From positions 496,001 through 560,000 of the forward strand of contig NZ_FNVZ01000005.1 in NCBI RefSeq assembly GCF_900104625.1: a stretch of DNA of 64,000 bases. Reading direction: 5' to 3'. Position numbers and translations under genes: made by a program. The stretch comes from Leptotrichia massiliensis. GTDB taxonomy: Bacteria > Fusobacteriota > Fusobacteriia > Fusobacteriales > Leptotrichiaceae. Positions 1 to 64,000 of the stretch are shown here, one piece after another (position 1 is the first letter of the stretch; each line of letters opens with the position of its first letter). The notes beneath the pieces were generated by a model, which was not told the origin of the DNA, ran no database searches, and saw only the letters and a program-made list of their open reading frames with translations.

Positions 1-393
1 ACAATTTTGATAAACAGCTGTGAAGATTTTGTTGATAAAATGGATAATCAGAAAATTAGTATGACAACCTTTATAAAAGGTGATTTAGGAAAATTAAAAA
101 AAGCGCAGCAAAATATTTTAGTGGCTTCAGCTAACTTCCAGAAAGCAATTGCAAACGAGAAACAGCTAAAAAAAGAGAATTACACAAAAGAAAAATTGGA
201 AATATTTAACAAACAGCTTGCAGAATTTGAAAAATCAGTTACAATATTTATTAAGGAAATTGAGAAAAGCAAGTCGATGAGCAAGAGCGAGATTGAGAAG
301 AAAGTTTATACGGAGGATATGACTGGGACTCCGAATGATGTAATTAAGAAGTATAATAAACTGATAAATGATTATAATAATTTGATGAATTAA
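1..393 (+). CDS. Partial putative lipoprotein (5' end outside window)
   Basis: The reading frame is open from the first base, so the gene probably begins upstream of the window. The TTG at position 7 is unlikely to be the true start. The first visible residues (T-I-L-I-N-S-C-E-D) resemble the end of a lipoprotein signal peptide with a lipobox-like INSC. The mature part would be about 125 residues, Lys/Glu-rich, helical and with likely coiled-coil stretches, ending in a Tyr/Asn-rich segment. I do not recognise the family with confidence; it vaguely recalls small DUF3053-type lipoproteins. No clear terminator follows. Confidence 0.6.
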   Translation, partial: TILINSCEDFVDKMDNQKISMTTFIKGDLGKLKKAQQNILVASANFQKAIANEKQLKKENYTKEKLEIFNKQLAEFEKSVTIFIKEIEKSKSMSKSEIEKKVYTEDMTGTPNDVIKKYNKLINDYNNLMN

Positions 394-491
394 CTATTTA
401 TTGCTTTAATATTGCCGATTTTATTTCCAAAAAAATTAAATAAATAAAAATTTAATTTACTTAACAAATTATATAGAAAAAAAGGAGAACC

Positions 492-1052
492 GTGAAAAAG
501 AAATTAACAAGATTAGGAAAATTTATAAGTTTGATTTTAAGGCATAAGCCTGAGATGATTGGAATTGAACTGGATAGGAATGGATGGGCTAATGTAGATG
601 AGCTTATTAATGGAATAAGTCGCTCTGGAGATGTTGAAAATGGAAAAGAGGAACGGATAAATTTTGAAATTTTGGAGGAGATTGTAAGGAATAACAGTAA
701 AAAGAGATACGAATTTAATGAGGATTTTACAAAAATTAGGGCTTGTCAAGGGCATAGCATAGATGTTGACTTAGAATTGAAAGCTGTTAAGCCTCCTAAA
801 ATTTTGTATCATGGGACAGCGGATAGATTTTTGGAGCAGATAAAAAAAGAGGGGTTAAAAAAGAAAAGCAGGCAATTTGTACATTTGTCAGAGACAGAAG
901 AAACGGCATATTCTGTTGGTCAACGCCACGGAAAACCATTTATAATAAAGGTTTTGGCGGAAAAAATGTATGAAGATGGGAAAAAATTTTTTATTTCAAA
1001 AAATGGCGTTTGGTTGACTGATGATATTGAAGTGAAATATTTGGAATTTTAA
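492..1052 (+). CDS. kptA: RNA 2'-phosphotransferase, Tpt1/KptA family
   Basis: This enzyme family moves an internal RNA 2'-phosphate to NAD+, giving ADP-ribose 1''-2''-cyclic phosphate. In eukaryotes it finishes tRNA splicing; the bacterial substrate is unclear. The 186-residue length fits the family. Visible motifs in order are the N-terminal LILRHKPE (Arg17-His18), a winged-helix segment with GWANVDELI, RACQGHS near residue 83, LYHGT near residue 109 for NAD binding, and FVHLSETEETAYSVGQRHG in the C-terminal lobe. These match the Arg-His-Arg-Arg core of Tpt1. The start is GTG at 492, preceded by GGAG at 484-487. It appears to be a single-gene unit ahead of the oxidoreductase. Confidence 0.9.
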   Translation: MKKKLTRLGKFISLILRHKPEMIGIELDRNGWANVDELINGISRSGDVENGKEERINFEILEEIVRNNSKKRYEFNEDFTKIRACQGHSIDVDLELKAVKPPKILYHGTADRFLEQIKKEGLKKKSRQFVHLSETEETAYSVGQRHGKPFIIKVLAEKMYEDGKKFFISKNGVWLTDDIEVKYLEF

Positions 1053-1113
1053 AATAAATTATCAAACCATTTTATTAATATAAAAAACAGAAAGATGAAA
1101 GAAGGGATTTTTT

Positions 1114-2094
1114 ATGAAATTGGGAATTGTTGGTTCAGGGATGATTGTTCAGGAATTTTTGCCTAGTCTTGTTCGGTTGGAAGGGCTGGAAATCGTGGGG
1201 ATACAAGGGACAAAAAAGAGTATTGGAAAAGTTGAGGAAATTTGTGTAAAATATGGTATTTCGAAATTTACTGATGATTTTAATAAACTTTGTGAATTTG
1301 GGATTGACACTGTTTATATTGCTGTTCCGAATTTTTTACATTTTGAATATTGTAAAAAAGCATTGGAAAAAGGTCTGAATGTTATTGTTGAAAAGCCGAT
1401 GACAACTAATTATAGACAAGCTAAAGAATTGTCAGATTTAGTAAAGGAAAAAAAACTATTTTTATTTGAAGGGATAACGACACTTTATTTTGAAAACTAT
1501 AAAAAAATAAAAGATTGGATTGGGAAAATCGGAGATGTGAAACTTGTTCAGAGCCAGTATAGTCAGTATTCCAGCAGATATGACGCTTTTAAGAGAGGAG
1601 AAATTTTACCTGTATTTGATCCCGAAAAAGCTGGAGGAGCATTGATGGACTTGGGGCTGTATAATTTACATTATGTTTTAGGACTTTTTGGAAAGCCTGA
1701 AAATGTGAAATACTATGCAAACACCGAGCGAAATATTGACACAAGCGGAGTTCTTATGGTAGAATACAAAAATTTCAATGCTATGTGTGTATGTGCAAAA
1801 GATAGCGAAGGAGAAAGAATAGGAGTAATTCAAGGAAGTAAAGGAAAAATAGTAAGTGAAGAGGCTCCGGGACTTGTCGGAAAAGTTACATTAAAAATGT
1901 ATGATGGAACAACAGAAAGCTTTGATGATGGATTTTCAAAAGATAGAGTTGTGCCTGAATTTAAAACATTCATTAGTGCAGTAAATGAAAATGACTTGGA
2001 ATTTTGCTATAAACAGCTGGAAAAAAGCCTTCTGGTAAGCGAAGTGCAGACAAAAGCTAGACTTGGAGCGGGGATTAGGTTTCCGCAGGATTAG
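1114..2094 (+). CDS. Gfo/Idh/MocA family NAD(P)-dependent oxidoreductase
   Basis: This 326-residue protein has the two-domain Gfo/Idh/MocA layout. An N-terminal Rossmann fold starts with GIVGSGMIVQEF, and the usual EKP motif (VIVEKPMTTNYRQAKEL) follows near residue 95. The C-terminal alpha/beta domain carries GGALMDLGLYNLHYVLGLFG, which holds the family's active-site histidine region. Members oxidise or reduce sugars, inositols or related cyclic substrates; the substrate cannot be told from sequence. The start is ATG at 1114 after AGAAGGGA. A glycosyltransferase follows 24 bp downstream, so the two are likely co-transcribed, which would fit a role in surface sugar metabolism. Confidence 0.85.
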   Translation: MKLGIVGSGMIVQEFLPSLVRLEGLEIVGIQGTKKSIGKVEEICVKYGISKFTDDFNKLCEFGIDTVYIAVPNFLHFEYCKKALEKGLNVIVEKPMTTNYRQAKELSDLVKEKKLFLFEGITTLYFENYKKIKDWIGKIGDVKLVQSQYSQYSSRYDAFKRGEILPVFDPEKAGGALMDLGLYNLHYVLGLFGKPENVKYYANTERNIDTSGVLMVEYKNFNAMCVCAKDSEGERIGVIQGSKGKIVSEEAPGLVGKVTLKMYDGTTESFDDGFSKDRVVPEFKTFISAVNENDLEFCYKQLEKSLLVSEVQTKARLGAGIRFPQD

Positions 2095-2118
2095 AAAATT
2101 GTAAAATAAGGAGGGAAA

Positions 2119-2868
2119 ATGGAAAAAGAAAAAGTTTCAATAATTGTGCCAATGTATAATGCAGAAAAATTTATTGGGAAAACAATAGAATCAGTGCTTT
2201 CACAGACTTATAAAAATTGGGAAATGCTTATTATGAATGATGTTTCAACGGATAACAGTCTTGCAGTTGTAAATGAATATGCAAAAAAAGATGATAGAAT
2301 AATGGTTGTAAATACTGAAAAAAATATGGGTGTTGTAAAAGGGAGGAATCATTTGATTGATTTGGCAAATGGGAAATATATTGCATTTTTGGATGCTGAT
2401 GACTACTGGCACAGTCAAAAATTGGAAAAGCAGATACAATTTATGAAGGAAAAAAATGCAGGAATTAGCTGTACAGAGTACACGAGAGTTAAGGAAAATG
2501 GCGAAAAAATCAATGAAGTTGTAATTAAATCGGAAATCTCCTATACTGATATGCTAAAAAATAACTATCTAGGCTGTCTTACAGTTATGTATGATGTGGA
2601 AAAAGTTGGGAAGCGGTATTTTAAGGAACTGGAGAAAAATGAGGATTATGTACTTTGGCTGGAGATTGTGAAGGATGTGAAAACGATTTTTGGACTCAAG
2701 GAAAATTTGGCTTATTATCGAGTACTGGATAATTCCCGTTCGAGCAATAAGGTTAAAACGGCAAAAGTTCGTTGGGAAATTTATCGAAAAGTTGAGAAAT
2801 TACCGTTTTTGAAGTCAGTTTATTATTTTTTACATTATGCAGTTAGGGCTGTGCTAAAAAGTAAATAA
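2119..2868 (+). CDS. Family 2 glycosyltransferase
   Basis: This is a GT-A fold inverting glycosyltransferase of 249 residues. The N-terminus SIIVPMYNAEKFIGKTIESV is the nucleotide-sugar binding segment, NDVSTDNS follows, and FLDADDYW near residue 95 supplies the DxD-like metal site. No membrane segment is evident apart from a mildly hydrophobic, basic C-terminus (FLHYAVRAVLKSK). The start ATG follows AAGGAGGG. It lies 24 bp behind the oxidoreductase, so the pair probably forms an operon for a cell-surface glycan. Donor and acceptor are unknown. Confidence 0.88.
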   Translation: MEKEKVSIIVPMYNAEKFIGKTIESVLSQTYKNWEMLIMNDVSTDNSLAVVNEYAKKDDRIMVVNTEKNMGVVKGRNHLIDLANGKYIAFLDADDYWHSQKLEKQIQFMKEKNAGISCTEYTRVKENGEKINEVVIKSEISYTDMLKNNYLGCLTVMYDVEKVGKRYFKELEKNEDYVLWLEIVKDVKTIFGLKENLAYYRVLDNSRSSNKVKTAKVRWEIYRKVEKLPFLKSVYYFLHYAVRAVLKSK

Positions 2869-2948
2869 AATATTTTGGAAAAAGGAAATGTAAATGAAAA
2901 ATAATCTATTAAAAGCTTTTTTGAAAGAAAAATAATAAAGAATATTTT

Positions 2949-2977
2949 TTGACACACAGAAAAAAATATGCTAACAT
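2949..2977 (+). promoter_or_regulatory. Sigma-A-type promoter of the glycine riboswitch transcript
   Basis: TTGACA at 2949-2954 and TAACAT at 2972-2977 are separated by 17 bp. Transcription would start near 2984, about 20 bases ahead of the first glycine aptamer. Confidence 0.75.
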
Positions 2978-3002
2978 ATAGAAAAGTGAATAATTTGGAT
3001 GA

Positions 3003-3190
3003 AGGTATGAGGAGAGATTTTGTCTCATTTATAAATTTTGTAAATGTAGAATAAAACACCGAAGAAGTGACTCTTTCAGGTAAAAGGACTCATAGTGGAC
3101 GAGCCTCTGGAGAGACTGTCTTAAATGACGGCACCGAAGGAGCAAAGGAATTTTTATTCCCTAAACTCTCAGGTAAAAGAACAGAGAATA
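3003..3190 (+). promoter_or_regulatory. Tandem glycine riboswitch
   Basis: Two glycine aptamers lie head to tail. In the first, TATGAG (3006-3011) pairs with CTCATA (3089-3094) as P1, and the conserved core CACCGAAGAAG and TCAGGTAAAAGGAC lies between them. In the second, CTCTG (3105-3109) pairs with CAGAG (3182-3186), enclosing GGAGAGAC, GGCACCGAAGGAGCAAA and CTCTCAGGTAAAAGAACAGAG. The short linker is GTGGACGAGC-like. This is the classic tandem arrangement. It sits between a promoter and a terminator and leads into a Na+/amino-acid symporter gene, so it should tune uptake to intracellular glycine. Confidence 0.93.
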
Positions 3191-3246
3191 ATACATATAA
3201 AATTATGGATTTTATATTTCTTTTTTTATATAAAAGAAATTTTAAG

Positions 3247-3290
3247 AGGTTGTCTTGACTTTATTTAAGTAAAAGACAGCCTTTTTCTTT
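3247..3290 (+). terminator. Intrinsic terminator, likely the riboswitch expression platform
   Basis: AGGTTGTCTTGACTT (3247-3261) pairs with AAGTAAAAGACAGCCT (3267-3282), and a T-rich tract follows. It lies between the aptamers and the symporter start. The hairpin ATATAAAAT/ATTTTATAT (3196-3217) upstream could take part in switching. Confidence 0.8.
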
Positions 3291-3378
3291 GATTTATAAT
3301 AAAATTTGTATTAAAACGCTTTAAGCTTTTCTATCCATTCTAAAATTCAGAAATAAAAAACGAAGGAGAAGGATTTAG

Positions 3379-4722
3379 ATGTTAGAAATTATTAAAAATT
3401 TTAATGAATTTTTTTGGGGAGTTATTTTAATTGTTTTGTTAGTTGGAACAGGAGTATTTTATACATTTCGACTGAAATTTATTCAAGTTAGGGAGTTTAA
3501 GAGCGGTTTGAAACAGTTGACAAGCGGGTTTGACTTGAGCGGAGAAAAGGCGGATAATAATGGGATGTCGTCGTTTCAGGCTTTAGCAACGGCTATTGCA
3601 GCACAAGTTGGAACAGGAAATCTCGCAGGAGCGGCAACAGCGATTGTATCAGGAGGTCCAGGGGCAATATTCTGGATGTGGGTAAGTGCATTTTTTGGAA
3701 TGGCAACTATCTATTCAGAAGCTGTATTAAGTCAGATTTTTAAACAGAAAAAAGATGGAGAAATGACGGGAGGCCCAGCATACTACATTGAAACATTATT
3801 TAAAGGAGGAAAAGCGGCCAAATTTCTGGCAGGATTCTTTGCGGTTTCATGCGTACTGTCTTTAGGATTTATGGGAAATGCGGTTCAGGCAAATTCAGTA
3901 GGAGATGCTTTTCATAATGCTTTTCATGTTCCGACAGTTATAACAGGTATATTTTTGGCAATTTTATCTGGATTTATATTTTTTGGAGGAGTAAAAAGAA
4001 TTGCTTCAGTTACTGAAAAAATAGTTCCTATTATGGCAGTTCTTTATGTTGTAATATGTCTGTTCATCATTGTGTTAAATATTGGAAATGCAGGTTTGGC
4101 ATTTAAAGCGATTTTTGTGAATGCTTTTTCGACAAAGGCAGTTTTAGGTGGATTTTTAGGAATGGGAATAAAAAAAGCGATAAGATTTGGAGTGGCAAGA
4201 GGATTATTCTCAAATGAGGCTGGAATGGGTTCAACTCCGCATGCTCACGCAATTGCAAAGGTTAAAAATCCTGAAGATCAAGGGCATGTTGCAATTGTCA
4301 CAGTTTTTATTGATACTTTTGTAATTTTGACATTATCAGCATTAGTAATTTTGATTGCAGACGGAAAAGCGGATGGAACTGGGATTTCATTGACACAACA
4401 GGCATTTCACGCAGTATTGGGGCATTTTGGAGTGATTTTTGTTGCAGTTGCATTATTCTTTTTTGCATTTTCTACTATAATTGGATGGTATTTCTTTGGG
4501 GAAGCTAATGTGAAATATCTGTTTGGTAAAAAAGCACTTAATATTTATAGAATTTTAGTAATGATTTGCATAATTGCCGGTTCACTTCAAAAAGTTGATT
4601 TAGTGTGGGAACTTGCGGATATGTTTAACGGTCTTATGGTAATTCCAAATTTGATAGCATTGATTTGTTTGCATAAATTGGTGGTTGAAGTTACAAAAAA
4701 AGATCCGTTGTTAGAGGATTAA
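3379..4722 (+). CDS. Sodium:alanine/glycine symporter (AgcS/AlsT family)
   Basis: This polytopic inner-membrane protein of 447 residues belongs to the alanine-or-glycine:cation symporter family, which imports small amino acids with Na+. Family hallmarks are visible: SSFQALATAIAAQVGTGNLAG near residue 65, GGPGAIFWMWVSAFFGM, the GGPAYYIE loop, and the conserved SNEAGMGSTPHAHA segment near residue 277. Length matches the family. The start ATG at 3379 follows AAGGAGAAGG. The tandem glycine riboswitch directly upstream supports glycine as a physiological substrate. A terminator follows the gene. Confidence 0.93.
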   Translation: MLEIIKNFNEFFWGVILIVLLVGTGVFYTFRLKFIQVREFKSGLKQLTSGFDLSGEKADNNGMSSFQALATAIAAQVGTGNLAGAATAIVSGGPGAIFWMWVSAFFGMATIYSEAVLSQIFKQKKDGEMTGGPAYYIETLFKGGKAAKFLAGFFAVSCVLSLGFMGNAVQANSVGDAFHNAFHVPTVITGIFLAILSGFIFFGGVKRIASVTEKIVPIMAVLYVVICLFIIVLNIGNAGLAFKAIFVNAFSTKAVLGGFLGMGIKKAIRFGVARGLFSNEAGMGSTPHAHAIAKVKNPEDQGHVAIVTVFIDTFVILTLSALVILIADGKADGTGISLTQQAFHAVLGHFGVIFVAVALFFFAFSTIIGWYFFGEANVKYLFGKKALNIYRILVMICIIAGSLQKVDLVWELADMFNGLMVIPNLIALICLHKLVVEVTKKDPLLED

Positions 4723-4733
4723 CGACAAATAAA

Positions 4734-4787
4734 AATATACTCAAAACTTAAAAGTAGAAAAATTTAAGGTTGGGTATATTTTTTTAT
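4734..4787. terminator. Bidirectional terminator between convergent genes
   Basis: AATATACTCAAAACTT pairs with AAGGTTGGGTATATT and is followed by T8. The reverse strand also ends in a T-rich run. It serves the symporter and the convergent methyltransferase. Confidence 0.8.
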
Positions 4788-4793
4788 TAAAAT

Positions 4794-5597
4794 TTAATAG
4801 TTATTTTTTTCGTAAGTATAAATTCCAAGTCGATTATTTACAATATAAAGCAATGGAATAAATAATTTTTTCCAACCAGGAAGATGATGTTTCATTTCAT
4901 CAGTAAAGTTGATAAGTCCAATTTGTTTTAATTTTGGATTCAATTTTATAATTTCGCTTCCATCTTTTACACCCCAAATAAATTTTGCTTTCATATTTTT
5001 TAAAGCGTCATGCTTGTCATTTAACTTAACGGTTCCTTTATAAATAAGATCAAAATGAGCTTCAAAAGAATTAAAATTATTAGTTAGTATCTCCAAAAAC
5101 TGTTTAATTTTTTGTTCTTCAAAGTACATTAATACGCCTTCTGAAATAATAAGTAATTTTTTTCCATTCAATTTAATTTCATTTGTCCAAGCTGAGTCAA
5201 AAGCTGATTTTGGAATATTTGTAACACGTTCATTAGGTTCAAAAAATAATTTTCGTTTTTCAATAACTTCAGGTAAATCAAGATTATACCATCTTATTTT
5301 TCCATTATCAATTCGTAAAAATCTTGTATCTAATCCACATCCAATAGATACAATCACACAATCTGGATATTTTTCTATAAACTTTCTTACTTCATTATCC
5401 ATTACTTTTGCACGTGAGAGTACACCATAATACGATGTCCAAGCATTTTTAAATTTTGAGAAATCATAATCTATCTGTGAAAGTATTTCTAAAGACTTTT
5501 TATCATTCAAAATTGGTTTTAGGCTTTTAGCATCAGTAGCTCTCATATACAAAGTAATAAGCATAGTTTCAGAAATGTTGTTTAAATTTATTTTCAT
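4794..5597 (-). CDS. Class I SAM-dependent methyltransferase, LCM/Tcm O-methyltransferase family
   Basis: This 267-residue protein resembles the leucine carboxyl methyltransferase / Tcm polyketide O-methyltransferase group. Visible motifs are CVIVSIGCGLDTRF near residue 80 (SAM-binding motif I; the extended CGLDTRF is typical of the group), WYNLDLPEVIEKRK with the acidic loop, LLIISEGVLMYF near residue 150, and HLPGWKKLF near the C-terminus. In bacteria the substrates are usually unknown small molecules or carboxyl groups. The start ATG at 5597 is preceded by AGGAGGAATAAACT. It stands alone, convergent with the symporter. Confidence 0.87.
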   Translation of the reverse strand: MKINLNNISETMLITLYMRATDAKSLKPILNDKKSLEILSQIDYDFSKFKNAWTSYYGVLSRAKVMDNEVRKFIEKYPDCVIVSIGCGLDTRFLRIDNGKIRWYNLDLPEVIEKRKLFFEPNERVTNIPKSAFDSAWTNEIKLNGKKLLIISEGVLMYFEEQKIKQFLEILTNNFNSFEAHFDLIYKGTVKLNDKHDALKNMKAKFIWGVKDGSEIIKLNPKLKQIGLINFTDEMKHHLPGWKKLFIPLLYIVNNRLGIYTYEKNNY

Positions 5598-5645
5598 AGT
5601 TTATTCCTCCTGAAAAATATTTTGAGAATCAAAGTATTCTAATAC

Positions 5646-5673
5646 ATTATACCTGAATTTTAGCAAAATGCAA
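5646..5673 (-). promoter_or_regulatory. Promoter of the LCM-family methyltransferase
   Basis: On the minus strand TTGCAT (5673-5668) and TATAAT (5651-5646) are 16 bp apart, about 45 bp upstream of the start codon. Confidence 0.6.
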
Positions 5674-5772
5674 ATTTAAATATAAAAAAATAAGAAAAAA
5701 TTATTATTAATCAAATGATAAGCAAATAGGTAAATAAGTTTTTGTGTTTTTAATTTTCTTTAATTTTTAAAT

Positions 5773-5801
5773 TTGTAAAAATTACGAAAAAATGGTATAA
5801 T
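5773..5801 (+). promoter_or_regulatory. pnp promoter with extended -10
   Basis: TTGTAA (5773-5778), a 17-bp spacer ending in TGG, and TATAAT (5796-5801). Transcription would start near 5808, leaving a leader of about 115 bases before pnp. Confidence 0.75.
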
Positions 5802-5809
5802 TATAAAAA

Positions 5810-5899
5810 TTTTAAGAAGGTATTTTGAGTAAGTAATTGTAAAGTTTTTTATTAAAAATTTGATGAAAGATTTTACTATTATTTGCTCCCTTCTTAAAA
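5810..5899 (+). promoter_or_regulatory. Structured leader of pnp mRNA
   Basis: TTTTAAGAAGG (5810-5820), at the very start of the predicted transcript, is exactly complementary to CCTTCTTAAAA (5889-5899), just before the pnp ribosome binding site. The closing stem is 11 bp with a 68-base interior. No T-tract follows, so it is not a terminator. In E. coli a leader stem is cut by RNase III and is needed for PNPase autoregulation; a similar role here is an inference. Confidence 0.55.
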
Positions 5900-5923
5900 A
5901 ATAAATAAATTTTAGGAGGAAAA

Positions 5924-8023
5924 ATGTTTGAAGAGAAAATTTATGGTTTTAATTTAGGAAACCAGAAAATTAAAATAAGTACAGGGAAAATCGCACGTCA
6001 AGCTGGAGGTTCAGTTGTTGTTCAATGTGGAGGGACAATGCTTTTAGTTACTGCGACTAGGAGCAAGGATGTCAGAGAAGGACAGGATTTTTTTCCTTTA
6101 ACAGTTGACTATATTGAAAAATTTTATGCATCAGGGAAATTTCCAGGTGGATTTATAAAAAGGGAAACTAAGCCAGGAACTGATGAAGTCTTGATTTCAA
6201 GATTGATTGACAGACCAATCAGACCTTTATTTCCGGAAGGATTTTTGAATGCAGTACATATTGTAGTTACGGTGCTTTCTTATGATGAAGTAAATTATCC
6301 AGAAAATCTTGCTACGATTGGAGTTTCTGCCGCTTTAGGATTATCAGATATTCCATTTGTAGGAACTGTGGCTGGAGTTACAGTTGGGTACATTAATGGA
6401 GAATACATCTTGAATCCGACAGGAGAGCAGTTGCTGGAAAGCGAAATTCAATTATCAGTTGCAGGGACAAAAGATGCTGTAACAATGGTAGAGGCTGGAG
6501 CTAAGGAAGTTTCTGAGGAAGTTATGCTGGAAGCGATTATGTTTGGGCATGAAAAAATTAAGGAAATTTGTGCAGAGCAAGACAAATTTTTAGAACAGTT
6601 TGATGTACAAAAATATGAATTTGAGAAAAAGGAAGTAGATTCTGAAATCAAGGAATTTATTGACAGTTTTGAAAATGAAGTTGAAAAGGCTATAATGACA
6701 CCAGGTAAACTGGAAAAATACGAGGCAATTGATAATTTAGAAATAGAACTTTTTGAAAAATATGTTGAAAAACTTGAAAATGAAGATAAAGAAATTGACG
6801 AAAATCTTGAAAAAGAATTTAAGAAATATTATAGAGATGTTGAAAAAAGACTTGTCAGAGATGCTATTTTATATAAGCAATATCGTGCTGACGGTCGTCA
6901 AACTACTGAAATCCGTCCAATTGATGTAGAAATAGATACACTTCCAGTACCGCATGGTTCTGCATTGTTCACACGTGGAGAAACTCAGGCATTAGTTGTT
7001 GCAACGCTTGGAAGTAAGGAAGACGAGCAAATTATTGATGGAATGGAAGATGAAACACGTAAAAAATTCTTCCTGCATTATAATTTTCCGCCATATTCAG
7101 TTGGAGAAGCTGGATTTATGAGAGCTCCTGGAAGACGTGAACTAGGACATGGAAACTTGGCAGAAAGAGCCTTAAAATATGTTATGCCAGATACAGACAA
7201 ATTCCCATACACAGTAAGGCTTGTTTCTGAAATTACAGAATCAAATGGTTCTTCGTCACAGGCTTCAATTTGTGGAGGATCGCTTGCATTAATGGCTGCT
7301 GGAGTTCCGATAAAATCTACAGTTGCCGGAATTGCTATGGGACTTATAAAAGAAGGTGAAACATTCACAGTACTTACTGATATTCAAGGACTTGAAGACC
7401 ATCTTGGAGATATGGACTTTAAAGTTGCAGGTACAAAAGATGGAATTACTGCGATTCAAATGGATATAAAAATTGAAGGAATCACAAGGGAAATAATGGA
7501 AATTGCTTTAAGACAGGCATTAGAAGGAAGATTGTTCATCATTGATAAAATGGAAGCAGTAATTAGTGAGCCAAGAGCACAAGTCGCTGAAAATGCACCA
7601 AAAATTGAGATTGTTAAAATTAATCCTGATAAAATTGCTGGACTTATCGGCCCAGGAGGGAAAGTTATTAGAGCAATTATTGATGAAACTGGAGTTTCAA
7701 TAGATATTGAAGATGACGGAACTGTTGCAATTTTTGGAAAAGAATCTGAAAATATGAAAAAAGCGCTGGAACTTGTCAAAAGACAAACTCAGTCAGTTGA
7801 GTTAAATGAAATTTATGAAGGAAAAGTTACAAAACTGATGAAATTTGGTGCATTTGTGGAAGTGTTGCCAGGAAAAGAAGGGCTTTTACATATTTCTGAA
7901 ATTAGTAATAAGAGAGTTGAAAAGACAGAAGATGTACTAAAAGAAGGCCAAAATGTCAGAGTCAAGGTAATTTCAATGGAAAGCGAAGACAAATTTAACT
8001 TGAGTATGAAAACATTGAATTAA
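5924..8023 (+). CDS. pnp: Polyribonucleotide nucleotidyltransferase (PNPase)
   Basis: This phosphorolytic 3'-5' exoribonuclease degrades mRNA as a trimer. The 699-residue length is standard. Domains in order are a first RNase PH domain (about 1-230; [31 protein letters not shown]), a helical linker, a second RNase PH domain (about 315-545; [36 protein letters not shown], then [21 protein letters not shown] and the catalytic Asp region [16 protein letters not shown]), a KH domain ([15 protein letters not shown], about 570) and an S1 domain ([30 protein letters not shown], about 630). The ATG follows AGGAGG. It is probably co-transcribed with pgsA and the YggT gene. Confidence 0.98.
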
Positions 8024-8060
8024 TTTAGAATATTACTATGATTTAGGGAGTGTGGAAAAA

Positions 8061-8615
8061 ATGAAAATGAATTTACCTAATAAATTAGCAACATTAAGAA
8101 TTATTTTGGTTATACCATTTGTGATTTTTCTAAGTTTAGCTCTGAAAGTCCCAGATAATGCAGCAGTTTCTGTGACGATGAGAATATTTGCAGCAATTAT
8201 CTTTGTAGGGGCATCTATTACAGATTATTATGATGGAAAAATTGCAAGAAAATATAATTTAATTACAAATTTAGGGAAATTACTGGATCCATTAGCTGAT
8301 AAAATACTTGTTATTTCGGCATTAGTAACGCTTGCAAAATTTAATCAAATAAGTCTATGGTTTGTAATAATAATAATTTTTAGAGAATTGCTTATAACTG
8401 GACTTCGTTCAATTGTGGCGGCTGAAGGGGTTGTTATTGCGGCAGAGAATCTTGGAAAATGGAAGACTGCTACTCAAATGGTAGCACTTACACTAATAAT
8501 TTTAATACCTTTTAATTTTACAATAAACAACATATTATTATTAATTCCGTTAATATTGACTATAGTTTCAGGAGTTGAATATGTTTTAAAATGTAAAAAT
8601 GTTTTAAATAAATAA
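8061..8615 (+). CDS. pgsA: CDP-diacylglycerol-glycerol-3-phosphate 3-phosphatidyltransferase
   Basis: This integral membrane enzyme makes phosphatidylglycerol phosphate from CDP-diacylglycerol, the committed step to anionic phospholipids. The CDP-alcohol phosphotransferase signature DG-x2-AR-x8-G-x3-D-x3-D is visible as DYYDGKIARKYNLITNLGKLLDPLADK near residue 60. Several hydrophobic segments surround it, and the length of 184 residues fits. I start at ATG 8061, because the Shine-Dalgarno AGGGAG (8045-8050) has proper spacing to it. The in-frame GTG at 8052 lies only one base from that site. The gene follows pnp by about 37 bp. Confidence 0.95.
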   Translation: MKMNLPNKLATLRIILVIPFVIFLSLALKVPDNAAVSVTMRIFAAIIFVGASITDYYDGKIARKYNLITNLGKLLDPLADKILVISALVTLAKFNQISLWFVIIIIFRELLITGLRSIVAAEGVVIAAENLGKWKTATQMVALTLIILIPFNFTINNILLLIPLILTIVSGVEYVLKCKNVLNK

Positions 8616-8667
8616 TAAAAGAAAACCTTTAAATTTTTTTCAAGGTTAAATTTTTGGAGGTACTATT

Positions 8668-8937
8668 TTGTATATTATTGTAGATATGATACTAAAAATA
8701 TTTGATTTATACACAATTCTTATTTTGCTAAATATTTTAGGAAGTTGGATTGATCCCTACAATCAAATATCGATTTTTCAATGGATTAGAAAATTTACAG
8801 ATCCTTATTTGAAAATGTTCAAAATAATAATTCCGATTGGAAATATGAATTTAGATATTTCTGGAATTTTAGGTTTAATGATACTAAAGGTAATAAGAGA
8901 AATATTTGTGAGAGTTGTTTTTATTGGAGGAATTTAA
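8668..8937 (+). CDS. YggT family membrane protein
   Basis: This small protein of 89 residues has two hydrophobic segments (about 5-25 and 60-80) around a conserved loop, NILGSWIDPYNQISIFQWIRKFTDPYLKMFKIIIP. That loop is the YggT-family signature, with W-x-DP and TDP-L-P-like spacing. The family is linked to cell-envelope and division functions but has no fixed biochemical role. The start is TTG at 8668, supported by TGGAGG at 8655-8660. It sits 52 bp behind pgsA, so it is likely the last gene of that transcript. Confidence 0.85.
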   Translation: MYIIVDMILKIFDLYTILILLNILGSWIDPYNQISIFQWIRKFTDPYLKMFKIIIPIGNMNLDISGILGLMILKVIREIFVRVVFIGGI

Positions 8938-9130
8938 AAATCTTAAAATCAGAATAGAAAAATTAAATTATAGTTTGTTATTTTATTTTGAAATAGCAAA
9001 AAATTAAAGGAACTAAGATTAAAAACAATAAGAATATTAACTTTTCTAAGAAAAGAGGAGTACAATAACTAACATTAAATTACTTAAATTTAAGAAATAG
9101 AAATTTTTATGAAATAGGAGATTTTAAATT

Positions 9131-10273
9131 ATGAAATTAAAAAAGCTTTTAACTACATCATTTATAGCGACTGCTCTTACAGCAACTGCAGCAGTTTCAA
9201 ATGATACAAATATTTTACAAAATAAGCAAATTGTTCAAAATACAAATGTTACAGGAGATATGTATAGTGCTCAAAATGCATTTTCAGCAGTTTATGAAAA
9301 GGCAAAAGATTCAGTTGTAAATATAAGAACGAAAAAAACAATTGTAGTACAAACGTATAATCCACTTGAAGCATTTTTATTTGGAACATCTGGGGTAAGA
9401 CAACAAAGACGTGAATCTGGAAGTTTGGGTTCAGGATTCGTAATCTCAAGCGATGGATATATGATGACAAATAATCACGTTATCGATGGAGCGGATGAAA
9501 TTTATGTGAAATTATCTGATGGACATGAGTATTTGGCAAAATTAGTTGGAACTTCACCTGAAGTAGATATTGCAATTTTAAAAGTAAATGCAAATAGAAC
9601 ATTTAAACCATTAAAATTTGCTGATTCAGATAATATAAAAATTGGGCACTGGGCAATTGCATTTGGAAATCCATTAGGATTGAATAGTTCGATGACAGTT
9701 GGGGTAGTTGGAGCTTCTGGAAGAAGTTCATTGGGAATTGAACAAGTTGAAAACTTTATACAGACAGATGCCTCTATTAATCAAGGAAACAGTGGTGGAC
9801 CGCTTCTTAACATTAATGGAGATGTTATTGGTGTAAATACTGCTATTTATTCTCCAAATGGTGGAAGTGTTGGATTAAGTTTTGCAATTCCATCAAACTT
9901 GGCTGAAAATGTTAGAGATTCAATTATAAGAACAGGAAAATATGAACGTCCATACATAGGAATTTCTGTATTAGATTTGACACCTGAATTAAGAAAAGAA
10001 AGAAGAATTTCATATTCAACAGGTATTTTAGTTCAACAAATTTATCCAAATTCACCAGCAGCAAAATATGGATTAAAAGTTAATGATTTAATTTTTGAAA
10101 TCAATGGAAAACGTGTAACATCGGCAGGATCATTTATTGGAGAGCTTGCAGCTAAAAAAATTGGTGAAACAGTTAATTTAAAAATAGCATCAAATGGAAC
10201 TGAAAAAAATATTTCTATGAAATTAGAAGCATTTAGCTATCAACAACAGCAAAGATCTCAACAAAGAAGATGA
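9131..10273 (+). CDS. degP: HtrA/DegP-type periplasmic serine protease
   Basis: This 380-residue protein has an N-terminal signal peptide (KLKKLLTTSFIATALTATAAVS), a trypsin-like domain and one C-terminal PDZ domain (about 270-360). The triad is visible as His in TNNHVIDGADE, Asp in VDIAILKV and Ser in NQGNSGGPLLN. A loop rich in Gln/Arg (GVRQQRRESGSLGSGF) precedes the histidine, in the position of the DegP LA loop. The protein should act as an envelope quality-control protease and chaperone. The C-terminus ends in an unusual Gln/Arg-rich tail (YQQQQRSQQRR). The symbol is by family; DegP, DegQ and DegS cannot be told apart, though one PDZ is closer to the DegS/HtrA-1 type. Confidence 0.93.
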   Translation: MKLKKLLTTSFIATALTATAAVSNDTNILQNKQIVQNTNVTGDMYSAQNAFSAVYEKAKDSVVNIRTKKTIVVQTYNPLEAFLFGTSGVRQQRRESGSLGSGFVISSDGYMMTNNHVIDGADEIYVKLSDGHEYLAKLVGTSPEVDIAILKVNANRTFKPLKFADSDNIKIGHWAIAFGNPLGLNSSMTVGVVGASGRSSLGIEQVENFIQTDASINQGNSGGPLLNINGDVIGVNTAIYSPNGGSVGLSFAIPSNLAENVRDSIIRTGKYERPYIGISVLDLTPELRKERRISYSTGILVQQIYPNSPAAKYGLKVNDLIFEINGKRVTSAGSFIGELAAKKIGETVNLKIASNGTEKNISMKLEAFSYQQQQRSQQRR

Positions 10274-10295
10274 TTATCAATTAAAAATTAGAAAA

Positions 10296-10336
10296 AATAG
10301 GCTTTTCCCAAATATTGAGATAGCCTGTTTTTTATT
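10296..10336. terminator. Bidirectional terminator between htrA and the histidine kinase
   Basis: AATAGGCT (10296-10303) pairs with TAGCCTGTT (10321-10329). T-runs follow on the plus strand, and an A-run precedes it, giving a T-run on the minus strand. Confidence 0.65.
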
Positions 10337-10343
10337 TTACTAT

Positions 10344-11645
10344 TTATTCATTTTCGTAATTAATTTTTTTAAACTGAATTTTTACATCAACTCCATCTTT
10401 TCTATTTTCTAAATCAATTTTTCCATCATTTAGTAAAATTATATCTTTTATGATTGGAAGTCCAAGTCCCGAGCCTTTTTTAGCATTTTTACCTTGAAAA
10501 TTTCGATTAAACAAATTTTTCTTTTCTTCTTCAGGGATCCTTTCTCCATAGTTTCTTACAATAATTTCGACTACTTCATCTTCTCTTGCAATTAATTCAA
10601 TATTTCCTATGGAGTATTTAATACAGTTGTCAATTAATCCACGCAAAGCTTCTGAAATTAGATTTTTATCAACAAAAATATTTACCTCATTATTTACGTT
10701 TATTATCATTTCATTTTTAATATTTAGAAGTTCATAATCTTTTTTTATTTTCTTAAAAAGCTGTTTTACATCGGTAATTTCTTTTTTCACAGTTATTTTT
10801 TCAAGATTTGAATTTAAAAACAGTGTATTAATTATTCTTTCAATATTTTTTACTTCAAGATTTAGATTTTCGATTGCTTCATTCAATAAATCTTTATCAT
10901 CTTTTCCCCATTTTAGTATATCTAAATAACCTTTCATTATAGCAAGAGGTGTTTTTAATTCATGTGATACATTAGAAGTAAATGCTTTTTGACTTTTTAT
11001 AATTTCTTTTTTTTTATTAAAAGTTTCATTTAAAACATCAATTAATTCTCCGATTTCATCATCTCGTGTCTTTGTTAACTGTAAATCAATGTTATGTTTA
11101 CTCATTTCATTACTTTGAGAAATTATATTTGAAAGTGGAGTCAGGACATGTTCTGCTACGATTTTGGAAATTATAATAATTGAGATTGTTATTAAAATAA
11201 ACATTGCAATCATAACATACAGAAGTTCATGTGCTTCCATAAATTCAAAATTTCTTATGGCATAATATTTTGTATTGTGTCCAGCATAGATTTTTTTGTA
11301 GATAAATCTGTCCCATTTTATTTTAAGCTTATTTGACTCAAATTTTTTTAACTTAAAACTATCTTTATCATCTGATAAATAAATGAATTTCCCGTTTTTC
11401 TCGACTGCAAGCGAAATATATTCTTTATCAGCATAATCATAATTTCTATAAGTTTCTTTTAACTTATAGTCAGGAACTTCATCCAATCTTTTAATAACAG
11501 TTGGAAGTAATTTATCCATTTCTTTAGTTTCAGCTTCAACTGCTGTATGAATCAAAAAAATTGTCATTGATAAAATAATAATAAAGGAAATAAAAACAAG
11601 GCTTACTGTATTTGCAATAATTATTTTGTCTTTTATTTTTTTCAT
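10344..11645 (-). CDS. Sensor histidine kinase (HAMP, HisKA, HATPase_c)
   Basis: This 433-residue inner-membrane sensor has two membrane segments (about 10-33 and 145-165) flanking a sensor domain of about 110 residues. A HAMP linker, a dimerisation domain with the phospho-acceptor SNVSHELKTPLA (His near residue 229) and an ATPase domain with an N-box-like ALRGLIDNCIKYS and GSGLGLPIIKDIILL follow. The response regulator gene upstream overlaps its start by 4 bp, so translation is coupled. The stimulus is unknown. The regulator is OmpR-type, and the neighbours (HtrA, a PAP2 phosphatase) would suit an envelope-stress or peptide response. Confidence 0.93.
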   Translation of the reverse strand: MKKIKDKIIIANTVSLVFISFIIILSMTIFLIHTAVEAETKEMDKLLPTVIKRLDEVPDYKLKETYRNYDYADKEYISLAVEKNGKFIYLSDDKDSFKLKKFESNKLKIKWDRFIYKKIYAGHNTKYYAIRNFEFMEAHELLYVMIAMFILITISIIIISKIVAEHVLTPLSNIISQSNEMSKHNIDLQLTKTRDDEIGELIDVLNETFNKKKEIIKSQKAFTSNVSHELKTPLAIMKGYLDILKWGKDDKDLLNEAIENLNLEVKNIERIINTLFLNSNLEKITVKKEITDVKQLFKKIKKDYELLNIKNEMIINVNNEVNIFVDKNLISEALRGLIDNCIKYSIGNIELIAREDEVVEIIVRNYGERIPEEEKKNLFNRNFQGKNAKKGSGLGLPIIKDIILLNDGKIDLENRKDGVDVKIQFKKINYENE

Positions 11646-12289
11646 ATTTTTAAAATGTAGCCAATTCCTCTCACTGTTTTAATTTTTTCCTTTCCTAGTT
11701 TTTGCCTTATTTTTTTTATTGTGCTGTCAAGAAGATTGTCACTTGCTTCCCAACCCCATATTTTTTCAACAATTTTATCCCTTAAAACAATTTCTTCTTT
11801 ATTTTCAATTAGTAGTTTTACTAGTTCAAATTCTGTTTTTGTTAATAAAATAAGATTATTTTCCAGGTATGCAGAATAATTTTCCATATTTAATTTTAAA
11901 GTCTTATAGATAATTTCAGAAATTTTCTCTTTTCTAATATTTATATTAATCCTTGCTTCTAATTCTAAAAAATCAAAAGGTTTTGTAACATAATCACTTG
12001 CTCCAGATTTTAACAAATCAACTTTTTCTTCTATATTGTTTTTGGCAGATACAACAATTATGGGAACTTTTGATATTTTTCGTACATTTTTGCAAACTTC
12101 ATTTCCTTCCATGGAAGGAAGTCCCAAATCTAAAAGAATCAAGTCATAAAAGTCTCTTTTTCTGTCAATTTCATTTAATGCATCAATTCCATTTTCAATT
12201 ATTGTTATTTCATGATTTTTTCTTTCTAGCTGTAATTTCAAAATACGTGAAATTTTTTTATCATCTTCAACAATCAGTATTTTTCCCAT
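11642..12289 (-). CDS. OmpR/PhoB-family response regulator
   Basis: This 215-residue regulator has a receiver domain with phospho-acceptor Asp54 in LILLDLGLPS, acidic residues in VEDD, and Lys in the VTKPF motif near residue 103. A winged-helix DNA-binding domain ends in IKTVRGIGYILKI. It is co-transcribed with the histidine kinase just downstream. A divergent PAP2 phosphatase gene shares its upstream region, where an inverted repeat with TATAAT on both strands is a plausible binding site. Confidence 0.93.
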   Translation of the reverse strand: MGKILIVEDDKKISRILKLQLERKNHEITIIENGIDALNEIDRKRDFYDLILLDLGLPSMEGNEVCKNVRKISKVPIIVVSAKNNIEEKVDLLKSGASDYVTKPFDFLELEARININIRKEKISEIIYKTLKLNMENYSAYLENNLILLTKTEFELVKLLIENKEEIVLRDKIVEKIWGWEASDNLLDSTIKKIRQKLGKEKIKTVRGIGYILKI

Positions 12290-12344
12290 TTTTTCCCTTT
12301 CTAAAATTTATTCAGACTAAATTCATTTTTAAATTTATTTTTTG

Positions 12345-12406
12345 TGGTATTATTACCTTACCAAAGATATTATATCTTAATTTTAAGAAAATAAAAAGAT
12401 ATAATC
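12345..12406. promoter_or_regulatory. Divergent promoter/operator region between response regulator and PAP2 gene
   Basis: The plus strand has TGGTATTAT (12345-12353), an extended -10 for the PAP2 gene. Downstream, ATTATATCTT (12369-12378) and AAGATATAAT (12397-12406) form a perfect inverted repeat. Each arm carries TATAAT, one per strand, so the minus-strand copy could be the -10 of the regulator operon. No good -35 is seen for either. Autoregulation by the response regulator through this repeat is a guess. Confidence 0.4.
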
Positions 12407-12448
12407 TTAAAATAATTTATTTAATTTAAAATAAAAGAGGAGAAGGTG

Positions 12449-13144
12449 ATGCCATTGCAACTAACTAATCATATTTTTTTTATTGACAGATTCTTTTTTA
12501 AACATTTATCATTTTTTTCAAAGTCTAGTGTTTTTTATAATTCTGAAAATATTGAAAAATTTTTTCGTACAATTACTAAATTTGGAGAAGGATATTTTGA
12601 ATTATCATTAGTTCTTATATTATTTTTATTTATTTTTTTAAACAAAAAGAAATCTCATATTTTTAAAAAATATATTGCAGGTATCTTTTTTACTTTACTC
12701 TCTACACAAATTACTGTGAATTTATTTAAACTTTTGTTTGGAAGAGCGAGACCTTCAATAACTGCAAATCCAGAGAAATTTTATGGAGTTTTAAGTTTAA
12801 TAAAAAATAAGTTTCTTTTTGAAGGCGACTATGCCTCCTTTCCTTCGGGACATACAATTACTGTTTGGGGAACAATTTGGATTTTAAGTTTTTTCATAAA
12901 AAACAGAGTTCTCAAAATGTTACTATTTATTTTAGGATTCTTAGTAGGAGTTAGTCGAATTTCTTTGGTATATCATTGGACTACTGATGTTATTGCAAGT
13001 ATTATTATTTCTTATTTTATTGCAAAATTTGTGTACAGTAGAATTCACGGAATACGTTACGCAAAAGATCCTATTTATGATAAAAAAGTTATAAAAACAG
13101 GCAAAAGTAAACGAAAGAGAGGAAAACTGAGAGTAGTCAATTAA
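12449..13144 (+). CDS. PAP2 superfamily membrane phosphatase
   Basis: This protein of about 231 residues has several membrane segments and the full type 2 phosphatidic acid phosphatase signature: K-x6-RP in KLLFGRARPS, PSGHT near residue 140, and SR-x5-H-x3-D in SRISLVYHWTTD near residue 172. Family members remove phosphate from undecaprenyl pyrophosphate, phosphatidic acid or PGP. The C-terminal tail is strongly basic (KTGKSKRKRGKLR) and probably cytoplasmic. The ribosome binding site AGGAGAAGG serves GTG 12446 or ATG 12449; I take the ATG. It is divergent from the two-component operon, so regulation by that system is possible. Confidence 0.9.
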   Translation: MPLQLTNHIFFIDRFFFKHLSFFSKSSVFYNSENIEKFFRTITKFGEGYFELSLVLILFLFIFLNKKKSHIFKKYIAGIFFTLLSTQITVNLFKLLFGRARPSITANPEKFYGVLSLIKNKFLFEGDYASFPSGHTITVWGTIWILSFFIKNRVLKMLLFILGFLVGVSRISLVYHWTTDVIASIIISYFIAKFVYSRIHGIRYAKDPIYDKKVIKTGKSKRKRGKLRVVN

Positions 13145-13185
13145 TCAAAAATTTAGCAAAGAAAAATAATTAATTGAAATTTATA

Positions 13186-13220
13186 GAAAAAGGCTATTTA
13201 TTAAAGATAGTCTTTTTTTA
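13186..13220 (+). terminator. Terminator after PAP2 gene
   Basis: AAAAGGCTAT pairs with ATAGTCTTTT across a short loop and is followed by T7. Confidence 0.7.
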
Positions 13221-13267
13221 TATAAATTATATTAGTTATTTTTTATAATATTTTTCAAAACAATTTA

Positions 13268-13318
13268 TTTGATATTCAAATAATAAAAAGTTTGATAAAA
13301 AAATAAAGTTTGAATATA
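13268..13318. promoter_or_regulatory. Inverted repeat upstream of the aconitase promoter
   Basis: ATATTCAAA (13272-13280) and TTTGAATAT (13309-13317) form a perfect 9-bp inverted repeat with 28 bp between them, about 80-130 bp upstream of the aconitase -35. A third related element, AGTTTGATA, lies between. This could be a repressor or activator site, but no regulator is identified. The rest of the 13145-13467 gap is AT-rich without genes. Confidence 0.3.
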
Positions 13319-13399
13319 CAAAAAAACTGAATTTATTGACTTCGAATAAAAGATTTATAATATATATGTAATTATATAAAAAATATATGATATATATCG

Positions 13400-13428
13400 T
13401 TGACACAGTTAATAATTAGTAATATAAT
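13400..13428 (+). promoter_or_regulatory. Consensus promoter of the citrate-cycle genes
   Basis: TTGACA (13400-13405), a 17-bp spacer and TATAAT (13423-13428) match the consensus exactly. Transcription would begin near 13435, which rules out ATG 13435 as the aconitase start. Confidence 0.85.
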
Positions 13429-13467
13429 GGAACTATGATTGAAAAGTTATGTAAGGAGGGCAATATT

Positions 13468-15447
13468 ATGTCTATGAGTAAAAATTCGAACTTTAATAAT
13501 ATGAGTTTAACGTATAAGATTTTAGCTAAAAATCTTTTGAAAGGTGAATTAAAGGCTGGAAACGAAATTGCTGTTAGAGTTCATCAGACACTTACACAAG
13601 ATTCCACAGGAACTATGGCTTATCTGCAGTTAAATGCTATGGATGTTGATAAAGTTGCAACTGAAATTTCTGTGGCTTATGTTGATCATAACATGCTGCA
13701 GTCTAGTTTTGAAAATGCAGACGACCATGAGTTTATTAAAACATCAGCTGAAAAGCACAATATAGTTTTTTCAAAACCTGGAAACGGAATTTGTCACAGA
13801 TTACATTTGGAAAGATTTGGAAAGCCTGGGAAAATACTGATTGGATCGGATAGCCACACTCCAACTGGAGGAGGACTTGGAATGCTTGCAATTGGAGCGG
13901 GAGGACTTGATGTTGCGATTGGGATGGCACGGGGGCTATATTATTTGAAAGTCCCAAAAGTTTATAATATTGAGCTAATAGGGAAATTGCAGCCTTGGGT
14001 ATCAGCTAAAGATGTTATTTTGTACGTCTTGAAACAGCTTACAGTAAAAGGTGGAGTAGGATACGTAATGGAATATACTGGAGAAGGTATTAAATCACTA
14101 TCAGTTGAGGACAGGGCGACAATTACAAATATGGGAGCTGAATTAGGGGCGACAACATCAATTTTCCCAAGCGATGAAAAAACAAGGATTTTTTTGGAAA
14201 AACAGTCACGAGGAGAAGATTTTGCAGAATTATTGCCTGATGAAAATGCGTTTTATGATGATAAATTAGTTGTCAATCTGGATGAGCTTGTACCACTTGC
14301 GGCTTTTCCTCATAGTCCTGACAATGTGCATGAAATTCCAAAGGACAGAAAATTAAAAGTTGATCAGATTGCAATTGGTTCATGTACAAATTCATCGTAT
14401 TCAGATTTTATGAAGCTTGCAGCAATTTTAGACGGAAAAAAAGTTCATCCAGATGTGAGCCTTGTATTATCGCCAGGTTCAAGCAATATTATGAAAATGA
14501 TTTCAGAAAATGGTGCATTGGCAAAATTTATAGCGGCTGGAGCAAGATTGTTGGAAGCCGCTTGTGGACCCTGCATTGGAATGGGGCAGGCGCCAAAGAC
14601 GGATGGAATTTCACTTAGAACATTTAACAGAAACTTTAAGGGAAGATGTGGAACAATGAGCGCCGGAGTATATCTGGTAAGTACAGAAACAGCGGCTGCG
14701 TCAGCAATTACAGGATATTTGACAGATCCTAGGGAATTGGGGGCAGAAATCATTGTAGAAGAGCCTGAAAAATTTGAAATATCAGATAACTATTTTATTT
14801 TCCCAAATCCAAATGAAGAGGAAGCAAAAAAGGAAAGAGAAGCAGTAAAAATTGTAATGGGACCTAACATTAAGCCATTTCCGATTGGGAAAGAGCTACA
14901 GGACAGTATTGCACGTAAAGTTATCTTAAAGACAGGAGATAACATTACAACAGATGATATTTGCCCATCAAATGCCGCATTACTGCCATTCCGTTCAAAT
15001 ATTCCAAAATTATCGGAACATTGCTTTGAAACAATAATTCCAGATTTTAAAGAAAGAGCTGAAAAAAATAATGGCGGAATAGTTGTCGGTGGAGAAAATT
15101 ATGGGCAAGGTTCAAGCCGTGAGCATGCCGCATTATTGCCGCTTTATCTTGGTATAAAGGCAGTTATTGCAAAATCCTTTGCAAGAATACATAAGGCAAA
15201 CCTGATAAACAGCGGAATTATACCATTAGAATTTGAGAACGCGGAAGATTACGATAAAATTGATGAATATGATGAATTACAGCTGTCAGACATTCTAAAT
15301 TCATTGATAAATGGAAGATTTATAATAAAAAATATTACTAAAAATACTGAATTTCCTGCCAAATTCAATGGTTCAGCGAGAGAACTTAAAATCTTAAAAT
15401 TTGGTGGCTACTTGAAATTTGCGACAAGTGATGAGTTTTTAAGCTAA
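13468..15447 (+). CDS. acn: Aconitate hydratase
   Basis: This [4Fe-4S] enzyme isomerises citrate to isocitrate. At 659 residues it is shorter than AcnA (about 890) and fits the putative 'Aquifex-type' aconitase group. Cluster-ligand cysteines are visible in IGSCTNSSYSD and in AACGPCIGMGQ. The swivel domain carries GGENYGQGSSREHAALLP (about 550). I choose ATG 13468, with GGAGGG 7 bp upstream, over ATG 13435, which lies at the predicted transcription start. The genes for isocitrate dehydrogenase and citrate synthase follow, so the three enzymes form the oxidative branch from oxaloacetate to 2-oxoglutarate, probably for glutamate synthesis. Confidence 0.95.
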   Translation: MSMSKNSNFNNMSLTYKILAKNLLKGELKAGNEIAVRVHQTLTQDSTGTMAYLQLNAMDVDKVATEISVAYVDHNMLQSSFENADDHEFIKTSAEKHNIVFSKPGNGICHRLHLERFGKPGKILIGSDSHTPTGGGLGMLAIGAGGLDVAIGMARGLYYLKVPKVYNIELIGKLQPWVSAKDVILYVLKQLTVKGGVGYVMEYTGEGIKSLSVEDRATITNMGAELGATTSIFPSDEKTRIFLEKQSRGEDFAELLPDENAFYDDKLVVNLDELVPLAAFPHSPDNVHEIPKDRKLKVDQIAIGSCTNSSYSDFMKLAAILDGKKVHPDVSLVLSPGSSNIMKMISENGALAKFIAAGARLLEAACGPCIGMGQAPKTDGISLRTFNRNFKGRCGTMSAGVYLVSTETAAASAITGYLTDPRELGAEIIVEEPEKFEISDNYFIFPNPNEEEAKKEREAVKIVMGPNIKPFPIGKELQDSIARKVILKTGDNITTDDICPSNAALLPFRSNIPKLSEHCFETIIPDFKERAEKNNGGIVVGGENYGQGSSREHAALLPLYLGIKAVIAKSFARIHKANLINSGIIPLEFENAEDYDKIDEYDELQLSDILNSLINGRFIIKNITKNTEFPAKFNGSARELKILKFGGYLKFATSDEFLS

Positions 15448-15576
15448 GATATTTACTTTAGCTTTATTGCTCAAAATCAAGTTGGTAAAAACATAGAAAT
15501 TGTGAAAGTTAATTTTAATTTTTGAATTTTGAAGTTTTAATCGTATAGAAAAATAAAATAGAAAGAGTGGTTTATT

Positions 15577-16578
15577 ATGAAGAAAGTTACATTAATACCT
15601 GGGGATGGGATTGGATATGAAATATCTGAAAGCTTAGTAGAAATTTTTAAGGCTGTTAAAGTTCCAGTTGAATTTGAAACTGAAAATGCAGGAGCAGATG
15701 TTTATGAGAAAACAGGAGAATTAATACCAGACAGCCTTTATAAAAGTGTTGAAAAAAATAAAATTGCTATAAAAGGACCGATTACAACACCAATTGGAAA
15801 AGGATTTAGAAGTATAAATGTGTATCTTAGAAAAAAATACGATTTATATACGAATTTTAGACCATCAAGAAATTTGCCGGGAATTAAAACTCGGTATGAA
15901 AATATTGATTTGGCAATTTTTAGGGAAAATACCGAAGGGATTTATATTGGTGAAGAAAAGTACGAAAATGATGAAAAGACAAGCGCGATTGCCATAAAAC
16001 GAATTACAAGAAAAGGAAGCGAACGCATTATAAGAAGTGCATTTGAATATGCAAAAAATAACGGACTTTCTAAAGTTACGGCTGTACACAAGGCAAATAT
16101 ACTGAAATTTACAGATGGAATGTTTCTGGAAATTGCAAGGGAAGTTTCAAAAAACTATGAAGGAATTGAGTTGGAAGAACTTATTGTTGATAATATGTGC
16201 ATGCAGCTTGTTACAAATCCAGAAAAATTTAGAGTAATTGTTACAATGAATTTATACGGAGATATTTTATCGGACTTGGTGGCTGGGCTTGTAGGAGGGC
16301 TAGGAGTTGCCCCTGGTGCAAATATAGGAGATGATATAGCTATTTTTGAAGCTGTACATGGCTCTGCACCGGATATTGCGGGGAAAAATAAGGCAAATCC
16401 TTTGGCATTGCTGCTATCTTCATTAGAAATGCTAAAATATTTAAAGCTGAATGATTTTGCAGAAAATATAGAAAATGCTATTTTAAAGACATTGAAAGAA
16501 GGGTGTAAAACGAAAGATTTGGGTGGAAATGCTACAACGACTGAATTTACAAAAAAAATTATTGAAAATTTAGGATAG
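15577..16578 (+). CDS. icd: Isocitrate dehydrogenase, isocitrate/isopropylmalate dehydrogenase family
   Basis: This 333-residue beta-decarboxylating dehydrogenase starts LIPGDGIGYEI. Substrate-binding residues lie in RSINVYLRKKYDLYTNFRPSRN, and AIFRENTEGIYIGEE is the loop typical of isocitrate-type members. Metal ligands lie in NLYGDILSDLVAGLVGG, and the cofactor segment is HGSAPDIAGKNKANP. The His-Gly-x-Ala-Pro-Asp-Ile pattern with a short length suggests NAD+ dependence. Isopropylmalate or homoisocitrate activity cannot be excluded from sequence alone, but placement between aconitase and citrate synthase makes isocitrate the natural substrate. Citrate synthase begins 10 bp after its stop. 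Confidence 0.9.
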   Translation: MKKVTLIPGDGIGYEISESLVEIFKAVKVPVEFETENAGADVYEKTGELIPDSLYKSVEKNKIAIKGPITTPIGKGFRSINVYLRKKYDLYTNFRPSRNLPGIKTRYENIDLAIFRENTEGIYIGEEKYENDEKTSAIAIKRITRKGSERIIRSAFEYAKNNGLSKVTAVHKANILKFTDGMFLEIAREVSKNYEGIELEELIVDNMCMQLVTNPEKFRVIVTMNLYGDILSDLVAGLVGGLGVAPGANIGDDIAIFEAVHGSAPDIAGKNKANPLALLLSSLEMLKYLKLNDFAENIENAILKTLKEGCKTKDLGGNATTTEFTKKIIENLG

Positions 16579-16587
16579 GAGGGCATT

Positions 16588-17919
16588 ATGAAAAGTGATT
16601 TTATAAATGAGCTAGGCACGTTATTTAATCAGAATAATTCGATTTCAGACGATATTTATAATAAGCTTGATGTGAAAAGAGGGCTTAGGAATAAAAATGG
16701 GACAGGGGTTCTGGTTGGATTAACTAAAATTGGGTCAGTTTTAGGGTATTCGGTAAACAAAAAAGGGAAAAAGATTCCAGAAAAAGGAAAACTTTATTAT
16801 AGGGGAATTTCGATTGACAAACTTGTTGAACAGTTTGAGGAGGAGAAGACATTTTGCTTTGAAAAAACGATGTTTTTGCTGCTTTTTGGAAAAGTTCCTT
16901 CTAATTTTGAATTAAAGATGTTTGTAAGCACCTTGAAAGAGTACAGGCACTTGCCAGATGAATTTATAGAGGATTTTATCTTGCGAAAGCCTAGCACAGA
17001 TATAATGAATCATCTTCAAAGAGCTGTTTTATGCCTGTACACGTTGGATGAAAATCCGGATGACGTGAGTTTATCAAATTTGATAGACCAGTCTTTGAAT
17101 TTAATTGCAAAATTTCCAAGTTTATTAGTATACTGTTATCAGGCATGCAATTACAAGCATTTTAAAAAGAGTTTGATAATTCATAATCCAATGGAGGAAT
17201 ATAGCATTGCTGAAAATATTCTTCATATGCTTAGAAGCGACAGCAAATTTACAAAACTGGAATCTGAAATACTGGACTTAATTTTAGTTATACACGCAGA
17301 ACACGGTGGTGGAAATAATTCAACATTCACTTCGCACGTAATTTCTTCCACAAAAACAGATACCTATTCTTCAATTTCTGCTTCAATTGGTTCATTAAAA
17401 GGGCCTATGCATGGTGGAGCAAATTCGATGGTTACAAAAATGATAGAAGATATTAAAAAAAATACAAATCCTTATGATGAAATAAAATTAAAAGAATATT
17501 TAAAACAAATATTTGAGAAAAAATCATTTGACAAGACAGGACGAATTTATGGAATGGGGCATGCAGTTTATACAGTTTCAGACCCACGTGCTGAAATTTT
17601 GAAAAAAAAGGCTTATGAACTGGCAAAGGAAAAAAATTCACTTGAAGAATTTGAGCTTTTTTCAAATGTTGAAAAATTTACGAAAGAAATTGGAAAAGAA
17701 TTAAAAGGCAAGGATTTTGAAATTTGTGCAAATGTTGACTTGTATTCAGGATTTGTATATAAACTTCTGGATATTCCACAAAACATATTTACACCATTAT
17801 TTGCATTGTCGAGAATAGCCAGTTGGAATGCACATAGGATGGAGCAGATTCTAGTGGATAAAAAATTAATCCGTCCAGCATATAAGGCAATTGATGAAGA
17901 TGGAAATATATTTTTATAA
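16588..17919 (+). CDS. gltA: Citrate synthase
   Basis: This 443-residue citrate synthase condenses acetyl-CoA with oxaloacetate. Catalytic residues are visible in VIHAEHGGGNNSTFT (His), KGPMHGGANSM, YGMGHAVYTVSDPRA (His) and CANVDLYSGFVYKLL (Asp). The N-terminal region has the small-domain residues KLYYRGISIDKLVEQF. The length and the extended N-terminus are seen in citrate synthases of anaerobes. It overlaps no gene but lies 10 bp behind isocitrate dehydrogenase, with GGAGGG as ribosome binding site. A terminator follows. 2-Methylcitrate synthase is an alternative but is unlikely in this operon. Confidence 0.94.
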   Translation: MKSDFINELGTLFNQNNSISDDIYNKLDVKRGLRNKNGTGVLVGLTKIGSVLGYSVNKKGKKIPEKGKLYYRGISIDKLVEQFEEEKTFCFEKTMFLLLFGKVPSNFELKMFVSTLKEYRHLPDEFIEDFILRKPSTDIMNHLQRAVLCLYTLDENPDDVSLSNLIDQSLNLIAKFPSLLVYCYQACNYKHFKKSLIIHNPMEEYSIAENILHMLRSDSKFTKLESEILDLILVIHAEHGGGNNSTFTSHVISSTKTDTYSSISASIGSLKGPMHGGANSMVTKMIEDIKKNTNPYDEIKLKEYLKQIFEKKSFDKTGRIYGMGHAVYTVSDPRAEILKKKAYELAKEKNSLEEFELFSNVEKFTKEIGKELKGKDFEICANVDLYSGFVYKLLDIPQNIFTPLFALSRIASWNAHRMEQILVDKKLIRPAYKAIDEDGNIFL

Positions 17920-17932
17920 TTATTTTTTTTAA

Positions 17933-17966
17933 GACAGGGAGAAAATTTTATTCTCCTTGTTTTTAT
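17933..17966 (+). terminator. Terminator of the citrate-cycle operon
   Basis: GACAGGGAGAA pairs with TTCTCCTTGT around a short A/T loop and is followed by T5. Confidence 0.85.
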
Positions 17967-17979
17967 ATGTTTTTTGCCA

Positions 17980-18008
17980 TTGTCATTTTGCAATTTATGA
18001 GCTATAAT
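17980..18008 (+). promoter_or_regulatory. Promoter of the GntR regulator gene
   Basis: TTGTCA (17980-17985), a 17-bp spacer and TATAAT (18003-18008). The start point would be near 18015, about 25 bp before the GTG start. Confidence 0.75.
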
Positions 18009-18040
18009 AAAATTGACATTTCTTGAAAGGAGATATGCCT

Positions 18041-18745
18041 GTGAGCAAGTATAAAGAAGTTTATAATGACATAAAAGAAAAAATAACAAATGGGACATTC
18101 AAGGCTAGAGAATTTTTAAAAAGTGAATCAGATTTGGCACATAAATATTCGTATTCTAAAGATACTATAAGAAAAGCACTTTCCATGCTTGAATTAGATG
18201 GATATATTCAAAAAATAAAAGGTAAAAATTCCATGGTTTTAGAAAATGGACGTTTTAAAAATAGTTTATCAAACTTGAGAACTTCAAAAGAACTTAATAA
18301 AATTGAAAATATTGATATTCATACTAACTTAATTGAAATGGAAGTTGTTAGTCGAATTAAGGAAATTATGGATGTTTTTGAAGTGTCTGATGATGTTTCA
18401 TTTTACAAGATTTCACGTACTCGTGTACTGGATGGGGAAGCACTTGAGTATGAAATTACATATTTGGATAAAAGAGTTGTACCTTTCTTGGATAAAAAAA
18501 TTGTTGAAAGTTCAATTTATGATTATCTTGAAAAAAAATTACATTTAAAAATATCACATTCACGAAGGGAAATAAAATTTAGATATGCAACTGAAGAAGA
18601 AAAAAAATATATGGATTTAAAAAATTTTGATTCAGTTGTTGTTATAGAAAGCCATACATACTTATCTAATGGAACTTTATTTCAATATGGTATAAATTCT
18701 TATAGACCTGATAAATTTGCATTTTCAACAGTAGCCAAAAGATAA
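18041..18745 (+). CDS. GntR/HutC-type regulator, TreR-like
   Basis: This protein of about 234 residues has an N-terminal winged helix (SKYKEVYNDIKEKI; KDTIRKALSMLELDGYIQKIKGKNSMVL) and a C-terminal UTRA ligand-binding domain (about 85-230). The layout and the ending SYRPDKFAFSTVAKR match trehalose-operon repressors, which bind trehalose 6-phosphate. I choose GTG 18041, because AAAGGAG ends 8 bp before it; ATG 18035 is only two bases from that site. No trehalose genes are adjacent, so the target operon is elsewhere or the ligand is a different sugar phosphate. The two-component genes start 37 bp downstream. Confidence 0.85.
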   Translation: MSKYKEVYNDIKEKITNGTFKAREFLKSESDLAHKYSYSKDTIRKALSMLELDGYIQKIKGKNSMVLENGRFKNSLSNLRTSKELNKIENIDIHTNLIEMEVVSRIKEIMDVFEVSDDVSFYKISRTRVLDGEALEYEITYLDKRVVPFLDKKIVESSIYDYLEKKLHLKISHSRREIKFRYATEEEKKYMDLKNFDSVVVIESHTYLSNGTLFQYGINSYRPDKFAFSTVAKR

Positions 18746-18782
18746 TACTGTTAGAAAAAATTGTAAGGAGGTTTTTTGAATA

Positions 18783-19466
18783 ATGAGAATTTTAGTAATT
18801 GAAGATGAAAAAAATTTGAATGATATAATTGTAAAAAAGCTGGTATTAGAAAAATATTGTGTAGATAGCTGTCTTAATGGAAAAGATGCACTTGATTACA
18901 TTTTTTCAGCTGAATACGATGTTATTGTTTCTGATATTATGCTTCCAGGAATAGATGGATTCGAAATTTTAAAAAGAATAAGGGAGAAAGGGATAAAAAC
19001 TCCAGTTTTACTTCTCACTGCAAAGGATGGTATAGAAGATAGGGTAAAAGGGCTTGACTATGGAGCTGATGACTATCTTGTGAAACCATTTGCTTTTGAC
19101 GAGCTTATGGCTAGGATAAGAGTACTTTTACGTAGAAATCCGATAACTAATAATTCTAATGCAAGTAATGTTTTTTCAATTGCAAATTTAACTGTTAATT
19201 GTAAATCTCATGATGTTTTTCGAGATAAAATTTCTATAAAATTGTCAACAAGGGAATTTACGATTTTGGAATATATGATTAGGAATAAAGAGCGTGTCTT
19301 GTCTAGGGAACAAATTGAGCAGCATATTTGGAATTATGATTATGAAGGTGGCACAAATGTGATTGATGTTTATATAAGGTATTTAAGACGAAAAATTGAT
19401 AAGGATTTTGAACCTAAATTGATTCATACAATTCGTGGAGTTGGATATGTATTAAAGGTTGAATAG
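18783..19466 (+). CDS. OmpR/PhoB-family response regulator
   Basis: This 227-residue regulator has acidic residues in VIEDEKN, phospho-acceptor Asp51 in IVSDIMLPG, Lys in LVKPFAFDE near residue 101, and a winged-helix effector with NVIDVYIRYLRRKID and TIRGVGYVLKVE. It is close to the ArlR/CusR-type group. AAGGAGG lies about 12 bp before the ATG. The histidine kinase follows 37 bp later, and two PepSY genes lie downstream of the kinase. Confidence 0.94.
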   Translation: MRILVIEDEKNLNDIIVKKLVLEKYCVDSCLNGKDALDYIFSAEYDVIVSDIMLPGIDGFEILKRIREKGIKTPVLLLTAKDGIEDRVKGLDYGADDYLVKPFAFDELMARIRVLLRRNPITNNSNASNVFSIANLTVNCKSHDVFRDKISIKLSTREFTILEYMIRNKERVLSREQIEQHIWNYDYEGGTNVIDVYIRYLRRKIDKDFEPKLIHTIRGVGYVLKVE

Positions 19467-19503
19467 GTTTTAAATCTTAAATAAAAAGGAATAAAAATAA
19501 ACA

Positions 19504-20868
19504 ATGAAAAGATTTTTTAATAACAGTTCAATAAAGTTAAAAATTGGCTTATGGTACATGGGAATTATGATTTTGCTTGTATTTTCATCGCTGGCTATAG
19601 TTTTTTATATAAGTGAAAATATTATTCATTCAAGTGTCCGTACTTATTTGAAAGATGTAGTCAAACATAGACTTGACTATTTAACTATAAAAAATGGAGA
19701 AATTATCATCAACAGCAATTTTGATACAATGATTCAAAATGTGGAAATTGCTATTTATGATAAGGATTTTAAATTTCTTTACGGAAATTCGCCAAATGGC
19801 TTTGAGATGGATAATAGTAAATCTAAAGACGATAAAATTATGATAATTAGGAGTAACAATCAGAAATGGTATGTTTATAACAAAACAATCAAGCTGGATA
19901 ACTATGGAAAAGTCTGGATTAGAGGTGTAATGCCTAATATTGGCCAATCAAGTGCGATTGAAACAGTTATCCAGATTTCTATTATAATTTTACCATTTTT
20001 CCTTATACTTTCAGCAATTGGTGGTTATGTTATTACACGAAATGCGTTTAGGCCGATTGAACAAATTAGAAGAATTGCAGAAAAAATTAATGAAGGTAAC
20101 GATTTATCTCAACGAATTAATTTGAAAAAAGGTGATGACGAACTTCATATACTTGCAAATACCTTTGATGTCATGTTTGACAGACTTCAGACATCCTTTG
20201 AAAATGAAGTACAATTTACTTCAGATGTTTCACATGAGCTTAGAACTCCAATTACAGTAATTTTGACACAAGCTGAATATGGAAAAGGATATATAAATTC
20301 AATTGAAGAAGCTAAAAAGTCCTTTGGAATTATCGAAAAGGAAGGGCAAAAAATGTCAAAATTGGTATCCCAGCTACTAACTTTAGCAAGAATGGAACGT
20401 GGAAAGCAAAAGTTAAAGTTGGAACATATTGATTTAAGTGAATTAATTGAAATGACAATAGAAACACAGATTTCAAGTGCAAATACTAAAAATATAAAAT
20501 TTATTACAAAAATCGCTCCTGCAATTTATGCAAATATTGATGAAATGATGATAATTCGTGTTTTTACAAATTTAATTTCAAATGCAATTTGTTATGGAAA
20601 GCGAGATGGAACAATAACAATAGAGCTTTTTTCTGAAAATGATAAAATTATCAGTAAAATTTCTGATGATGGAATAGGAATTGAAAAAGATAAGCTAGAT
20701 AAAATATGGTTACGTTTTTATCAGGTGGATTCTTCCAAAAGCGGTGATAATTCAGGACTAGGGCTTTCAATGGTAAAAAAAATTATAGAACTGCATAATG
20801 GAGAAATTTTTGTAGAAAGTAAAATTGGAAAAGGGACGACTTTTACAATAATTTTAGAAAAAATTTAA
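19504..20868 (+). CDS. Sensor histidine kinase
   Basis: This 454-residue kinase has two membrane segments (about 12-38 and 155-178) that enclose an extracytoplasmic domain of about 115 residues. HAMP follows, then HisKA with TSDVSHELRTPITVIL (His near residue 245), then HATPase_c with LISNAICYGKRDG, DDGIGI and SGLGLSMVKKIIELH. The layout is that of an ArlS/CusS-type sensor. It pairs with the regulator just upstream. The weak Shine-Dalgarno (AAAAGGAATAAA) before ATG 19504 suggests modest expression. Confidence 0.93.
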   Translation: MKRFFNNSSIKLKIGLWYMGIMILLVFSSLAIVFYISENIIHSSVRTYLKDVVKHRLDYLTIKNGEIIINSNFDTMIQNVEIAIYDKDFKFLYGNSPNGFEMDNSKSKDDKIMIIRSNNQKWYVYNKTIKLDNYGKVWIRGVMPNIGQSSAIETVIQISIIILPFFLILSAIGGYVITRNAFRPIEQIRRIAEKINEGNDLSQRINLKKGDDELHILANTFDVMFDRLQTSFENEVQFTSDVSHELRTPITVILTQAEYGKGYINSIEEAKKSFGIIEKEGQKMSKLVSQLLTLARMERGKQKLKLEHIDLSELIEMTIETQISSANTKNIKFITKIAPAIYANIDEMMIIRVFTNLISNAICYGKRDGTITIELFSENDKIISKISDDGIGIEKDKLDKIWLRFYQVDSSKSGDNSGLGLSMVKKIIELHNGEIFVESKIGKGTTFTIILEKI

Positions 20869-21251
20869 TTGTAAGATAAAAAACAAAAACAACATTCTGA
20901 TTAATTAAAAAAGCACTCTATAACTGGACTTTTAACACAAAATAATATACAAAAACTAAAAAAATTTCAAAAAATGAAAAAAATTTAAAAGTTCTCATTT
21001 TTCTTTAATGTTTGTATGGTATTATTAAATTGTCAGAAAGGATGGTACATTAGCTCAACATTAATACCAAACTATTACTCGAGTAAAAAATAGCATTTTA
21101 TAAAAATGCATATGTGAAAAATGAAAAAATTAGATTTAGAAGAAAGGAGAAATTTATTAAGTAATTGTATATTATTAAAATTATTGAAGAAAAAAGTTAG
21201 GTTATAGATAATAAATAATAGACATAATTACAAGGAAAGGGATGATAAGCT
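20869..21251 (+). other. 383-bp gap with promoter and leader of the PepSY genes
   Basis: An extended -10 TGGTATTAT (21017-21025) without a clear -35 would start a transcript near 21032, giving a leader of about 220 bases. Within it TAGCATTTT/AAAATGC (about 21089-21110) can form a hairpin with no T-tract. GGTATTA (21019-21025) has a matching TAATACC about 40 bp downstream. A 28-codon ORF from ATG 21121 has no convincing ribosome binding site. No other gene is visible. Confidence 0.35.
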
Positions 21252-21530
21252 ATGAAGAGAAATTTTTTAAAGATTACATTATTCGGAATGTTAATCATCT
21301 GTTCGTTAGTGGTAGCTGCGAATAAAGAAAGGAAAAAAATAACTGCAATTAAAGCCAAGCAAATAGCCTTAGCTAAAGTCCCTGGAGCAACATTTGCAAA
21401 TGTTCTTGAATTTAATTCAGAAAATAATAATTTCTATAAAGGACAAATTATTTATAGAGGTGTTGCTTATAACTTTGAAATTGATGTTTATAATGGGAAA
21501 ATAATTAATTGGAGTGAAGAAAAAAAATAA
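21252..21530 (+). CDS. Small secreted PepSY-domain protein
   Basis: This 92-residue protein has a cleavable signal peptide (KRNFLKITLFGMLIICSLVVAANKE) and then one PepSY unit (ITAIKAKQIALAKVPGATFANVLEF ... YRGVAYNFEIDVYNGKIINWSEE). PepSY modules act as small periplasmic binding or protease-inhibitory domains. AAGGAAAGGGATG precedes the start. A second PepSY gene starts 31 bp behind its stop. Both lie downstream of a two-component system, and small PepSY proteins are commonly targets of such systems, which is an inference here. Confidence 0.85.
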   Translation: MKRNFLKITLFGMLIICSLVVAANKERKKITAIKAKQIALAKVPGATFANVLEFNSENNNFYKGQIIYRGVAYNFEIDVYNGKIINWSEEKK

Positions 21531-21561
21531 GAATTTAAAAAAGAGTTATGGAGAAAAAAAG

Positions 21562-21915
21562 ATGATAAATAAAATTAAAAAAAGAGTATTTAATAATAGA
21601 ATTACTTTAATAATATTTCTTCTTTCCGTCAATTTGATGGCGAAAGAAATTAGTGGTATGGCTAAAAATGATATAAAATTAGTACCAATGGTAAGCATAA
21701 AAACTTCTGATGCACAAATAACACCAAATAGAGCAAAAGAAATTGCATTGGCACATGCTGGTGTTTCAGAATCGGCTGCCAATTTTAAACAGATAAAGCT
21801 AGATAATAAAAGTGGAAAAGCTGTTTATGTAATAGAATTTATTGCAAATAAGCTAAGATACGAATTTGATATTGATGCTAGCAGCGGTTCAATTATAAAA
21901 TTTGAAAAAAGATAA
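21562..21915 (+). CDS. Second small secreted PepSY-domain protein
   Basis: This 117-residue protein starts with a signal segment (INKIKKRVFNNRITLIIFLLSVNLMA) and ends with a PepSY unit (ITPNRAKEIALAHAGVSESAANFKQIKL ... VYVIEFIANKLRYEFDIDASSGSIIKFEKR). An in-frame ATG at 21514 would overlap the previous gene and put a basic tail before the signal peptide. ATG 21562 has GGAG 8 bp upstream and is preferred. It is a paralogue of its neighbour, so a local duplication is likely. A terminator follows. Confidence 0.85.
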   Translation: MINKIKKRVFNNRITLIIFLLSVNLMAKEISGMAKNDIKLVPMVSIKTSDAQITPNRAKEIALAHAGVSESAANFKQIKLDNKSGKAVYVIEFIANKLRYEFDIDASSGSIIKFEKR

Positions 21916-21923
21916 ATAAAAAG

Positions 21924-21966
21924 AAAGACTATATGGAAAATTAATAATAATCTATATAGTCTTTTT
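21924..21966 (+). terminator. Terminator after the PepSY genes
   Basis: AAAGACTATAT (21924-21934) pairs with ATATAGTCTTT (21954-21964), and the T-run continues. Confidence 0.85.
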
Positions 21967-22114
21967 AATATGTTTAAATTCTATACTATTGTTAAATAAA
22001 ATAACAAATTTAGTATAAGATCTTAAAAAAAACAGTTCTTGTTATCAGAAAATAAATAAAATATAAGTTTTGTTTTTTAAAATAGTCTTAGCACCGGTAT
22101 TATTTGTTTGTAAA

Positions 22115-23059
22115 TTACATCATTCCAAGATAAGCAGCACCTAAAATTCCTGCATCATTACCAAGAGTTGCTGCAACAATTTTTAAATTTTCCAAAATTG
22201 ATGGGAACGCCACGTCTTTTAATTTTTCTTTTACACGATCAAACAGAAAATCTCCAGCAAGTGCAACTCCCCCACCAACTACTACGATTTCAGGATCTAA
22301 TATGCTAAGTAAATTTCCGATTCCCAATGCTAATTTTTCTGCCTCATAGTCTACAATGTCAATTGAAAATGCGTCTCCTTTTTTAGCAGCATCAAATACA
22401 TCCTTTGCTTCCAAATCTCTACCTTTTGTCATTTCATAAAGCAAGTTTTGTCTATTTACTGCAAGACGGCTTTTTGCTTCACGAATTATTCCTGTAGCAG
22501 AAGCATAGGCTTCCCAGCATCCTTTTTGCCCACATCCACATAATTTTCCGTTTGGCTCAATTTTAATATGTCCAACTTCTCCACCTGCTCCGTGTTCTCC
22601 ACTTACAAGTTTTCCATCGACAATAATTCCGCCACCAATTCCAGTTCCTACAGCAAGCCCTAATACATTTTTATATCCTTGTGCAGAACCTTTCCACATT
22701 TCTCCAAGTGTAATTACATTAACATCATTATCAGCTTTTACTGGTTTGCCAAGATTTTTTTCAAATTCCAATGCCAAATCTACTCCGTGTTTCCAAGGGA
22801 AATTTGCCCAAAACTTAACAACTCTAGAATTTAACACAGGTCCTGGCACTCCAACACCGACTGAAACAACGTCATCAAAATTAATATTACTTCCTTCAAT
22901 TTGAGTAATCAAAATTTTTGATAATCTTTGAATTGTTTCAGAAAAACCTTCCATTGAATCAGTTTTTACAATAGTAGTAAAAATAATATTTCCTTGTTCA
23001 TCAACAAGTCCAATTTTTGTGTTAGTTCCTCCCAAGTCAATTCCTACATAATATTTCAT
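22115..23059 (-). CDS. glcK: ROK-family glucokinase
   Basis: This ATP-dependent hexokinase of the ROK family phosphorylates glucose. It is about 314 residues long. Motifs are GIDLGGTNTKIGLV (phosphate loop), GVGVPGPV, the catalytic Asp in KADNDVNVITLGE, GTGIGGGII, EHGAGGEVGHIKI, and the zinc site CGCGQKGCWEAYAS near residue 170. I start at ATG 23059, which has AGGAGGAG just upstream. The longer frame with MCCVNKIKLDLGGD reads through that site. Free glucose from the MapP/PTS maltose route encoded later in this window would need such an enzyme. Confidence 0.93.
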   Translation of the reverse strand: MKYYVGIDLGGTNTKIGLVDEQGNIIFTTIVKTDSMEGFSETIQRLSKILITQIEGSNINFDDVVSVGVGVPGPVLNSRVVKFWANFPWKHGVDLALEFEKNLGKPVKADNDVNVITLGEMWKGSAQGYKNVLGLAVGTGIGGGIIVDGKLVSGEHGAGGEVGHIKIEPNGKLCGCGQKGCWEAYASATGIIREAKSRLAVNRQNLLYEMTKGRDLEAKDVFDAAKKGDAFSIDIVDYEAEKLALGIGNLLSILDPEIVVVGGGVALAGDFLFDRVKEKLKDVAFPSILENLKIVAATLGNDAGILGAAYLGMM

Positions 23060-23171
23060 ATCTCCTCCTAAGTCTAATTTTATTTTATTTACACAACACA
23101 TAGCAAAACATCTTTAAAATTAATTATTAGATCAATATAAGTTTACCTTATTTCTTCAACTTTTTCAATAA

Positions 23172-23200
23172 TTTACAAAATTTTTTTTTAATGATATAAT
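23172..23200 (+). promoter_or_regulatory. trpS promoter with extended -10
   Basis: TTTACA (23172-23177), a 17-bp spacer ending TGA, and TATAAT (23195-23200). It predicts a leader of about 140 bases. No T-box (no AGGGTGGNACCGCG-like sequence) is present in it. Confidence 0.75.
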
Positions 23201-23349
23201 GTAAATATGTTTTTTAAAGAAAAAGAGTCTGTTTAATAATCTAATTTTTAAGTGGAATACTTGTGGAGAGGTAGTGGTATTTTAAAAAATTATAGAATAA
23301 AAATTAAGTTATTGGACAAATTTAATAATACAGAATTATGGAGGTTTTT

Positions 23350-24324
23350 ATGAGAAGTTTATCGGGAATACAACCCAGCGGGATTTTACATATTGGAAAT
23401 TATTTTGGGGCTATTAAGCAGTTTGTAGAGTTGCAAGATGAATATGAAGGATTTTATTTTTTGGCAAATTATCATGCTTTGACGTCTTCACCAAAAGGAG
23501 AGGATTTGAAGGCTAATACGATTGGTGTAATTTTGGATTATTTGGCTTTGGGACTGAATCCTGATAAATCAACGCTGTTTTTGCAGTCAGATGTGCCTGA
23601 ACATGCCGAATTATCTTGGATTTTGTCGAATATTGCTCCAATGGGGCTATTAGAAAGGGCTCATTCATATAAGGACAAAGTTGCGAAGGGAATTAAGCCA
23701 AATGTGGGGCTTTTTACTTATCCAATACTTATGGCTGCTGATATTTTAATGTATTCGCCAGATATTGTGCCTGTTGGAAAGGATCAGAAACAGCATTTGG
23801 AAATGACTCGTGATATTGCAACTAAATTTAATGAAACTTACGGCAAAGAAGTGTTTAAATTGCCAAAAGAAAAAATCGTTGAAAATGTAGCAACTGTGCC
23901 AGGAACAGATGGTGATAAAATGAGCAAGTCCTATGGGAATGTAATAAATATGTTTGGTTCAAAAAAAGCCTTGAAAAAACAAATAATGAGCATTGTAACC
24001 GATTCAACGCCTTTAGAAGAACCAAAAGATCCTGATAACAACATTACAAAATTATATGCTCTTTTTGCAACAGAAACGGAAGTGGAAGCGCTGAAGGAAA
24101 AATTCAGGGCTGGAAACTTTGGATACGGACACGCTAAAAATGAATTGTTTGATAAATTCATGGATTATTTTTCTCCATTCCAGAAAAAAAGAGAAGAACT
24201 GGAAAATAATATGGACTATGTATACCAAATTTTGCGAGAAGGTGCAAATAAGGCTAGAAGCATTGCAACTGAGAAGATGGATGAAGTTAGAGATATAGTG
24301 GGGCTTTTGAAGAAAAATTATTAA
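23350..24324 (+). CDS. trpS: Tryptophan-tRNA ligase
   Basis: This class I aminoacyl-tRNA synthetase has 324 residues, the usual length for TrpRS. The HIGH-type signature is SGILHIGNYFGA near residue 10, and the KMSKS loop is GDKMSKSYGN near residue 195. Tryptophan-site residues lie in YPILMAADILMY and VPVGKDQKQHLEMTRDIA. I take ATG 23350, because the ribosome binding site TGGAGG (23339-23344) overlaps the alternative ATG at 23338. It appears to be a single-gene transcript. Confidence 0.97.
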   Translation: MRSLSGIQPSGILHIGNYFGAIKQFVELQDEYEGFYFLANYHALTSSPKGEDLKANTIGVILDYLALGLNPDKSTLFLQSDVPEHAELSWILSNIAPMGLLERAHSYKDKVAKGIKPNVGLFTYPILMAADILMYSPDIVPVGKDQKQHLEMTRDIATKFNETYGKEVFKLPKEKIVENVATVPGTDGDKMSKSYGNVINMFGSKKALKKQIMSIVTDSTPLEEPKDPDNNITKLYALFATETEVEALKEKFRAGNFGYGHAKNELFDKFMDYFSPFQKKREELENNMDYVYQILREGANKARSIATEKMDEVRDIVGLLKKNY

Positions 24325-24568
24325 AAATTTTTAACAAAATATGATACATTATATAAAATATAAAAAATTTTTCTTTGAATATATGAAAAAGGTGAGAAAT
24401 AGGAGTAGATATTCTAGAGATTTTTTAATGTCTTTTTTAGATTTATAGTTTTTGAGTCTAATATTAATTTTATAATAATTAAAGAATTTAGTAGTTTGAA
24501 CAGATTACAATTTTTTAGTTTATTTTCAAAGTAAGTTTTATAGAGTAAAAAAATGGAGGTATCAAAAA
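24325..24568 (+). other. AT-rich gap after trpS
   Basis: The region holds no convincing terminator for trpS and no gene. A 21-codon ORF around 24383 lacks a ribosome binding site. TTGAAC (24496-24501) with TTTATT 17 bp later is a weak promoter candidate for the small ORFs that follow. Confidence 0.3.
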
Positions 24569-24610
24569 ATGAAAAAAATAACAAATTTAGAAGATAAGAT
24601 AGTTTTCTAA
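24569..24610 (+). CDS. 13-codon leader-like mini-ORF
   Basis: MKKITNLEDKIVF is read from ATG 24569, with a strong GGAGG (24555-24559) 9 bp upstream. Its TAA stop overlaps the ATG of the next mini-ORF (TAATG), which would couple their translation. It could be a leader peptide, or the head of a small protein that has suffered a frameshift. No homologue is known to me. Confidence 0.4.
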   Translation: MKKITNLEDKIVF

Positions 24611-24690
24611 TGTTATTTATAATTTATATACTTCATCTAGTATTTATGATTTTAATTTCTAATTTGGCGTTTAATTATAGAATATTTTAG
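24610..24690 (+). CDS. Hydrophobic 26-residue mini-protein
   Basis: This ORF starts within the stop of the 13-codon ORF and encodes a nearly continuous membrane segment (MLFIIYILHLVFMILISNLA, then a short polar end NYRIF). A strong terminator begins 8 bp after its stop, so the pair is a complete small transcription unit. Size and character resemble small membrane peptides or type I toxins, but no antisense RNA was identified. Confidence 0.4.
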   Translation: MLFIIYILHLVFMILISNLAFNYRIF

Positions 24691-24697
24691 CAAAGAT

Positions 24698-24732
24698 AGG
24701 AATTTCTAAATTTAGGAGTTCCTTTTTTCTTT
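24698..24732 (+). terminator. Strong terminator after the mini-ORF pair
   Basis: AGGAATTTCT and AGGAGTTCCT pair as a nearly perfect stem around a small loop and are followed by T6CT4. Confidence 0.85.
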
Positions 24733-24821
24733 TAATATGAAGTAAAATATTTTTAAATATTTAGATTTTTATGAAAATATGATTATTTTTTTGAAAAAAT
24801 ACTTTACTTTTCCTGTTTTTT

Positions 24822-24849
24822 TTGTAATAATATGTAAAGATAGGATAAT
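24822..24849 (+). promoter_or_regulatory. Candidate autotransporter promoter
   Basis: TTGTAA (24822-24827), a 16-bp spacer and GATAAT (24844-24849), about 20 bp before the start codon. Confidence 0.45.
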
Positions 24850-24868
24850 AAAAAATGGGAGAGTAAAA

Positions 24869-27800
24869 ATGACCAAAAATTTATATAAATTAAAAAAAGA
24901 TTTAAAATCTTTTGCAAAACGAGTAAAGGATTTTAAATATACAGATAGAGTTTTAGTAACATTTTTATTAACAGGTGCAGTAGAAATGAAAAACAATTTA
25001 CTTTCTGCACAAACGAGTGATACAGCAATACAAAATCAAATAAAGCACATCAACACATCGGTTATAAATTTTAAAAAACAATTTACAACAGCAAAAAATG
25101 AAAATATAAAATTAATAAAACAATCAAATCTTGAACTCATTCAATTGATGGAACAAGGAGATCATATTATAAAGTCTAATTGGAGTTCCTGGCAATTTGG
25201 AGGCGGTTATCAATATAATGATTGGAGAGGAACTTACAAAGGGAAAGGTAATAAATCAGAAAGGTACGATAGAATTTTTACAAGAGATAAAGATATTTTT
25301 AACAGAAATTCTTCCCCTTTAAGTAGCAAATATAATTTAATTACTTCAAATTTAAGAGGAACTTTATATGGAACTACTGAAATAAAAGAAATACAAGAAC
25401 CTTCTCTTGAATGGGAAGTATCAGCAAATGTAAATCCAAGAAAAATTGCAAGAATTGAGCCATTAGTTCTTGCCTCAAAACCTGGAATCGATTTTCAAAA
25501 TCCTGAACTATCCGCATTTGAAGTGCCAGATGGCGATGTGGAAGTAGTTCCACCTCCAGTAATTCCCGATACAAATACTTGGACTATAAGACTTTATTAT
25601 AATGTTAGTTATTTTGACTACGCCGCTATTAGAAATGAGCGAGGACAAAGTCCAAATTTGATTGCAGGAATAAATGCTTTAGATACTACAGGTCCTATTT
25701 CTCAAACTCATATTACAGGAACAAGTGGAAATGGGAAAATAGAAATGTTGCATAATAATACTAATGAATTTACTATAAAATCAGATAATACAACTTTTAC
25801 TGGAATAGAGGGGGCTGGCCATACTGAAATTTTTAATTATAGTAATAATTTTAACAAAAAATTTAAATATCTTGAAGATTATGGACCTATGGGAGTACGA
25901 CTAGGAGGAGGTCATGACTTTAAAATAGAAAATATGGATATTATTTCTTCAGGAACTATTCAAGGTGAACTTACAGATCCTCTCAATGCAAGCAGAAAAT
26001 ATAGAAATACATTTAGCATTATTGCATTGAATGGAAGCCCAAATGGAATTACTACTGCAACTTTAAAAGAAGGGTCGACAATTGTTTCAGATTCTATAAA
26101 TACTACTGCTGTTTCTTTTCAAAATTTAGGGGCTAGTAATAAAGCCATAAAATTTACAAATGAAGGACTTATAAAATCTACTAAATTAAATGGTTCCATA
26201 GCAAGCTTTTTTAATTTTCAAAACAATACCGCTGTTTCTCGTTTTATAAATAATGGAGATATATTGGTTGACGGTACTAATTCCAATGTAATTAATAGTT
26301 TTACGAATACTTTAAGTCATTACATATTTGAAAATAATAAAAATATAACATTAAGCGGAATAGGTAATGCTGGTGTAAGAATTTCATCTGCAATTTCAAA
26401 TAGTCAGCATCCAATTTCTATATTTAAGTTAAATAATCCTATTGTTGTACAAGGTAAAAGATCTAGCGGATTTCAATTTAGCAGATTGTCAAGAGGAAGT
26501 TTATTTGAGGCAACTGTTGATGGAAATTTAGAAAAATCTTTCTTTAATGTTGAATTATATGGACAATCTAATACTGGTATACAAATTGGAAATGGAACTA
26601 CTGCTCAAAGTGGATTAATGGTATTTAAAAATTTTAAATTGAAATCTATTGACGGTACAAATAATACACTTTTAAGAATTAATAAACAAAATGGTATTAA
26701 ATTTTCAAAAGATGGTGATAACGAAGAATTAACAATAGAGGGTGGAGATGGAAATGTTGGACTTAATATTCAGGCAAGCACTGGAATGGTTAATGAAGGT
26801 GTAATCACAATTAAGGAAAGTGCAAATGGAGAGAGTAAAAATGCCACTGGAATTGTAAGTTCTGCTGGAAGTGAAGTTGAAAATAAAGGGAAAGTTACTA
26901 TTTCTGGAGATAGAGTAAGGGCATTGGTTGCCACAAAAGATGGAAAAATTGAAAATCATGCACAAATTACATTTGATGGAAGTACAACAGAAAGCAATAA
27001 AGGTTCTGCTGGAATGTATGCAAATCAGGGTGGTGTAATTGAATCTGAGGAAACTACAAAAATTAAAGTTTCAAAGCCTAAGTCAGTAGGACTGTTTGCT
27101 GAAAATAGAGGAGATAATGCCAACTATTTAAACACTTCAAAAATAGAAATATCTAAGGCTGAAATTACAGCGACTGATGGTGCCTTTAATATATTTGCTA
27201 ATAAAGGGGGGGAAGTAAGGTTAAAAAATGATGTTGTATTAAATACAGGGAAAGATTCTCTTACGTTTTATACTGCGTATACGCCTTCTACGCCTGGAGG
27301 AGAAATTATCTTCGATAGAGATGTAACAGCAAATATAAAAAAGGGAGGAACAGCATTTTATTATGATTTAGCGAATGCTCCTATTGGAACTTTTAATTTT
27401 GCTTCTTGGTATGCTAATAATTTTACTCATAATAATAATAGCAAATTAAAATTGAATATGGAAACTGGAGGACGGGTAATGTTTCTTGCAAATGGTAATT
27501 TAACATTATCAAGTGTTCCAACAAACTTAACAGCATCGGGACCAATTGAAATTACAGGAAGTGATTATATTTCTGCGGCAATGGTAAACAGTTTTTTAGA
27601 ATTGGATCAGGATATTAATCTTGACGATCCTTCTGATTCTTATAACACTCTAGAAATTCTTAGTTCCTCTATTACAAATTCCAAAAATATTATAGGAAGT
27701 AAAATTAGACAATTGGGTATAGCTCAAGAAAACAACGGTAGTAATCCAGCATCTAAAGTTACATTAATAAATAATAATAAAGTCAGATTGACAGGGGAAG

Positions 27801-30800
27801 AATCTGTAGGAATTTATGGAAAAAGAAGTGAAATAACAAATAATGGAGATATTTCGGTTGGAAAAAATTCAGTAGCAGTTTATTTAGCGGAAGACAATAG
27901 GGGAACAACTGCTGGAAAAGCTTATAACAATGGATTGATAACTTTAGGAGAAAGTTCAAGTGGAATGTTCTATAGAGCAGATACAACGGGAGCAAATACA
28001 GCTTTAACAGGTGGAATATACAATAATAGTAAAATACTCTCGAATTCTAAAAATACAATTGGAATGAATTTTGAAAGTCCACACGGCTCTAAGGAAATCA
28101 TAAATGAGACAACAGGAGTAATTGAATTAACAGGAGAACATTCAGTTGGAATGTATGCTTCTGGTAATGGAAATTACAATATTAAAAATCGTGGAAAAAT
28201 ATCAGCAGGTTCTTCTGTTTTTACAAATAATCCTATAATAGCGATTTATACAAACAATAAAAATAGCACGATAGAAAATGAGGGAATTATAACTGCTGGA
28301 GATAAATCATTAGGAATTTATGGTTCTTCTGTGAATACTTCTAATACTTCTGATATTTCAGTTGGAAAATCTGGAACAGGAATTTATTCTCTTAATGGCA
28401 GCTTGAATTTGCAAGGAAAATTATCAGTTGGAACAGATGAAGCAAAAGGTGTGCTTATAAAAGGTGATAATCAAAGTGTGAATAATAATTTATCTATACT
28501 TAATCTTGAGGATAATTCTTTTGGATTTATCGATACAGGAAATAATAACCAAATAATTTCTAATACTCAAAATGTTTCTTTAAGAAATCGCAATATATTT
28601 TTATATTCTGAAAAAGCAACAGGAAATATTATAAATAATACAAAAATAAAAACAATAGGAAATCAAAATTATGGAATTTATACAGCAGGAACTGCTTCAA
28701 ATAAAGCTGAAATAGATTTAACACAAGGAGTAGGAAATGTTGGAGTTTATAGCATAGGGCATCAGAGTGTAAACAATTTTTCAACCATAAAAGTTGGAGA
28801 ATCAAAAAGTCAAGAAAAACTTTATTCAATTGGAATGGCTGCGGGATATTATGAGAGAGATAATAATGTTTCTATTTACACAGGAAAAATTGAAAATACA
28901 AATACAGGAAAAATTGAAGTTACAGGAAAAAATGGGATTGGAATGTATGCTGTTGGGAGAGGTTCAGTTGCAATTAACAACGGAGAAATTAACTTATCAG
29001 GAAAAAATTCTATAGGTATGTTCCTAGATCAGGAAGCAATTGGAATTAACAATGGAATAATTACAGCAACAGCGGATGCAGTAGGAGCTATTGGAGCAGT
29101 TGCAACAAATAGAGCAATCTTTAAAAATTATGGAACAATTACTATTCTTCCAAAATCAGGAGTTGGAGTATTATTAAAGAAAGACGGAGTGTTAGAAGAA
29201 TATTCTTCACCTTTGGAAACAGTTGAACAGGAAGGAAGTTCAAGGATTACGGCTGAAACTAGAATCCAAACATCACATTTGCCAAAAACAGGAAAGGAAT
29301 TGGCGGATGGAAGTGTTGAAATCGTATCTTTATCTGGAGATAGCATACCAGAAATAAAAATTAATGGAAAAGTTATAAATCCAGTTGAAATTGATGTGGA
29401 TATTAAATCATCTGATACAAAAATAATTAAAGACGGAAATTCGGTTACAACAGTTACAGACACAGAAAATAAAAACCAAAGTTCGAATGCAAGTATTAGT
29501 AAAATTGGGATGTATATAGACACTTCTGGTATAAGATATACAAATCCGATTCAAGGCTTGAATAATCTTTCTGATGAAGTGGAGGTTGACTTAATAATCG
29601 GAACAGAAGCTACAAAATATACAAATTCTAGAGCTATAAAAATCAAAGAGAATATATTAGAGCCATATAATTATGCAATTTTGTCAAATACTCAAATAAA
29701 AAAATGGCATGTTTACTCAAGCTCATTAACGTGGATGGGGACGATTCAAACTGATTTAGATGGAGAACAATTAAAATCCGTTTATTTAGTAAAAGTACCT
29801 TATACTTCTTTTGCTAAAGACAGAAATGTGTATAATTTCTCAGATGGTTTAGAACAAAGATATAGTATGAATACTCTTAGTTCAAAGGAAAAGGTGTTAT
29901 TTGATAAATTAAATAACATTGGAAAAAATGAGAGCTTATTACTAACACAGGCATTTGACGAAATGATAGGACACCAATATGCAAATATTCAGCAAAGAAC
30001 ACACGGAACAGGAAAGTTAATTGATAAAGAGATTTCTAATTTGTTTAAGGATTGGAATACAGCAACTAAGAAGTCTAATAAAATAAAAACATTTGGAACA
30101 AAAGATGAGTACAATACTGATACTGCAGGAATTATTAATTACAGAAACAATGCCTATGGTGTAGCTTATGTCCACGAAAATGAAAAAATTAGGTTGGGTA
30201 ATTCAAGTGGATGGTATGCTGGAGCTGTAACAAATAGATTTAAGTTTAAAGATATTGGAAAATCAAAAGAAGCTCAAACTATGTTTAAAGTTGGTGTATT
30301 CAAGACAGTATCGCCAAAAAAAGACTATAACGGTGCATTACAATGGACAGTTTCAGGAGATATATTTGCTGGGGTAAATAGTATGAAACGTAGATTTTTG
30401 GTAGTAGATGATATTTTTGAAGCAAAATCCACTTATTATTCTTATGGTGCGGCTCTTAAAAATAAGGTGGGCTATGATATAAGAATAAATGAAAAAACCT
30501 ACTTACGTCCCTACGGAGCAGTAAAAATAGAATATGGTAAATTTAATGATATAAAAGAAAGAAATGGGCAGATAAGATTGGAAGTTAAAGGAAATGATTA
30601 CATTTCAGTAAAACCTGAAGTTGGGATGGAATTTAAATATATTCAGCCACTAGCAATAAAAACTAATCTATCATTAGGATTAATAGCAGCATACGAAAAT
30701 GAACTTGGAAAACTTCAAAGTGAAAATCAGGCAAGAGTAGGATATACAACAGCTGGATGGTATAACTTAGAGAAAGAAAAAGAAGATAGACGTGGAAACG

Positions 30801-30919
30801 GTAAGTTTGACTTGAATATTGGATTTGACAATACAAGATTTGGAGTTACTATAACTGCTGGATATGACACTAAAGGTAAAAATGTAAGAAGTGGAATTGG
30901 ATTTAGAGCAATTTACTAA
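24869..30919 (+). CDS. Giant type V autotransporter adhesin-like protein
   Basis: This 2016-residue protein begins with a basic N-terminal extension (TKNLYKLKKDLKSFAKRVKDFKY) and a hydrophobic signal (VLVTFLLTGAVEMKNNLLSAQ), the form typical of Leptotrichia autotransporters. A helical stretch follows, then a proline-rich linker (VEVVPPPVIPD, about 220). The passenger of about 1450 residues is built from irregular beta-helix-like repeats rich in 'N-x-G-x-I ... G-x-x-S-x-G-M/I-Y' units. The last 270 residues form the beta-barrel, ending RSGIGFRAIY with a terminal aromatic residue. The ATG at 24869 has GGGAGAG upstream; a frame open back to 24779 would add an implausible second hydrophobic head. 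It is probably a surface adhesin. Confidence 0.93.
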   Translation: MTKNLYKLKKDLKSFAKRVKDFKYTDRVLVTFLLTGAVEMKNNLLSAQTSDTAIQNQIKHINTSVINFKKQFTTAKNENIKLIKQSNLELIQLMEQGDHIIKSNWSSWQFGGGYQYNDWRGTYKGKGNKSERYDRIFTRDKDIFNRNSSPLSSKYNLITSNLRGTLYGTTEIKEIQEPSLEWEVSANVNPRKIARIEPLVLASKPGIDFQNPELSAFEVPDGDVEVVPPPVIPDTNTWTIRLYYNVSYFDYAAIRNERGQSPNLIAGINALDTTGPISQTHITGTSGNGKIEMLHNNTNEFTIKSDNTTFTGIEGAGHTEIFNYSNNFNKKFKYLEDYGPMGVRLGGGHDFKIENMDIISSGTIQGELTDPLNASRKYRNTFSIIALNGSPNGITTATLKEGSTIVSDSINTTAVSFQNLGASNKAIKFTNEGLIKSTKLNGSIASFFNFQNNTAVSRFINNGDILVDGTNSNVINSFTNTLSHYIFENNKNITLSGIGNAGVRISSAISNSQHPISIFKLNNPIVVQGKRSSGFQFSRLSRGSLFEATVDGNLEKSFFNVELYGQSNTGIQIGNGTTAQSGLMVFKNFKLKSIDGTNNTLLRINKQNGIKFSKDGDNEELTIEGGDGNVGLNIQASTGMVNEGVITIKESANGESKNATGIVSSAGSEVENKGKVTISGDRVRALVATKDGKIENHAQITFDGSTTESNKGSAGMYANQGGVIESEETTKIKVSKPKSVGLFAENRGDNANYLNTSKIEISKAEITATDGAFNIFANKGGEVRLKNDVVLNTGKDSLTFYTAYTPSTPGGEIIFDRDVTANIKKGGTAFYYDLANAPIGTFNFASWYANNFTHNNNSKLKLNMETGGRVMFLANGNLTLSSVPTNLTASGPIEITGSDYISAAMVNSFLELDQDINLDDPSDSYNTLEILSSSITNSKNIIGSKIRQLGIAQENNGSNPASKVTLINNNKVRLTGEESVGIYGKRSEITNNGDISVGKNSVAVYLAEDNRGTTAGKAYNNGLITLGESSSGMFYRADTTGANTALTGGIYNNSKILSNSKNTIGMNFESPHGSKEIINETTGVIELTGEHSVGMYASGNGNYNIKNRGKISAGSSVFTNNPIIAIYTNNKNSTIENEGIITAGDKSLGIYGSSVNTSNTSDISVGKSGTGIYSLNGSLNLQGKLSVGTDEAKGVLIKGDNQSVNNNLSILNLEDNSFGFIDTGNNNQIISNTQNVSLRNRNIFLYSEKATGNIINNTKIKTIGNQNYGIYTAGTASNKAEIDLTQGVGNVGVYSIGHQSVNNFSTIKVGESKSQEKLYSIGMAAGYYERDNNVSIYTGKIENTNTGKIEVTGKNGIGMYAVGRGSVAINNGEINLSGKNSIGMFLDQEAIGINNGIITATADAVGAIGAVATNRAIFKNYGTITILPKSGVGVLLKKDGVLEEYSSPLETVEQEGSSRITAETRIQTSHLPKTGKELADGSVEIVSLSGDSIPEIKINGKVINPVEIDVDIKSSDTKIIKDGNSVTTVTDTENKNQSSNASISKIGMYIDTSGIRYTNPIQGLNNLSDEVEVDLIIGTEATKYTNSRAIKIKENILEPYNYAILSNTQIKKWHVYSSSLTWMGTIQTDLDGEQLKSVYLVKVPYTSFAKDRNVYNFSDGLEQRYSMNTLSSKEKVLFDKLNNIGKNESLLLTQAFDEMIGHQYANIQQRTHGTGKLIDKEISNLFKDWNTATKKSNKIKTFGTKDEYNTDTAGIINYRNNAYGVAYVHENEKIRLGNSSGWYAGAVTNRFKFKDIGKSKEAQTMFKVGVFKTVSPKKDYNGALQWTVSGDIFAGVNSMKRRFLVVDDIFEAKSTYYSYGAALKNKVGYDIRINEKTYLRPYGAVKIEYGKFNDIKERNGQIRLEVKGNDYISVKPEVGMEFKYIQPLAIKTNLSLGLIAAYENELGKLQSENQARVGYTTAGWYNLEKEKEDRRGNGKFDLNIGFDNTRFGVTITAGYDTKGKNVRSGIGFRAIY

Positions 30920-31035
30920 AATTTCTAAAATATATTCAAACCTATTTAAAATTAAACTATTAAAAATTATACAAATTTAGAGTTTGAGTAAAATAGTTAT
31001 AATTTTTGAGTTCTATTTTAAAGTAGTTTTATTAT

Positions 31036-31077
31036 AAAATCGGAGGATAATATTTTCATATAGTCTTCCGATTTTTT
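31036..31077. terminator. Bidirectional terminator between autotransporter and trmD
   Basis: AAAATCGGAGGAT pairs with AGTCTTCCGATTTT, and T-runs flank both sides. Confidence 0.85.
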
Positions 31078-31085
31078 CAAATATT

Positions 31086-31850
31086 CTATTTATTTTTTAA
31101 ATATTTTTTATAAATCTTCTTAAATTCCAAATCCTCATCAATATTTTCCAACTTTTTCTCAAACAAATCCATCCTATTATTTATAGTTTTCTCAATCGAA
31201 TGAAATTGCCGGTATTCATCTATTTTAGCGTGATTGCCGCTTCGTAGGACTTCTGGAACAGTGTATCCGTCAATTTCTACGGGCCTTGTGTATTGCGGAA
31301 AGCCTAAAAGTCCGTTATAGAAAGAGTCGGTTTCAAAGGATTCTTTTTTTATTACACCTTCCTTTATACGAATAACAGAGTCCATAATTACAAGTGAAGG
31401 CAAATCGCCGCTGCTTAGGACATAATCTCCAATGGAAATTTCTTCATCCACAAATTTATCAATTACTCTTTGATCTAGTCCTTCGTAACGCCCTGAAATA
31501 AGTACAATTTCATCTTTTTCTGAAAGTTCAGTAACTTTTTTATGAGTCAGCTGTTTTCCTTGTGGAGATAAAAAGATTACATAAGGTTTTTTTGAATTTT
31601 CATTATTTTCGTTGTTATAAAACTCGTAGTTTTCATAAAAGAAGTTCCAGTAGGCTTCTGGCTTTAAAACCATTCCAGCACCGCCACCAAAAGGGATGTC
31701 GTCCATCTGGCTGTGTTTATTTCTAGCATAATCCCTTATGTTTACGATGTTAAAGTCGATAATATCTCTTTCGGTTGCTCTTTTTAGTATAGTTTGGGAT
31801 AAATATTGTTCAAATAATTCTGGAAATAGTGTAAGTACGTTAAATTTCAT
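31086..31850 (-). CDS. trmD: tRNA (guanine-37-N1)-methyltransferase
   Basis: This SPOUT-class enzyme methylates G37 of tRNAs and so prevents frameshifting. The 254-residue length is typical. Motifs include FNVLTLFPELFEQYL, DDIPFGGGAGMVLKPE near residue 55, LSPQGKQLT, the trefoil-knot SAM site LISGRYEGLDQRVIDKFVDEEISIGDYVLSSGDLP (about 110-145), and the C-terminal GLLGFPQYTRPVEIDGYTVPEVLRSGNHAKI. It is the last gene of a six-gene minus-strand operon, 35 bp behind rimM, as in many bacteria. Confidence 0.98.
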   Translation of the reverse strand: MKFNVLTLFPELFEQYLSQTILKRATERDIIDFNIVNIRDYARNKHSQMDDIPFGGGAGMVLKPEAYWNFFYENYEFYNNENNENSKKPYVIFLSPQGKQLTHKKVTELSEKDEIVLISGRYEGLDQRVIDKFVDEEISIGDYVLSSGDLPSLVIMDSVIRIKEGVIKKESFETDSFYNGLLGFPQYTRPVEIDGYTVPEVLRSGNHAKIDEYRQFHSIEKTINNRMDLFEKKLENIDEDLEFKKIYKKYLKNK

Positions 31851-31885
31851 TGATTTTACCTCTTGCGTTTAGTTTCAAATTCTAT

Positions 31886-32395
31886 TTATTCTCTCATTCC
31901 ATCAATTAGAGTTACTTCGATTCTGTTACTTGGAAAATCGATTTTTGTTACAAATTCATCAATTAATGGAATCATTATTTCTTTTTTTGTTACAATATCC
32001 TCAATAATTAAAATATTATGTGCAGCAGTTTCCATTACATCCACAACTTCTCCAATTTTTTCATTTTCAGAAAATACTTCTATTCCAAACAAGTCTTTTA
32101 CATAAAACTCCTCTTCATTTCTTTCAGGCAGTAAGTCACGACGGATTTTAACTTTATAGCCATTTAGTTCCTTTGCGGCATCAATATTGTCAATCCCTTC
32201 AAAGTCCAAAATTGCTTTTTTATCATTTAGCCTTTTCACATTTTTTACAACAAATAATTTTTTTTTGTCATCTTTTTCAAGAAGAACACGTTCATTTTCA
32301 ATAAGTTCAATGTTTTCAAAAATTGAATTGATTTTAACACTTCCACGTAAATGGTGTGTTCCGACAATTGTTCCTATATTTATTAAATTTTCCAT
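31886..32395 (-). CDS. rimM: Ribosome maturation factor RimM
   Basis: This 169-residue 16S rRNA processing factor assists 30S head assembly by binding S19. The N-terminal RimM domain opens with INIGTIVGTHHLRGSVKINSIFEN, the family signature for the first beta-barrel. The C-terminal PRC-barrel-type half contains FYVKDLFGIEVFSENEKIGEVVDVMETAAHNILII and ends with IPLIDEFVTKIDFPSNRIEVTLIDGM. It sits between dhaM and trmD. Confidence 0.96.
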   Translation of the reverse strand: MENLINIGTIVGTHHLRGSVKINSIFENIELIENERVLLEKDDKKKLFVVKNVKRLNDKKAILDFEGIDNIDAAKELNGYKVKIRRDLLPERNEEEFYVKDLFGIEVFSENEKIGEVVDVMETAAHNILIIEDIVTKKEIMIPLIDEFVTKIDFPSNRIEVTLIDGMRE

Positions 32396-32419
32396 TTTTT
32401 AATTAAATTTCTCGCTTTC

Positions 32420-32836
32420 TTAAATTTTTTTCAATTTTGTAAACTTTCTACTGTCTTCTGCAATCATTTTTAATTCATCCAGATCTATTTCATCGAAGTT
32501 GGCTGCAACTGCTGAAATTACTCCTTCCACTAATGGAGCATCTGCAATTTTTGCTTCAACTTGTCCTTCCAGCTCTTTTATTGCCTTAGCTGCATTAAAT
32601 ACAGAACTTCCCATATCTACGAAAACAAGTACTCCAGCACCGCTATCAGCACGGATTATTGCTTCCTTGACATTTTCGACATTTGTTCCGTAAACTTCCC
32701 TGCTTGCATTTCCACCATTTTCCAATGCAAAGTCTTCCTGCTTAAATACTTTTACAAAATTAATAATTTCCTGTGCAAGCGTGTTACTGTGGCTAACTAC
32801 CACGATTCCTACTAAGTTATGATTATTTTCTTTCAT
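32420..32836 (-). CDS. dhaM: DhaM-type PTS phosphotransfer protein (EIIA-Man fold), orphan
   Basis: This 138-residue single-domain protein matches the EIIA domain of DhaM. In the PTS-dependent dihydroxyacetone kinase, DhaM passes phosphate from HPr to DhaL. The active-site His is in GIVVVSHSNTLAQEI near residue 15. GGNASREVYGTNVENVKEAI, VLVFVDMGSSVFNAAKAI and DAPLVEGVISAVAANF are characteristic of DhaM rather than of mannose EIIA. No dhaK or dhaL lies nearby. It sits inside an rRNA/tRNA modification operon, an odd setting. An unrelated EIIA-Man role is possible. Confidence 0.85.
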   Translation of the reverse strand: MKENNHNLVGIVVVSHSNTLAQEIINFVKVFKQEDFALENGGNASREVYGTNVENVKEAIIRADSGAGVLVFVDMGSSVFNAAKAIKELEGQVEAKIADAPLVEGVISAVAANFDEIDLDELKMIAEDSRKFTKLKKI

Positions 32837-32872
32837 TTTTTATTTATGTCCTTTCATATTATGGTTATATTT

Positions 32873-33436
32873 TTAGTTTTCTCCCAGTAATCTGTCTAAA
32901 ATTATTGAAACAGCACTTCTGACACACAAATGATTATATCTGGTATTCCCACGGATAGGCTCCAGAATTTTATAGGATAAATCCATAATTTCATTTGTAA
33001 GGCCCCATCCTGTTCCAAATAAAATTAAATACGGAGTATCGTCTTCGATGATTTCTTTGCCTAAATCAGCATATCCAACAGTATTTGGGAAAATTTTTGC
33101 TGAAGTTGTAATAATTTTTGGTTTTTTTCCTTCAATTTTTTCAATTGTTTTTATAGCACTTTGGACAGAATCTTCAAGTTCTGTATTTTCAAAGGCTTCG
33201 TTTCTATTTTTGTTAAATTCTATCCCATTTCCTTCAGTCCAGTATCCGATAATTCTGCCAGTCAGCTCTTTCTGGGCATCAACTGGAGTTATAATGAAAT
33301 ATTTTTTTATATCGTAAGTTCTGCAAGTCCTAGAAATATCGTGTATATCAAAGTTTGTGACAGAAGTTGCCACAACATCGTTATTTCTGTTGTAAACAGG
33401 GTAGTGGACAAGCCCCACATATATGTTATCTCTCAT
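32873..33436 (-). CDS. SPOUT-superfamily RNA methyltransferase (often next to trmD)
   Basis: This 187-residue protein opens NIYVGLVHYPVYNRNNDVVATSVTNFDIHDISRTCRTY and carries a knot-like SAM-binding C-terminal half (YLILFGTGWGLTNEIMDLSYKILEPI). I recognise it as the SAM-dependent RNA methyltransferase family found beside rimM-trmD in several phyla. The RNA target is not established to my knowledge. It lies 36 bp before dhaM in the same operon. Confidence 0.8.
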   Translation of the reverse strand: MRDNIYVGLVHYPVYNRNNDVVATSVTNFDIHDISRTCRTYDIKKYFIITPVDAQKELTGRIIGYWTEGNGIEFNKNRNEAFENTELEDSVQSAIKTIEKIEGKKPKIITTSAKIFPNTVGYADLGKEIIEDDTPYLILFGTGWGLTNEIMDLSYKILEPIRGNTRYNHLCVRSAVSIILDRLLGEN

Positions 33437-33457
33437 TTTGATATTCCTTTCAGTTTT

Positions 33458-34543
33458 TTATTTATTTCGTCTCTGCCTGTAGCCACGTATCTGTTCATTT
33501 TGCTCCTTATAAGCTAAAGCCATAATAAATAGCAGTACAGTTTGTACCCAAAAAATTGCAAAATCGGTAAAATTGTGTACTACAATTCCAGCAATTAGAG
33601 CAATTTTTAATACATTATTTCTGTCATTTTTCAAAATATCATACAAGTAGCGTAAAAACACAGCAAATAATGCTATTGTTCCAATTAGTCCGTAACTTAA
33701 AAGCAGTTCTACAAGTGCATTATGTGAATGTGGATACACATAATTGGTAAATTTGTAGTAAAAAAAGTTTCCGTGTCCATACAGGATATTGGTTTTTTTA
33801 AAAATTCTAAACGCCATATCAATAATTTCGACTCTTAGCCAGAAATATTCTATTAACGTACTTTCACGCAAGAATGGGAAAACGCCTGAAACTACTCCCA
33901 AAATATATGATAAAAGAATTAAAATACATCCAGCAAAATATCTTCTTCGTAAAAAGTAGAAAAATAATGCGAATATTCCTAAAACAACTGCAATTAACGA
34001 AGATCTTGAACCAGTAAGCAGTATTGTCAGAATATTCATTAAAAATACAGCAAAATTAATTTTTGATTTTTTTTCAAAAGTAAAATATAAATTTATGATT
34101 GCTGACATCATCATAATGCTTCCTAAATAATTTGGATTAAAGTACGCAAAGTATCCGATTCTGTTATGTGTGAATAAAAATTCTCCTAACCCAACTAAAA
34201 GCGAAATTCCCGAAAATTTTGCCATCCATTCCAAATTATTTTTTTTGAATTCTACATCAACAATTAACGTATAATAACGCCCAACTATAATACATAAAAA
34301 TATGGGAATTGCCATTAAACCTAAAATATTTTTATAAAATGCGGAAGTTATAAGTGAAAATCCCAAAACAATTCCTACTGTAATGAGCGACTTGTCCTTA
34401 AATATTTTTTTATATTCTCCAGTTATAAATATATTTATTAATATTAGAATGCTAAATAGGATAACTAAAGCATAATGTATAAAAATTGAAGCACCTAAAA
34501 GTAAATACAATTTTTCTAGATACTTCTGATTTTTTGTATCCAA
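33458..34543 (-). CDS. O-antigen ligase/polymerase-like membrane protein
   Basis: This 361-residue polytopic protein has about ten hydrophobic segments and the Wzy/WaaL-family core. LTGSRSSLIAVVLG lies near residue 175, and the periplasmic loop YVYPHSHNALVELLLSYGLIG near residue 270 carries the conserved histidine. Family members join or polymerise lipid-linked glycans at the periplasmic face. The usual neighbours (sugar transferases, flippase) are missing here; the gene lies 21 bp before the SPOUT methyltransferase. The C-terminus is basic (GYRQRRNK). The acceptor cannot be inferred. Confidence 0.85.
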   Translation of the reverse strand: MDTKNQKYLEKLYLLLGASIFIHYALVILFSILILINIFITGEYKKIFKDKSLITVGIVLGFSLITSAFYKNILGLMAIPIFLCIIVGRYYTLIVDVEFKKNNLEWMAKFSGISLLVGLGEFLFTHNRIGYFAYFNPNYLGSIMMMSAIINLYFTFEKKSKINFAVFLMNILTILLTGSRSSLIAVVLGIFALFFYFLRRRYFAGCILILLSYILGVVSGVFPFLRESTLIEYFWLRVEIIDMAFRIFKKTNILYGHGNFFYYKFTNYVYPHSHNALVELLLSYGLIGTIALFAVFLRYLYDILKNDRNNVLKIALIAGIVVHNFTDFAIFWVQTVLLFIMALAYKEQNEQIRGYRQRRNK

Positions 34544-34594
34544 GTTTCCTCCTTATAGTTATAATAACATAGTAAAACTAAATTTTAAATTTTT

Positions 34595-36889
34595 TTATAA
34601 TACTCCCTGCTCAAAGGCATAAGGAGTATATTTTCCACTTTTTGTATCAATGCTTTTAATAATTTTTTTCACTTCCGTTGCTGTTTCAAATGTGAAATCT
34701 AGCCTCAATTCATCTAAATTCAGTTCATAAATATCATCCAGCCTTGGTATCAGATTCATTGGCTTATCTAGATAGAGCTCAATATTATCGAGTTCATTTT
34801 TTACAATTTTGTACTTGTCATAAAATTCTCCTTCCAGTTCCTTGTATTCCTTATCAAAAATTTTATGTTCGATATACATTCCTTTTAGGTAACCGTAAAT
34901 CACAAGCCCTTTTTTCAGTTTGTCAGATTTTATGTTTTTTAATTGCCGATAACTTAATTCTGGCGATAAAAATACTGTTTCAAGATTATTGAAAGTAGAA
35001 AACATATCAATTGTATGATTATTGAAAACATTTAAGTTCCAGTCCAGCGTTTGTCCTTTTGTTCCAGTTTTTTCTCCCATAATTGCCTGATAAAGATTGG
35101 AAACTAGGTTTGTACCTGTTTTTATCTTATCTGTTTTTGACAAATTCTTTTCCTTTGCAACATCAAACTGTTTTCGGTAAATTTTTGTTATTCCCATTTC
35201 ACGGCAGGCGTTTTCCTGCTCATCATTTGTAACAAGTGCTGAAATAACAGGTTTTTTACTATCTTTAGATTTTTTATTTTCCAGATTAATTGTTTCAAAA
35301 TTATATTTTTTTCGCTCAATAGCAGTTCTTTTGTAAGAGTCAAGCAATTTTTCCAAAAGTTCTGAAACACATTCTCTTTTGAGATTTTTTAGTTCACTAA
35401 AAGGAATGAACGAAGTTCCATCATAATTAATCTGAATTTTACCAAGTTCAAAAGTCGTATCTCCAAGTTCGCCAATTTTCTCTGCGATTTGCTCTTTTGT
35501 AATCAATTTTTTGGCATCTTGTTCAATAAGATTTCCTTTCTTTGTCACAGAAATTATCTCGTTTTTCAAATTTTCAATTTCCAGCGTAAGTTCGATTTCC
35601 TGCCCTTTTTTTGCAAATAATGTCGCATTAACAGCGGCATATCTTTTGGAAACTTTTATATTATGGATAATTCTGTCGTTAATTTCTTTAGAATAATTTT
35701 TGTAAATATATTTTGTTCCTTTTGGTAATTTTCCGATTGAAACAATATCAAATCTATTGGCTTTTTGGACTTTTTCTCTTTCATTGTGACTATTTTGCTT
35801 TTTATTTTTCTTTTCAGAATTTTCACTTTTTTCAGCTTCAATAATCCGAATTTTATTTACATATTCTCCGCCAATCTGCTCAAAATTCTCATCTACAAAT
35901 TGAACACCATCTCCTAAAATTAATTCATCATCAATTTTAAAGTTATTTGATTCTCCAATTCTTGCTCCAAGAAAATATCCAAAATTTGAAGAATATTTAA
36001 AGTTCATAAGTTTGTTATCCAAATAAAAATACCCTTTTGAATATCCACGGTTAAACAGCTTATAACTTTCCGTCGGACGTGGAGTGCCTTTTAAAATATT
36101 GTCATAGTAGCTTACAGTCTCGAAAACGTACTCGCTTGATTTTTTTCGTCCTTCAACTTTTATCGCATCAATTCCAATATTTTTTAACATATTGATTTCT
36201 TTTTCCTGCAATAACTGGTCATTAGGGCTTAAAAAATAAGCACTTTCTCCATTTTCATCGGTAAACTTTTTACGGCAGGAATAGGCACAAAGTCCACGGT
36301 TTCCGCTTCTTCCACCAATAAAGCTGCTTATGTAGCAATTTCCGGAATAAGAAATACAAAGTGAACCTGATACAAAGATTTCCAGCTCAATATCAGTTTT
36401 TTCACGAATGCTTTTTATTTCTTCAAAGGAAAGTTCTCTTGCAAGGCAGACACGAGTAAGTCCTAATTCTTTTAATTTATTGGCTTCTACATGATTTGCC
36501 ACAGTCATCTGGGTACTTCCATGAATCTTTAAATCTGGGAAATTTTCCTTCAGAAACTTCACAAATCCTAAATCCTGTACAATAACAGCATCAATCCCAT
36601 GTTCATAAACTCTCTTAATGTTGTTGTACATGCTGTTAATCTCACTATCTTTCAAAATCGTATTTAAAGTCATAAGTGTCTTAACGCCACATGAATGAGC
36701 ATAGTCAATTCCGTCGAATACTTCCTGCATTGCCAGATTTTCATTATTTCTTCTCGCTCCAAATCCTTTCAGACCAAAAAATACTTCATTAGCTCCAGCT
36801 TTCACAGCGGCAACTAGTTTTTCATAATTTCCAGCTGGTGCCAAAATATTCATTTTTCCTTTTTTATCAAAATTCATTTCTTGTTCCAA
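34595..36889 (-). CDS. Peptidase U32 family protein, RlhA-like
   Basis: This 764-residue protein begins with a U32 TIM-barrel (MNILAPAGNYEKLVAAVKAGANEVFFGL) followed by VKTLMTLNTIL and IHGSTQMTVANH. The conserved cysteine region is SYSGNCYISSFIGGRSGNRGLCAYSCRKKF near residue 200, and a DUF3656-like part follows. This layout matches E. coli RlhA, which hydroxylates 23S rRNA C2501. A Lys/Glu-rich insertion (about 350-375) is not usual. TTG 36889 has GGAGAG 9 bp upstream; ATG 36853 is the alternative start. It heads the operon with other RNA-modifying enzymes, which supports an RNA role. Confidence 0.85.
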   Translation of the reverse strand: MEQEMNFDKKGKMNILAPAGNYEKLVAAVKAGANEVFFGLKGFGARRNNENLAMQEVFDGIDYAHSCGVKTLMTLNTILKDSEINSMYNNIKRVYEHGIDAVIVQDLGFVKFLKENFPDLKIHGSTQMTVANHVEANKLKELGLTRVCLARELSFEEIKSIREKTDIELEIFVSGSLCISYSGNCYISSFIGGRSGNRGLCAYSCRKKFTDENGESAYFLSPNDQLLQEKEINMLKNIGIDAIKVEGRKKSSEYVFETVSYYDNILKGTPRPTESYKLFNRGYSKGYFYLDNKLMNFKYSSNFGYFLGARIGESNNFKIDDELILGDGVQFVDENFEQIGGEYVNKIRIIEAEKSENSEKKNKKQNSHNEREKVQKANRFDIVSIGKLPKGTKYIYKNYSKEINDRIIHNIKVSKRYAAVNATLFAKKGQEIELTLEIENLKNEIISVTKKGNLIEQDAKKLITKEQIAEKIGELGDTTFELGKIQINYDGTSFIPFSELKNLKRECVSELLEKLLDSYKRTAIERKKYNFETINLENKKSKDSKKPVISALVTNDEQENACREMGITKIYRKQFDVAKEKNLSKTDKIKTGTNLVSNLYQAIMGEKTGTKGQTLDWNLNVFNNHTIDMFSTFNNLETVFLSPELSYRQLKNIKSDKLKKGLVIYGYLKGMYIEHKIFDKEYKELEGEFYDKYKIVKNELDNIELYLDKPMNLIPRLDDIYELNLDELRLDFTFETATEVKKIIKSIDTKSGKYTPYAFEQGVL

Positions 36890-36931
36890 TTTAATTTTCT
36901 CTCCATTTTTTCTAAAAGTTTTATCTTATAT

Positions 36932-36960
36932 ATTATAGCAAATTTGGTATTTTTTTCCAA
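36932..36960 (-). promoter_or_regulatory. Promoter of the U32-trmD operon
   Basis: On the minus strand TTGGAA (36960-36955), a 17-bp spacer and TATAAT (36937-36932), about 45 bp before the first gene. Confidence 0.7.
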
Positions 36961-37110
36961 TTTATTTTTTAATAAACTTGAAAATTACAAAAAATATTTA
37001 TTAATACTCATTTCTTGATAAACTTTCAATAAAAATCACTAATTTGAAAATTTTAAGAATAAAATTTAGAAACATATTTAGAAATTCAAATTATTTTTTT
37101 TATAAAACTC

Positions 37111-37139
37111 TTTATTTTAGGATAAAAAAATGATATTAT
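37111..37139 (+). promoter_or_regulatory. Promoter of the DUF3290-DUF421 pair
   Basis: TTTATT (37111-37116), a 17-bp spacer ending TGA, and TATTAT (37134-37139): a weak -35 with an extended -10. Confidence 0.5.
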
Positions 37140-37182
37140 TAAAGCAACTAAACTATAAAAAGGAAGGAGAAAATACCAAAAT

Positions 37183-37620
37183 ATGGAATTTTATAATTTT
37201 ATTTATTTGGAGAACAAAAAAATTATAACTGATAAATTTTTTCTTATTATGATTATTTTAGTAATTGCATTTGTATTATTTGCATTTTGGAAATGGTTTA
37301 AGGGAAGCATTTCTTTAAGAGATAAGCAGCTTAGCATGCTTGGATTAATGTTTATTTTTCTGTTTGGCTTATATCATTTTGAAAATTATAGGGCTAGAAA
37401 TAATCAGGAAAAAGTTTATAAAAATTCGGCAAGTGTTATTAAAAAATTAGCTGAAAAATTTAAAGTTAGAGAAGATGAGATTTTTATAAATACCCCCGAA
37501 ATAACAGAACATACAGTTTATAAAATAAGGGATAAGTTTTATCAGATTCATTGGGTAGACAATAATATTCTGGTTGAACAAATGACAGTTCCTTATGTAG
37601 ATGAAATTAAAACATTTTAA
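37183..37620 (+). CDS. DUF3290 membrane protein
   Basis: This 145-residue protein has two membrane segments (about 20-40 and 50-68) and a soluble C-terminal domain (KNSASVIKKLAEKFKVREDEIFIN ... DKFYQIHWVDNNILVEQM). It matches the DUF3290 family, which often lies beside DUF421 genes, as here. Function is unknown. A small start-site GGAAGGAG precedes ATG 37183. The DUF421 gene follows after 61 bp. Confidence 0.8.
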   Translation: MEFYNFIYLENKKIITDKFFLIMIILVIAFVLFAFWKWFKGSISLRDKQLSMLGLMFIFLFGLYHFENYRARNNQEKVYKNSASVIKKLAEKFKVREDEIFINTPEITEHTVYKIRDKFYQIHWVDNNILVEQMTVPYVDEIKTF

Positions 37621-37681
37621 AGAATAGTGAAATTTCTTATTTTTAAAAGGAAAGATAATAAAGAAAGTGAGATGATGTAAT

Positions 37682-38314
37682 TTGGATTTTATAATTCCTG
37701 TGGCGATAAAACTTACAATCGGATTTATTGCTTTAGTAGTATTTATGAATTTAAACGGACGAAGCCAGCTGGCACCAACTTCAACAGAAGATCAGATAGG
37801 TAACTATGTTCTTGGGGGAATTATTGGTGGTGTAATTTACAATCCGAGCATAACAATAGTTCAGTTTTTAATAGTACTGTTAATATGGGGACTGTTAATG
37901 ACAACAATAGATTTTCTAAAAAATTCAAACAAAAATGTAAAAAAAATGATAGATGGACAAATTGTATACTTAATAAAAGGTGGAAAAATGCTAACAGAAA
38001 ATTTTGCTCAGGCAACTCTTTCCATTCCTGATTTCTATACAAAATTAAGAACAAAAGGTATTTTCAAAGTATCAGAGATTGAAGATGCATTTATGGAATC
38101 AAATGGACAATTAATTGTTATACAGAAAAACGATGAAAATTATTCAAATTTATTAGTTTCCGAAGGTAAAATAATGGAAGATAACTTAGTGCATATTGGA
38201 AAAAATGATGAATGGCTTAAGGAAGAACTAGCAAAGTACAATGTTTTAGATATTAATGATATTTTCCTGGTGGAATACAGTAATGATGATAAACTTTTTA
38301 TTGTGAAGAAATAA
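37682..38314 (+). CDS. DUF421 (YetF/YkjA-like) membrane protein
   Basis: This 210-residue protein has three N-terminal membrane segments (about 5-22, 38-54, 58-78) and a cytoplasmic DUF421 domain (KMIDGQIVYLIKGGKMLTENFAQATLSIPDFYTKLRTKGIFKVSEIEDAFMESNGQLIVIQ). YetF-family proteins are linked to spore germination or stress in Firmicutes; the role here is unknown. The start is TTG 37682, chosen because it begins the conserved MDFIIPVAIKLTIGF. The ribosome binding site is weak (AAAGTGAG), so coupling to DUF3290 is possible. A terminator follows. Confidence 0.8.
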   Translation: MDFIIPVAIKLTIGFIALVVFMNLNGRSQLAPTSTEDQIGNYVLGGIIGGVIYNPSITIVQFLIVLLIWGLLMTTIDFLKNSNKNVKKMIDGQIVYLIKGGKMLTENFAQATLSIPDFYTKLRTKGIFKVSEIEDAFMESNGQLIVIQKNDENYSNLLVSEGKIMEDNLVHIGKNDEWLKEELAKYNVLDINDIFLVEYSNDDKLFIVKK

Positions 38315-38332
38315 TATAAAATAAATTTAGAA

Positions 38333-38379
38333 AAAATACTCAAACAGCTATGTTATTTGTTGTCTGAGTATTTTTTATT
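38333..38379 (+). terminator. Terminator after DUF421 gene
   Basis: AAAATACTCAAACAGC pairs with GTTGTCTGAGTATTTT across a short loop and is followed by a T-run. Confidence 0.85.
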
Positions 38380-38426
38380 TATGTTTAATTTGTTCAAATA
38401 AATATAGAGATACAATAATTTTTGTG

Positions 38427-38447
38427 TTTCAACTTAAAAAGTTGAAA
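38427..38447. promoter_or_regulatory. Perfect palindrome upstream of carboxynorspermidine dehydrogenase
   Basis: TTTCAACTT, three A's and AAGTTGAAA form a perfect 9-bp inverted repeat, 25 bp upstream of the -35. It has no T-tract, and the previous gene already has a terminator, so an operator is more likely. Confidence 0.4.
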
Positions 38448-38472
38448 TATTTATAAAATAGTAAAAAAGTAA

Positions 38473-38501
38473 TTTACAGAATAAAAATTTTACAGTATAA
38501 T
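38473..38501 (+). promoter_or_regulatory. Promoter of carboxynorspermidine dehydrogenase gene
   Basis: TTTACA (38473-38478), a 17-bp spacer and TATAAT (38496-38501), about 95 bp upstream of the start codon. Confidence 0.75.
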
Positions 38502-38602
38502 ATGGACAAAGAAAGACAGAAAAATATTATTAAAGATAAATGATCAAAAAGATTTGGAAATAATATTTTATAAGAATAAATTTATATTGAGGAGGAAAAT
38601 TA

Positions 38603-39817
38603 ATGGGAAAAAAAGCATTAGTAATCGGAGCTGGAGGCGTATCAAATGTAGTGTGCCACAAATGTGCACAAAATTCAGAAGTATTTAGTTCAATCATGAT
38701 AGCCAGCCGTACAAAGGCAAAATGTGATGAAATCAAGGAAAGAATTGAAAAAAGTAAATATGCTGGAAGAATTGAAATTCAAACTGCAAAGGTAGATGCA
38801 AATAATGTGCCTGAATTAGTGGCATTGATTAATGAGTATAAGCCTGATATTATAATAAATGTGGCTTTACCGTATCAAGATTTGACAATTATGGATGCCT
38901 GTCTTGAAACTAAGACTGATTATTTGGATACAGCAAATTACGAGCCTTTGGACACAGCCAAGTTTGAGTACAAATGGCAATGGGCTTATAAGGAAAAATT
39001 TGAAAAGGCTGGGATTACTGCTATTTTAGGAAGTGGATTTGATCCAGGAGTTACTGGAGTGTTTTCAGCGTATGCACAAAAGCATTATTTTGATGAAATA
39101 AATTACATTGATATTCTTGATGCAAATGCTGGAGATCATGGTTATCCATTTGCAACAAACTTTAATCCAGAAATTAATATTAGAGAAGTTACAGCTAATG
39201 GAAGTTACTGGGAAGATGGGAAATGGGTAGAAACAGAGCCAATGGAAATTAAAAGAGTGTATAATTTCCCGCAAATTGGTGAAAAAGATATGTACTTATT
39301 ACACCACGAAGAATTAGAATCGCTTGCAGTAAATATTAAAGGAATTAAAAGAATTAGATTCTTTATGACTTTTGGGCAAAGTTACTTGACTCATCTAAAA
39401 GTGCTTGAAAATGTTGGGATGACTTCAATTGAGCCAATAGAATTTGAAGGAAAGCAAATTGTTCCGTTACAATTTTTGACAGCGGTATTGCCTGATCCAG
39501 CTTCACTTGGACCTAGAACAAAAGGTAAGACAAACATTGGAAATATTTTCAGAGGTAAAAAAGACGGTGTAGAAAAAACTTATTATGTATACAATGTATG
39601 TGATCACCAGGAATGTTACAAAGAAGTTAGCTCACAAGCGATTTCTTACACGACAGGAGTGCCTGCGATGATTGGAGCTGCAATGGTTCTTACTGGAGAA
39701 TGGAAAAAACCAGGAGTATTCAATGTAGAAGAAATGAATCCAGATCCATTTATGGATGCGTTAAACAAGTTTGGATTGCCTTGGGTTGAAGATTTTAATC
39801 CAACGTTAGTTGACTAA
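38603..39817 (+). CDS. Carboxynorspermidine/carboxyspermidine dehydrogenase
   Basis: This 404-residue saccharopine-dehydrogenase-family enzyme condenses aspartate semialdehyde with a diamine (putrescine or diaminopropane), using NADPH, to give carboxyspermidine or carboxynorspermidine. The Rossmann start is ALVIGAGGVSNVV. IMIASRTKAKCDEI, WQWAYKEKFEKAGITAILGSGFDPGVTGVF, DANAGDHGYPFATNFNPEINIRE, LPDPASLGPRTKGKTNIG and QAISYTTGVPAMIGAAM match the Vibrio-type enzyme. The partner decarboxylase (NspC) is not in the window. lysC, which leads to aspartate semialdehyde, is encoded 19 kb away. The ATG follows GGAGGAAAAT. It is a single-gene unit with its own promoter and terminator. Confidence 0.9.
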   Translation: MGKKALVIGAGGVSNVVCHKCAQNSEVFSSIMIASRTKAKCDEIKERIEKSKYAGRIEIQTAKVDANNVPELVALINEYKPDIIINVALPYQDLTIMDACLETKTDYLDTANYEPLDTAKFEYKWQWAYKEKFEKAGITAILGSGFDPGVTGVFSAYAQKHYFDEINYIDILDANAGDHGYPFATNFNPEINIREVTANGSYWEDGKWVETEPMEIKRVYNFPQIGEKDMYLLHHEELESLAVNIKGIKRIRFFMTFGQSYLTHLKVLENVGMTSIEPIEFEGKQIVPLQFLTAVLPDPASLGPRTKGKTNIGNIFRGKKDGVEKTYYVYNVCDHQECYKEVSSQAISYTTGVPAMIGAAMVLTGEWKKPGVFNVEEMNPDPFMDALNKFGLPWVEDFNPTLVD

Positions 39818-39849
39818 TAAAAAATATATTCGCAGTAAAATATTTTTTT

Positions 39850-39906
39850 AAATCAAACTATTGAAAGATATAAGAACTCATATTTTTTGATAGTTTGATT
39901 TTTTAT
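39850..39906 (+). terminator. Terminator after carboxynorspermidine dehydrogenase gene
   Basis: AAATCAAACTAT pairs with ATAGTTTGATTT across about 30 bases and is followed by a T-run. Confidence 0.75.
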
Positions 39907-40005
39907 AAAAAAATTTAAAAAAATTATGAATATACTATTTTAAAATTGAAAAAAATGGGGTATAATTAAGTATGAAATTAAATATAAAATTTTTAGGAGG
40001 AGAAA

Positions 40006-41046
40006 ATGAAAAAGATTGTAACGATTTTTAGTGTGATTTTTGCACTAATGTTAGTTGTAGCTTGTGGAAATAAACCAGCTACTGGAGATCAAGTGAAAGA
40101 TGGTAAAACATCTGCAGATGCAGCAAATTCTAAAAAAGCTGTTGCAGTAGTGTATTCTACAGGTGGTAAAGGAGATAAATCATTTAATGATGCAACTTTC
40201 AGAGGATTAGAAAAAGCTCAGAAGGAATTAGGAATAACTTTTAAAGAGTATGAACCAAAAGATCCTTCAACAGAAGCAAAAAATGCTTTGACTCAATTTG
40301 CTGAATCTGGAGAATTTGACTTGATTATTGCAGTTGGATATAGTATGAAAGATTCGTTAGTTGCAGTAGCTCAAACTTTCCCAGATCAAAAATTTGCAAT
40401 AATTGATGAAACTGTAGAAGGTTTACCAAATGTTGCTTCTATTTTGTATAAAGAACATGAAGGATCATTCTTAGTAGGTGCATTAGCTGCAATGATGGAT
40501 AAAACAGGAAGTGTTGGATTTGTTGGTGCAAATGAAAGTGATCTAATCAAGAGATTCTATGCAGGATATGCACAAGGTGCACAATATATAAAACCTGACA
40601 TTAAAGTTTTACCTGTTTATATTGGAGGAAATAACTCATTTAATGATCAAGCATCAGCTAAAGCTAAAACTGAAACTTTAATTCAACAAGGTGCAGATGT
40701 TATTTATCATGCTGCTGGAGCAAGTGGATTAGGAGTTTTCCAAGCAGTTAAAGAAAAAAATGTTTATGGAATTGGAGTGGATTCTAACCAAGATAACTTA
40801 TATCCAGGAATAATTTTGACATCTATGATGAAATATGTTGATAATACAGTATTTGATATTATAAAAGCTACTATGGATGGAAAATTTGAAGCAAAAGTTC
40901 AAACTTTTGGAGTTAAGGAAAATGGAGTAGGAACAACTAACTTTGAATTTACAAAAGATAAAATTGGAGAAGAAAACATCAAACGTCTTGAACAAATTAA
41001 ACAAGACATTAAAGATGGTAAAATTCAAGTAAAACCTGCATTATAA
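40006..41046 (+). CDS. BMP/PnrA-family substrate-binding lipoprotein
   Basis: This 346-residue lipoprotein has a signal peptide with lipobox VVACGNK (Cys20). A Bmp domain follows: VAVVYSTGGKGDKSFNDATFRGLEKA, FDLIIAVGYSMKDSLVAVAQTFPDQKFAIID, GSFLVGALAAMM, GADVIYHAAGASGLGVFQAVKEKNVYGIGVDSNQ. These domains bind nucleosides for ABC import (PnrA, BmpA). The permease and ATPase genes are not adjacent. A pyrimidine-nucleoside phosphorylase gene follows, which supports nucleoside uptake. The ATG follows AGGAGGAGA. A TATAAT at 39961-39966 is the probable -10. Confidence 0.93.
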   Translation: MKKIVTIFSVIFALMLVVACGNKPATGDQVKDGKTSADAANSKKAVAVVYSTGGKGDKSFNDATFRGLEKAQKELGITFKEYEPKDPSTEAKNALTQFAESGEFDLIIAVGYSMKDSLVAVAQTFPDQKFAIIDETVEGLPNVASILYKEHEGSFLVGALAAMMDKTGSVGFVGANESDLIKRFYAGYAQGAQYIKPDIKVLPVYIGGNNSFNDQASAKAKTETLIQQGADVIYHAAGASGLGVFQAVKEKNVYGIGVDSNQDNLYPGIILTSMMKYVDNTVFDIIKATMDGKFEAKVQTFGVKENGVGTTNFEFTKDKIGEENIKRLEQIKQDIKDGKIQVKPAL

Positions 41047-41131
41047 TTATTTTTCAAAAAATAAAACATAAAAATTAAAGTGTAAAAATTTACTAAAATA
41101 AGTTATTTGAATACTCAGTACAATAATAAAT

Positions 41132-41184
41132 GGTTGTTTGAGAGTGGAAATTGATTGATTGCCATTCTTTTGCAACCTTTTTAT
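41132..41184 (+). terminator. Terminator after the BMP lipoprotein gene
   Basis: GGTTGTTTGAGAGTGG (41132-41147) pairs with CCATTCTTTTGCAACC (41162-41177) and is followed by T-rich sequence. Confidence 0.8.
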
Positions 41185-41302
41185 CTTTTCTTTATTCTTT
41201 ACCTTAAAATTTTTATTAAACTATTAATCTGAAATTGGAATAAAAAGATTTTAATTTTTAAAATGGAATTTAATAATATCAAAATATTTAGGAGATGATT
41301 TT

Positions 41303-42607
41303 ATGAGAGCAGTTGATATAATTGAAAAAAAGCGTGATAATCTTAAATTATCTGATATAGAGATAGAATTTTTATTAAATGAATATTTGGCTGGAAATGT
41401 ACCTGATTATCAAATGTCAGCATTTCTTATGGGAGTTTACTTTAATGATATGACACAGGAAGAGCTGTTAAAATTTACAATGGTAATGAGAGATTCTGGA
41501 GATGTTATAAAATTTGATGAAATAGATAAATTTCTTGTAGACAAGCATAGTACAGGAGGTGTGGGAGATAAAGTTACAGTAATACTTTCTCCTATTTTAT
41601 CAGCACTTGGAATGGGAAATGTGAAACTATCTGGAAAAGGACTTGGACATACTGGAGGAACAATTGACAAGTTTGAATCAATTCAAGGATTTAAGTTTTC
41701 AGCAACAAAAGAAGAGCTTGTAAAAATTGCCAATAAAACGGGAGTTGGGCTGATGGGATATAGTGACAAAATTGTTCCTCTTGATAAAAAATTATATTCT
41801 TTGCGTGATGTAACTGCAACTGTACCAAGTATTCCATTAATTGCAAGTAGTATTATGAGTAAAAAATTAGCAATTTATTCAGATGTTATAATTCTTGATG
41901 TAAAAGTTGGGGATGGAGCTTTTATGAAAGATTTGGAACAAGCTAAAAAATTGGCTCAAAGAATGATTGAAATTGGAAAAGGTGCTGGAAGAAAAGTTAA
42001 AGTTGTGCTTAGTAATATGGATGAACCGCTTGGACACGCAGTTGGGAATGCAAATGAAATTATTGAGGCTATTGAGTTTCTAAAAGGAAATTGTGCAGCT
42101 GACGTAAAAGAAGTTGTTTACACTATCGCAGGACTTGCCTTGAAAGAAAAGGGTGAATTAATAGAGCTTAGTGAAGCAAAAGAAAAAATTGACGAAGTAA
42201 TAAAAAATGGAAGTGCGTTGCAAATATTAGCAGAATTTATTGGAGAAAGCGGTGGAAATAAAGAGCTTATAAATGACTATAACTTACTTCCGAAAGCTAA
42301 CTCTGTAATGGAAATTTTTTCTGAAAATGAAGGATATGTAAAAAAAATAAAGACAGAAGAAATTGGGAAAGCTGCAATGATTATAGGTGCTGGACGTGCG
42401 AAAAAAGAAGATGAAGTTGATCATGCAGTGGGAATTAATATTTTTAGAAAAGTTGGAGAAAAAGTATCAAAAAATGAAAAAATCGCTGAAATATATTACA
42501 ATGATGACAAAAATGTGCAAGATTCTAAAAATATGATTTTGGATGCATATGTAATAACATCAGAAAAAGTTGAAGAACCAAAGGCAATTTTAGAAATAAT
42601 AGAATAA
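41303..42607 (+). CDS. pdp: Pyrimidine-nucleoside phosphorylase
   Basis: This 434-residue enzyme splits thymidine, uridine or deoxyuridine with phosphate into base and (deoxy)ribose 1-phosphate. The N-terminal helical domain includes EIEFLLNEYLAGNVPDYQMSAFLMGVYF. The phosphate site is LVDKHSTGGVGDKVTVILSPI near residue 77. KLSGKGLGHTGGTIDKFESI and SLRDVTATVPSIPLIASSIMSKKLA form the nucleoside site. The C-terminal lobe has ADEVDHAVGI-like spacing (KEDEVDHAVGINIFRKVGEKV). The family also includes DeoA; the Firmicutes-type broad-specificity enzyme is the better match. AGGAG precedes the ATG. Confidence 0.93.
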   Translation: MRAVDIIEKKRDNLKLSDIEIEFLLNEYLAGNVPDYQMSAFLMGVYFNDMTQEELLKFTMVMRDSGDVIKFDEIDKFLVDKHSTGGVGDKVTVILSPILSALGMGNVKLSGKGLGHTGGTIDKFESIQGFKFSATKEELVKIANKTGVGLMGYSDKIVPLDKKLYSLRDVTATVPSIPLIASSIMSKKLAIYSDVIILDVKVGDGAFMKDLEQAKKLAQRMIEIGKGAGRKVKVVLSNMDEPLGHAVGNANEIIEAIEFLKGNCAADVKEVVYTIAGLALKEKGELIELSEAKEKIDEVIKNGSALQILAEFIGESGGNKELINDYNLLPKANSVMEIFSENEGYVKKIKTEEIGKAAMIIGAGRAKKEDEVDHAVGINIFRKVGEKVSKNEKIAEIYYNDDKNVQDSKNMILDAYVITSEKVEEPKAILEIIE

Positions 42608-42621
42608 TTTTAAAGTTTTAT

Positions 42622-42688
42622 AAATGCATTTGATGGAATTTTTAGGATTAAATTTTTAATTTTTTATTCTGTCAAAGGCATTTTTTTT
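42622..42688 (+). terminator. Terminator after pdp
   Basis: AAATGCATTTGATGGAA (42622-42638) pairs with TTCTGTCAAAGGCATTT (42667-42683) and is followed by a T-run. Confidence 0.75.
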
Positions 42689-42692
42689 ATAA

Positions 42693-42722
42693 TAGACAAA
42701 AAGCACAATAATATGATATAAT
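42693..42722 (+). promoter_or_regulatory. Promoter upstream of the small secreted protein and secA
   Basis: TAGACA (42693-42698), an 18-bp spacer ending TGA, and TATAAT (42717-42722): an extended -10 with a fair -35. Confidence 0.6.
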
Positions 42723-42762
42723 AAATAAGTTTTTAATAAACTAAAACATTGAAATTTTAGGA

Positions 42763-43167
42763 GTGATAAAAATAGTTATAGATAAAAGAAAAAGAGTAAT
42801 GCTTGTTATGACTTGTATTCTTTTTATGATGACTTATTCGAGTCTTTTAGGAACACCTAGTTTTAGTCATAAATTAAGTGTTTTTGTAGATGAGAATGAT
42901 TTGACCCATGAGGATATTCGAGATTTGATTGTGAAAATTAATCAAATTGAAACTGTAAACAATAGACGATTGACAAAGGAATTGAAGAAAATTGGAAAAC
43001 GTAAGGAAAAAGAAAAGGAAAAACATAAAGATAGCCTTTTTTTGTCATTTGAAAAAAATCAAAATATCGTTTTTTATAAAACTTATGATAAAATTCCTAA
43101 AAGTATTGGAAATATTAGTGCTTTTTTAATGAAAAAAGATGAAAATAATTTGCGAACACGAGAATAA
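42763..43167 (+). CDS. Unknown small secreted or membrane-anchored protein
   Basis: This protein of up to 134 residues has a basic start, a hydrophobic signal (VMLVMTCILFMMTYSSLLG) and a charged remainder with Lys/Glu-rich helices (LTKELKKIGKRKEKEKEKHKD). I do not recognise the family. The start is uncertain. GTG 42763 overlaps the last base of AGGAG (42759-42763). The codon at ideal spacing from AGGAG is ATA 42772, a rare start; ATG 42799 lies too far. It is the first gene of a probable transcript with secA, 63 bp upstream of it. Confidence 0.6.
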   Translation: MIKIVIDKRKRVMLVMTCILFMMTYSSLLGTPSFSHKLSVFVDENDLTHEDIRDLIVKINQIETVNNRRLTKELKKIGKRKEKEKEKHKDSLFLSFEKNQNIVFYKTYDKIPKSIGNISAFLMKKDENNLRTRE

Positions 43168-43230
43168 AAATCAAATATTTTAAAGCCTGTAATTTTAAAA
43201 ATTTAATATACGAAAGGAAAATTAGAAAAA

Positions 43231-45891
43231 ATGTTAAAAAAAATAGGAGAAAAAATATTTGGTACATCAGATGAGAGAGAAATCAAAAAAATGCAAAAAT
43301 TGGTAGACAAAATTAACGAGATTGAACCACTTTTTGAAAAACTGACAGATGAGCAATTAAGCCATAAAACAGTTGAATTTAAAGAAAGATTAGAAAAAGA
43401 AACACTTGACGATATATTAGTGGAGGCATTTGCAACAGTTAGGGAAGCTTCTAAAAGACTTATGGGTATGCGTCACTATGATGTTCAGCTCATTGGTGGA
43501 ATGATACTTCATAAAGGTTGCATCGCAGAAATGAAGACGGGGGAAGGAAAAACTCTGATGGCAACACTGCCAATTTATTTGAACGCATTGCCAGGTAAAG
43601 GAGTACACGTTGTAACGGTTAATGATTATCTTGCAAAACGGGATAGAGATATTATGGCAGGACTTTTTGAGTTTTTGGGATTGACTTCTGGAGTTGTTGT
43701 TGGAAACATTACACCAGAACAAAGAAAAGCTGCTTATAATTGTGATATTACTTATGGAACAAATAATGAATTTGGATTTGATTATTTGAGAGATAATATG
43801 GTTGGAGAGCTTGATGAGAAAGTACAACGTGGACATAACTACGTTATTGTCGATGAGGTAGATTCAATCCTAATTGATGAGGCAAGAACGCCACTTATTA
43901 TTTCGGGAGCAGCAGAAGAAACTACAGAATGGTACAACACTTTTTCAGAAGTTGCCAAAAAATTAAAAAGAAGTTACAAAACTGAGGAAATTAAAGATAA
44001 GAAAAATACTGTAATTCCTGACGAAGATTGGGAAGATTATGAAGTTGATGAAAAATCACACACAGTTACAATTACTGATAAAGGAATTAAAAATGTTGAA
44101 AAAATGTTAAAAATCGATAATTTATATTCGCCAGAATATGTAGAACTTACTCACTTTTTAACACAAGCATTGAAAGCAAAAGAATTGTTTAAACTAGACA
44201 GAGATTACATTATAAATGATGACAATGAAGTTATTATAGTAGATGAGTTCACTGGACGTTTGATGGAAGGAAGACGTTATTCAGATGGACTACATCAAGC
44301 GATCGAAGCAAAGGAAAAATTGGAAGTTGCTGGAGAAAACCAAACTCTTGCGACAATTACATTACAAAACTATTTCAGAATGTATGAAAAATTATCAGGA
44401 ATGACAGGGACTGCAAAAACAGAAGAAGATGAATTTAAACAAATTTACAGCTTAAAAGTTATTGTAGTGCCTACAAATAAACCTGTTGCTAGAGTAGATT
44501 TAGCCGATGTTATTTATATGAATAAGAATGCAAAATATAAAGCAATTGCAAGAAAAATAGAAGAACTTTACCAGAAAGGACAGCCAGTTCTTGTTGGTAC
44601 AGCTTCAATTCAACATTCAGAAGAAGTATCTGCATTATTGAAAAAAGCTAAAATACCACATGAAATATTGAATGCGAAACACCATGAAAGAGAAGCAGAA
44701 ATTATAGCACAAGCAGGGCGTTTCAAAACAGTAACAATTGCAACAAATATGGCAGGACGTGGAACTGATATTAAACTTGGAGGAGATGCAGAATCGTTTG
44801 CTACAAAAGTTGCTGTAAAAGGCACACCTGAGTATGAAGATGTTTACAGAGCATATGTAAAAGAATGTGAAGAAGACAAGAAAAAAGTGCTTGAAGCTGG
44901 TGGATTATTTATTTTAGGAACAGAAAGACATGAAAGTAGACGTATTGATAATCAGTTAAGAGGACGGGCAGGGCGTCAAGGAGATCCTGGAACATCAGAG
45001 TTTTATTTGTCGCTTGATGATGATTTGATGAGATTATTTGGTGGAGATAGATTAAAAAGCATGATGAAAATGTTAAAAATTGACGAAGATGAAGAAATTC
45101 GTCACAAACAAATAAGTAAATCTGTTGAAAATGCTCAAAAACGTATTGAAAGCCGAAACTTCTCATCTAGAAAGAGCCTTATCGAATATGATGATGTAAA
45201 TAATACTCAAAGGGAAGTTGTTTATGAGCAAAGGGATGCTATCTTGAAAAATGAAAACTTGAAAGAGTTAATTACAAATATGATTTCAGATACTGTAGAT
45301 GATATTGTGCATTCTGCCTATGTTGGTGAAGATAATGGGGAGAAAGACTTCAATTTATTATCAGATAAACTTCACGAAATATTTGAATATGAAGTTTCAG
45401 CAGATTTAGCAAATGCAAGTGCAGATGAGATTTCAAGTAGTGTTTACAATGATTTGGTAAGAATTTATGATGAAAAAGAAGAAGCAATTGGAGAAGAAAT
45501 TTTTAGAAGAATTGAAAGATACATTATGCTGGAAGTACTAGATTCTAAATGGCGACAACATTTGAAAGATTTAACAGAACTGCGTGAAGGAATAAGACTA
45601 CGTTCTTATGGACAAAGAAATCCTATTCATGATTATAAAATTGTGGCTTATGAGATTTATAATGAAATGATTGACGCTATAAAACGTGAAACAAGCTCGT
45701 TTATCTTAAAATTAAGAGTTCGTAGTGAAGAAGATACAAACAACTTGACTCACGAAGAAGTTTCAAATGTAAGATACGAGCATGAAGAAAATGAGATGAT
45801 AGGTGATGATATTTCAGATAGAACACCAAATGAATCACACCGTCCCCTTTCAAGAAGAGAAAGAAGGGAACGTGAAAGAAGAAATGTATAA
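43231..45891 (+). CDS. secA: Protein translocase ATPase SecA
   Basis: This 886-residue motor drives proteins through SecYEG. Walker A is [16 protein letters not shown] near residue 100, DEVD box is [22 protein letters not shown] near residue 208, and the preprotein cross-linking domain (about 225-370) follows. NBD2 holds [12 protein letters not shown] and [22 protein letters not shown]. The helical wing and scaffold regions continue to [28 protein letters not shown]. The C-terminus ends in an Arg/Glu-rich tail ([12 protein letters not shown]) and lacks the zinc-binding CxCxSGxxYxxCC motif, as in some other phyla. The ATG at 43231 follows GAAAGGAAAAT. Confidence 0.98.
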
Positions 45892-45989
45892 TTTTGAAAA
45901 ATTAAAAGACTTACTAATTTTAAATAAAAAATATTCATATTTTTATAAGTTTTGGTAAAAATTGTTTTTCTTAGATTAATTTATTTTAT

Positions 45990-46026
45990 AAGGGTATGAT
46001 ATTTCATGCCCTTTCTTTCGTTTTTT
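45990..46026 (+). terminator. Terminator after secA
   Basis: AAGGGTATG (45990-45998) pairs with CATGCCCTT (46005-46013) and is followed by T-rich sequence. Confidence 0.8.
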
Positions 46027-46077
46027 AATAAGTTTATTAATTTATAGTTGTAAATAAAAAATAAGGAGTTGGTAAAT

Positions 46078-47625
46078 ATGGCATTTTTATTAGGAAATTT
46101 TATTCCGATATCGAGTGTTTTGCTAATTATTTTTGTACTTTCGCTTGTTGGATTTATTCGTGTTCCGATGGATAGGGCAGCATTTATAAGTGGATTTAAA
46201 AGAAGAGTTGTGACTGGGAAATTGGCTTTTTATTTGAGATATTTTGAAAGAGTGGATTATCTAGATCTATCGTTATTTTCTGTAGATGTTAACACTTCGG
46301 TTTTTGTTCCAACAAATGATTTTATCAATATAAAAGCTGATGCAATTGTAAAACTACAAATTTCACAAGAGCCAGAAATTTTGAATATTGCTTCTAAAAA
46401 CTTTTTAAATAAAAAAAGTGAATATATTGGTGAATCTGTAAAGGAAGTGCTGGAAGGAAATTTACGTGAAATTATAGGACAAATGAACTTGAAGGATATG
46501 GTTCAAAATAGAAAAGAATTTAATGTGAAAGTTCAAGAAAATGTATCCCCAGACTTACGGGAAATGGGTCTTGTCGTAGTTTCATTTGCTGTACAGTCGT
46601 TTATGGATGAAAAAGGGGTAATTGATAATTTAGGAATTGAAAATATTTCAAAAATTTCAAAAGACGCAAGTATCGCCAAAGCACAGGCTGAAAAGGAAAT
46701 TGCTATTGCAAAAGCTAATGCAGATAAAGAAGCAAAGGACATTGAATTAAAAGTAGCAGAAGAAATTGCTGAAAAAACAAATAAACTAGAAATAAAAAAA
46801 GCAGATTTAAAAATTGAGTCAGATACGAAAAAAGCCTCTGCAGATATGACTTATCAACTAGAAACTGAAAGAAAAAGAAAAGAACTGGAAGAAGTTCAGG
46901 GGGAAAGTAACTTTACTCGTGAAACACAGGCAATAAAAACAAATCAGGCAAAATTAGAAGCTGAAATCAAAGTAGATAATCAAATAAAATCGGATGCAGA
47001 ACTTTATAGAAAGACGAAACAGGCTGAAAGTAAACTGATTGAAGAACAAAGAGAAGCCGAAGCAATCCTTTACCAAAAGACGAAAGAAGCTGAAGCCTTG
47101 AAAATAATGGCACAACAGGAGGGAGAAGCTATGAAAATCAAAGCACAAGCTGATTCTGAAAGTATAAAATTAAAGGCTCAAGCAGAAGCAGAAAGTATTA
47201 AATTAAAAGCATTGGCAGAAGCTCAAAGTAAACGTGAAATAGGACTTGCTGAAGCTGAAGCAATAAAAGCAAAAGCTCTTGCTGAAGCCGAAGGAATAGA
47301 TAAAAAAGCTGATGCAATGAAAAAATATGGAAATGCCGCAATTATGGAAATGTACTTTAAAGCACTGCCAGAAATTTCAAAAAATGTTGCTGCTCCACTT
47401 AATAATATTGATAAAATAACGATGTATGGTGATGGAAATACTTCTAAATTAGTTGGAGATATTACAAAATCAATTGCTCAAATTAATGATGGTATTACAG
47501 ATTCAACAGGAATTGATTTAAAATCTGTATTGGCTGGAATGCTGGGAGGAAAAATAATTTCTGATAAAGAAAAACTAGATTCTGAAACTAAGGATAATAT
47601 TAATTCTGAAAAAAATAAGAAATAA
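46078..47625 (+). CDS. Flotillin-like SPFH-domain membrane scaffold protein
   Basis: This 515-residue protein has an N-terminal membrane segment (VLLIIFVLSLVGFI) and an SPFH/band-7 domain (about 25-190; GKLAFYLRYFERVDYLDLSLFSVDVN). A long Ala/Glu/Lys-rich coiled coil (about 195-430) contains the flotillin-type repeats AEAE (KLKAQAEAESIKLKALAEA). The C-terminal part has GNAAIMEMYFKALPEI, as in flotillins. It should assemble membrane microdomain scaffolds. ATG 46078 has AAGGAG 9 bp upstream and is better than TTG 46069. The usual NfeD partner gene is absent next to it. Confidence 0.92.
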   Translation: MAFLLGNFIPISSVLLIIFVLSLVGFIRVPMDRAAFISGFKRRVVTGKLAFYLRYFERVDYLDLSLFSVDVNTSVFVPTNDFINIKADAIVKLQISQEPEILNIASKNFLNKKSEYIGESVKEVLEGNLREIIGQMNLKDMVQNRKEFNVKVQENVSPDLREMGLVVVSFAVQSFMDEKGVIDNLGIENISKISKDASIAKAQAEKEIAIAKANADKEAKDIELKVAEEIAEKTNKLEIKKADLKIESDTKKASADMTYQLETERKRKELEEVQGESNFTRETQAIKTNQAKLEAEIKVDNQIKSDAELYRKTKQAESKLIEEQREAEAILYQKTKEAEALKIMAQQEGEAMKIKAQADSESIKLKAQAEAESIKLKALAEAQSKREIGLAEAEAIKAKALAEAEGIDKKADAMKKYGNAAIMEMYFKALPEISKNVAAPLNNIDKITMYGDGNTSKLVGDITKSIAQINDGITDSTGIDLKSVLAGMLGGKIISDKEKLDSETKDNINSEKNKK

Positions 47626-47649
47626 TAAATGATTTGTCTACAAAAATAA

Positions 47650-47702
47650 TAGGGACTATTTTTCTAAAAAGTTAATTTTTTAGGACTTAGTCTTTTTTTT
47701 CT
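47650..47702 (+). terminator. Terminator after the flotillin-like gene
   Basis: GGGACTATTTTTCTAAAAA pairs with TTTTTTAGGACTTAGTCT with small internal loops, and T8 follows. Confidence 0.65.
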
Positions 47703-48121
47703 TAAAATTTATTTCTAAAAGATTTTTTAAGATATTGAGAATTGAAAAGTTTTAATGAATTTTAAACTATTTATATGGTAATACTTTTAAAGCTCTATAT
47801 TGTTTTGAAATATGAATAACAAAGAATTCAAATGGCATTTTTTGGTCTCTACAAAAAAAATTAATGAAATTTAATAATGAATATGGTATAATTAAAACAA
47901 TTAATTTTATAGATACTTGATTTTTAAATAAAAATTAAGAGTTTTAAGAGAAATGTTATTTTAAAAATAATGAAAAATGAATAAAAAAGGGAGAAGTTTA
48001 ATTTTTTTACTCAGAAAAATATTAAAGTTTAGATAGAATAGTTACAATTTTTAATTATTGCTAATTTTTTATATCAAAATTAAGAATGAAATAAAGATAA
48101 TATCTAAATTTAGGAGAAGGG
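47703..48121 (+). promoter_or_regulatory. Promoter and long leader of the Hsp70-like operon
   Basis: TGGTATAAT (47884-47892) is an extended -10 with only a weak -35 (ATGAAA near 47864). The implied leader is about 220 bases, AT-rich and without a CIRCE element (no TTAGCACTC). A 19-codon ORF at 47977 lacks a ribosome binding site. No other feature is visible in this gap. Confidence 0.5.
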
Positions 48122-48730
48122 ATGAAAATTATGAAAAAAGAGGAGATGGAAGAAAAGGGAAATATTAATTGGAAAGTTGAACACAGTGATAATAATAGAA
48201 TTGATGAAATATTAGAAAATATTGAAAATATTAATACTAAGCTAGATGGAATGAATGAATTATTTTTGAAAAAAATTCAGAGTACGAGTTTTGAAAAAGA
48301 AATTGCGGATAAACTTCACAAAGAAATTCAAGAATATAGGAATGATTTACATTTTCAGCTTATAAAGCCTCTTATATTTGATTTGATAAACATGAAGGAA
48401 AGTATGAAAAGAGGTTTGGGAAATTTTAAGGAAAAAACGGATGAGGAAAAGTTAAAATTACTTCAAAGTTATATTGAAGAAATCGAAATGATTCTTGATA
48501 ACAATGATATAGAAATTTATGATACAAATAATGAGGAAAATTTAGATTTTGATGGGAAAAAGCAAAAAATAATAAAAAAAATCGACACTTCAGATAAACA
48601 ACTACATGGTAAAATTTATAATATTTTGAGTAGTGGTTATATGTACAAAGGAAAAGTAATTTTTCCTGAAAAAGTAGAAGTTTATATTCATCAAAAAGAC
48701 GAAGAAAATGATAAAATGAAGGGAGAATAA
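48122..48730 (+). CDS. GrpE-like nucleotide exchange factor of the second Hsp70 system
   Basis: This 202-residue protein has an N-terminal coiled coil (RIDEILENIENINTKLDGMNELF) and a helical middle (EIQEYRNDLHFQLIKPLIFDLINMKESM). Its C-terminus (KQLHGKIYNILSSGYMYKGKVIFPEKVEVYI) has the pattern of the GrpE beta-wing, where GYxxxxxVxxPxxVxV is conserved. Overall similarity to canonical GrpE is low, so it is a divergent relative. AGGAG lies 5 bp before ATG 48122. Its stop is followed 2 bp later by the Hsp70 start, so the two are translationally coupled, which supports the partnership. Confidence 0.78.
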   Translation: MKIMKKEEMEEKGNINWKVEHSDNNRIDEILENIENINTKLDGMNELFLKKIQSTSFEKEIADKLHKEIQEYRNDLHFQLIKPLIFDLINMKESMKRGLGNFKEKTDEEKLKLLQSYIEEIEMILDNNDIEIYDTNNEENLDFDGKKQKIIKKIDTSDKQLHGKIYNILSSGYMYKGKVIFPEKVEVYIHQKDEENDKMKGE

Positions 48731-48732
48731 AA

Positions 48733-50385
48733 ATGTCAAAATATGTGTTTGGAATTGATTTGGGAACAACGTATTCATGTATAGCACGGGTAGATGATAC
48801 GGCAAGAGCGGAAGTGATAAAAAATAATGATGGAGACAATATAACACCTTCTGTGGTTGCGTTTGAAGGAGATAATGTTATTGTTGGAGCTGATGCAAAA
48901 GCTGAAGCAGTATTAAATCCCGAAACAACAGTTATGCTCGTAAAAACGTTGATGGGAAAAACTGATTTTGCAATTAACTATAATGGGGAAGATAAGACGC
49001 CTGAGGAAATTTCAGCATTTATCTTGAGAAAATTAACACAAGATGCGTCAGAACAGCTAGGAGTGGAAGTTAAAGATGTTGTAATAACTTGTCCAGCTTA
49101 TTTTGGTACAGCAGAACGTACAGCCACAAAAAATGCGGGTAAAATTGCAGGGCTAAATGTGTTGGAAATCATAAGTGAGCCAACAGCAGCAGCACTATAT
49201 TATGGATGTGCAAAGGAACAGGATGAAAAAACAATTTTAATCTATGATCTTGGCGGTGGAACATTTGATGTAACCATTATGAGAATAAGTGCTGATAAAA
49301 TTGAAGTTATTTGTTCAGATGGAGACCATGATTTAGGTGGGAAAAACTGGGATGAGGTATTAATTGGATATTTAGCTAATCAGTTTGTCGAAAAAATAGG
49401 TTATGATATTGAATTTGACGAATATGCAAAACAAGATTTACGATTGAAGGCAGAAAAAATAAAAAAACAATTAACTTCGAGAAGTCAAGCTGGAGATATG
49501 TTGGAAGTTATGGGAAATAGAGAAAAAGTGACAATAACTAGAGATGAATTTGATGAAATAACATCTACTCTATTAAATGAAACATTGAAGAAAACTAAAG
49601 AAGCTATTGAAGTTGCAAAAAATAAAGGATATGATGTAATTGATGAGATTCTGTTGGTTGGTGGTTCTACGAGAATGCCGCAAGTTAAGAAAGCACTTGC
49701 CAAAAATTTCAGTGAAATTGAAATTAAAATTCTTGAACCAGATGAAGCTGTAGCAAAAGGGGCAGCAATTCATGCTGTAAATGTTTATGTAAACAATCAA
49801 AAAAGTCTTACAGCGAAGGACTTTGAATCAAATGAAGAAGTGAAAGTTACAGTTAATGGCGATGAAAAAGAGCTGAAAGCACAAGATTATAAGGAAAATT
49901 TAACATTTTCTCCTGAAATGATGAGTATTGGTGGAAATACGAGAGAAATTGTTATAGCAACAACAAAAAGTTTTGCTGTAAAAGTAGAAAATAAAGAAGG
50001 AATTAAAAGTTGTTTTAATATGATAATAAAAAACGAAGCAATGCCTAGTGGATTTTTGGAAGTATCAGGTAATTTTAGTACACTTTATGATAATCAAGCT
50101 ACAGTTGACATTGAAATATATGAAAATGATTACATGGATAAATATTTTGAAGTGGATGAGGATTTGAAAATAGGAGATGCAGTGTTAGAATTACCTAAAA
50201 ATACACCTGCTGGCTCGCCAGTTGAAATTACTCTTAAATTAAATAAAGAAGGGATTTTAGAAGTAAAAGGATTAGATAAAACTGGAAATAAGCAAGTTAA
50301 TGTAAAATTTGAAACAAAAGGTGTAATGACAAAGGAAGAGTTAGAAAGATTGACACAAAAATCACAGGGAATAGCCGTATTATAG
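48733..50385 (+). CDS. Non-canonical Hsp70 (DnaK-like) lacking the helical lid
   Basis: This 550-residue protein has a complete Hsp70 ATPase domain: FGIDLGTTYSCIARVDD, VITCPAYFGTAERTATKNAG, ISEPTAAALYYG, LIYDLGGGTFDVTIMRI and EILLVGGSTRMPQVKKAL. The region from about 365 to 530 is a divergent beta-type substrate domain. The interdomain linker lacks the DVLLLD pattern (it reads MSIGGNTREIVIATTKSF), and the protein stops soon after the beta part, so the C-terminal helical lid of DnaK (about 638 residues) is missing. It is therefore not the housekeeping dnaK. It is flanked by a GrpE-like gene and a membrane J-like gene. Confidence 0.93.
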   Translation: MSKYVFGIDLGTTYSCIARVDDTARAEVIKNNDGDNITPSVVAFEGDNVIVGADAKAEAVLNPETTVMLVKTLMGKTDFAINYNGEDKTPEEISAFILRKLTQDASEQLGVEVKDVVITCPAYFGTAERTATKNAGKIAGLNVLEIISEPTAAALYYGCAKEQDEKTILIYDLGGGTFDVTIMRISADKIEVICSDGDHDLGGKNWDEVLIGYLANQFVEKIGYDIEFDEYAKQDLRLKAEKIKKQLTSRSQAGDMLEVMGNREKVTITRDEFDEITSTLLNETLKKTKEAIEVAKNKGYDVIDEILLVGGSTRMPQVKKALAKNFSEIEIKILEPDEAVAKGAAIHAVNVYVNNQKSLTAKDFESNEEVKVTVNGDEKELKAQDYKENLTFSPEMMSIGGNTREIVIATTKSFAVKVENKEGIKSCFNMIIKNEAMPSGFLEVSGNFSTLYDNQATVDIEIYENDYMDKYFEVDEDLKIGDAVLELPKNTPAGSPVEITLKLNKEGILEVKGLDKTGNKQVNVKFETKGVMTKEELERLTQKSQGIAVL

Positions 50386-50531
50386 TAAATTCTTAATAAT
50401 GATTAACATATTTGAGTTTAAAATTGAACTGATAAATACTAAATAATTTAGTAGTATGAAATAACAAAATTATAGTTTTATAATTGCAAATTCAAAATAA
50501 TTTTCTATGGAAGGAGGAAGAAGTTTAAAAA

Positions 50532-52298
50532 ATGGCAGAAGAGAACAAAAAAATAGCCAAAATACGCAATAATTGGTATGAAATACTTGAATTAGAATAT
50601 TATCCAGTTCCTGAAGAAAATGAAAAAAAGATAGAAGCTAGAATTGAAGAGAAAAAGCGGCATTGGTTGGCAAAAGAAAGCGATCCATTTGATGGAAAAA
50701 AATATAAAAAATATAATAATTTGGCCAAAAGTGGCATTATACAGAAAGAAATGCTAGATGAAACTAAAAGAAAAGAACTTATCGAAGACGCACAACAAAA
50801 GCTATTTGAACCAATAGACGACTTTTTAAAATATCTTGGTGGAGTTACAGTTACTGAAAAAATAGTAACAGAGATTGCTAATAAAACTCGAAGGAAGGAA
50901 AATCTTGTACGAGAACGGATAGAAAAAAGCGGATTAAAAATAGAACAAAAAGAATACGATGTGAAAGTATACCAAAAATTTTTGAAATATGTTCATATAA
51001 AATTTGATGAGTTTTATGAATTTTCAGCATTTGAGAAGTATCTAGAAATATTAAGCAAGGATAATTTATATGATTTTTTGGTTTCAGAAGGACTGAATAT
51101 AAAAAATTTAATACAACAGCAAATTGATGACAATCGAAAAAAATTGATTAAGTTTGACAATGAAACTTCTGCCAAAAAAAAGCTATATAGTGCTTGTGAA
51201 TTAATGTTAAATGATAAAAATAAAATAAAAAAATATGATGATTATTTGCAGCATTTAAAGTATTTGAAAGTGTACAAGGAATTAGAGAAAATAGAGCAGG
51301 TTCATAATTTAACAAAAAATAAAATTCCTGCTAACGAATGTATTCATAAAATTGATAAAATATTAAAAAATAAGAATGAAGCACAAAACATTGTAATTGG
51401 ATTTTGTAAAGAAAATAAAATACCATATATAACTTCAAATATTTCAAATAAAACAAATGAAAATATTGAAAGTAATAAATCTAAACGAGAAATAAGACAA
51501 AGCAGATATGCCGAAAAATCAGAAAATTTGTGTATTGAAGCTCTAAGAGCTATAAAAAAATCTAAGTTTGCAGAAGCACAAAAATATTTGAATGATGCGA
51601 AATTATACTGGGCTGAAAATTCATCAATCACTGTATTGCAAGAAAAATTAGATGAAGTTAAACGAGAAAAACTACAAGCGAATAAAAGTAGTAATACTGT
51701 AAATCAAATAAATAAAAGTATCAGAATTAGTCATAAAAAAGAGGTTAAAACATATACACGTAATAATAATAAAAATGGTATAAATATTATTTTTTCAATA
51801 ATATTAATAGTATTTTGTTTAACAATTTATTGGATAACAACATCATTGGGATCTTCTGAAATACAAGGAAATCAAGAGGATACAGAATTAGACAATGAAA
51901 ATATAATTTCAACTGTGGGAGAACAAAAAATAATACCTTTAGAGCCAAATGCTATTTTTTCTGTTACAACAAATAATCTTTATTACAGTGGAAAAACAGA
52001 TACATATTTAGAACAAACAGCAATGGTAGGAAATAGTAACATAGGAAACTATACTTCATTAGTTATAGAAAAATTTTCTAAAAACAGATACGATATGTTG
52101 CTCGAAAATGGAGTAAAAAACAGAGTGTTTAAATTTAAATGTGGAGTAAAGTTAAAAGCTAAAGGAACAACATTATTTGTTGAGAATGCTGAAGATGTTG
52201 TAAGCTTTAAAAATAAAAACATTGCGGAAGAAAATGCACACATTAAAGAAAACAAAGGATGTTTTACTGATTTTATAAAAGTCAAAGAGAATAATTAA
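50532..52298 (+). CDS. Membrane protein with degenerate J-domain-like N-terminus
   Basis: This 588-residue protein opens with NWYEILELEYYPVPEENEKKIEARIEEKKRHW, which resembles helices I and II of a J-domain (YEILG...). The HPD motif is absent where it should follow. A long Lys/Glu-rich helical region (about 80-400) comes next. One membrane segment (IIFSIILIVFCLTIYWITTSLG, about 417-438) separates it from a C-terminal domain of about 140 residues on the far side. It could tether the Hsp70 to the inner membrane and sense an outside signal. The 146-bp gap upstream holds a hairpin (ATACTAAA/TTTAGTAGTAT) without a T-tract. Family unknown to me. Confidence 0.7.
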   Translation: MAEENKKIAKIRNNWYEILELEYYPVPEENEKKIEARIEEKKRHWLAKESDPFDGKKYKKYNNLAKSGIIQKEMLDETKRKELIEDAQQKLFEPIDDFLKYLGGVTVTEKIVTEIANKTRRKENLVRERIEKSGLKIEQKEYDVKVYQKFLKYVHIKFDEFYEFSAFEKYLEILSKDNLYDFLVSEGLNIKNLIQQQIDDNRKKLIKFDNETSAKKKLYSACELMLNDKNKIKKYDDYLQHLKYLKVYKELEKIEQVHNLTKNKIPANECIHKIDKILKNKNEAQNIVIGFCKENKIPYITSNISNKTNENIESNKSKREIRQSRYAEKSENLCIEALRAIKKSKFAEAQKYLNDAKLYWAENSSITVLQEKLDEVKREKLQANKSSNTVNQINKSIRISHKKEVKTYTRNNNKNGINIIFSIILIVFCLTIYWITTSLGSSEIQGNQEDTELDNENIISTVGEQKIIPLEPNAIFSVTTNNLYYSGKTDTYLEQTAMVGNSNIGNYTSLVIEKFSKNRYDMLLENGVKNRVFKFKCGVKLKAKGTTLFVENAEDVVSFKNKNIAEENAHIKENKGCFTDFIKVKENN

Positions 52299-52364
52299 AA
52301 TAAAAGTTTTTTTTAATATATACAAATCAAAACATGTTATCTTATAGTATTCCATATTTTTTTA

Positions 52365-52373
52365 TGGTATAAT
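52365..52373 (+). promoter_or_regulatory. Extended -10 promoter upstream of the HsdS/HsdM-like pair
   Basis: TGGTATAAT sits about 38 bp before the HsdS-like start. The -35 is weak (TTATAG near 52342). The pair may therefore be expressed apart from, as well as with, the Hsp70 genes. Confidence 0.6.
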
Positions 52374-52410
52374 ATTTACAGAAGCAGGAAATGGAAAAGG
52401 AAGTGAAAAA

Positions 52411-52998
52411 ATGAAATTAGGGGATAATGTAGATATAATAGCACCATTAAATGTAAAAACAGCCGATTCAAAGACTGGCTATCTTTTATTAAATCCAACC
52501 CTTGTAAATAATGGAAAGATAGAAAGTTTTGAAAATGCAGAAGTTCCAGAAAGATATAGAGATGGAAAAAATAAAATAAATGAAAAATATTTTGTAAGAA
52601 AAAATGATGTACTATTTCAAGCTAAGGGAAGTAAAATAGAAGTTGTATATGTGGATAAAGATTATGAAAATGTATTACCAGCTACACTTTATTTTATTTT
52701 GAGAGCAAATGAAAAGGTAAATCCTAAATACCTGCAATGGCTTTTGAAAACAGAGTTATTATTGCTTTATTTTGAAAAAAAATACAAGACAATGAGTGCT
52801 GTAAGGGCAGTAAACAAAACTGATATTGTAGAGCTTGATATAGACTTGCCTGAAAGAGAAGTACAAGATAGAATGGTAGAAATAATAAATAATTTTGAAA
52901 CAGAAGAAGAAAGCACAATGGAATATTTACAGCTTAAGAAAAAGTATATAGAAGAAAAAATTCTGGCGGAAAATAAGGTGATAATAAATGAAGAATAA
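52411..52998 (+). CDS. Half-size HsdS-like DNA specificity protein (one TRD)
   Basis: This 195-residue protein resembles one half of a type I restriction specificity subunit. A target-recognition domain (about 1-150) starts MKLGDNVDII and has YFVRKNDVLFQAKGSKIEVVYV, the HsdS pattern in which a cargo of 'G-D-V-L' residues is followed by 'GS'. A C-terminal helix (EREVQDRMVEIINNFETEEE...) matches the conserved coiled-coil spacer. Full HsdS has two TRDs and about 400 residues, so this half would need to dimerise. Its last 11 bases overlap the HsdM-like gene. Type I-like DNA binding is inferred. Confidence 0.8.
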   Translation: MKLGDNVDIIAPLNVKTADSKTGYLLLNPTLVNNGKIESFENAEVPERYRDGKNKINEKYFVRKNDVLFQAKGSKIEVVYVDKDYENVLPATLYFILRANEKVNPKYLQWLLKTELLLLYFEKKYKTMSAVRAVNKTDIVELDIDLPEREVQDRMVEIINNFETEEESTMEYLQLKKKYIEEKILAENKVIINEE

Positions 52999-54118
52999 AT
53001 TTTTTGAACTTATAATGGAAGAATTGGAAAATAATAAAAATTATCAAAAATCATCAATCCTTAAAATGTCGCTTCTCTTATATATTGCTTCTGTGAGTAA
53101 AGTTGTGGGGGAAGAACTAGAAAATTTACGAGATGATAATTATTTATTTTTAGAATATTTAAACAATCTTGGATTTGAATATAATTTTCAAAGTAGTTAT
53201 TTGGAAAATATAGAAAAACTATCAAATAAGATAGATATGTTTGCAGAAACATATGATTTTGTAATTAATTATCCTGATACAGCCGAATTTATCGAAAGCT
53301 TAAAACAATCAGAAATGGATTTAAAATTAGATATTTTAAGAGGTAGATATGCAAAAATAGTCAAAAATTATGCAGATGGTGTAATTAATATGTCTATTAT
53401 GCATGATAAAAGTATTAATGAGTTATCTGCAGAGTTTTTAAATATTCAAAAGAATGAAATTTTATATAATAATGATTTTTTTGAAAATAACAATTTTTAC
53501 GGAGAGAAAATAAATAAAAATGATAAAAATACAATCATTGAGATTTTAAATGCTATGGCAAATCTCGAAAATTCAGAAAACACAGTAAAAATTTTGACAA
53601 AAAAAGAAAATAATGAAAAAACAATATATGATTTTTTTATAAAAAATAAAAAAGGAATGATTGAAAAAGACGCTTTTTATCTAATGGATAGTAACAAAAT
53701 AGAAGAAATTATAAAAATGGATAAAATAAAATGTGTTGTTTCAATGCCTTTTAATAATATATTGAAAAATCAAGTAATAATTTTTAACGATGATAAAACT
53801 AATAGAAATAATATATTATTTATTCAGGCACAAAATTTCTTTGAAAAAGGCAGTGACAAAATAAAACCTGAAAATTACAAGGAATTAGTAGAAGTTTTTA
53901 GAAGTAAAAAAGAAATAAATGGTATTTCTAGACTAATTTCAAATGAAGCAGTATTAAAAAAAGGCTGTAATTTAGATATATTAGGTTATGTCTTTAAAAC
54001 AAAAGAATATGTTGATTTGGATGAATTAAAAGCCGAAAAAGATAACATATTTAACTTAATGATTCAAAATAGAGAAAATTGTGACAATCTTATAAAAAAA
54101 TATTTGGAAGAAAAATAA
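52988..54118 (+). CDS. HsdM-like protein without methyltransferase motifs
   Basis: This 376-residue protein has a C-terminal half that follows the HsdM pattern: DKIKCVVSMPFNNIL near residue 250 (the HsdM 'AVISLPxxxF' strand), NNILFIQAQNFFEKGSDKI, ENYKELVEVFRSKKEINGISRLISNEAVLKKGCNLDILGYVF. The N-terminal half is helical. The SAM-binding glycine motif and the catalytic NPPF/Y are both absent, so it cannot methylate DNA by the known mechanism. It overlaps the HsdS-like gene by 11 bp, implying a complex. There is no HsdR. It may be a DNA-bound platform protein. Confidence 0.72.
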   Translation: MKNKFFELIMEELENNKNYQKSSILKMSLLLYIASVSKVVGEELENLRDDNYLFLEYLNNLGFEYNFQSSYLENIEKLSNKIDMFAETYDFVINYPDTAEFIESLKQSEMDLKLDILRGRYAKIVKNYADGVINMSIMHDKSINELSAEFLNIQKNEILYNNDFFENNNFYGEKINKNDKNTIIEILNAMANLENSENTVKILTKKENNEKTIYDFFIKNKKGMIEKDAFYLMDSNKIEEIIKMDKIKCVVSMPFNNILKNQVIIFNDDKTNRNNILFIQAQNFFEKGSDKIKPENYKELVEVFRSKKEINGISRLISNEAVLKKGCNLDILGYVFKTKEYVDLDELKAEKDNIFNLMIQNRENCDNLIKKYLEEK

Positions 54119-54155
54119 ATTTTATAAATAAAAAAAACGTATAAGGAGTACAAGA

Positions 54156-54947
54156 ATGAAATTATTAACAATTAATGTTCATGCATGGCTGGAAGAAAAT
54201 CAAATGGAAAAAATTGATATTTTAGCACGAGATATTGCAGAAAAGCAGTATGATGTGATAGCGATGCAGGAAGTAAATCAACTTATGAACAATCCTATAA
54301 TTTTTGATGATATAAGACAGGAAAACTATGGATGGGTACTTTTGGAAAAATTACAGGAATATACAGACACAGATTATTATTATCATTGGAGTAACTCACA
54401 TATTGGATTTAGTAAGTATAATGAAGGTGTGGCAATAATAACAAGACATAAAATAAAGGCTGAAGATGAGTTTTACTGTACTTTTGCTCAATCAGTAAGA
54501 ACAATATCTGCAAGAAGAATTGTTAGTATCACTATTGATTATAAAGGACAGGATATTGAATTTTACAGTTGTCATATGAATTTACCAAATTGTGAAACTG
54601 AAGATATGGGAGAAAATTTGAGAAATATTTTGAAAAGATCTAAAACAGATAATTTAAAAATATTAATGGGAGACTTTAATACAGATGCCAATGGAAATCC
54701 TGAAGATTATCAAAATATTTTAAACCAAGGATTATATGATACATATGTTTTAGCTGAAAAAAAAGACCATGGGGTAACTGTTGATAAAGGAATTCATGGA
54801 TGGGATCATGATAAATCTCAAAAGAGAATAGACTATATATTTAGTAATAAGGAAATAGAAGTAAAAGAAAGTAAAGTTATTTTTAATAATGAAAATAAAG
54901 GAATAATATCAGATCATTTTGGAATAGAATTGGAATTAGAAATTTAA
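54156..54947 (+). CDS. Endonuclease/exonuclease/phosphatase-family protein, MapP-like
   Basis: This 263-residue EEP-fold phosphatase has LTINVHAWLEENQ at the start, DVIAMQEVNQL, YSCHMNLP, MGDFNTDANG, RIDYIFSN and ISDHFG at the end, the usual metal and phosphate residues. Nuclease-type members are larger or differ; its position before a maltose/glucose-type PTS EIICB recalls Enterococcus MapP, which removes phosphate from maltose 6'-phosphate after PTS uptake. It starts 37 bp behind the HsdM-like gene, so it may also be co-transcribed with it. Another sugar phosphate as substrate is possible. Confidence 0.75.
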   Translation: MKLLTINVHAWLEENQMEKIDILARDIAEKQYDVIAMQEVNQLMNNPIIFDDIRQENYGWVLLEKLQEYTDTDYYYHWSNSHIGFSKYNEGVAIITRHKIKAEDEFYCTFAQSVRTISARRIVSITIDYKGQDIEFYSCHMNLPNCETEDMGENLRNILKRSKTDNLKILMGDFNTDANGNPEDYQNILNQGLYDTYVLAEKKDHGVTVDKGIHGWDHDKSQKRIDYIFSNKEIEVKESKVIFNNENKGIISDHFGIELELEI

Positions 54948-55000
54948 ATTTTGATTAATAAATGATAATTTTAAAATGAAATCATAATGTTAAACTAACA

Positions 55001-55030
55001 AAAAACCTATTAATAATCGGAGGTTTTTAA
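55001..55030 (+). terminator. Terminator after the MapP-like gene
   Basis: AAAAACCT (55001-55008) pairs with AGGTTTTT (55021-55028) across a 12-base loop. Confidence 0.7.
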
Positions 55031-55083
55031 TAACATAACGAATTTTAAAAAAAATTGATAGAAAAAAGATATACGTAAATGTA

Positions 55084-55111
55084 TTGACATTTTAAAAAAG
55101 TGTGGTATATT
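55084..55111 (+). promoter_or_regulatory. PTS transporter promoter
   Basis: TTGACA (55084-55089), a 16-bp spacer ending TGG, and TATATT (55106-55111): strong -35 and extended -10. Confidence 0.8.
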
Positions 55112-55165
55112 TAATATAAGGAAAAAATAAATCAAATATATAAAAATTTTTAGGAGGTATTAAAA

Positions 55166-56743
55166 ATGATGAAAAAAATCCAACGTTTTGGTGGAGCAAT
55201 GATGGCACCAGTTCTATTATTTGCATTTACGGGGATAGTAGTAGGACTAGCATCAGTATTCACTAATACGCAAGTTGTAGGGAAAATTGCTGAAGAAGGG
55301 TCAATGTGGTATAATTTCTGGTATGTAGTTGCAGAAGGTGGTTGGACAGTATTTAGACAAATGCCATTATTATTTGCAATAGGATTACCAATAAGTTTGG
55401 CAACAAAGACAAATGCAAGAGCATGTTTAGAAACATTTGCATTATATATGACATTTAACTATTTTGTATCAGCGATATTAAAAGTATTCTACGGAATAGA
55501 TGCAGCTAAACAAATAGCAGACGGTGTAACAGGTTATTCTGCAATAGCTGGGGTTCCAACAATAGATACAAGTTTATTCGGTGGTATTCTAATCGCAGCA
55601 CTAGTAGTATATTTACATAATAAATACTTTGATAAAAAGTTACCTGATTTCTTAGGAGTATTCCAAGGTTCAGTATTTGTATACATAGTAGGGTTTGTAG
55701 TTATGATTCCTTGTGCATTCTTAACAGTATTAATCTGGCCTAAAGTTCAAATGGGAATTGGTGCAATGCAAGGATTTATGAAAGCTTCAGGAGTATTGGG
55801 AGTATGGGTTTATACATTCTTAGAAAGAATATTAATACCTACAGGATTACACCACTTTGTTTATACACCATTTGTATTTGGTCCGGCAGTAGTTCCTAAC
55901 GGAATTCAAGTTTTCTGGGTTGAACACATAAAAGAATTTGCTCAAAGTACAGAAGCATTAAAAACTTTATTCCCAGGTGGAGGATTTGCATTACATGGAA
56001 ACTCAAAAATATTTGGTGCAGCAGGAATAGCACTTGCTATGTATGCTACTGCAAAACCTGAGAAAAAGAAAACGGTAGCGGCATTATTAATACCAATAGT
56101 ATTTACAGCAGTAGTTTCAGGAATAACTGAACCATTAGAATTTACATTCTTATTTATAGCTCCAGTATTGTTTGCAGTTCACGCTTTCTTAGCAGCAACA
56201 ATGGCAGCAACAATGTATGCTTTTGGAGTAGTTGGAAATATGGGTGGAGGACTTCTTGACTTCCTTTTCTTAAACTGGATACCAATGTTTAAAAATCACT
56301 CTGGAACAGTAATTATTCAAATAGTAATAGGATTAATATTTACAGTAATATACTTCTTCGTATTTAAATTCTTAATTCAAAAAATGAATTTAAAAACACC
56401 AGGTAGAGAAGATGAAGATGAAGAAATGAAACTTTATACAAAAGCTGACTATAAAGCTAAACATGGTGAAGGTGCAGCAACTTCAGGTTCTTCAGATGAT
56501 CAGTATATGGATCAAGCAATAATCATTCTTGAAGCATTAGGTGGAAAAGATAATATTGAAGAATTGAATAACTGTGCAACAAGATTAAGAGTTAGTGTAA
56601 AAGATGAATCAAAATTAGCAAAAGACGCTGCATTTAAAGCTGGTGGAGCACATGGAGTAGTTAGAAAAGGTAAAGCAATTCAAGTAATTATCGGTCTAAC
56701 AGTACCGCAAGTAAGAGAAAGAATTGAAAACTTAATTAAATAA
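55166..56743 (+). CDS. PTS maltose/glucose-type EIICB transporter
   Basis: This 525-residue inner-membrane permease couples sugar uptake to phosphorylation. EIIC (about 1-415) begins KKIQRFGGAMMAPVLLFAFTGIVVGLA and contains TGLHHFVYTPFVFGP, FALHGNSKIFGAAGIALAMYATAKPE and SGITEPLEFTFLFIAPVLFAVHA, as in the glucose/maltose superfamily. A linker and an EIIB domain follow; the phospho-Cys is in ELNNCATRLRVSVKD near residue 470. No EIIA is fused. The MapP-like gene before it suggests maltose. EIIA must come from another locus. ATG 55166 follows AGGAGG. Confidence 0.92.
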   Translation: MMKKIQRFGGAMMAPVLLFAFTGIVVGLASVFTNTQVVGKIAEEGSMWYNFWYVVAEGGWTVFRQMPLLFAIGLPISLATKTNARACLETFALYMTFNYFVSAILKVFYGIDAAKQIADGVTGYSAIAGVPTIDTSLFGGILIAALVVYLHNKYFDKKLPDFLGVFQGSVFVYIVGFVVMIPCAFLTVLIWPKVQMGIGAMQGFMKASGVLGVWVYTFLERILIPTGLHHFVYTPFVFGPAVVPNGIQVFWVEHIKEFAQSTEALKTLFPGGGFALHGNSKIFGAAGIALAMYATAKPEKKKTVAALLIPIVFTAVVSGITEPLEFTFLFIAPVLFAVHAFLAATMAATMYAFGVVGNMGGGLLDFLFLNWIPMFKNHSGTVIIQIVIGLIFTVIYFFVFKFLIQKMNLKTPGREDEDEEMKLYTKADYKAKHGEGAATSGSSDDQYMDQAIIILEALGGKDNIEELNNCATRLRVSVKDESKLAKDAAFKAGGAHGVVRKGKAIQVIIGLTVPQVRERIENLIK

Positions 56744-56779
56744 AACATAAAAATTAAGAAAGAATTTTCAAAAGTTATA

Positions 56780-56806
56780 GAGAACTTAAGAAAGTTCTTT
56801 CTTTTT
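56780..56806 (+). terminator. Terminator after the PTS gene
   Basis: GAACTT (56782-56787) pairs with AAGTTC (56792-56797) in an extended AGAGAACTT/AAGTTCTTT stem, and T-rich sequence follows. Confidence 0.65.
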
Positions 56807-56872
56807 ATATTACTATTTAATAAACATAAACAATGTAAGTAGAATTTTAAAAAAGTACTTATTATTTATACT

Positions 56873-56924
56873 AAAAAAACCCCATTTAAATAGCGAATTT
56901 GTTAAGAACTTTTTTAATAAGGGG
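56873..56924 (-). terminator. Terminator of the lysC-hom operon
   Basis: On the minus strand CCCCTTATT pairs with AAATGGGG across about 30 bases and is followed by T7. Confidence 0.7.
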
Positions 56925-57016
56925 AATTCAAACTTTATATTCCCAAAGAATTAAATATAATTTTCGCTGTTTAAACAGGGTACAGTACTAGTAAAAAAAT
57001 ATCCTTAAAAACTTTT

Positions 57017-58216
57017 TTATTTCATGACTCTTAATACAAGTTTTTCTTTCGCATCTTTCAAAATCTCATTAATCTCATTTTTTGAAATATTATTTGCCAA
57101 GATGATATAGTAATTTTCAATTTGATTTATTAGTTCAAAAGGCGAATTTTCTATATCAAAATCATCTGAAACTCTTATATAGTAAGAATCTTTTACTGTA
57201 TTAGAATCAACAATCTCAAATACTTTTGTAGAATTAAAGAAATAATCTGATTCAATGTGATTTCTTGTTACAATTTTTACTATATCTGCCACCACAGCTG
57301 ACGCAGTAGGATCCATTCCAGCACCTTTTCCATAAAATAAAGTTTTGTCTGTGTAAGAACCAGTTGTTTCAATTGCATTGTAAACATCATCAACTTTTGC
57401 TAAAATTTCGCTATTTGGAATTAATGTTGGTTCTACAGAAATTTGTGCTGATGTATCAGACAATAGTTTTGAGCTTGCAATTAATTTTATAGTTGAGTTT
57501 AGCTGATTTGCTGAGAAAATGTCAACAGTGCTGATTTCTCTTATTCCTGATAATTGCATATCTTTAAATTTGATTGAACCTCCGTAGGCAAGTGAGGCAA
57601 GAATATTAATCTTGTGTCCTGCATCAATTCCATCTACATCATAAGTAGGATCAGCTTCTGCATATCCTTTTTCAGAGGCAAGTTTTAACGCTTCGTTAAA
57701 CGATAAGCTGTCTTCTTTCATTTTTGTCAAAATATAGTTTGAAGTTCCATTCATAATTCCACGAATTTCAGTAACTGTATTTGCAACTAAACTTTCCATT
57801 AAAGGTGTTACAATAGGGATTCCTCCACCAACAGCGGCTTCAAATAGAAATGATACTCCATTTTGTTTTGCGCGCTGGAATAGTTCCACTCCGTATTTTG
57901 CAATTAGAGCCTTGTTTGCTGTAACAACACTTTTTTTAGCTTCAAATGCTTCAATAATTATTTGTTTTGCTACAGTTTCTCCACCAATTAGTTCTACAAC
58001 GATCTTAATTTCAGGATCATTTAATATTTTTTTGTAATCATTTGTAAGTATTGATTTATCAAAATCAAAAGAAAAATCACGGTTAATGTTTAAATCACAA
58101 GCATATTTCACTTCAATGTCAGCTCTTGATTTTTCAAAAATGCTTTCTTTTTCGTTAGTTAATACTTTAAGAACTCCTTCTCCGACAGTTCCAAGTCCAA
58201 CAATTCCTATTTTCAT
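57017..58216 (-). CDS. hom: Homoserine dehydrogenase
   Basis: This 399-residue enzyme reduces aspartate semialdehyde to homoserine on the way to threonine and methionine. The Rossmann start is GIVGLGTVGEGVLKVL. VVELIGGETVAKQIIIEAFEAKKSVVTANKALIAKYG, AAVGGGIPIVTPLMESL, IRGIMNGTSNYILTKM and YAEADPTYDVDGIDAGHKINILASLAYGG are all family motifs with the catalytic Lys and Asp. A short C-terminal ACT-like region (YYIRVSDDF ... NYYIILANNISKNEINEIL) may bind threonine. It lies 41 bp behind lysC, with AGGGAGG-type ribosome binding site. Confidence 0.95.
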   Translation of the reverse strand: MKIGIVGLGTVGEGVLKVLTNEKESIFEKSRADIEVKYACDLNINRDFSFDFDKSILTNDYKKILNDPEIKIVVELIGGETVAKQIIIEAFEAKKSVVTANKALIAKYGVELFQRAKQNGVSFLFEAAVGGGIPIVTPLMESLVANTVTEIRGIMNGTSNYILTKMKEDSLSFNEALKLASEKGYAEADPTYDVDGIDAGHKINILASLAYGGSIKFKDMQLSGIREISTVDIFSANQLNSTIKLIASSKLLSDTSAQISVEPTLIPNSEILAKVDDVYNAIETTGSYTDKTLFYGKGAGMDPTASAVVADIVKIVTRNHIESDYFFNSTKVFEIVDSNTVKDSYYIRVSDDFDIENSPFELINQIENYYIILANNISKNEINEILKDAKEKLVLRVMK

Positions 58217-58257
58217 ATTTTTAAAAGACCTCCCTTTAAGTTGTTTATTTTTGTTTT

Positions 58258-59520
58258 TTAATTATCAATTTCAATAAATCTTTTATGAAGTGCAGTAACA
58301 GCTTTATCTACATCGTCTTCATGGATAATGCATGAAACATTAATTTCAGAGCAAGAAATCATATCAATGTTTATATTGTTTTCTGCAAGTGTGTCAAAAA
58401 TTTCAGATGTTGTTTCATAATGGCTTTTTAGACCAATTCCAACAACAGATACTTTTGCAATTTTTTCTTCAAATGAAACACCTTCTGCTCCAATTTGTTC
58501 CTTTATTTGTTCTGAAATAGCAACAGCTTCCTTTAAATCATCACTTTTAACAGTAAATGAAATGTTATTCAATTCTTTATTTCTGCTCGAACTTTGTAAA
58601 ATTATGTCAGTATTAATTTTTTCCTTTGCAAGTCTGGAAAATACTTTTGCAGCAATTCCTGGTTTGTCAGGTACTCCAAAAAGTGTAATTTTTCCTTCAT
58701 TTTTAGAAGATGTGATACCTGAAATTTTTACTTTTTCCATAGTTTCTCCTTTTATATTAATATTTTCGCTTTCTATTCCGCCAGCATTTTCATTATATTG
58801 GACAATAGTTCCAGTAGAATCGTCAAATGATGAACGTAAATGTATTTTTATACCATACTTTGCAGCAATTTCAACTGATCTTGGATGCAACACTTTTGCT
58901 CCCGAAGCCGCCAATTCCAGCATTTCCTGATATGAGATAGTTTGCAGCTTTTTAGCGTTTTTTACAATTCTAGGATCAGCTGTGTAAACTCCATCAACAT
59001 CGGTATAAATTTCCACTTCATCAGCATTAAGGGCAGCTCCCAGCGCGACAGCAGTTGTATCAGAACCACCACGCCCAAGCGTAGTAATTTCATTATTTTC
59101 AGTGATTCCTTGAAATCCAGCAAACACAACTACATTTCCTTCGTCTAGTTTTTCTTGTATGATTTGGGTATCAATGTCAATGATTTTAGCTTTTGTATGC
59201 ACAGATGTTGTTTTAAAATTGACTTGAAACGCATTTAATGAAACTGCCTTTTCTCCCAAATCAGCAACAGCAATGGCAAGAGATGCAATAGAAATTTGCT
59301 CTCCTGATGTCAAAAGCATGTCAAATTCACGTTTATTTGGAGAATCTGACAATTCATAAGCTCGTTTTATTAGCTCGTCAGTTCTCCCAGCTGGTGCAGA
59401 AACAACAACAATTACATCATGTCCAGCCTTTTTATACTTTACAACCCTTTTTGCAACTTCTTTTACACGTTTGGCATCGGCTACGGAAGTTCCACCATAT
59501 TTTTGTATAATTAAAGCCAT
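58258..59520 (-). CDS. lysC: Aspartate kinase with two ACT domains
   Basis: This 420-residue enzyme phosphorylates aspartate, the first step to lysine, threonine and methionine. The kinase part opens IIQKYGGTSVADAKRVKEVAKRV. FAGFQGITENNEITTLGRGGSDTTAVALGAALNADEVEIYTDVDGVYTADPRIV (about 130-185) holds the catalytic and ATP-site residues. Two ACT domains follow (KITLFGVPDKPGIAAKVFSRLAKEKIN and KVSVVGIGLKSHYETTSEIFDTLAENNINIDMISCSEINVSCII), giving allosteric control. AGGAGG precedes the ATG at 59520. Its product also feeds carboxynorspermidine synthesis. No lysine riboswitch lies upstream. Confidence 0.96.
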   Translation of the reverse strand: MALIIQKYGGTSVADAKRVKEVAKRVVKYKKAGHDVIVVVSAPAGRTDELIKRAYELSDSPNKREFDMLLTSGEQISIASLAIAVADLGEKAVSLNAFQVNFKTTSVHTKAKIIDIDTQIIQEKLDEGNVVVFAGFQGITENNEITTLGRGGSDTTAVALGAALNADEVEIYTDVDGVYTADPRIVKNAKKLQTISYQEMLELAASGAKVLHPRSVEIAAKYGIKIHLRSSFDDSTGTIVQYNENAGGIESENINIKGETMEKVKISGITSSKNEGKITLFGVPDKPGIAAKVFSRLAKEKINTDIILQSSSRNKELNNISFTVKSDDLKEAVAISEQIKEQIGAEGVSFEEKIAKVSVVGIGLKSHYETTSEIFDTLAENNINIDMISCSEINVSCIIHEDDVDKAVTALHKRFIEIDN

Positions 59521-59569
59521 TTTACCTCCTATTTTATTTAAATATATTTCTCAATATTTTCACAAGCAA

Positions 59570-59598
59570 AGAATAACATATTATAAATAAAAAAGCAA
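59570..59598 (-). promoter_or_regulatory. lysC-hom promoter
   Basis: On the minus strand TTGCTT (59598-59593), a 17-bp spacer and TATTCT (59575-59570). The leader is only about 45 bases. Confidence 0.6.
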
Positions 59599-59692
59599 GG
59601 TAATTTCATATATTTATTATCATGCCAAAGGTTTTTAAAAATTTGTTTAAAATATTTAGGAATTTATTAAAAATACTATAAGTAAAAATAAA

Positions 59693-59721
59693 TTGAAAAA
59701 ATAAAATAAATGTGGTATCAT
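59693..59721 (+). promoter_or_regulatory. Promoter of the TolA-like gene with extended -10
   Basis: TTGAAA (59693-59698), a 17-bp spacer ending TGG, and TATCAT (59716-59721). The leader would be about 110 bases. The rest of the 59521-59838 gap is AT-rich without genes. Confidence 0.65.
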
Positions 59722-59838
59722 TAGTAGGTAAGATATGGATGAATTTTTTTTGATAATTGTATAAAATATAATATCTTAAAATAACTTCAGATATATTTTA
59801 TTTACTTTATTTTTAAAGTAAAATTAGGAGGAATATTC

Positions 59839-60462
59839 ATGAAGAATAAAAAGAAATTAATAATTATAACTTCAATTTTGGCAGTAGGAATCCCATTACT
59901 AGCTATTGGTACACAAACAATTTTAAGAAAAGTAAGGGATGATTACTACAAAAATCAAAGAGAGCAAATAGAAGCGGAAAAAGCTAGAGAAAGGGAAGAA
60001 AAAGCTAGAAAGCAAGCCGAAGAAAAGGCTGAACGTGAAAGATTGCTCCAGCAAGAAAAAGCTGAAAGGGAAAAACAATCAGTTGAAGAAAAAGAAGAAA
60101 AAAAACAGCAAGTTGTTGAAAGAAAAACACCAAAAGTAAAGGATAAAAAGGAAAAAGTTAGAATAACAGATGCTTCTTCAACATATGAACCAGTTCCAGC
60201 TCCAACTGTAAAACGTGAATTGACACCAGAAGAAATCAAACGAGCTAAAAAAGCACTAAAAGCAGCAAGAGCAAGTTATTTTAGTGGAAACAAAACAGCC
60301 AAACCTGCAAAAACGCCGAAAAGTACAGATAAAATAATAATAAAATCTGATAGTAAAGGAAATGTTGAAGCAGTAAGGCACACAAAAGAGCAAAATGATA
60401 AAGCACAAAAAATCTTAAAAGAAATACGTGAAAGTTATTACAAGGATAAAGGTAAAAGATAA
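59839..60462 (+). CDS. Membrane-anchored Lys/Glu-rich coiled-coil protein
   Basis: This 207-residue protein has one N-terminal membrane segment (LIIITSILAVGIPLLAIGTQTI) followed by a highly charged coiled coil (about 40-100, EKAREREEKARKQAEEKAERERLL), which resembles the middle of TolA or an IgA1-type spacer. The second half is Pro/Thr/Lys-rich and has two similar motifs: 'KKALKAARASYFSGNK' (about 143) and 'QKILKEIRESYYKDKG' (about 190). No known domain is recognised. The low-complexity composition makes homology weak evidence. It is a single-gene unit with promoter and terminator. GGAGG precedes the ATG. Confidence 0.7.
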   Translation: MKNKKKLIIITSILAVGIPLLAIGTQTILRKVRDDYYKNQREQIEAEKAREREEKARKQAEEKAERERLLQQEKAEREKQSVEEKEEKKQQVVERKTPKVKDKKEKVRITDASSTYEPVPAPTVKRELTPEEIKRAKKALKAARASYFSGNKTAKPAKTPKSTDKIIIKSDSKGNVEAVRHTKEQNDKAQKILKEIRESYYKDKGKR

Positions 60463-60466
60463 AAAG

Positions 60467-60492
60467 AATGGCTCAGAAATGAGTCATTTTTA
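60467..60492 (+). terminator. Terminator after the coiled-coil gene
   Basis: AATGGCTCA (60467-60475), loop GAAA, TGAGTCATT (60480-60488), then T-rich. Confidence 0.85.
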
Positions 60493-60595
60493 TATAAATA
60501 TTTAAATTTTAATAATAAATATATCTTTTAATAAACTATAAAGTATTGTATAATATATTTTAAGAAATAGAATATAAAATATCTGGAGGAATAAA

Positions 60596-62323
60596 ATGCT
60601 AAAATCAATAGAAATTATTCAGTATAGAAAATTAAAAGATTTAACTATAAATTTTAATGAAGAAGTAAATATTATATCAGGAACTAATGGAACTTGTAAA
60701 AGTTCATTATTATATATTATAAGCAATTCTTTTCAAAAAGTAACAAAGAAGAATACAAAAATAAATAAAAATGAGTTAAAAAAAATTGAAAATAAAGAAA
60801 GAGAAAATTGCATTTCAATAATTTATACAATTAATAAATTAATGAATCCTAAAATTGAAAGTTTAACACGAGGTGACGAAAAATACAATAATCCTGCTCC
60901 TAATTTAATGGGTATATTGTATAAATGTAAATACTCTGATGATTCAGAATTAAGCTTTAGAAGGCATAATAGTGGAAAAAATAGATTTTCACTAAAGCCC
61001 AGATATTCAAAAGGAAGTAATGAAAAATTGCCAGCAGCACCAATAATATATCTTGGACTTTTTAGATTACATCCTTATGGAGAGTTTAAAAATGATAATG
61101 ATGTAAAAGAAATACGAAATAAATTGCCAGAAAAGTATTTGAATGAACTATCAGAGATTTATAAAAATTTTACAAATATGGAAATATCAATTGAAGAAAA
61201 TAATAAAAATATTAATATGGGAAATATAAAAAATAGAGGAATTTTTTTGACTGGTACAGAAGGTATTGATTCAAATACTATTTCTGCTGGAGAAGATAAT
61301 CTCTATATTATTCTAATGGCTATAACATCTTTAAAATATTATTACGAAATAGAGAAAAAAGGAAGTATTTTATTAATTGATGAATTTGATGCTACTTTAC
61401 ATCCAGCATATCAGATAAAATTATATGAATTAATTAGAGAATACTCTAAAAAATACAATATACAAACATTTTTTACAAGTCATAGTTTGAGTTTGATAGA
61501 GTATGCTTTAGATAAAAAAGATAAAAGTGTTTTTTATTTATTGAAAAATTTTGATGAAGTACAGCTAATAGAAGATATAACAATGGGAAAAATAGAAATG
61601 TGGTTAAAAAATCAATTAAAATCAGATATTTATGTTAATAAAAAAATACCAGTCTATACGGAAGATGAAGAAGCTAGAGAATTTTTAAAATATTTGTTTG
61701 AATATTTTGAAAAAAAAGAAGGAGTTTCAGAAGTATTAAAATATTTTCATTTAGTTGATATTAAAATTTCTTCTGAAGCATTAAAACAAATATTTGGCTA
61801 TGATAAAATACTTAAAAATAATATTTCTTCAATAAGTACAAGTTCAATTTGTATACTTGATGGAGATCAAAATGTAAATCAAAAGCAGAAAAACCAAAAA
61901 GATATAGATATTTTAAATAACATTATATATTTACCTTCAAATAAATCTCCAGAAAAATTAATTTTTGATTATTCATTAGAGTTATATGATAATAAAAATA
62001 AAAAATTTTGGAATAATGAAGAATTAAAAGATTTAGGATATAATGATGAATATTTTAGAGAACATATAAAAAATAAAATAGAAGAAAATGAGAAAAAGAT
62101 TGAAAAATTAAAAAAAAATGAAAAATCAACAAAAGGTAAAAGAAGAGTACAAAATAAAGAATTGTTTAATGAGTTTATTGAATTTTTTAGATTTGTAATT
62201 AAATTTTGGATTCAAAATAATACTATTGAAGTAGAAGAATTTTATAAAAAATTAAAAATTTCATTTTATAGAGTTGCTCCATATCAGAAAATTGATTCAA
62301 AATTATGGAAAGAAAAAGAATAG
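60596..62323 (+). CDS. OLD-like AAA ATPase with TOPRIM-like C-terminus
   Basis: This 575-residue protein has a RecF/ABC-type ATPase head. Walker A is SGTNGTCKSSLL (29-36), with Cys34 where the invariant Gly of GxxxxGKS normally stands. The signature-like SAGEDNLYIILMA lies near residue 232, Walker B LLIDEFDATLHP near residue 258, and the switch His TSHSLSLIEYAL follows. The second half has IPVYTEDEEAREFLKYLF (about 352) and SSICILDGDQN (about 419), which match the acidic motifs of a TOPRIM nuclease. The layout is that of OLD-family nucleases. The ATG follows GGAGG. A DNA methylase gene begins 11 bp after its stop. The gene is strikingly A-rich compared with secA or groES. Confidence 0.8.
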   Translation: MLKSIEIIQYRKLKDLTINFNEEVNIISGTNGTCKSSLLYIISNSFQKVTKKNTKINKNELKKIENKERENCISIIYTINKLMNPKIESLTRGDEKYNNPAPNLMGILYKCKYSDDSELSFRRHNSGKNRFSLKPRYSKGSNEKLPAAPIIYLGLFRLHPYGEFKNDNDVKEIRNKLPEKYLNELSEIYKNFTNMEISIEENNKNINMGNIKNRGIFLTGTEGIDSNTISAGEDNLYIILMAITSLKYYYEIEKKGSILLIDEFDATLHPAYQIKLYELIREYSKKYNIQTFFTSHSLSLIEYALDKKDKSVFYLLKNFDEVQLIEDITMGKIEMWLKNQLKSDIYVNKKIPVYTEDEEAREFLKYLFEYFEKKEGVSEVLKYFHLVDIKISSEALKQIFGYDKILKNNISSISTSSICILDGDQNVNQKQKNQKDIDILNNIIYLPSNKSPEKLIFDYSLELYDNKNKKFWNNEELKDLGYNDEYFREHIKNKIEENEKKIEKLKKNEKSTKGKRRVQNKELFNEFIEFFRFVIKFWIQNNTIEVEEFYKKLKISFYRVAPYQKIDSKLWKEKE

Positions 62324-62334
62324 GAGATATAAAA

Positions 62335-63186
62335 ATGAAAAGAAGTATTTCTCCATTAAGATATCCAGGAGGTAAAGCAAAAGTTTATGATTTAGTTGTT
62401 AAATTGCTAAAAGAAAATAGTTTTAATGGTGCTACTTATATAGAACCCTTTGCAGGTGGATGTGGACTTGCTTTGTTATTATTAGAAAATAATATTGTGA
62501 ATAAATTAATTTTAAATGATATTGACAAAGGAGTATATTGTTTTTGGCAATCAGTTTTAAAATATAATAAAGATTTTTGTGAGATGATTGAAAAATCTAG
62601 TATTTCAATTAAAGAAAGAGATAAAAAAATCAGAATATATAAAAATAAGGATAATATTGATATTTCTCAAAAAAAAAATATTTTAGAATTGGGGTTGGCT
62701 ACATTTTACTTGAATAGAGTAAATCGTTCAGGAATTTTAAAAGCAGGAGTAATAGGAGGAAAAAATCAAACTGGAAATTATAAAATGGATTGTAGATTTA
62801 ATAAAAAATCATTAATTTTAAAAATTAAAAAGATAGAAAAATTAAAAGATAAAATAGAATTTTATAACTACGATGTTATTGAATTTATAGACAATTATTT
62901 AAAATTTGAAAGTATAGATTCTTTTGTATTTTTAGATCCACCTTATTATAATAAAGGTTCTGAATTATACACTAATTTTTACAAACACGAAGATCATAAA
63001 CGTTTAGCTGATTACATAAAAAAAATAAATCAAAGGTGGATAGTTACTTATGATAATTGTGAAGAAATAAAAGAAATTTTTAATGAATACAATCAAAAGG
63101 AATTTGATATTTCATATACCTTAGAAGTAAAACGAAAAAGCAAAGAAATAATGATATTTGACAAAAAAATTGAAAAATTTTTCTGA
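62335..63186 (+). CDS. D12-class DNA adenine methylase (Dam-like)
   Basis: This 283-residue N6-adenine methyltransferase has SPLRYPGGKAKVYDLV at the start (motif X), TYIEPFAGGCGLALLLL near residue 38 (SAM binding), and FVFLDPPYYNKGSELYTNFYKHEDH near residue 201 (catalytic DPPY). This is the alpha order of the D12 class, as in Dam and DpnM. The target sequence cannot be read from the gene. I take ATG 62335 with AGGAG upstream, not the ATG 62305 that overlaps the ATPase gene. The pairing with the ATPase suggests modification of sites that the partner then spares. Confidence 0.92.
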   Translation: MKRSISPLRYPGGKAKVYDLVVKLLKENSFNGATYIEPFAGGCGLALLLLENNIVNKLILNDIDKGVYCFWQSVLKYNKDFCEMIEKSSISIKERDKKIRIYKNKDNIDISQKKNILELGLATFYLNRVNRSGILKAGVIGGKNQTGNYKMDCRFNKKSLILKIKKIEKLKDKIEFYNYDVIEFIDNYLKFESIDSFVFLDPPYYNKGSELYTNFYKHEDHKRLADYIKKINQRWIVTYDNCEEIKEIFNEYNQKEFDISYTLEVKRKSKEIMIFDKKIEKFF

Positions 63187-63193
63187 AAAAGAC

Positions 63194-63253
63194 TTGCAAA
63201 ATTTTTAAAAATGTATTATTATGTTGTTAGCACTTGAACATATAGAGTGCTAA
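63194..63253 (+). promoter_or_regulatory. groES promoter and CIRCE operator
   Basis: TTGCAA (63194-63199), a 17-bp spacer and TATTAT (63217-63222), followed by TTAGCACTT, nine bases, and GAGTGCTAA (63227-63253). This is the HrcA-binding CIRCE element with one mismatch in the left arm. Confidence 0.92.
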
Positions 63254-63288
63254 AAAATTAAATTAAAAATGTAAATTAGGAGGGAAAA

Positions 63289-63552
63289 ATGATAATTAAA
63301 CCATTGGGAGAAAGAGTTTTAATAAAACAGACAGAACAGGAAGAAGTTACAAAAAGCGGGATTGTATTGCCAGGGACAGCTTCAAAGGAAAAACCGATAA
63401 TTGGAGAAGTTTTAGCAGTTGGTTCAAAGGTTGAGGAAGTTAAAGCTGGAGATAAAGTAATTTTTGAAAAATATTCTGGAACTGAAGTTAAGGATGGGGA
63501 AGAAAGCTACTTAATTTTAGAAAAAGACAATGTTTTGGCAATTGTTGAATAA
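63289..63552 (+). CDS. groES: Co-chaperonin GroES
   Basis: This 87-residue heptameric lid of the GroEL chamber has the N-terminal [35 protein letters not shown], in which the mobile loop is KSGIVLP, and [29 protein letters not shown]. Slightly shorter than E. coli GroES (97). The ATG follows AGGAGGG. It is under CIRCE/HrcA control with its promoter just upstream. groEL starts 170 bp downstream, a longer gap than usual. Confidence 0.98.
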
Positions 63553-63637
63553 TAAAAATTTTAAAAAATAAATTTGTATAAAAATTAAATGTATTAAAAA
63601 ATAAGACAGACATTGTAAAACAAGTGATTTTTATTCC

Positions 63638-63666
63638 TTGTCAAAATAAAAAAATTATATTATTAA
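63638..63666 (+). promoter_or_regulatory. Possible separate groEL promoter
   Basis: TTGTCA (63638-63643), 17 bp, TATTAA (63661-63666), within the 170-bp groES-groEL gap. ACAAG/CTTGT just upstream can form a small hairpin. Confidence 0.35.
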
Positions 63667-63707
63667 ATTACGAAGGAATTTTGCAATAAAAAATTTACAA
63701 ACTTTAG

Positions 63708-64000
<293 letters not shown>

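Follow-up and report, generated by a model that had tools for sequence, protein, structure and literature searches.

A conserved Leptotrichia locus encoding a lidless Hsp70, a GrpE homologue, an HPD-less J-like membrane protein and a linked HsdS/HsdM-like pair

The combination of an HSP70, GrpE and an FNIII-DnaJ protein has been described as the second theme of the GAP1-N2 GTPase systems (Kaur et al. 2020, PMC7159879). For Hsp70-J pairs in general, the HPD motif is regarded as essential to the action of J-domains, and R167 as essential to the response of the Hsp70. D35 of the HPD contacts R167 of DnaK (PMC8215388), and DnaK R167H suppresses DnaJ D35N (PMC5519331; PMC7289447), thus the R167-D35 pair is known to be rewirable. 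HspR-DnaK provides a precedent for a repressor that is aided by a chaperone encoded in the same operon (PMC6032397), and half-HsdS proteins dimerise on DNA (PMC6158711). Here, we analysed a 64,000-nucleotide stretch of Leptotrichia massiliensis DNA (the window) that encodes a second, divergent Hsp70 set carried by oral Leptotrichia bacteria. We tentatively read it as a private, self-regulated, membrane-anchored Hsp70 switch derived from the chaperone theme of the GAP1-N2 GTPase systems, a reading to which we give slightly less than an even chance.

Three chaperone genes conserved within Leptotrichia

The three open reading frames, their lengths (Table 1) and the 2-bp gap between grpE2 and the Hsp70 gene were as given in the original prediction. 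That prediction had taken positions 48122-52298 as the unit; the three genes stand, and the extent was too narrow, since the unit also takes in an operator on the upstream side and two genes on the downstream side, which had been overlooked. The chaperone trio was present in 9-10 of 13 Leptotrichia genomes with its gene order kept, and is therefore not the oddity of a single strain; it was not found in any other Fusobacteriota searched. Conserved synteny, which had been proposed as a check, was thus observed across the genus. Three genomes (G005, G006 and G008) carry two paralogous copies apiece, every copy with Hsp70, J-like, HsdS-like and HsdM-like genes. The genome under study also has canonical dnaK/grpE/dnaJ genes and, apart from these, an HscC-like Hsp70 system, in agreement with the prediction of a dedicated, non-housekeeping, membrane-anchored set. 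An Rfam scan of the region gave no match, a plasmid search returned no match to the J-like protein, and a phage search yielded just a weak match to the Hsp70 SBD, in two near-identical uncultured records.

Table 1. Features of the locus, with positions in the window
Feature	Position	Strand	Remarks
Promoter-operator AAAAAAAATTAATGAAATTTAATAATGAATATGGTATAAT, extended -10 (TGNTATAAT)	47853..47892	+	230 bp upstream of grpE2 ATG
grpE2 (divergent GrpE-like putative nucleotide exchange factor)	48122..48730	+	202 aa; Pfam PF01025
Lidless Hsp70	48733..50385	+	550 aa
J-like membrane protein	50532..52298	+	588 aa
J-like N-terminal domain, residues 11-111	50562..50864	+	AF2 pLDDT 89.4; J-domains make up the five best PDB fold matches
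Single predicted transmembrane helix, residues 417-438	51780..51845	+	Prediction; variable ectodomain after helix
Single-TRD HsdS-like protein	52411..52998	+	195 aa; Pfam Methylase_S E=3.6e-9; PADLOC Specificity_I 1.8e-15
HsdM-like protein	52988..54118	+	376 aa; homologous to HsdM C-terminal part, without AdoMet/NPP[FY] motifs

The first gene, predicted to encode a divergent GrpE-like factor, does encode a GrpE homologue, as its product matched Pfam GrpE (PF01025) over nearly its full length with 38.6 bits, above the curated cutoff of 25.8. No PDB relative of GrpE2 was found by sequence. Orthologues occur in 9 of the 13 genomes; three loci have no grpE2, and one such genome is without any GrpE2, which indicates that GrpE2 is dispensable to the module. 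The second product matched Hsp70 with E=1e-113. Its alignment runs from the NBD through an insert of ~50 residues before the linker to the SBD-beta, after which only ~20 residues follow in all ten Leptotrichia homologues, where DnaK has its lid of ~130 residues. The helical lid is thus absent, and the protein ends after the beta-type substrate region, as had been predicted. The catalytic residues of the NBD are intact (equivalents of K70, P143, R151, E171 and T199).

In an Hsp70 tree, the Leptotrichia protein grouped with the Hsp70s of GAP1-N2/GTPase systems, represented by Ruminococcus flavefaciens, and was split from both HscC sequences. A specialised system of the HscC/DjlB-DjlC type would fit the similar Hsp70 lengths (550 vs 556 aa) and the membrane-anchored J partners that E. 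coli encodes by adjacent genes. We nevertheless consider this very improbable: besides standing in a separate clade, HscC is lidded, is described as GrpE-independent and retains R167, its J partners retain HP[DE], and an HscC-like system exists separately in the same genome. On the tree and these residues, HscC membership of the Leptotrichia Hsp70 was rejected.

The J-like protein and the Hsp70 surface that faces it

The third product had been predicted to have a J-domain-like N-terminus without HPD. HPD was absent from all 18 J-like homologues, Pfam DnaJ gave no match, and comparison with genuine J-domains, whether by sequence or by profile, gave almost no signal (hhalign probability 3.9%). 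An AF2 model of the full-length protein had too little certainty and matched no J-domain; the N-terminal domain was therefore modelled separately. This resulted in a confident helical model (pLDDT 89, pTM 0.74). J-domains took all of its first five places among PDB matches, each of them weak and none significant (E 1.2-3.5, TM to target up to 0.60). The proposed fold check was thus favourable, but weakly. The C-terminal parts diverge in the alignment of homologues. Three additional Oscillospirales matches to the J-like profile were dismissed as chance. In one sub-clade, an 'SDP/TDP' 3 residues downstream in the helix II region could represent a displaced HPD remnant.

We compared charges between DnaK and the Leptotrichia Hsp70s. 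At 5 of 85 charge-conserved DnaK positions, the charge is reversed in all ten, and three of these five are J-domain contacts: R167E, E206R and D477K. J-contact positions had been taken from a review before testing. Reversal at 3/5 tested contact residues vs 5/85 charge-conserved positions overall gave a Fisher p=0.001, which was obtained with ten mutually related Hsp70s and is not fully blind because the alignment was inspected ahead of the test. HscC served as control, with 12 reversals in the E. coli protein and 11 in the HscC of the same genome, none of them at J-contact sites. Furthermore, R167 was lost in 17/17 Hsp70s of the clade, including those of Ruminococcus, of a Leptotrichia element and of two other systems from Clostridia; their J-like partners likewise have no HPD.

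On the side of the J-like protein, helix II carries E39/E40 at the positions of DnaJ K26/R27, in a register that was placed by hand. The reversed Hsp70 contacts and this E/E pair in a protein without HPD together suggest, at the level of sequence, that the interface has been rewired and is private to the two partners, which probably no longer fit the housekeeping chaperone set. Charge reversal at the J-docking surface of the Leptotrichia Hsp70 and J-like protein is a new observation. With a natural lineage that has abandoned HPD as well as R167 and inverted charges close by, swaps become a way to test the Hsp70-J code, and the module could yield an orthogonal chaperone pair.

The HsdS/HsdM-like pair and the promoter-operator

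The two downstream genes encode an HsdS-like and an HsdM-like protein, and their linkage to chaperone loci is likewise new. The HsdM-like profile matched the EcoR124II M subunit (E=1e-7, residues 240-371). In a motif scan, DP.CG and NPP[FY] occurred in none of nine HsdM-like sequences, whereas the genome's own HsdM has both. Members of this family are confined to Leptotrichia genomes with the chaperone module, and the gene is broken in one genome. The HsdS-like protein, for which no PDB relative was found by sequence, has a mean column identity of 89%. The pair was found at 10 of 13 loci. In G013 and G016 it lies apart from the module, with a truncated HsdS in G016, and the operator was not found in either.

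The third new element is a dedicated promoter-operator of ~40 bp, present at all ten loci that have the pair and at none of the other three, so that its presence matches that of the pair at 13/13 loci. Its mean pairwise identity is 88% vs 36% in ungapped flanks. In a scan of 1.66 Mb (two-thirds) of the same genome, a single site was detected with 58 bits (next best 18.5), and this regulon search thus gave no second operator site in the 1.66 Mb. When the window and its two closest relatives were left out of the model, the window site was still detected, with 52.6 bits. A sigma-70 scan by itself was uninformative (52 sites vs 42 expected). From the co-occurrence in these related loci, we infer that the HsdS-like protein may be the operator reader. 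If this half-HsdS does read the operator, a restriction methyltransferase would have been turned into a chaperone-controlled regulator.

Alternatively, the HsdS/HsdM-like genes could be unrelated neighbours left by a decayed restriction system, with the operator an ordinary inherited promoter or the site of a regulator encoded elsewhere and the trio alone as the unit. The three chaperone loci without the pair, its displaced position in G013 and G016 and the generic extended -10 promoter within the motif would agree with this. We regard it as unlikely, given that the pair is present at ten loci, where the three two-copy genomes have it twice, that operator and pair match throughout, that the -35 and spacer are conserved far more than the flanks, and that HsdS-like conservation approaches that of the Hsp70 (97/91/86/77% against 97/88/84/68%).

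The module could also be a conflict (anti-invader) system of the GAP1-N2 type that has undergone reduction. The Hsp70 switch would then hold the inactive pair as a decoy or as a dominant-negative effector, and the pair would not be a regulator. The clade of the Hsp70 speaks for it, as do the complete relatives that exist in R. flavefaciens and, on an element with a recombinase, in another Leptotrichia, and inactive copies of cellular enzymes acting as decoy effectors are reported along with the HSP70 themes (Kaur et al. 2020, PMC7159879). Against this, GTPase, GAP1 and vWA (by tblastn) and FNIII (by gene list) were not found near the module, and GAP1-N2/DO-GTPase2 Pfam profiles, which also miss the divergent G009 element, gave no match in 13 Leptotrichia genomes. 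The HsdS-like protein is strongly conserved, not variable, and the operator tracks it. We therefore find a conflict role somewhat unlikely.

Proposed mechanism and comparison with known systems

As a private, self-regulated switch, the module might work as follows. The J-like protein would keep the Hsp70 at the inner membrane face and trigger it via the electrostatically reversed interface, avoiding cross-talk with DnaK/DnaJ, and GrpE2, where present, would reset it. The lidless Hsp70 would bind folded or complexed partners transiently instead of trapping peptides. The half-HsdS and the catalytically dead HsdM-like subunit would form a DNA-binding arm reading the sole operator before the module; the client step of the Hsp70 would be the assembly of this arm or its binding to DNA. 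The outcome would be an HspR-DnaK-type feedback loop, coupled to a membrane signal via the J-like protein's variable ectodomain. The full version, in which an orthogonal, charge-inverted, HPD-less Hsp70-J membrane pair controls a dead type I methyltransferase that is now a single-operator transcription factor, is a doubtful possibility.

Several known systems resemble parts of this module. E. coli HscC with DjlB/DjlC shares the specialised Hsp70 and membrane J partners, but HscC lies on the other Hsp70 branch, has a lid, keeps R167 and HPE, and has no GrpE partner. Pam16/Tim16-type proteins are membrane-located and J-like in fold but have lost HPD, as predicted for Leptotrichia. Pam16 acts alongside an HPD-bearing partner, whereas the Leptotrichia module has no HPD-bearing J protein and R167 has been lost from its Hsp70. 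Type I restriction-modification methyltransferases (half-HsdS and HsdM) share the TRD, the HsdM C-terminal homology and the gene adjacency. Unlike these, the Leptotrichia HsdM-like protein has no catalytic motifs, the single TRD is strongly conserved, and the locus contains no HsdR. The dnaK-grpE-dnaJ-hspR operons are similar in that a chaperone operon apparently encodes a DNA-binding protein beside its own operator; in Leptotrichia, an HsdS/HsdM-like pair takes the place of the MerR-like HspR, and the loop is putative.

The HSP70 theme of the GAP1-N2 systems (PMC7159879) shares the Hsp70 clade, a GrpE-like factor and an HPD-less J-like protein, that of R. flavefaciens being 27% identical across residues 6-377. 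The statement in the original prediction that no described system has such a composition thus fails with respect to this theme, and holds in that the Leptotrichia loci are without GTPase, GAP1, vWA and FNIII. In addition, the Leptotrichia J-like protein is anchored by a single predicted membrane span, and the module adds the HsdS/HsdM-like pair together with its dedicated operator.

Gene order and operator of the module

The original prediction of three chaperone genes was exact in its ORF positions (ORF check), and the unit to which they belong exceeds three genes. An HsdS-like and then an HsdM-like gene come after the Hsp70 and J-like genes in ten Leptotrichia loci. Three genomes each carry two diverged module copies, every copy with the HsdS-like/HsdM-like pair. 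Across the phylum, the HsdM-like family has full members in nine Leptotrichia genomes and in no others, and each of the nine has the chaperone module. GrpE2 is absent from three loci and is therefore not obligatory. In one genome also lacking GrpE2, stops interrupt the HsdM-like gene, which suggests that the module is decaying there. In the window, the gene immediately upstream of the module, on the same strand, encodes a flotillin/SPFH protein; in the other loci, this gene does not adjoin the module.

The module has a dedicated operator of about 40 bp with an extended -10 (TGNTATAAT) at its end. It precedes the module in exactly the ten loci with the HsdS/HsdM-like pair and is absent in three loci without a local pair; as these loci are related, 10/10 versus 0/3 is not an independent sample. 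The operator lies 83-230 bp ahead of the start codon of the first gene, which is grpE2 in some loci and Hsp70 in others, and its identity between seven loci averages 88%, compared with 36% for the ungapped flanks. The search covered 1.66 Mb, about 65%, of the genome that holds the window and found a single site, at 58 bits; the next scored 18.5. When the window and its two closest relatives were left out of the model, the window site was still detected (52.6 bits).

Coordinates of the module and related features
Feature	Location
Flotillin/SPFH gene	window 46069-47625
Operator	window 47853..47892 (+)
grpE2	window 48122-48730
Lidless Hsp70 gene	window 48733-50385
J-like membrane protein gene	window 50532-52298
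HsdS-like gene	window 52411-52998
HsdM-like gene	window 52988-54118
Stop-interrupted HsdM-like gene	L059:8167-9300
YidD gene, R. flavefaciens	L072:7505-7978
Divergent Leptotrichia system	L068:4345-11141; L089:141-7177
Hsp70-vWA fusions	L072:5101-7203; L068:8886-11141; L113:7093-9177
J-like paralogue array (G013)	L064:4295-11459; L064:17268-18893; L065:2446-10332
HscC-like set, same genome as the window	C5:153500-158130 (L069:9483-14328)

The chaperone proteins and their contact residues

The GrpE-like assignment of the first gene was borne out by a score exceeding the curated Pfam GrpE cutoff. Alignment of the Hsp70 revealed a complete NBD with catalytic and proline-switch residues retained, an additional ~50-residue segment ahead of the linker, and SBD-beta, after which it ends as proposed, with just ~20 residues where the lid would be. 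In the third protein, a J-like N-terminal domain is followed by a helical region and a single predicted TM helix; the C-terminal ectodomain is divergent. The protein lacks HPD, as had been noted, and so does every homologue. Its J-likeness is hardly visible to sequence profiles; an AF2 model of residues 11-111, built from 18 homologues, was confident (pLDDT 89, pTM 0.74), and when it was compared with 350,542 PDB chains, the five top-ranking matches were all J-domains, each weak alone (CbpA, Tid1, DNAJB9 and a DnaJ fusion among them). The two best viral matches were likewise J-domain proteins. A J-like fold, as originally predicted, is thus likely from the model.

Among 85 positions of equal charge in E. 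coli DnaK and the housekeeping DnaK of this genome, five (167, 206, 230, 253 and 477) are charge-reversed in all ten Leptotrichia Hsp70s. Three of the five coincide with J-domain contacts in the DnaK-DnaJ complex (PMC8215388; Fisher p=0.001, a guide only, because the alignment had been seen beforehand and the ten sequences are related). Two HscC controls had 12 and 11 reversals, with none at the J-contact sites. Across the wider clade, R167 is lost in 17/17 Hsp70s (K in one system), and residue 206 is acidic in none of the 17. In place of the DnaJ basic pair K26/R27, the J-like proteins of Leptotrichia and Ruminococcus flavefaciens have acidic residues, with one A exception. The D35 position is K, R, N or H, given a hand-set helix II register that equates the hydrophobic I34, I38 and W45 of the J-like protein with I21, Y25 and Y32. 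DnaK R167H suppresses DnaJ D35N (PMC5519331; PMC7289447), so an exchange at the R167-D35 contact has experimental precedent. From these alignments, we infer that the Hsp70-J contact has probably been rewired in the module.

Relatives and origin

Outside Leptotrichia, a search of 84,980 species genomes returned one locus with the J-like protein, in R. flavefaciens. It encodes DO-GTPase2, GrpE, a lidless Hsp70, Hsp70-vWA, YidD, a J-like protein with fn3, further GTPases and GAP1-N2/GAP1-M, and it is the GAP1-N2 HSP70 theme described by Kaur et al. 2020 (PMC7159879). The gene for YidD, a membrane insertion factor, lies inside this chaperone-GTPase cluster. A divergent but complete system (GTPase/GrpE-like/Hsp70/Hsp70-vWA/J-like/GTPase/GAP1-M) adjoins recombinase genes in another Leptotrichia genome and escapes Pfam GAP1-N2 and DO-GTPase2 searches; further examples of such systems occurred in 2/391 Clostridia genomes sampled. 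In the Hsp70-vWA fusions, vWA replaces most of the region after SBD-beta, and R167 is missing too (A, Q, K). In an NBD tree, one clade (100/99) unites the Leptotrichia Hsp70s with those of R. flavefaciens, and the system Hsp70s stand apart from DnaK and HscC (98/98). Judging from this tree and the relatives' complete systems, Leptotrichia most likely retained the chaperone trio of a GAP1-N2-type system, the other components having been lost or replaced.

In the Leptotrichia genome G013, two lidless Hsp70 genes are surrounded by an array of at least seven J-like paralogues. The paralogues differ in their C-terminal parts and several have no J-like N-terminus, a pattern that looks like diversification.

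A proposed membrane-held switch

The HsdS-like protein (195 aa) has one TRD. TRDs of typical HsdS proteins vary fast; this protein is almost as conserved as the Hsp70 (identity 97, 91, 86 and 77%). The HsdM-like protein (376 aa) resembles the C-terminal part of HsdM over its last third (EcoR124II M, E=1e-7), and the AdoMet and NPP[FY] motifs were both absent in a motif scan. The main rival explanation is a conflict system in which such an inactive methyltransferase serves as decoy. Alongside the observed homology, gene order, operator and substitutions, the best reading of the module is a membrane-held Hsp70 switch without cross-talk with DnaJ, its operon encoding its own DNA-binding arm. The J-like protein would dock on the Hsp70 as an orthogonal pair insulated from DnaJ, and the HsdS-like protein would bind the operator under putative control of the Hsp70.

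The same genome also encodes canonical dnaK, grpE and dnaJ. Its third Hsp70 system lies directly after a type I restriction-modification cluster and consists of a separate HscC-like Hsp70 (604 aa) with two HPE-bearing J-domain proteins encoded ahead of it.

Half-HsdS proteins form dimers on DNA and have been compared to repressors (PMC6158711). The layout of the module operon is analogous to that of dnaK-grpE-dnaJ-hspR operons, in which repression by HspR is aided by DnaK (PMC6032397).

Follow-up and report, generated by a model that had tools for sequence, protein, structure and literature searches.

A methylase-linked ATPase–TOPRIM-like gene pair upstream of groES in Leptotrichia massiliensis that resembles the PD-lambda-5 and PARIS anti-phage systems

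Upstream of groES, the 64,000-nucleotide stretch of Leptotrichia massiliensis DNA analysed here (hereafter the window) carries two closely spaced genes, which an earlier note, made from the letters alone, had read as an OLD-like ATPase/TOPRIM nuclease and a Dam-type methylase acting together in a system akin to restriction-modification (RM). The locus raises the questions of whether the two genes form a unit and, if so, what kind of system they constitute. We find that an ATPase-TOPRIM-like protein and a PD-lambda-5_B-type methylase make up a conserved unit, which in the window has been inserted upstream of groES, and that methylases of this family pair with the ATPase effector, with the ParB/Srx-like protein PD-Lambda-5_A, or with both. 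With somewhat less than even confidence, we regard the pair as a putative mobile two-gene anti-phage cassette with a methylase-linked PARIS-like effector; it looks like a relative, not yet named, of the PD-lambda-5 and PARIS systems.

A two-gene unit inserted upstream of groES

The two open reading frames lie 11 bp apart, as had been described, and each has a good ribosome-binding site (Table 1). The mechanical methylase frame begins at 62305, overlapping the ATPase gene; since the PD-lambda-5_B family alignment begins at residue 11 of this frame, and AGGAGA precedes ATG 62335, the latter is probably the start. The pair is A+T-rich (GC 0.18–0.24, against 0.27–0.39 in most flanking segments) and, as the earlier note placed it, sits between a terminator and groES (start 63289). 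The terminator (GGCTCA-GAAA-TGAGTC-ATTTTT, 60470–60491) was seen in the sequence, and a consensus scan did not list it. The neighbouring ORFs are p207 on one side and groES on the other. In its own genome (2.54 Mb) the methylase is the single member of the D12 family, and the ATPase is present in one copy at E<=1e-10. Rfam gave no match within 59500–64000.

Table 1. Coordinates of the features of the gene pair within the window
Feature	Position	Strand	Basis
ATPase-TOPRIM-like effector gene, 575 aa	60596..62323	+	ORF; Pfam AAA_15; PADLOC best AriA 2.2e-17; 55-row alignment A3; AF2
D12 N6-adenine methylase, PD-lambda-5_B family, 283 aa	62335..63186	+	PADLOC; Pfam D12; alignment A4
Shine-Dalgarno GGAGG, ATPase gene	60585..60589	+	sequence
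Shine-Dalgarno AGGAGA, methylase gene	62322..62327	+	sequence
Walker A GTNGTCKS, residues 29-36	60680..60703	+	G29, N31, K35 in 55/55
ABC-like signature SAGEDN (S-x-G-x-D-N), residues 230-235	61283..61300	+	S230, G232, D234, N235 in 55/55
Walker B SILLIDE, residues 257-263	61364..61384	+	D262, E263 in 55/55
Switch histidine H296	61481..61483	+	55/55
TOPRIM-like motif 1, E356-D357	61661..61666	+	55/55
TOPRIM-like motif 2, D422-G-D424	61859..61867	+	D422 and D424 in 55/55
Putative C-terminal AriB/OLD-type TOPRIM-like domain, ~residues 348-575	61637..62320	+	AF2 of domain alone; VIA; hhalign to AriB/DUF4435
DPPY catalytic motif of methylase	62935..62946	+	D201-Y204 invariant in 29/29 (A4)
Insertion relative to four congeners	60507..63185	.	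blastn of 57000-64000 vs groES loci L123, L126, L128, L131; junction alignment

The gene order homoserine dehydrogenase, aspartokinase, 207-aa Lys/Glu-rich protein, groES is kept in four congeners (G006, G010, G009 and G001), and in blastn the window aligns with each of them on both sides of a gap at approximately 60507–63185, without the insert. The junction alignment places the left edge within 60466–60510 and the right edge within 63162–63186; the insert holds exactly two genes, those of the ATPase and the methylase, and neither an integrase nor a clear target duplication was seen at its junctions in this alignment. Horizontal gain, previously suggested from composition and position, is borne out by this clean insertion relative to congeners with the same neighbours. 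Eight further congeners were searched; the groES of G011 is close to the end of its contig, the others do not align over the whole upstream block, and three of the eight (L132–L134) still have the 207-aa protein 5′ of groES.

The flanks hold two further features. The 207-aa protein (59839–60462) has a hydrophobic N-terminus and is 59–89% identical across the four congeners. An inverted repeat, TTAGCACTT-N9-GAGTGCTAA, lies upstream of groES (63227–63253) and is kept in congeners; it is CIRCE-like, hence groES has its own HrcA-type control, independent of the insert.

Family and domains of the two proteins

The methylase matches the PADLOC model PD-Lambda-5_B (PDLC04018) with E 1.8e-110 over 280 residues and Pfam MethyltransfD12 with 80.9 bits (cut-off 22); its catalytic motifs (DPPY and SAM) are invariant in 29/29 aligned rows. 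The D12 part of the earlier assignment therefore stands, and its generic Dam part gives way: as judged from these matches, the protein is the B component of a system, PD-lambda-5, whose anti-phage action has been validated by experiment. PD-Lambda-5_A was not found at the window locus, in that PADLOC listed 25 of 79 families for the ATPase and no such model was among them; its model (PDLC04017) found nothing in the organism's own genome, a search in which the same model matched no control either.

At other loci the PD-Lambda-5_B methylase has another partner, in most cases approximately 410–580 aa long. Twenty such proteins, from locus L018, intervening or adjacent genes and phage partners, were aligned (A6) and share an invariant GNRR block, which we take to be a ParB/Srx-type motif; the product name of a V. 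maritimus protein makes the same link. By clustering, A6 and PADLOC, this partner is assigned to PD-Lambda-5_A. The idea that the intervening genes are new components was rejected, 20/20 of the A6 proteins matching PADLOC PD-Lambda-5_A at 1e-5 or better. A search of the PDB with the PD-lambda-5_A profile yielded chance matches to ribosomal protein L3 only. In the C-terminal third of A6, these proteins have late invariant R365 and H438 residues, which could be a HEPN-like pair.

The partner in the window is of another kind. It matches Pfam AAA_15 (61.4 bits; cut-off 32.1) and, also above cut-off, AAA_21 (41 bits); AriA is the best single PADLOC model for the whole protein, and the PADLOC match to AriAB is limited to the ATPase stretch 251–322. 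The Walker A and B motifs, switch histidine and two acidic TOPRIM-like motifs reported earlier from the one sequence are not chance features, because each recurs in 55/55 aligned relatives; at position 453 the same 55 rows (A3) have either E (46) or D (9). For the full-chain AlphaFold2 model (pLDDT 84.8, pTM 0.63), the best whole-chain Foldseek matches were GajA (8u7i_A, 6.2e-10), the OLD protein of T. scotoductus (6p74, 7.6e-10) and retron Eco8 (9lpa_B, 1.4e-09).

Because full-chain VIA covered residues 1–340 only, the C-terminal domain was folded alone (AF2; pLDDT 92.6, pTM 0.88). In VIA-align of this model against 999 chains, the eight best entries are all TOPRIM nucleases and the next others reach 4.6. 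AriB of PARIS ranks first (Z 6.8, rmsd 5.8, 175 aligned), above four OLD C-terminal structures (Z 6.4–6.0) and three retron Eco2 entries (Z 5.6–5.1); by the guidance that comes with the tool, a Z under 8, as in all of these, is weak, and together they form a coherent list. Retron Eco2 carries a TOPRIM domain. In hhalign, the C-terminal profile aligned with AriB/DUF4435 at E 7.7e-05 (prob 61.7), with the E-D and D-x-D motifs aligned, the AriB profile being one of five rows of which the first two scored 100% identical; the three rows scanned with PADLOC were all called AriB or AriAB. An OLD-TOPRIM profile (A7) gave no match to the effector C-terminus (prob 0.1), and controls against A6 and the methylase alignment A4 gave prob 0.3 and 4.6.

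Other searches of this region returned no call. Foldseek with the domain alone had no match at E<=0.001, its best reaching 0.48, BFVD held no informative match for the effector C-terminus, and PF20469 did not match the domain. In the ATPase protein there was no match at E<=1 to Pfam TOPRIM, nor a TOPRIM call from PADLOC or NCBIfam, and none at E<=1 to Pfam DUF4435, which had no match in the genome either. Searched by sequence against the PDB, the C-terminal profile produced chance matches alone, to ribosomal and centromere proteins.

The sequence and model comparisons weakly suggest that the C-terminal domain is TOPRIM-like and nearest AriB of PARIS rather than the TOPRIM of OLD/Gabija. What survives of the earlier OLD-like label, and of its proposed structural match of residues 340–575 to OLD TOPRIM domains, is an ATPase with a TOPRIM-like C-terminus; the OLD structures score below AriB in a comparison that is itself weak, and GajB is absent.

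Pairing, partner choice and effector exchange

In a sample of 100 genomes, mostly relatives from the family and order and including its own, 5 carry the ATPase, and all of these are among the 6 that carry the methylase; in the remaining genome the methylase match is partial and lies at a contig start. If the genes were independent, the chance of this overlap would be approximately 8e-08 by our own arithmetic. Among GTDB contigs, 198 stretches encode ATPase relatives, and in 73 of the best 80 of these 198 a methylase of the same family lies within 5 kb: directly downstream in 45, directly upstream in 8, downstream beyond other DNA in 18 and on the other strand in 2. Among the 73 are weaker members (L046, methylase 121 bits; L043, 203 bits; L079, cut by a contig end). 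The 7 with none within the flanks include two whose contigs end within 100 bases (L065 and L088) and one whose contig ends approximately 1.1 kb past the ATPase gene (L069); L050, L064 and L085 have no methylase of the PD-lambda-5_B family in their flanks, nor has L106, where the ATPase-TOPRIM relative sits between HsdS and HsdR in a type I RM operon (3728–9629). Conserved pairing elsewhere, which the earlier note had predicted, is thus seen in both samples, and neither of the outcomes that it named as telling against its reading (no TOPRIM fold in the C-terminus; genes unpaired in relatives) was found.

The two genes also diverge together. ATPase and methylase distances over the 71 usable of the 80 loci give a Mantel r of 0.825, with 0/2000 permutations as high (highest 0.12). 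The pair is also present in Streptococcus, Vibrio and Citrobacter phages and in plasmids; a scan of viral contigs with a single ATPase sequence as query found no relative.

Seen from the methylase, the choice of partner is wider. At E<=1e-50 it was found in 50 of 1,155 genomes of three classes (16/391, 19/369 and 15/395). Three centre genomes were excluded, since they had been chosen for holding the ATPase; PD-Lambda-5_A alone accompanies the methylase in 27 of the 47 that remain, the ATPase alone in 9, both in 2 and neither in 9, several of these last being fragments or contig ends. Viral loci (80 kept, 36 weak-scoring ones then dropped) divide similarly, with PD-Lambda-5_A only in 28 of 44, the ATPase only in 14, both in 1 and neither in 1. 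All three genes occur in 26 of the best 80 of 198 ATPase loci, in the orders ATPase–A–methylase (16), A–ATPase–methylase (7) and A–methylase–ATPase (3), where A is PD-Lambda-5_A; a Fusobacteriia relative (L003) has all three. From this survey of methylase partners the window is therefore the two-gene form, without PD-Lambda-5_A.

Several loci depart from these patterns. At L064 (5001–8952), one of the loci lacking the methylase, the genes after the ATPase relative encode a 598-aa protein of no known kind and a ThsB-TIR-like protein. The ATPase gene is split into two frames, with the methylase intact, in Fusobacterium vincentii (L006:6001–8499), and likewise split beside an intact methylase on a Psychrobacter plasmid (L013). 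In Vibrio phage 10N.286.54.E5_PE002 (L017:4001–6260) the PD-Lambda-5_B methylase gene converges on that of a 459-aa protein. No PADLOC model matches this protein, which falls outside the PD-Lambda-5_A cluster and is possibly a further type of methylase partner. Three viral methylase loci (L161, L163 and L167) have a common small neighbour family, also outside that cluster.

Co-divergence is not uniform. L002 and L005 share one site, following a sugar transferase that is 71.8% identical, and their methylases are 85.4% identical as against 34.1% for their ATPases, with the well-matching DNA beginning where the ATPase gene ends. Comparable discordance is seen between L040 and both L062 and L105 (methylase 74–75%, ATPase 26%), between L103 and approximately 21 others (60–69%, 23–26%), and between L035 and L107 (63%, 23%). 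From these discordant pairs, effector exchange therefore occurs on top of general co-inheritance. As read from sequence, the swaps and the relative in the type I RM operon do not favour a motif-matched type-II-like enzyme, and would allow a PARIS-like guard or an abortive mechanism.

Proposed mechanism and alternatives

Of the systems to which the pair may be compared, PD-lambda-5 has the same methylase family and a common prophage and mobile-element habitat, and its A and B occur together with the window-type ATPase in the 26 three-gene loci noted above; the window pair differs in having, by the one model searched in the genome, no PD-Lambda-5_A, its partner being ATPase-TOPRIM-like and not ParB/Srx-like. 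Nine of the ten phages tested in E. coli were affected by PD-lambda-5, which was cloned in a host without the mrr region and is labelled RM+Abi by its authors (PMC9519451). PARIS (AriA and AriB, or fused AriAB; class 4 OLD) has in common with the window an AAA_15 ATPase and, putatively, an AriB-like C-terminus, in a single chain in the window, whereas the effector here is not reached by the DUF4435 rule for AriB by which PARIS is detected (PMC9122126), and has an obligate-looking methylase partner. Gabija GajA and class 1–3 OLD nucleases have an ABC-ATPase and TOPRIM layout that the window protein putatively shares, but the window locus has no GajB UvrD-like helicase and no reverse transcriptase, is not a lone gene, and its effector matches neither PF20469 nor the OLD-TOPRIM profile. 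Type II RM systems with a D12/Dam-type methylase are alike in that a single N6-adenine methylase stands next to a putative nuclease; here the latter is instead of ABC-ATPase/TOPRIM-like type and exchangeable under a near-constant methylase.

Taken together, the PD-lambda-5 and PARIS reports make most likely an arrangement in which the methylase defines self and the ATPase holds the nuclease until infection. The methylase would mark the host chromosome with m6A, its activity or its mark standing for the safe condition. The ATPase head, which is RecF/SMC-like and probably a multimer, would detect departure from that condition, whether unmethylated replicating phage DNA or a methylase inhibited by the phage. 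Until then it would hold back the AriB-like TOPRIM nuclease, which on infection would be released or switched on to cut nucleic acid, either host tRNA, like AriB, or DNA, like OLD/GajA, and so abort the infection. We lean slightly towards an effector that is abortive and not matched to a motif. A simple toxin-antidote reading is disfavoured if the pair works like PARIS, because deletion of ariA or ariB is reported to be non-toxic there (PMC9122126).

The best-surviving alternative, which we nonetheless consider rather unlikely, is strict restriction-modification, in which the methylase protects a motif in host DNA and an ATP-controlled TOPRIM nuclease cuts the unmethylated motif. One-operon pairing (45/80 directly downstream and 8 directly upstream, best 80 of 198) speaks for it, and the high correlation of ATPase and methylase distances fits a matched pair too; OLD-type TOPRIM proteins are DNA nucleases (PMC10568477), and a split effector beside an intact methylase, as in F. 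vincentii and on the Psychrobacter plasmid, is the kind of loss that an RM pair can survive. Such an enzyme is harder to reconcile with an ATPase protein that has no recognisable target-recognition domain and a C-terminus nearer AriB than OLD, with effector swaps under a kept methylase, and with a relative that lies within a type I RM operon. The methylase family might, however, be conserved enough for one common target motif, in which case the swaps would be compatible with classical restriction.

We think it unlikelier still that the pair is a guard in the manner of PARIS proper, whose ATPase would sense anti-restriction or DNA-mimic proteins binding the methylase and whose AriB-like domain would cut host tRNA, methylation being a mere lure. 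The best PADLOC match (AriA), the C-terminus nearest AriB and the relative in the type I RM operon are consistent with this guard, as are published accounts that AriA-AriB halts growth upon sensing the anti-restriction protein Ocr (PMC9122126) and that AriB cuts host tRNA (PMC12839542). The fold match is weak, and PARIS is not described as methylase-linked in the excerpts consulted, against 73/80 here (best 80 of 198). That the two genes have separate functions and merely travel together, an orphan methylase protecting mobile elements by anti-restriction beside an independent ATPase nuclease, would suit the many copies in prophages and plasmids and a methylase that occurs with other partners too, but is very improbable given adjacency and co-divergence over diverse phyla and the 38/47 methylase genomes with the ATPase or PD-lambda-5_A alongside.

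Returning to the methylase-linked PARIS-like cassette, a wider reading, which we offer with more reserve, is that of a superfamily of immune cassettes, widespread and not yet named, in which one adenine methylase would serve interchangeable effectors and the methylase state, not a cognate site, would be the trigger. Its effectors would, with the same reserve, be the AriB-like ATPase-TOPRIM protein, the ParB/Srx-like PD-lambda-5_A, or both. The OLD classes (1, lone; 2, Gabija; 3, retron; 4, PARIS; 5, archaeal Cran1) include none with a methylase in the passages available from PMC10568477 and PMC12796447, and our literature search for an OLD/TOPRIM-methylase pair found none named; a 2020 survey of ABC ATPases may already describe the pair. 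Published work already cites OLD-ABC-anchored RM-like systems, and the pair is therefore not categorically new.

The pair exposes a detection gap: its methylase has a PADLOC model, yet it stands without PD-Lambda-5_A and its effector is missed by the PARIS domain rule. It ties the validated, mechanistically open PD-lambda-5 system to PARIS/OLD effectors via a common methylase, and its two-gene form makes a role of the methylase for an ATPase-TOPRIM effector directly testable. If the wider, superfamily reading is true, the pair would be a methylation-gated member of the PARIS/OLD clan.
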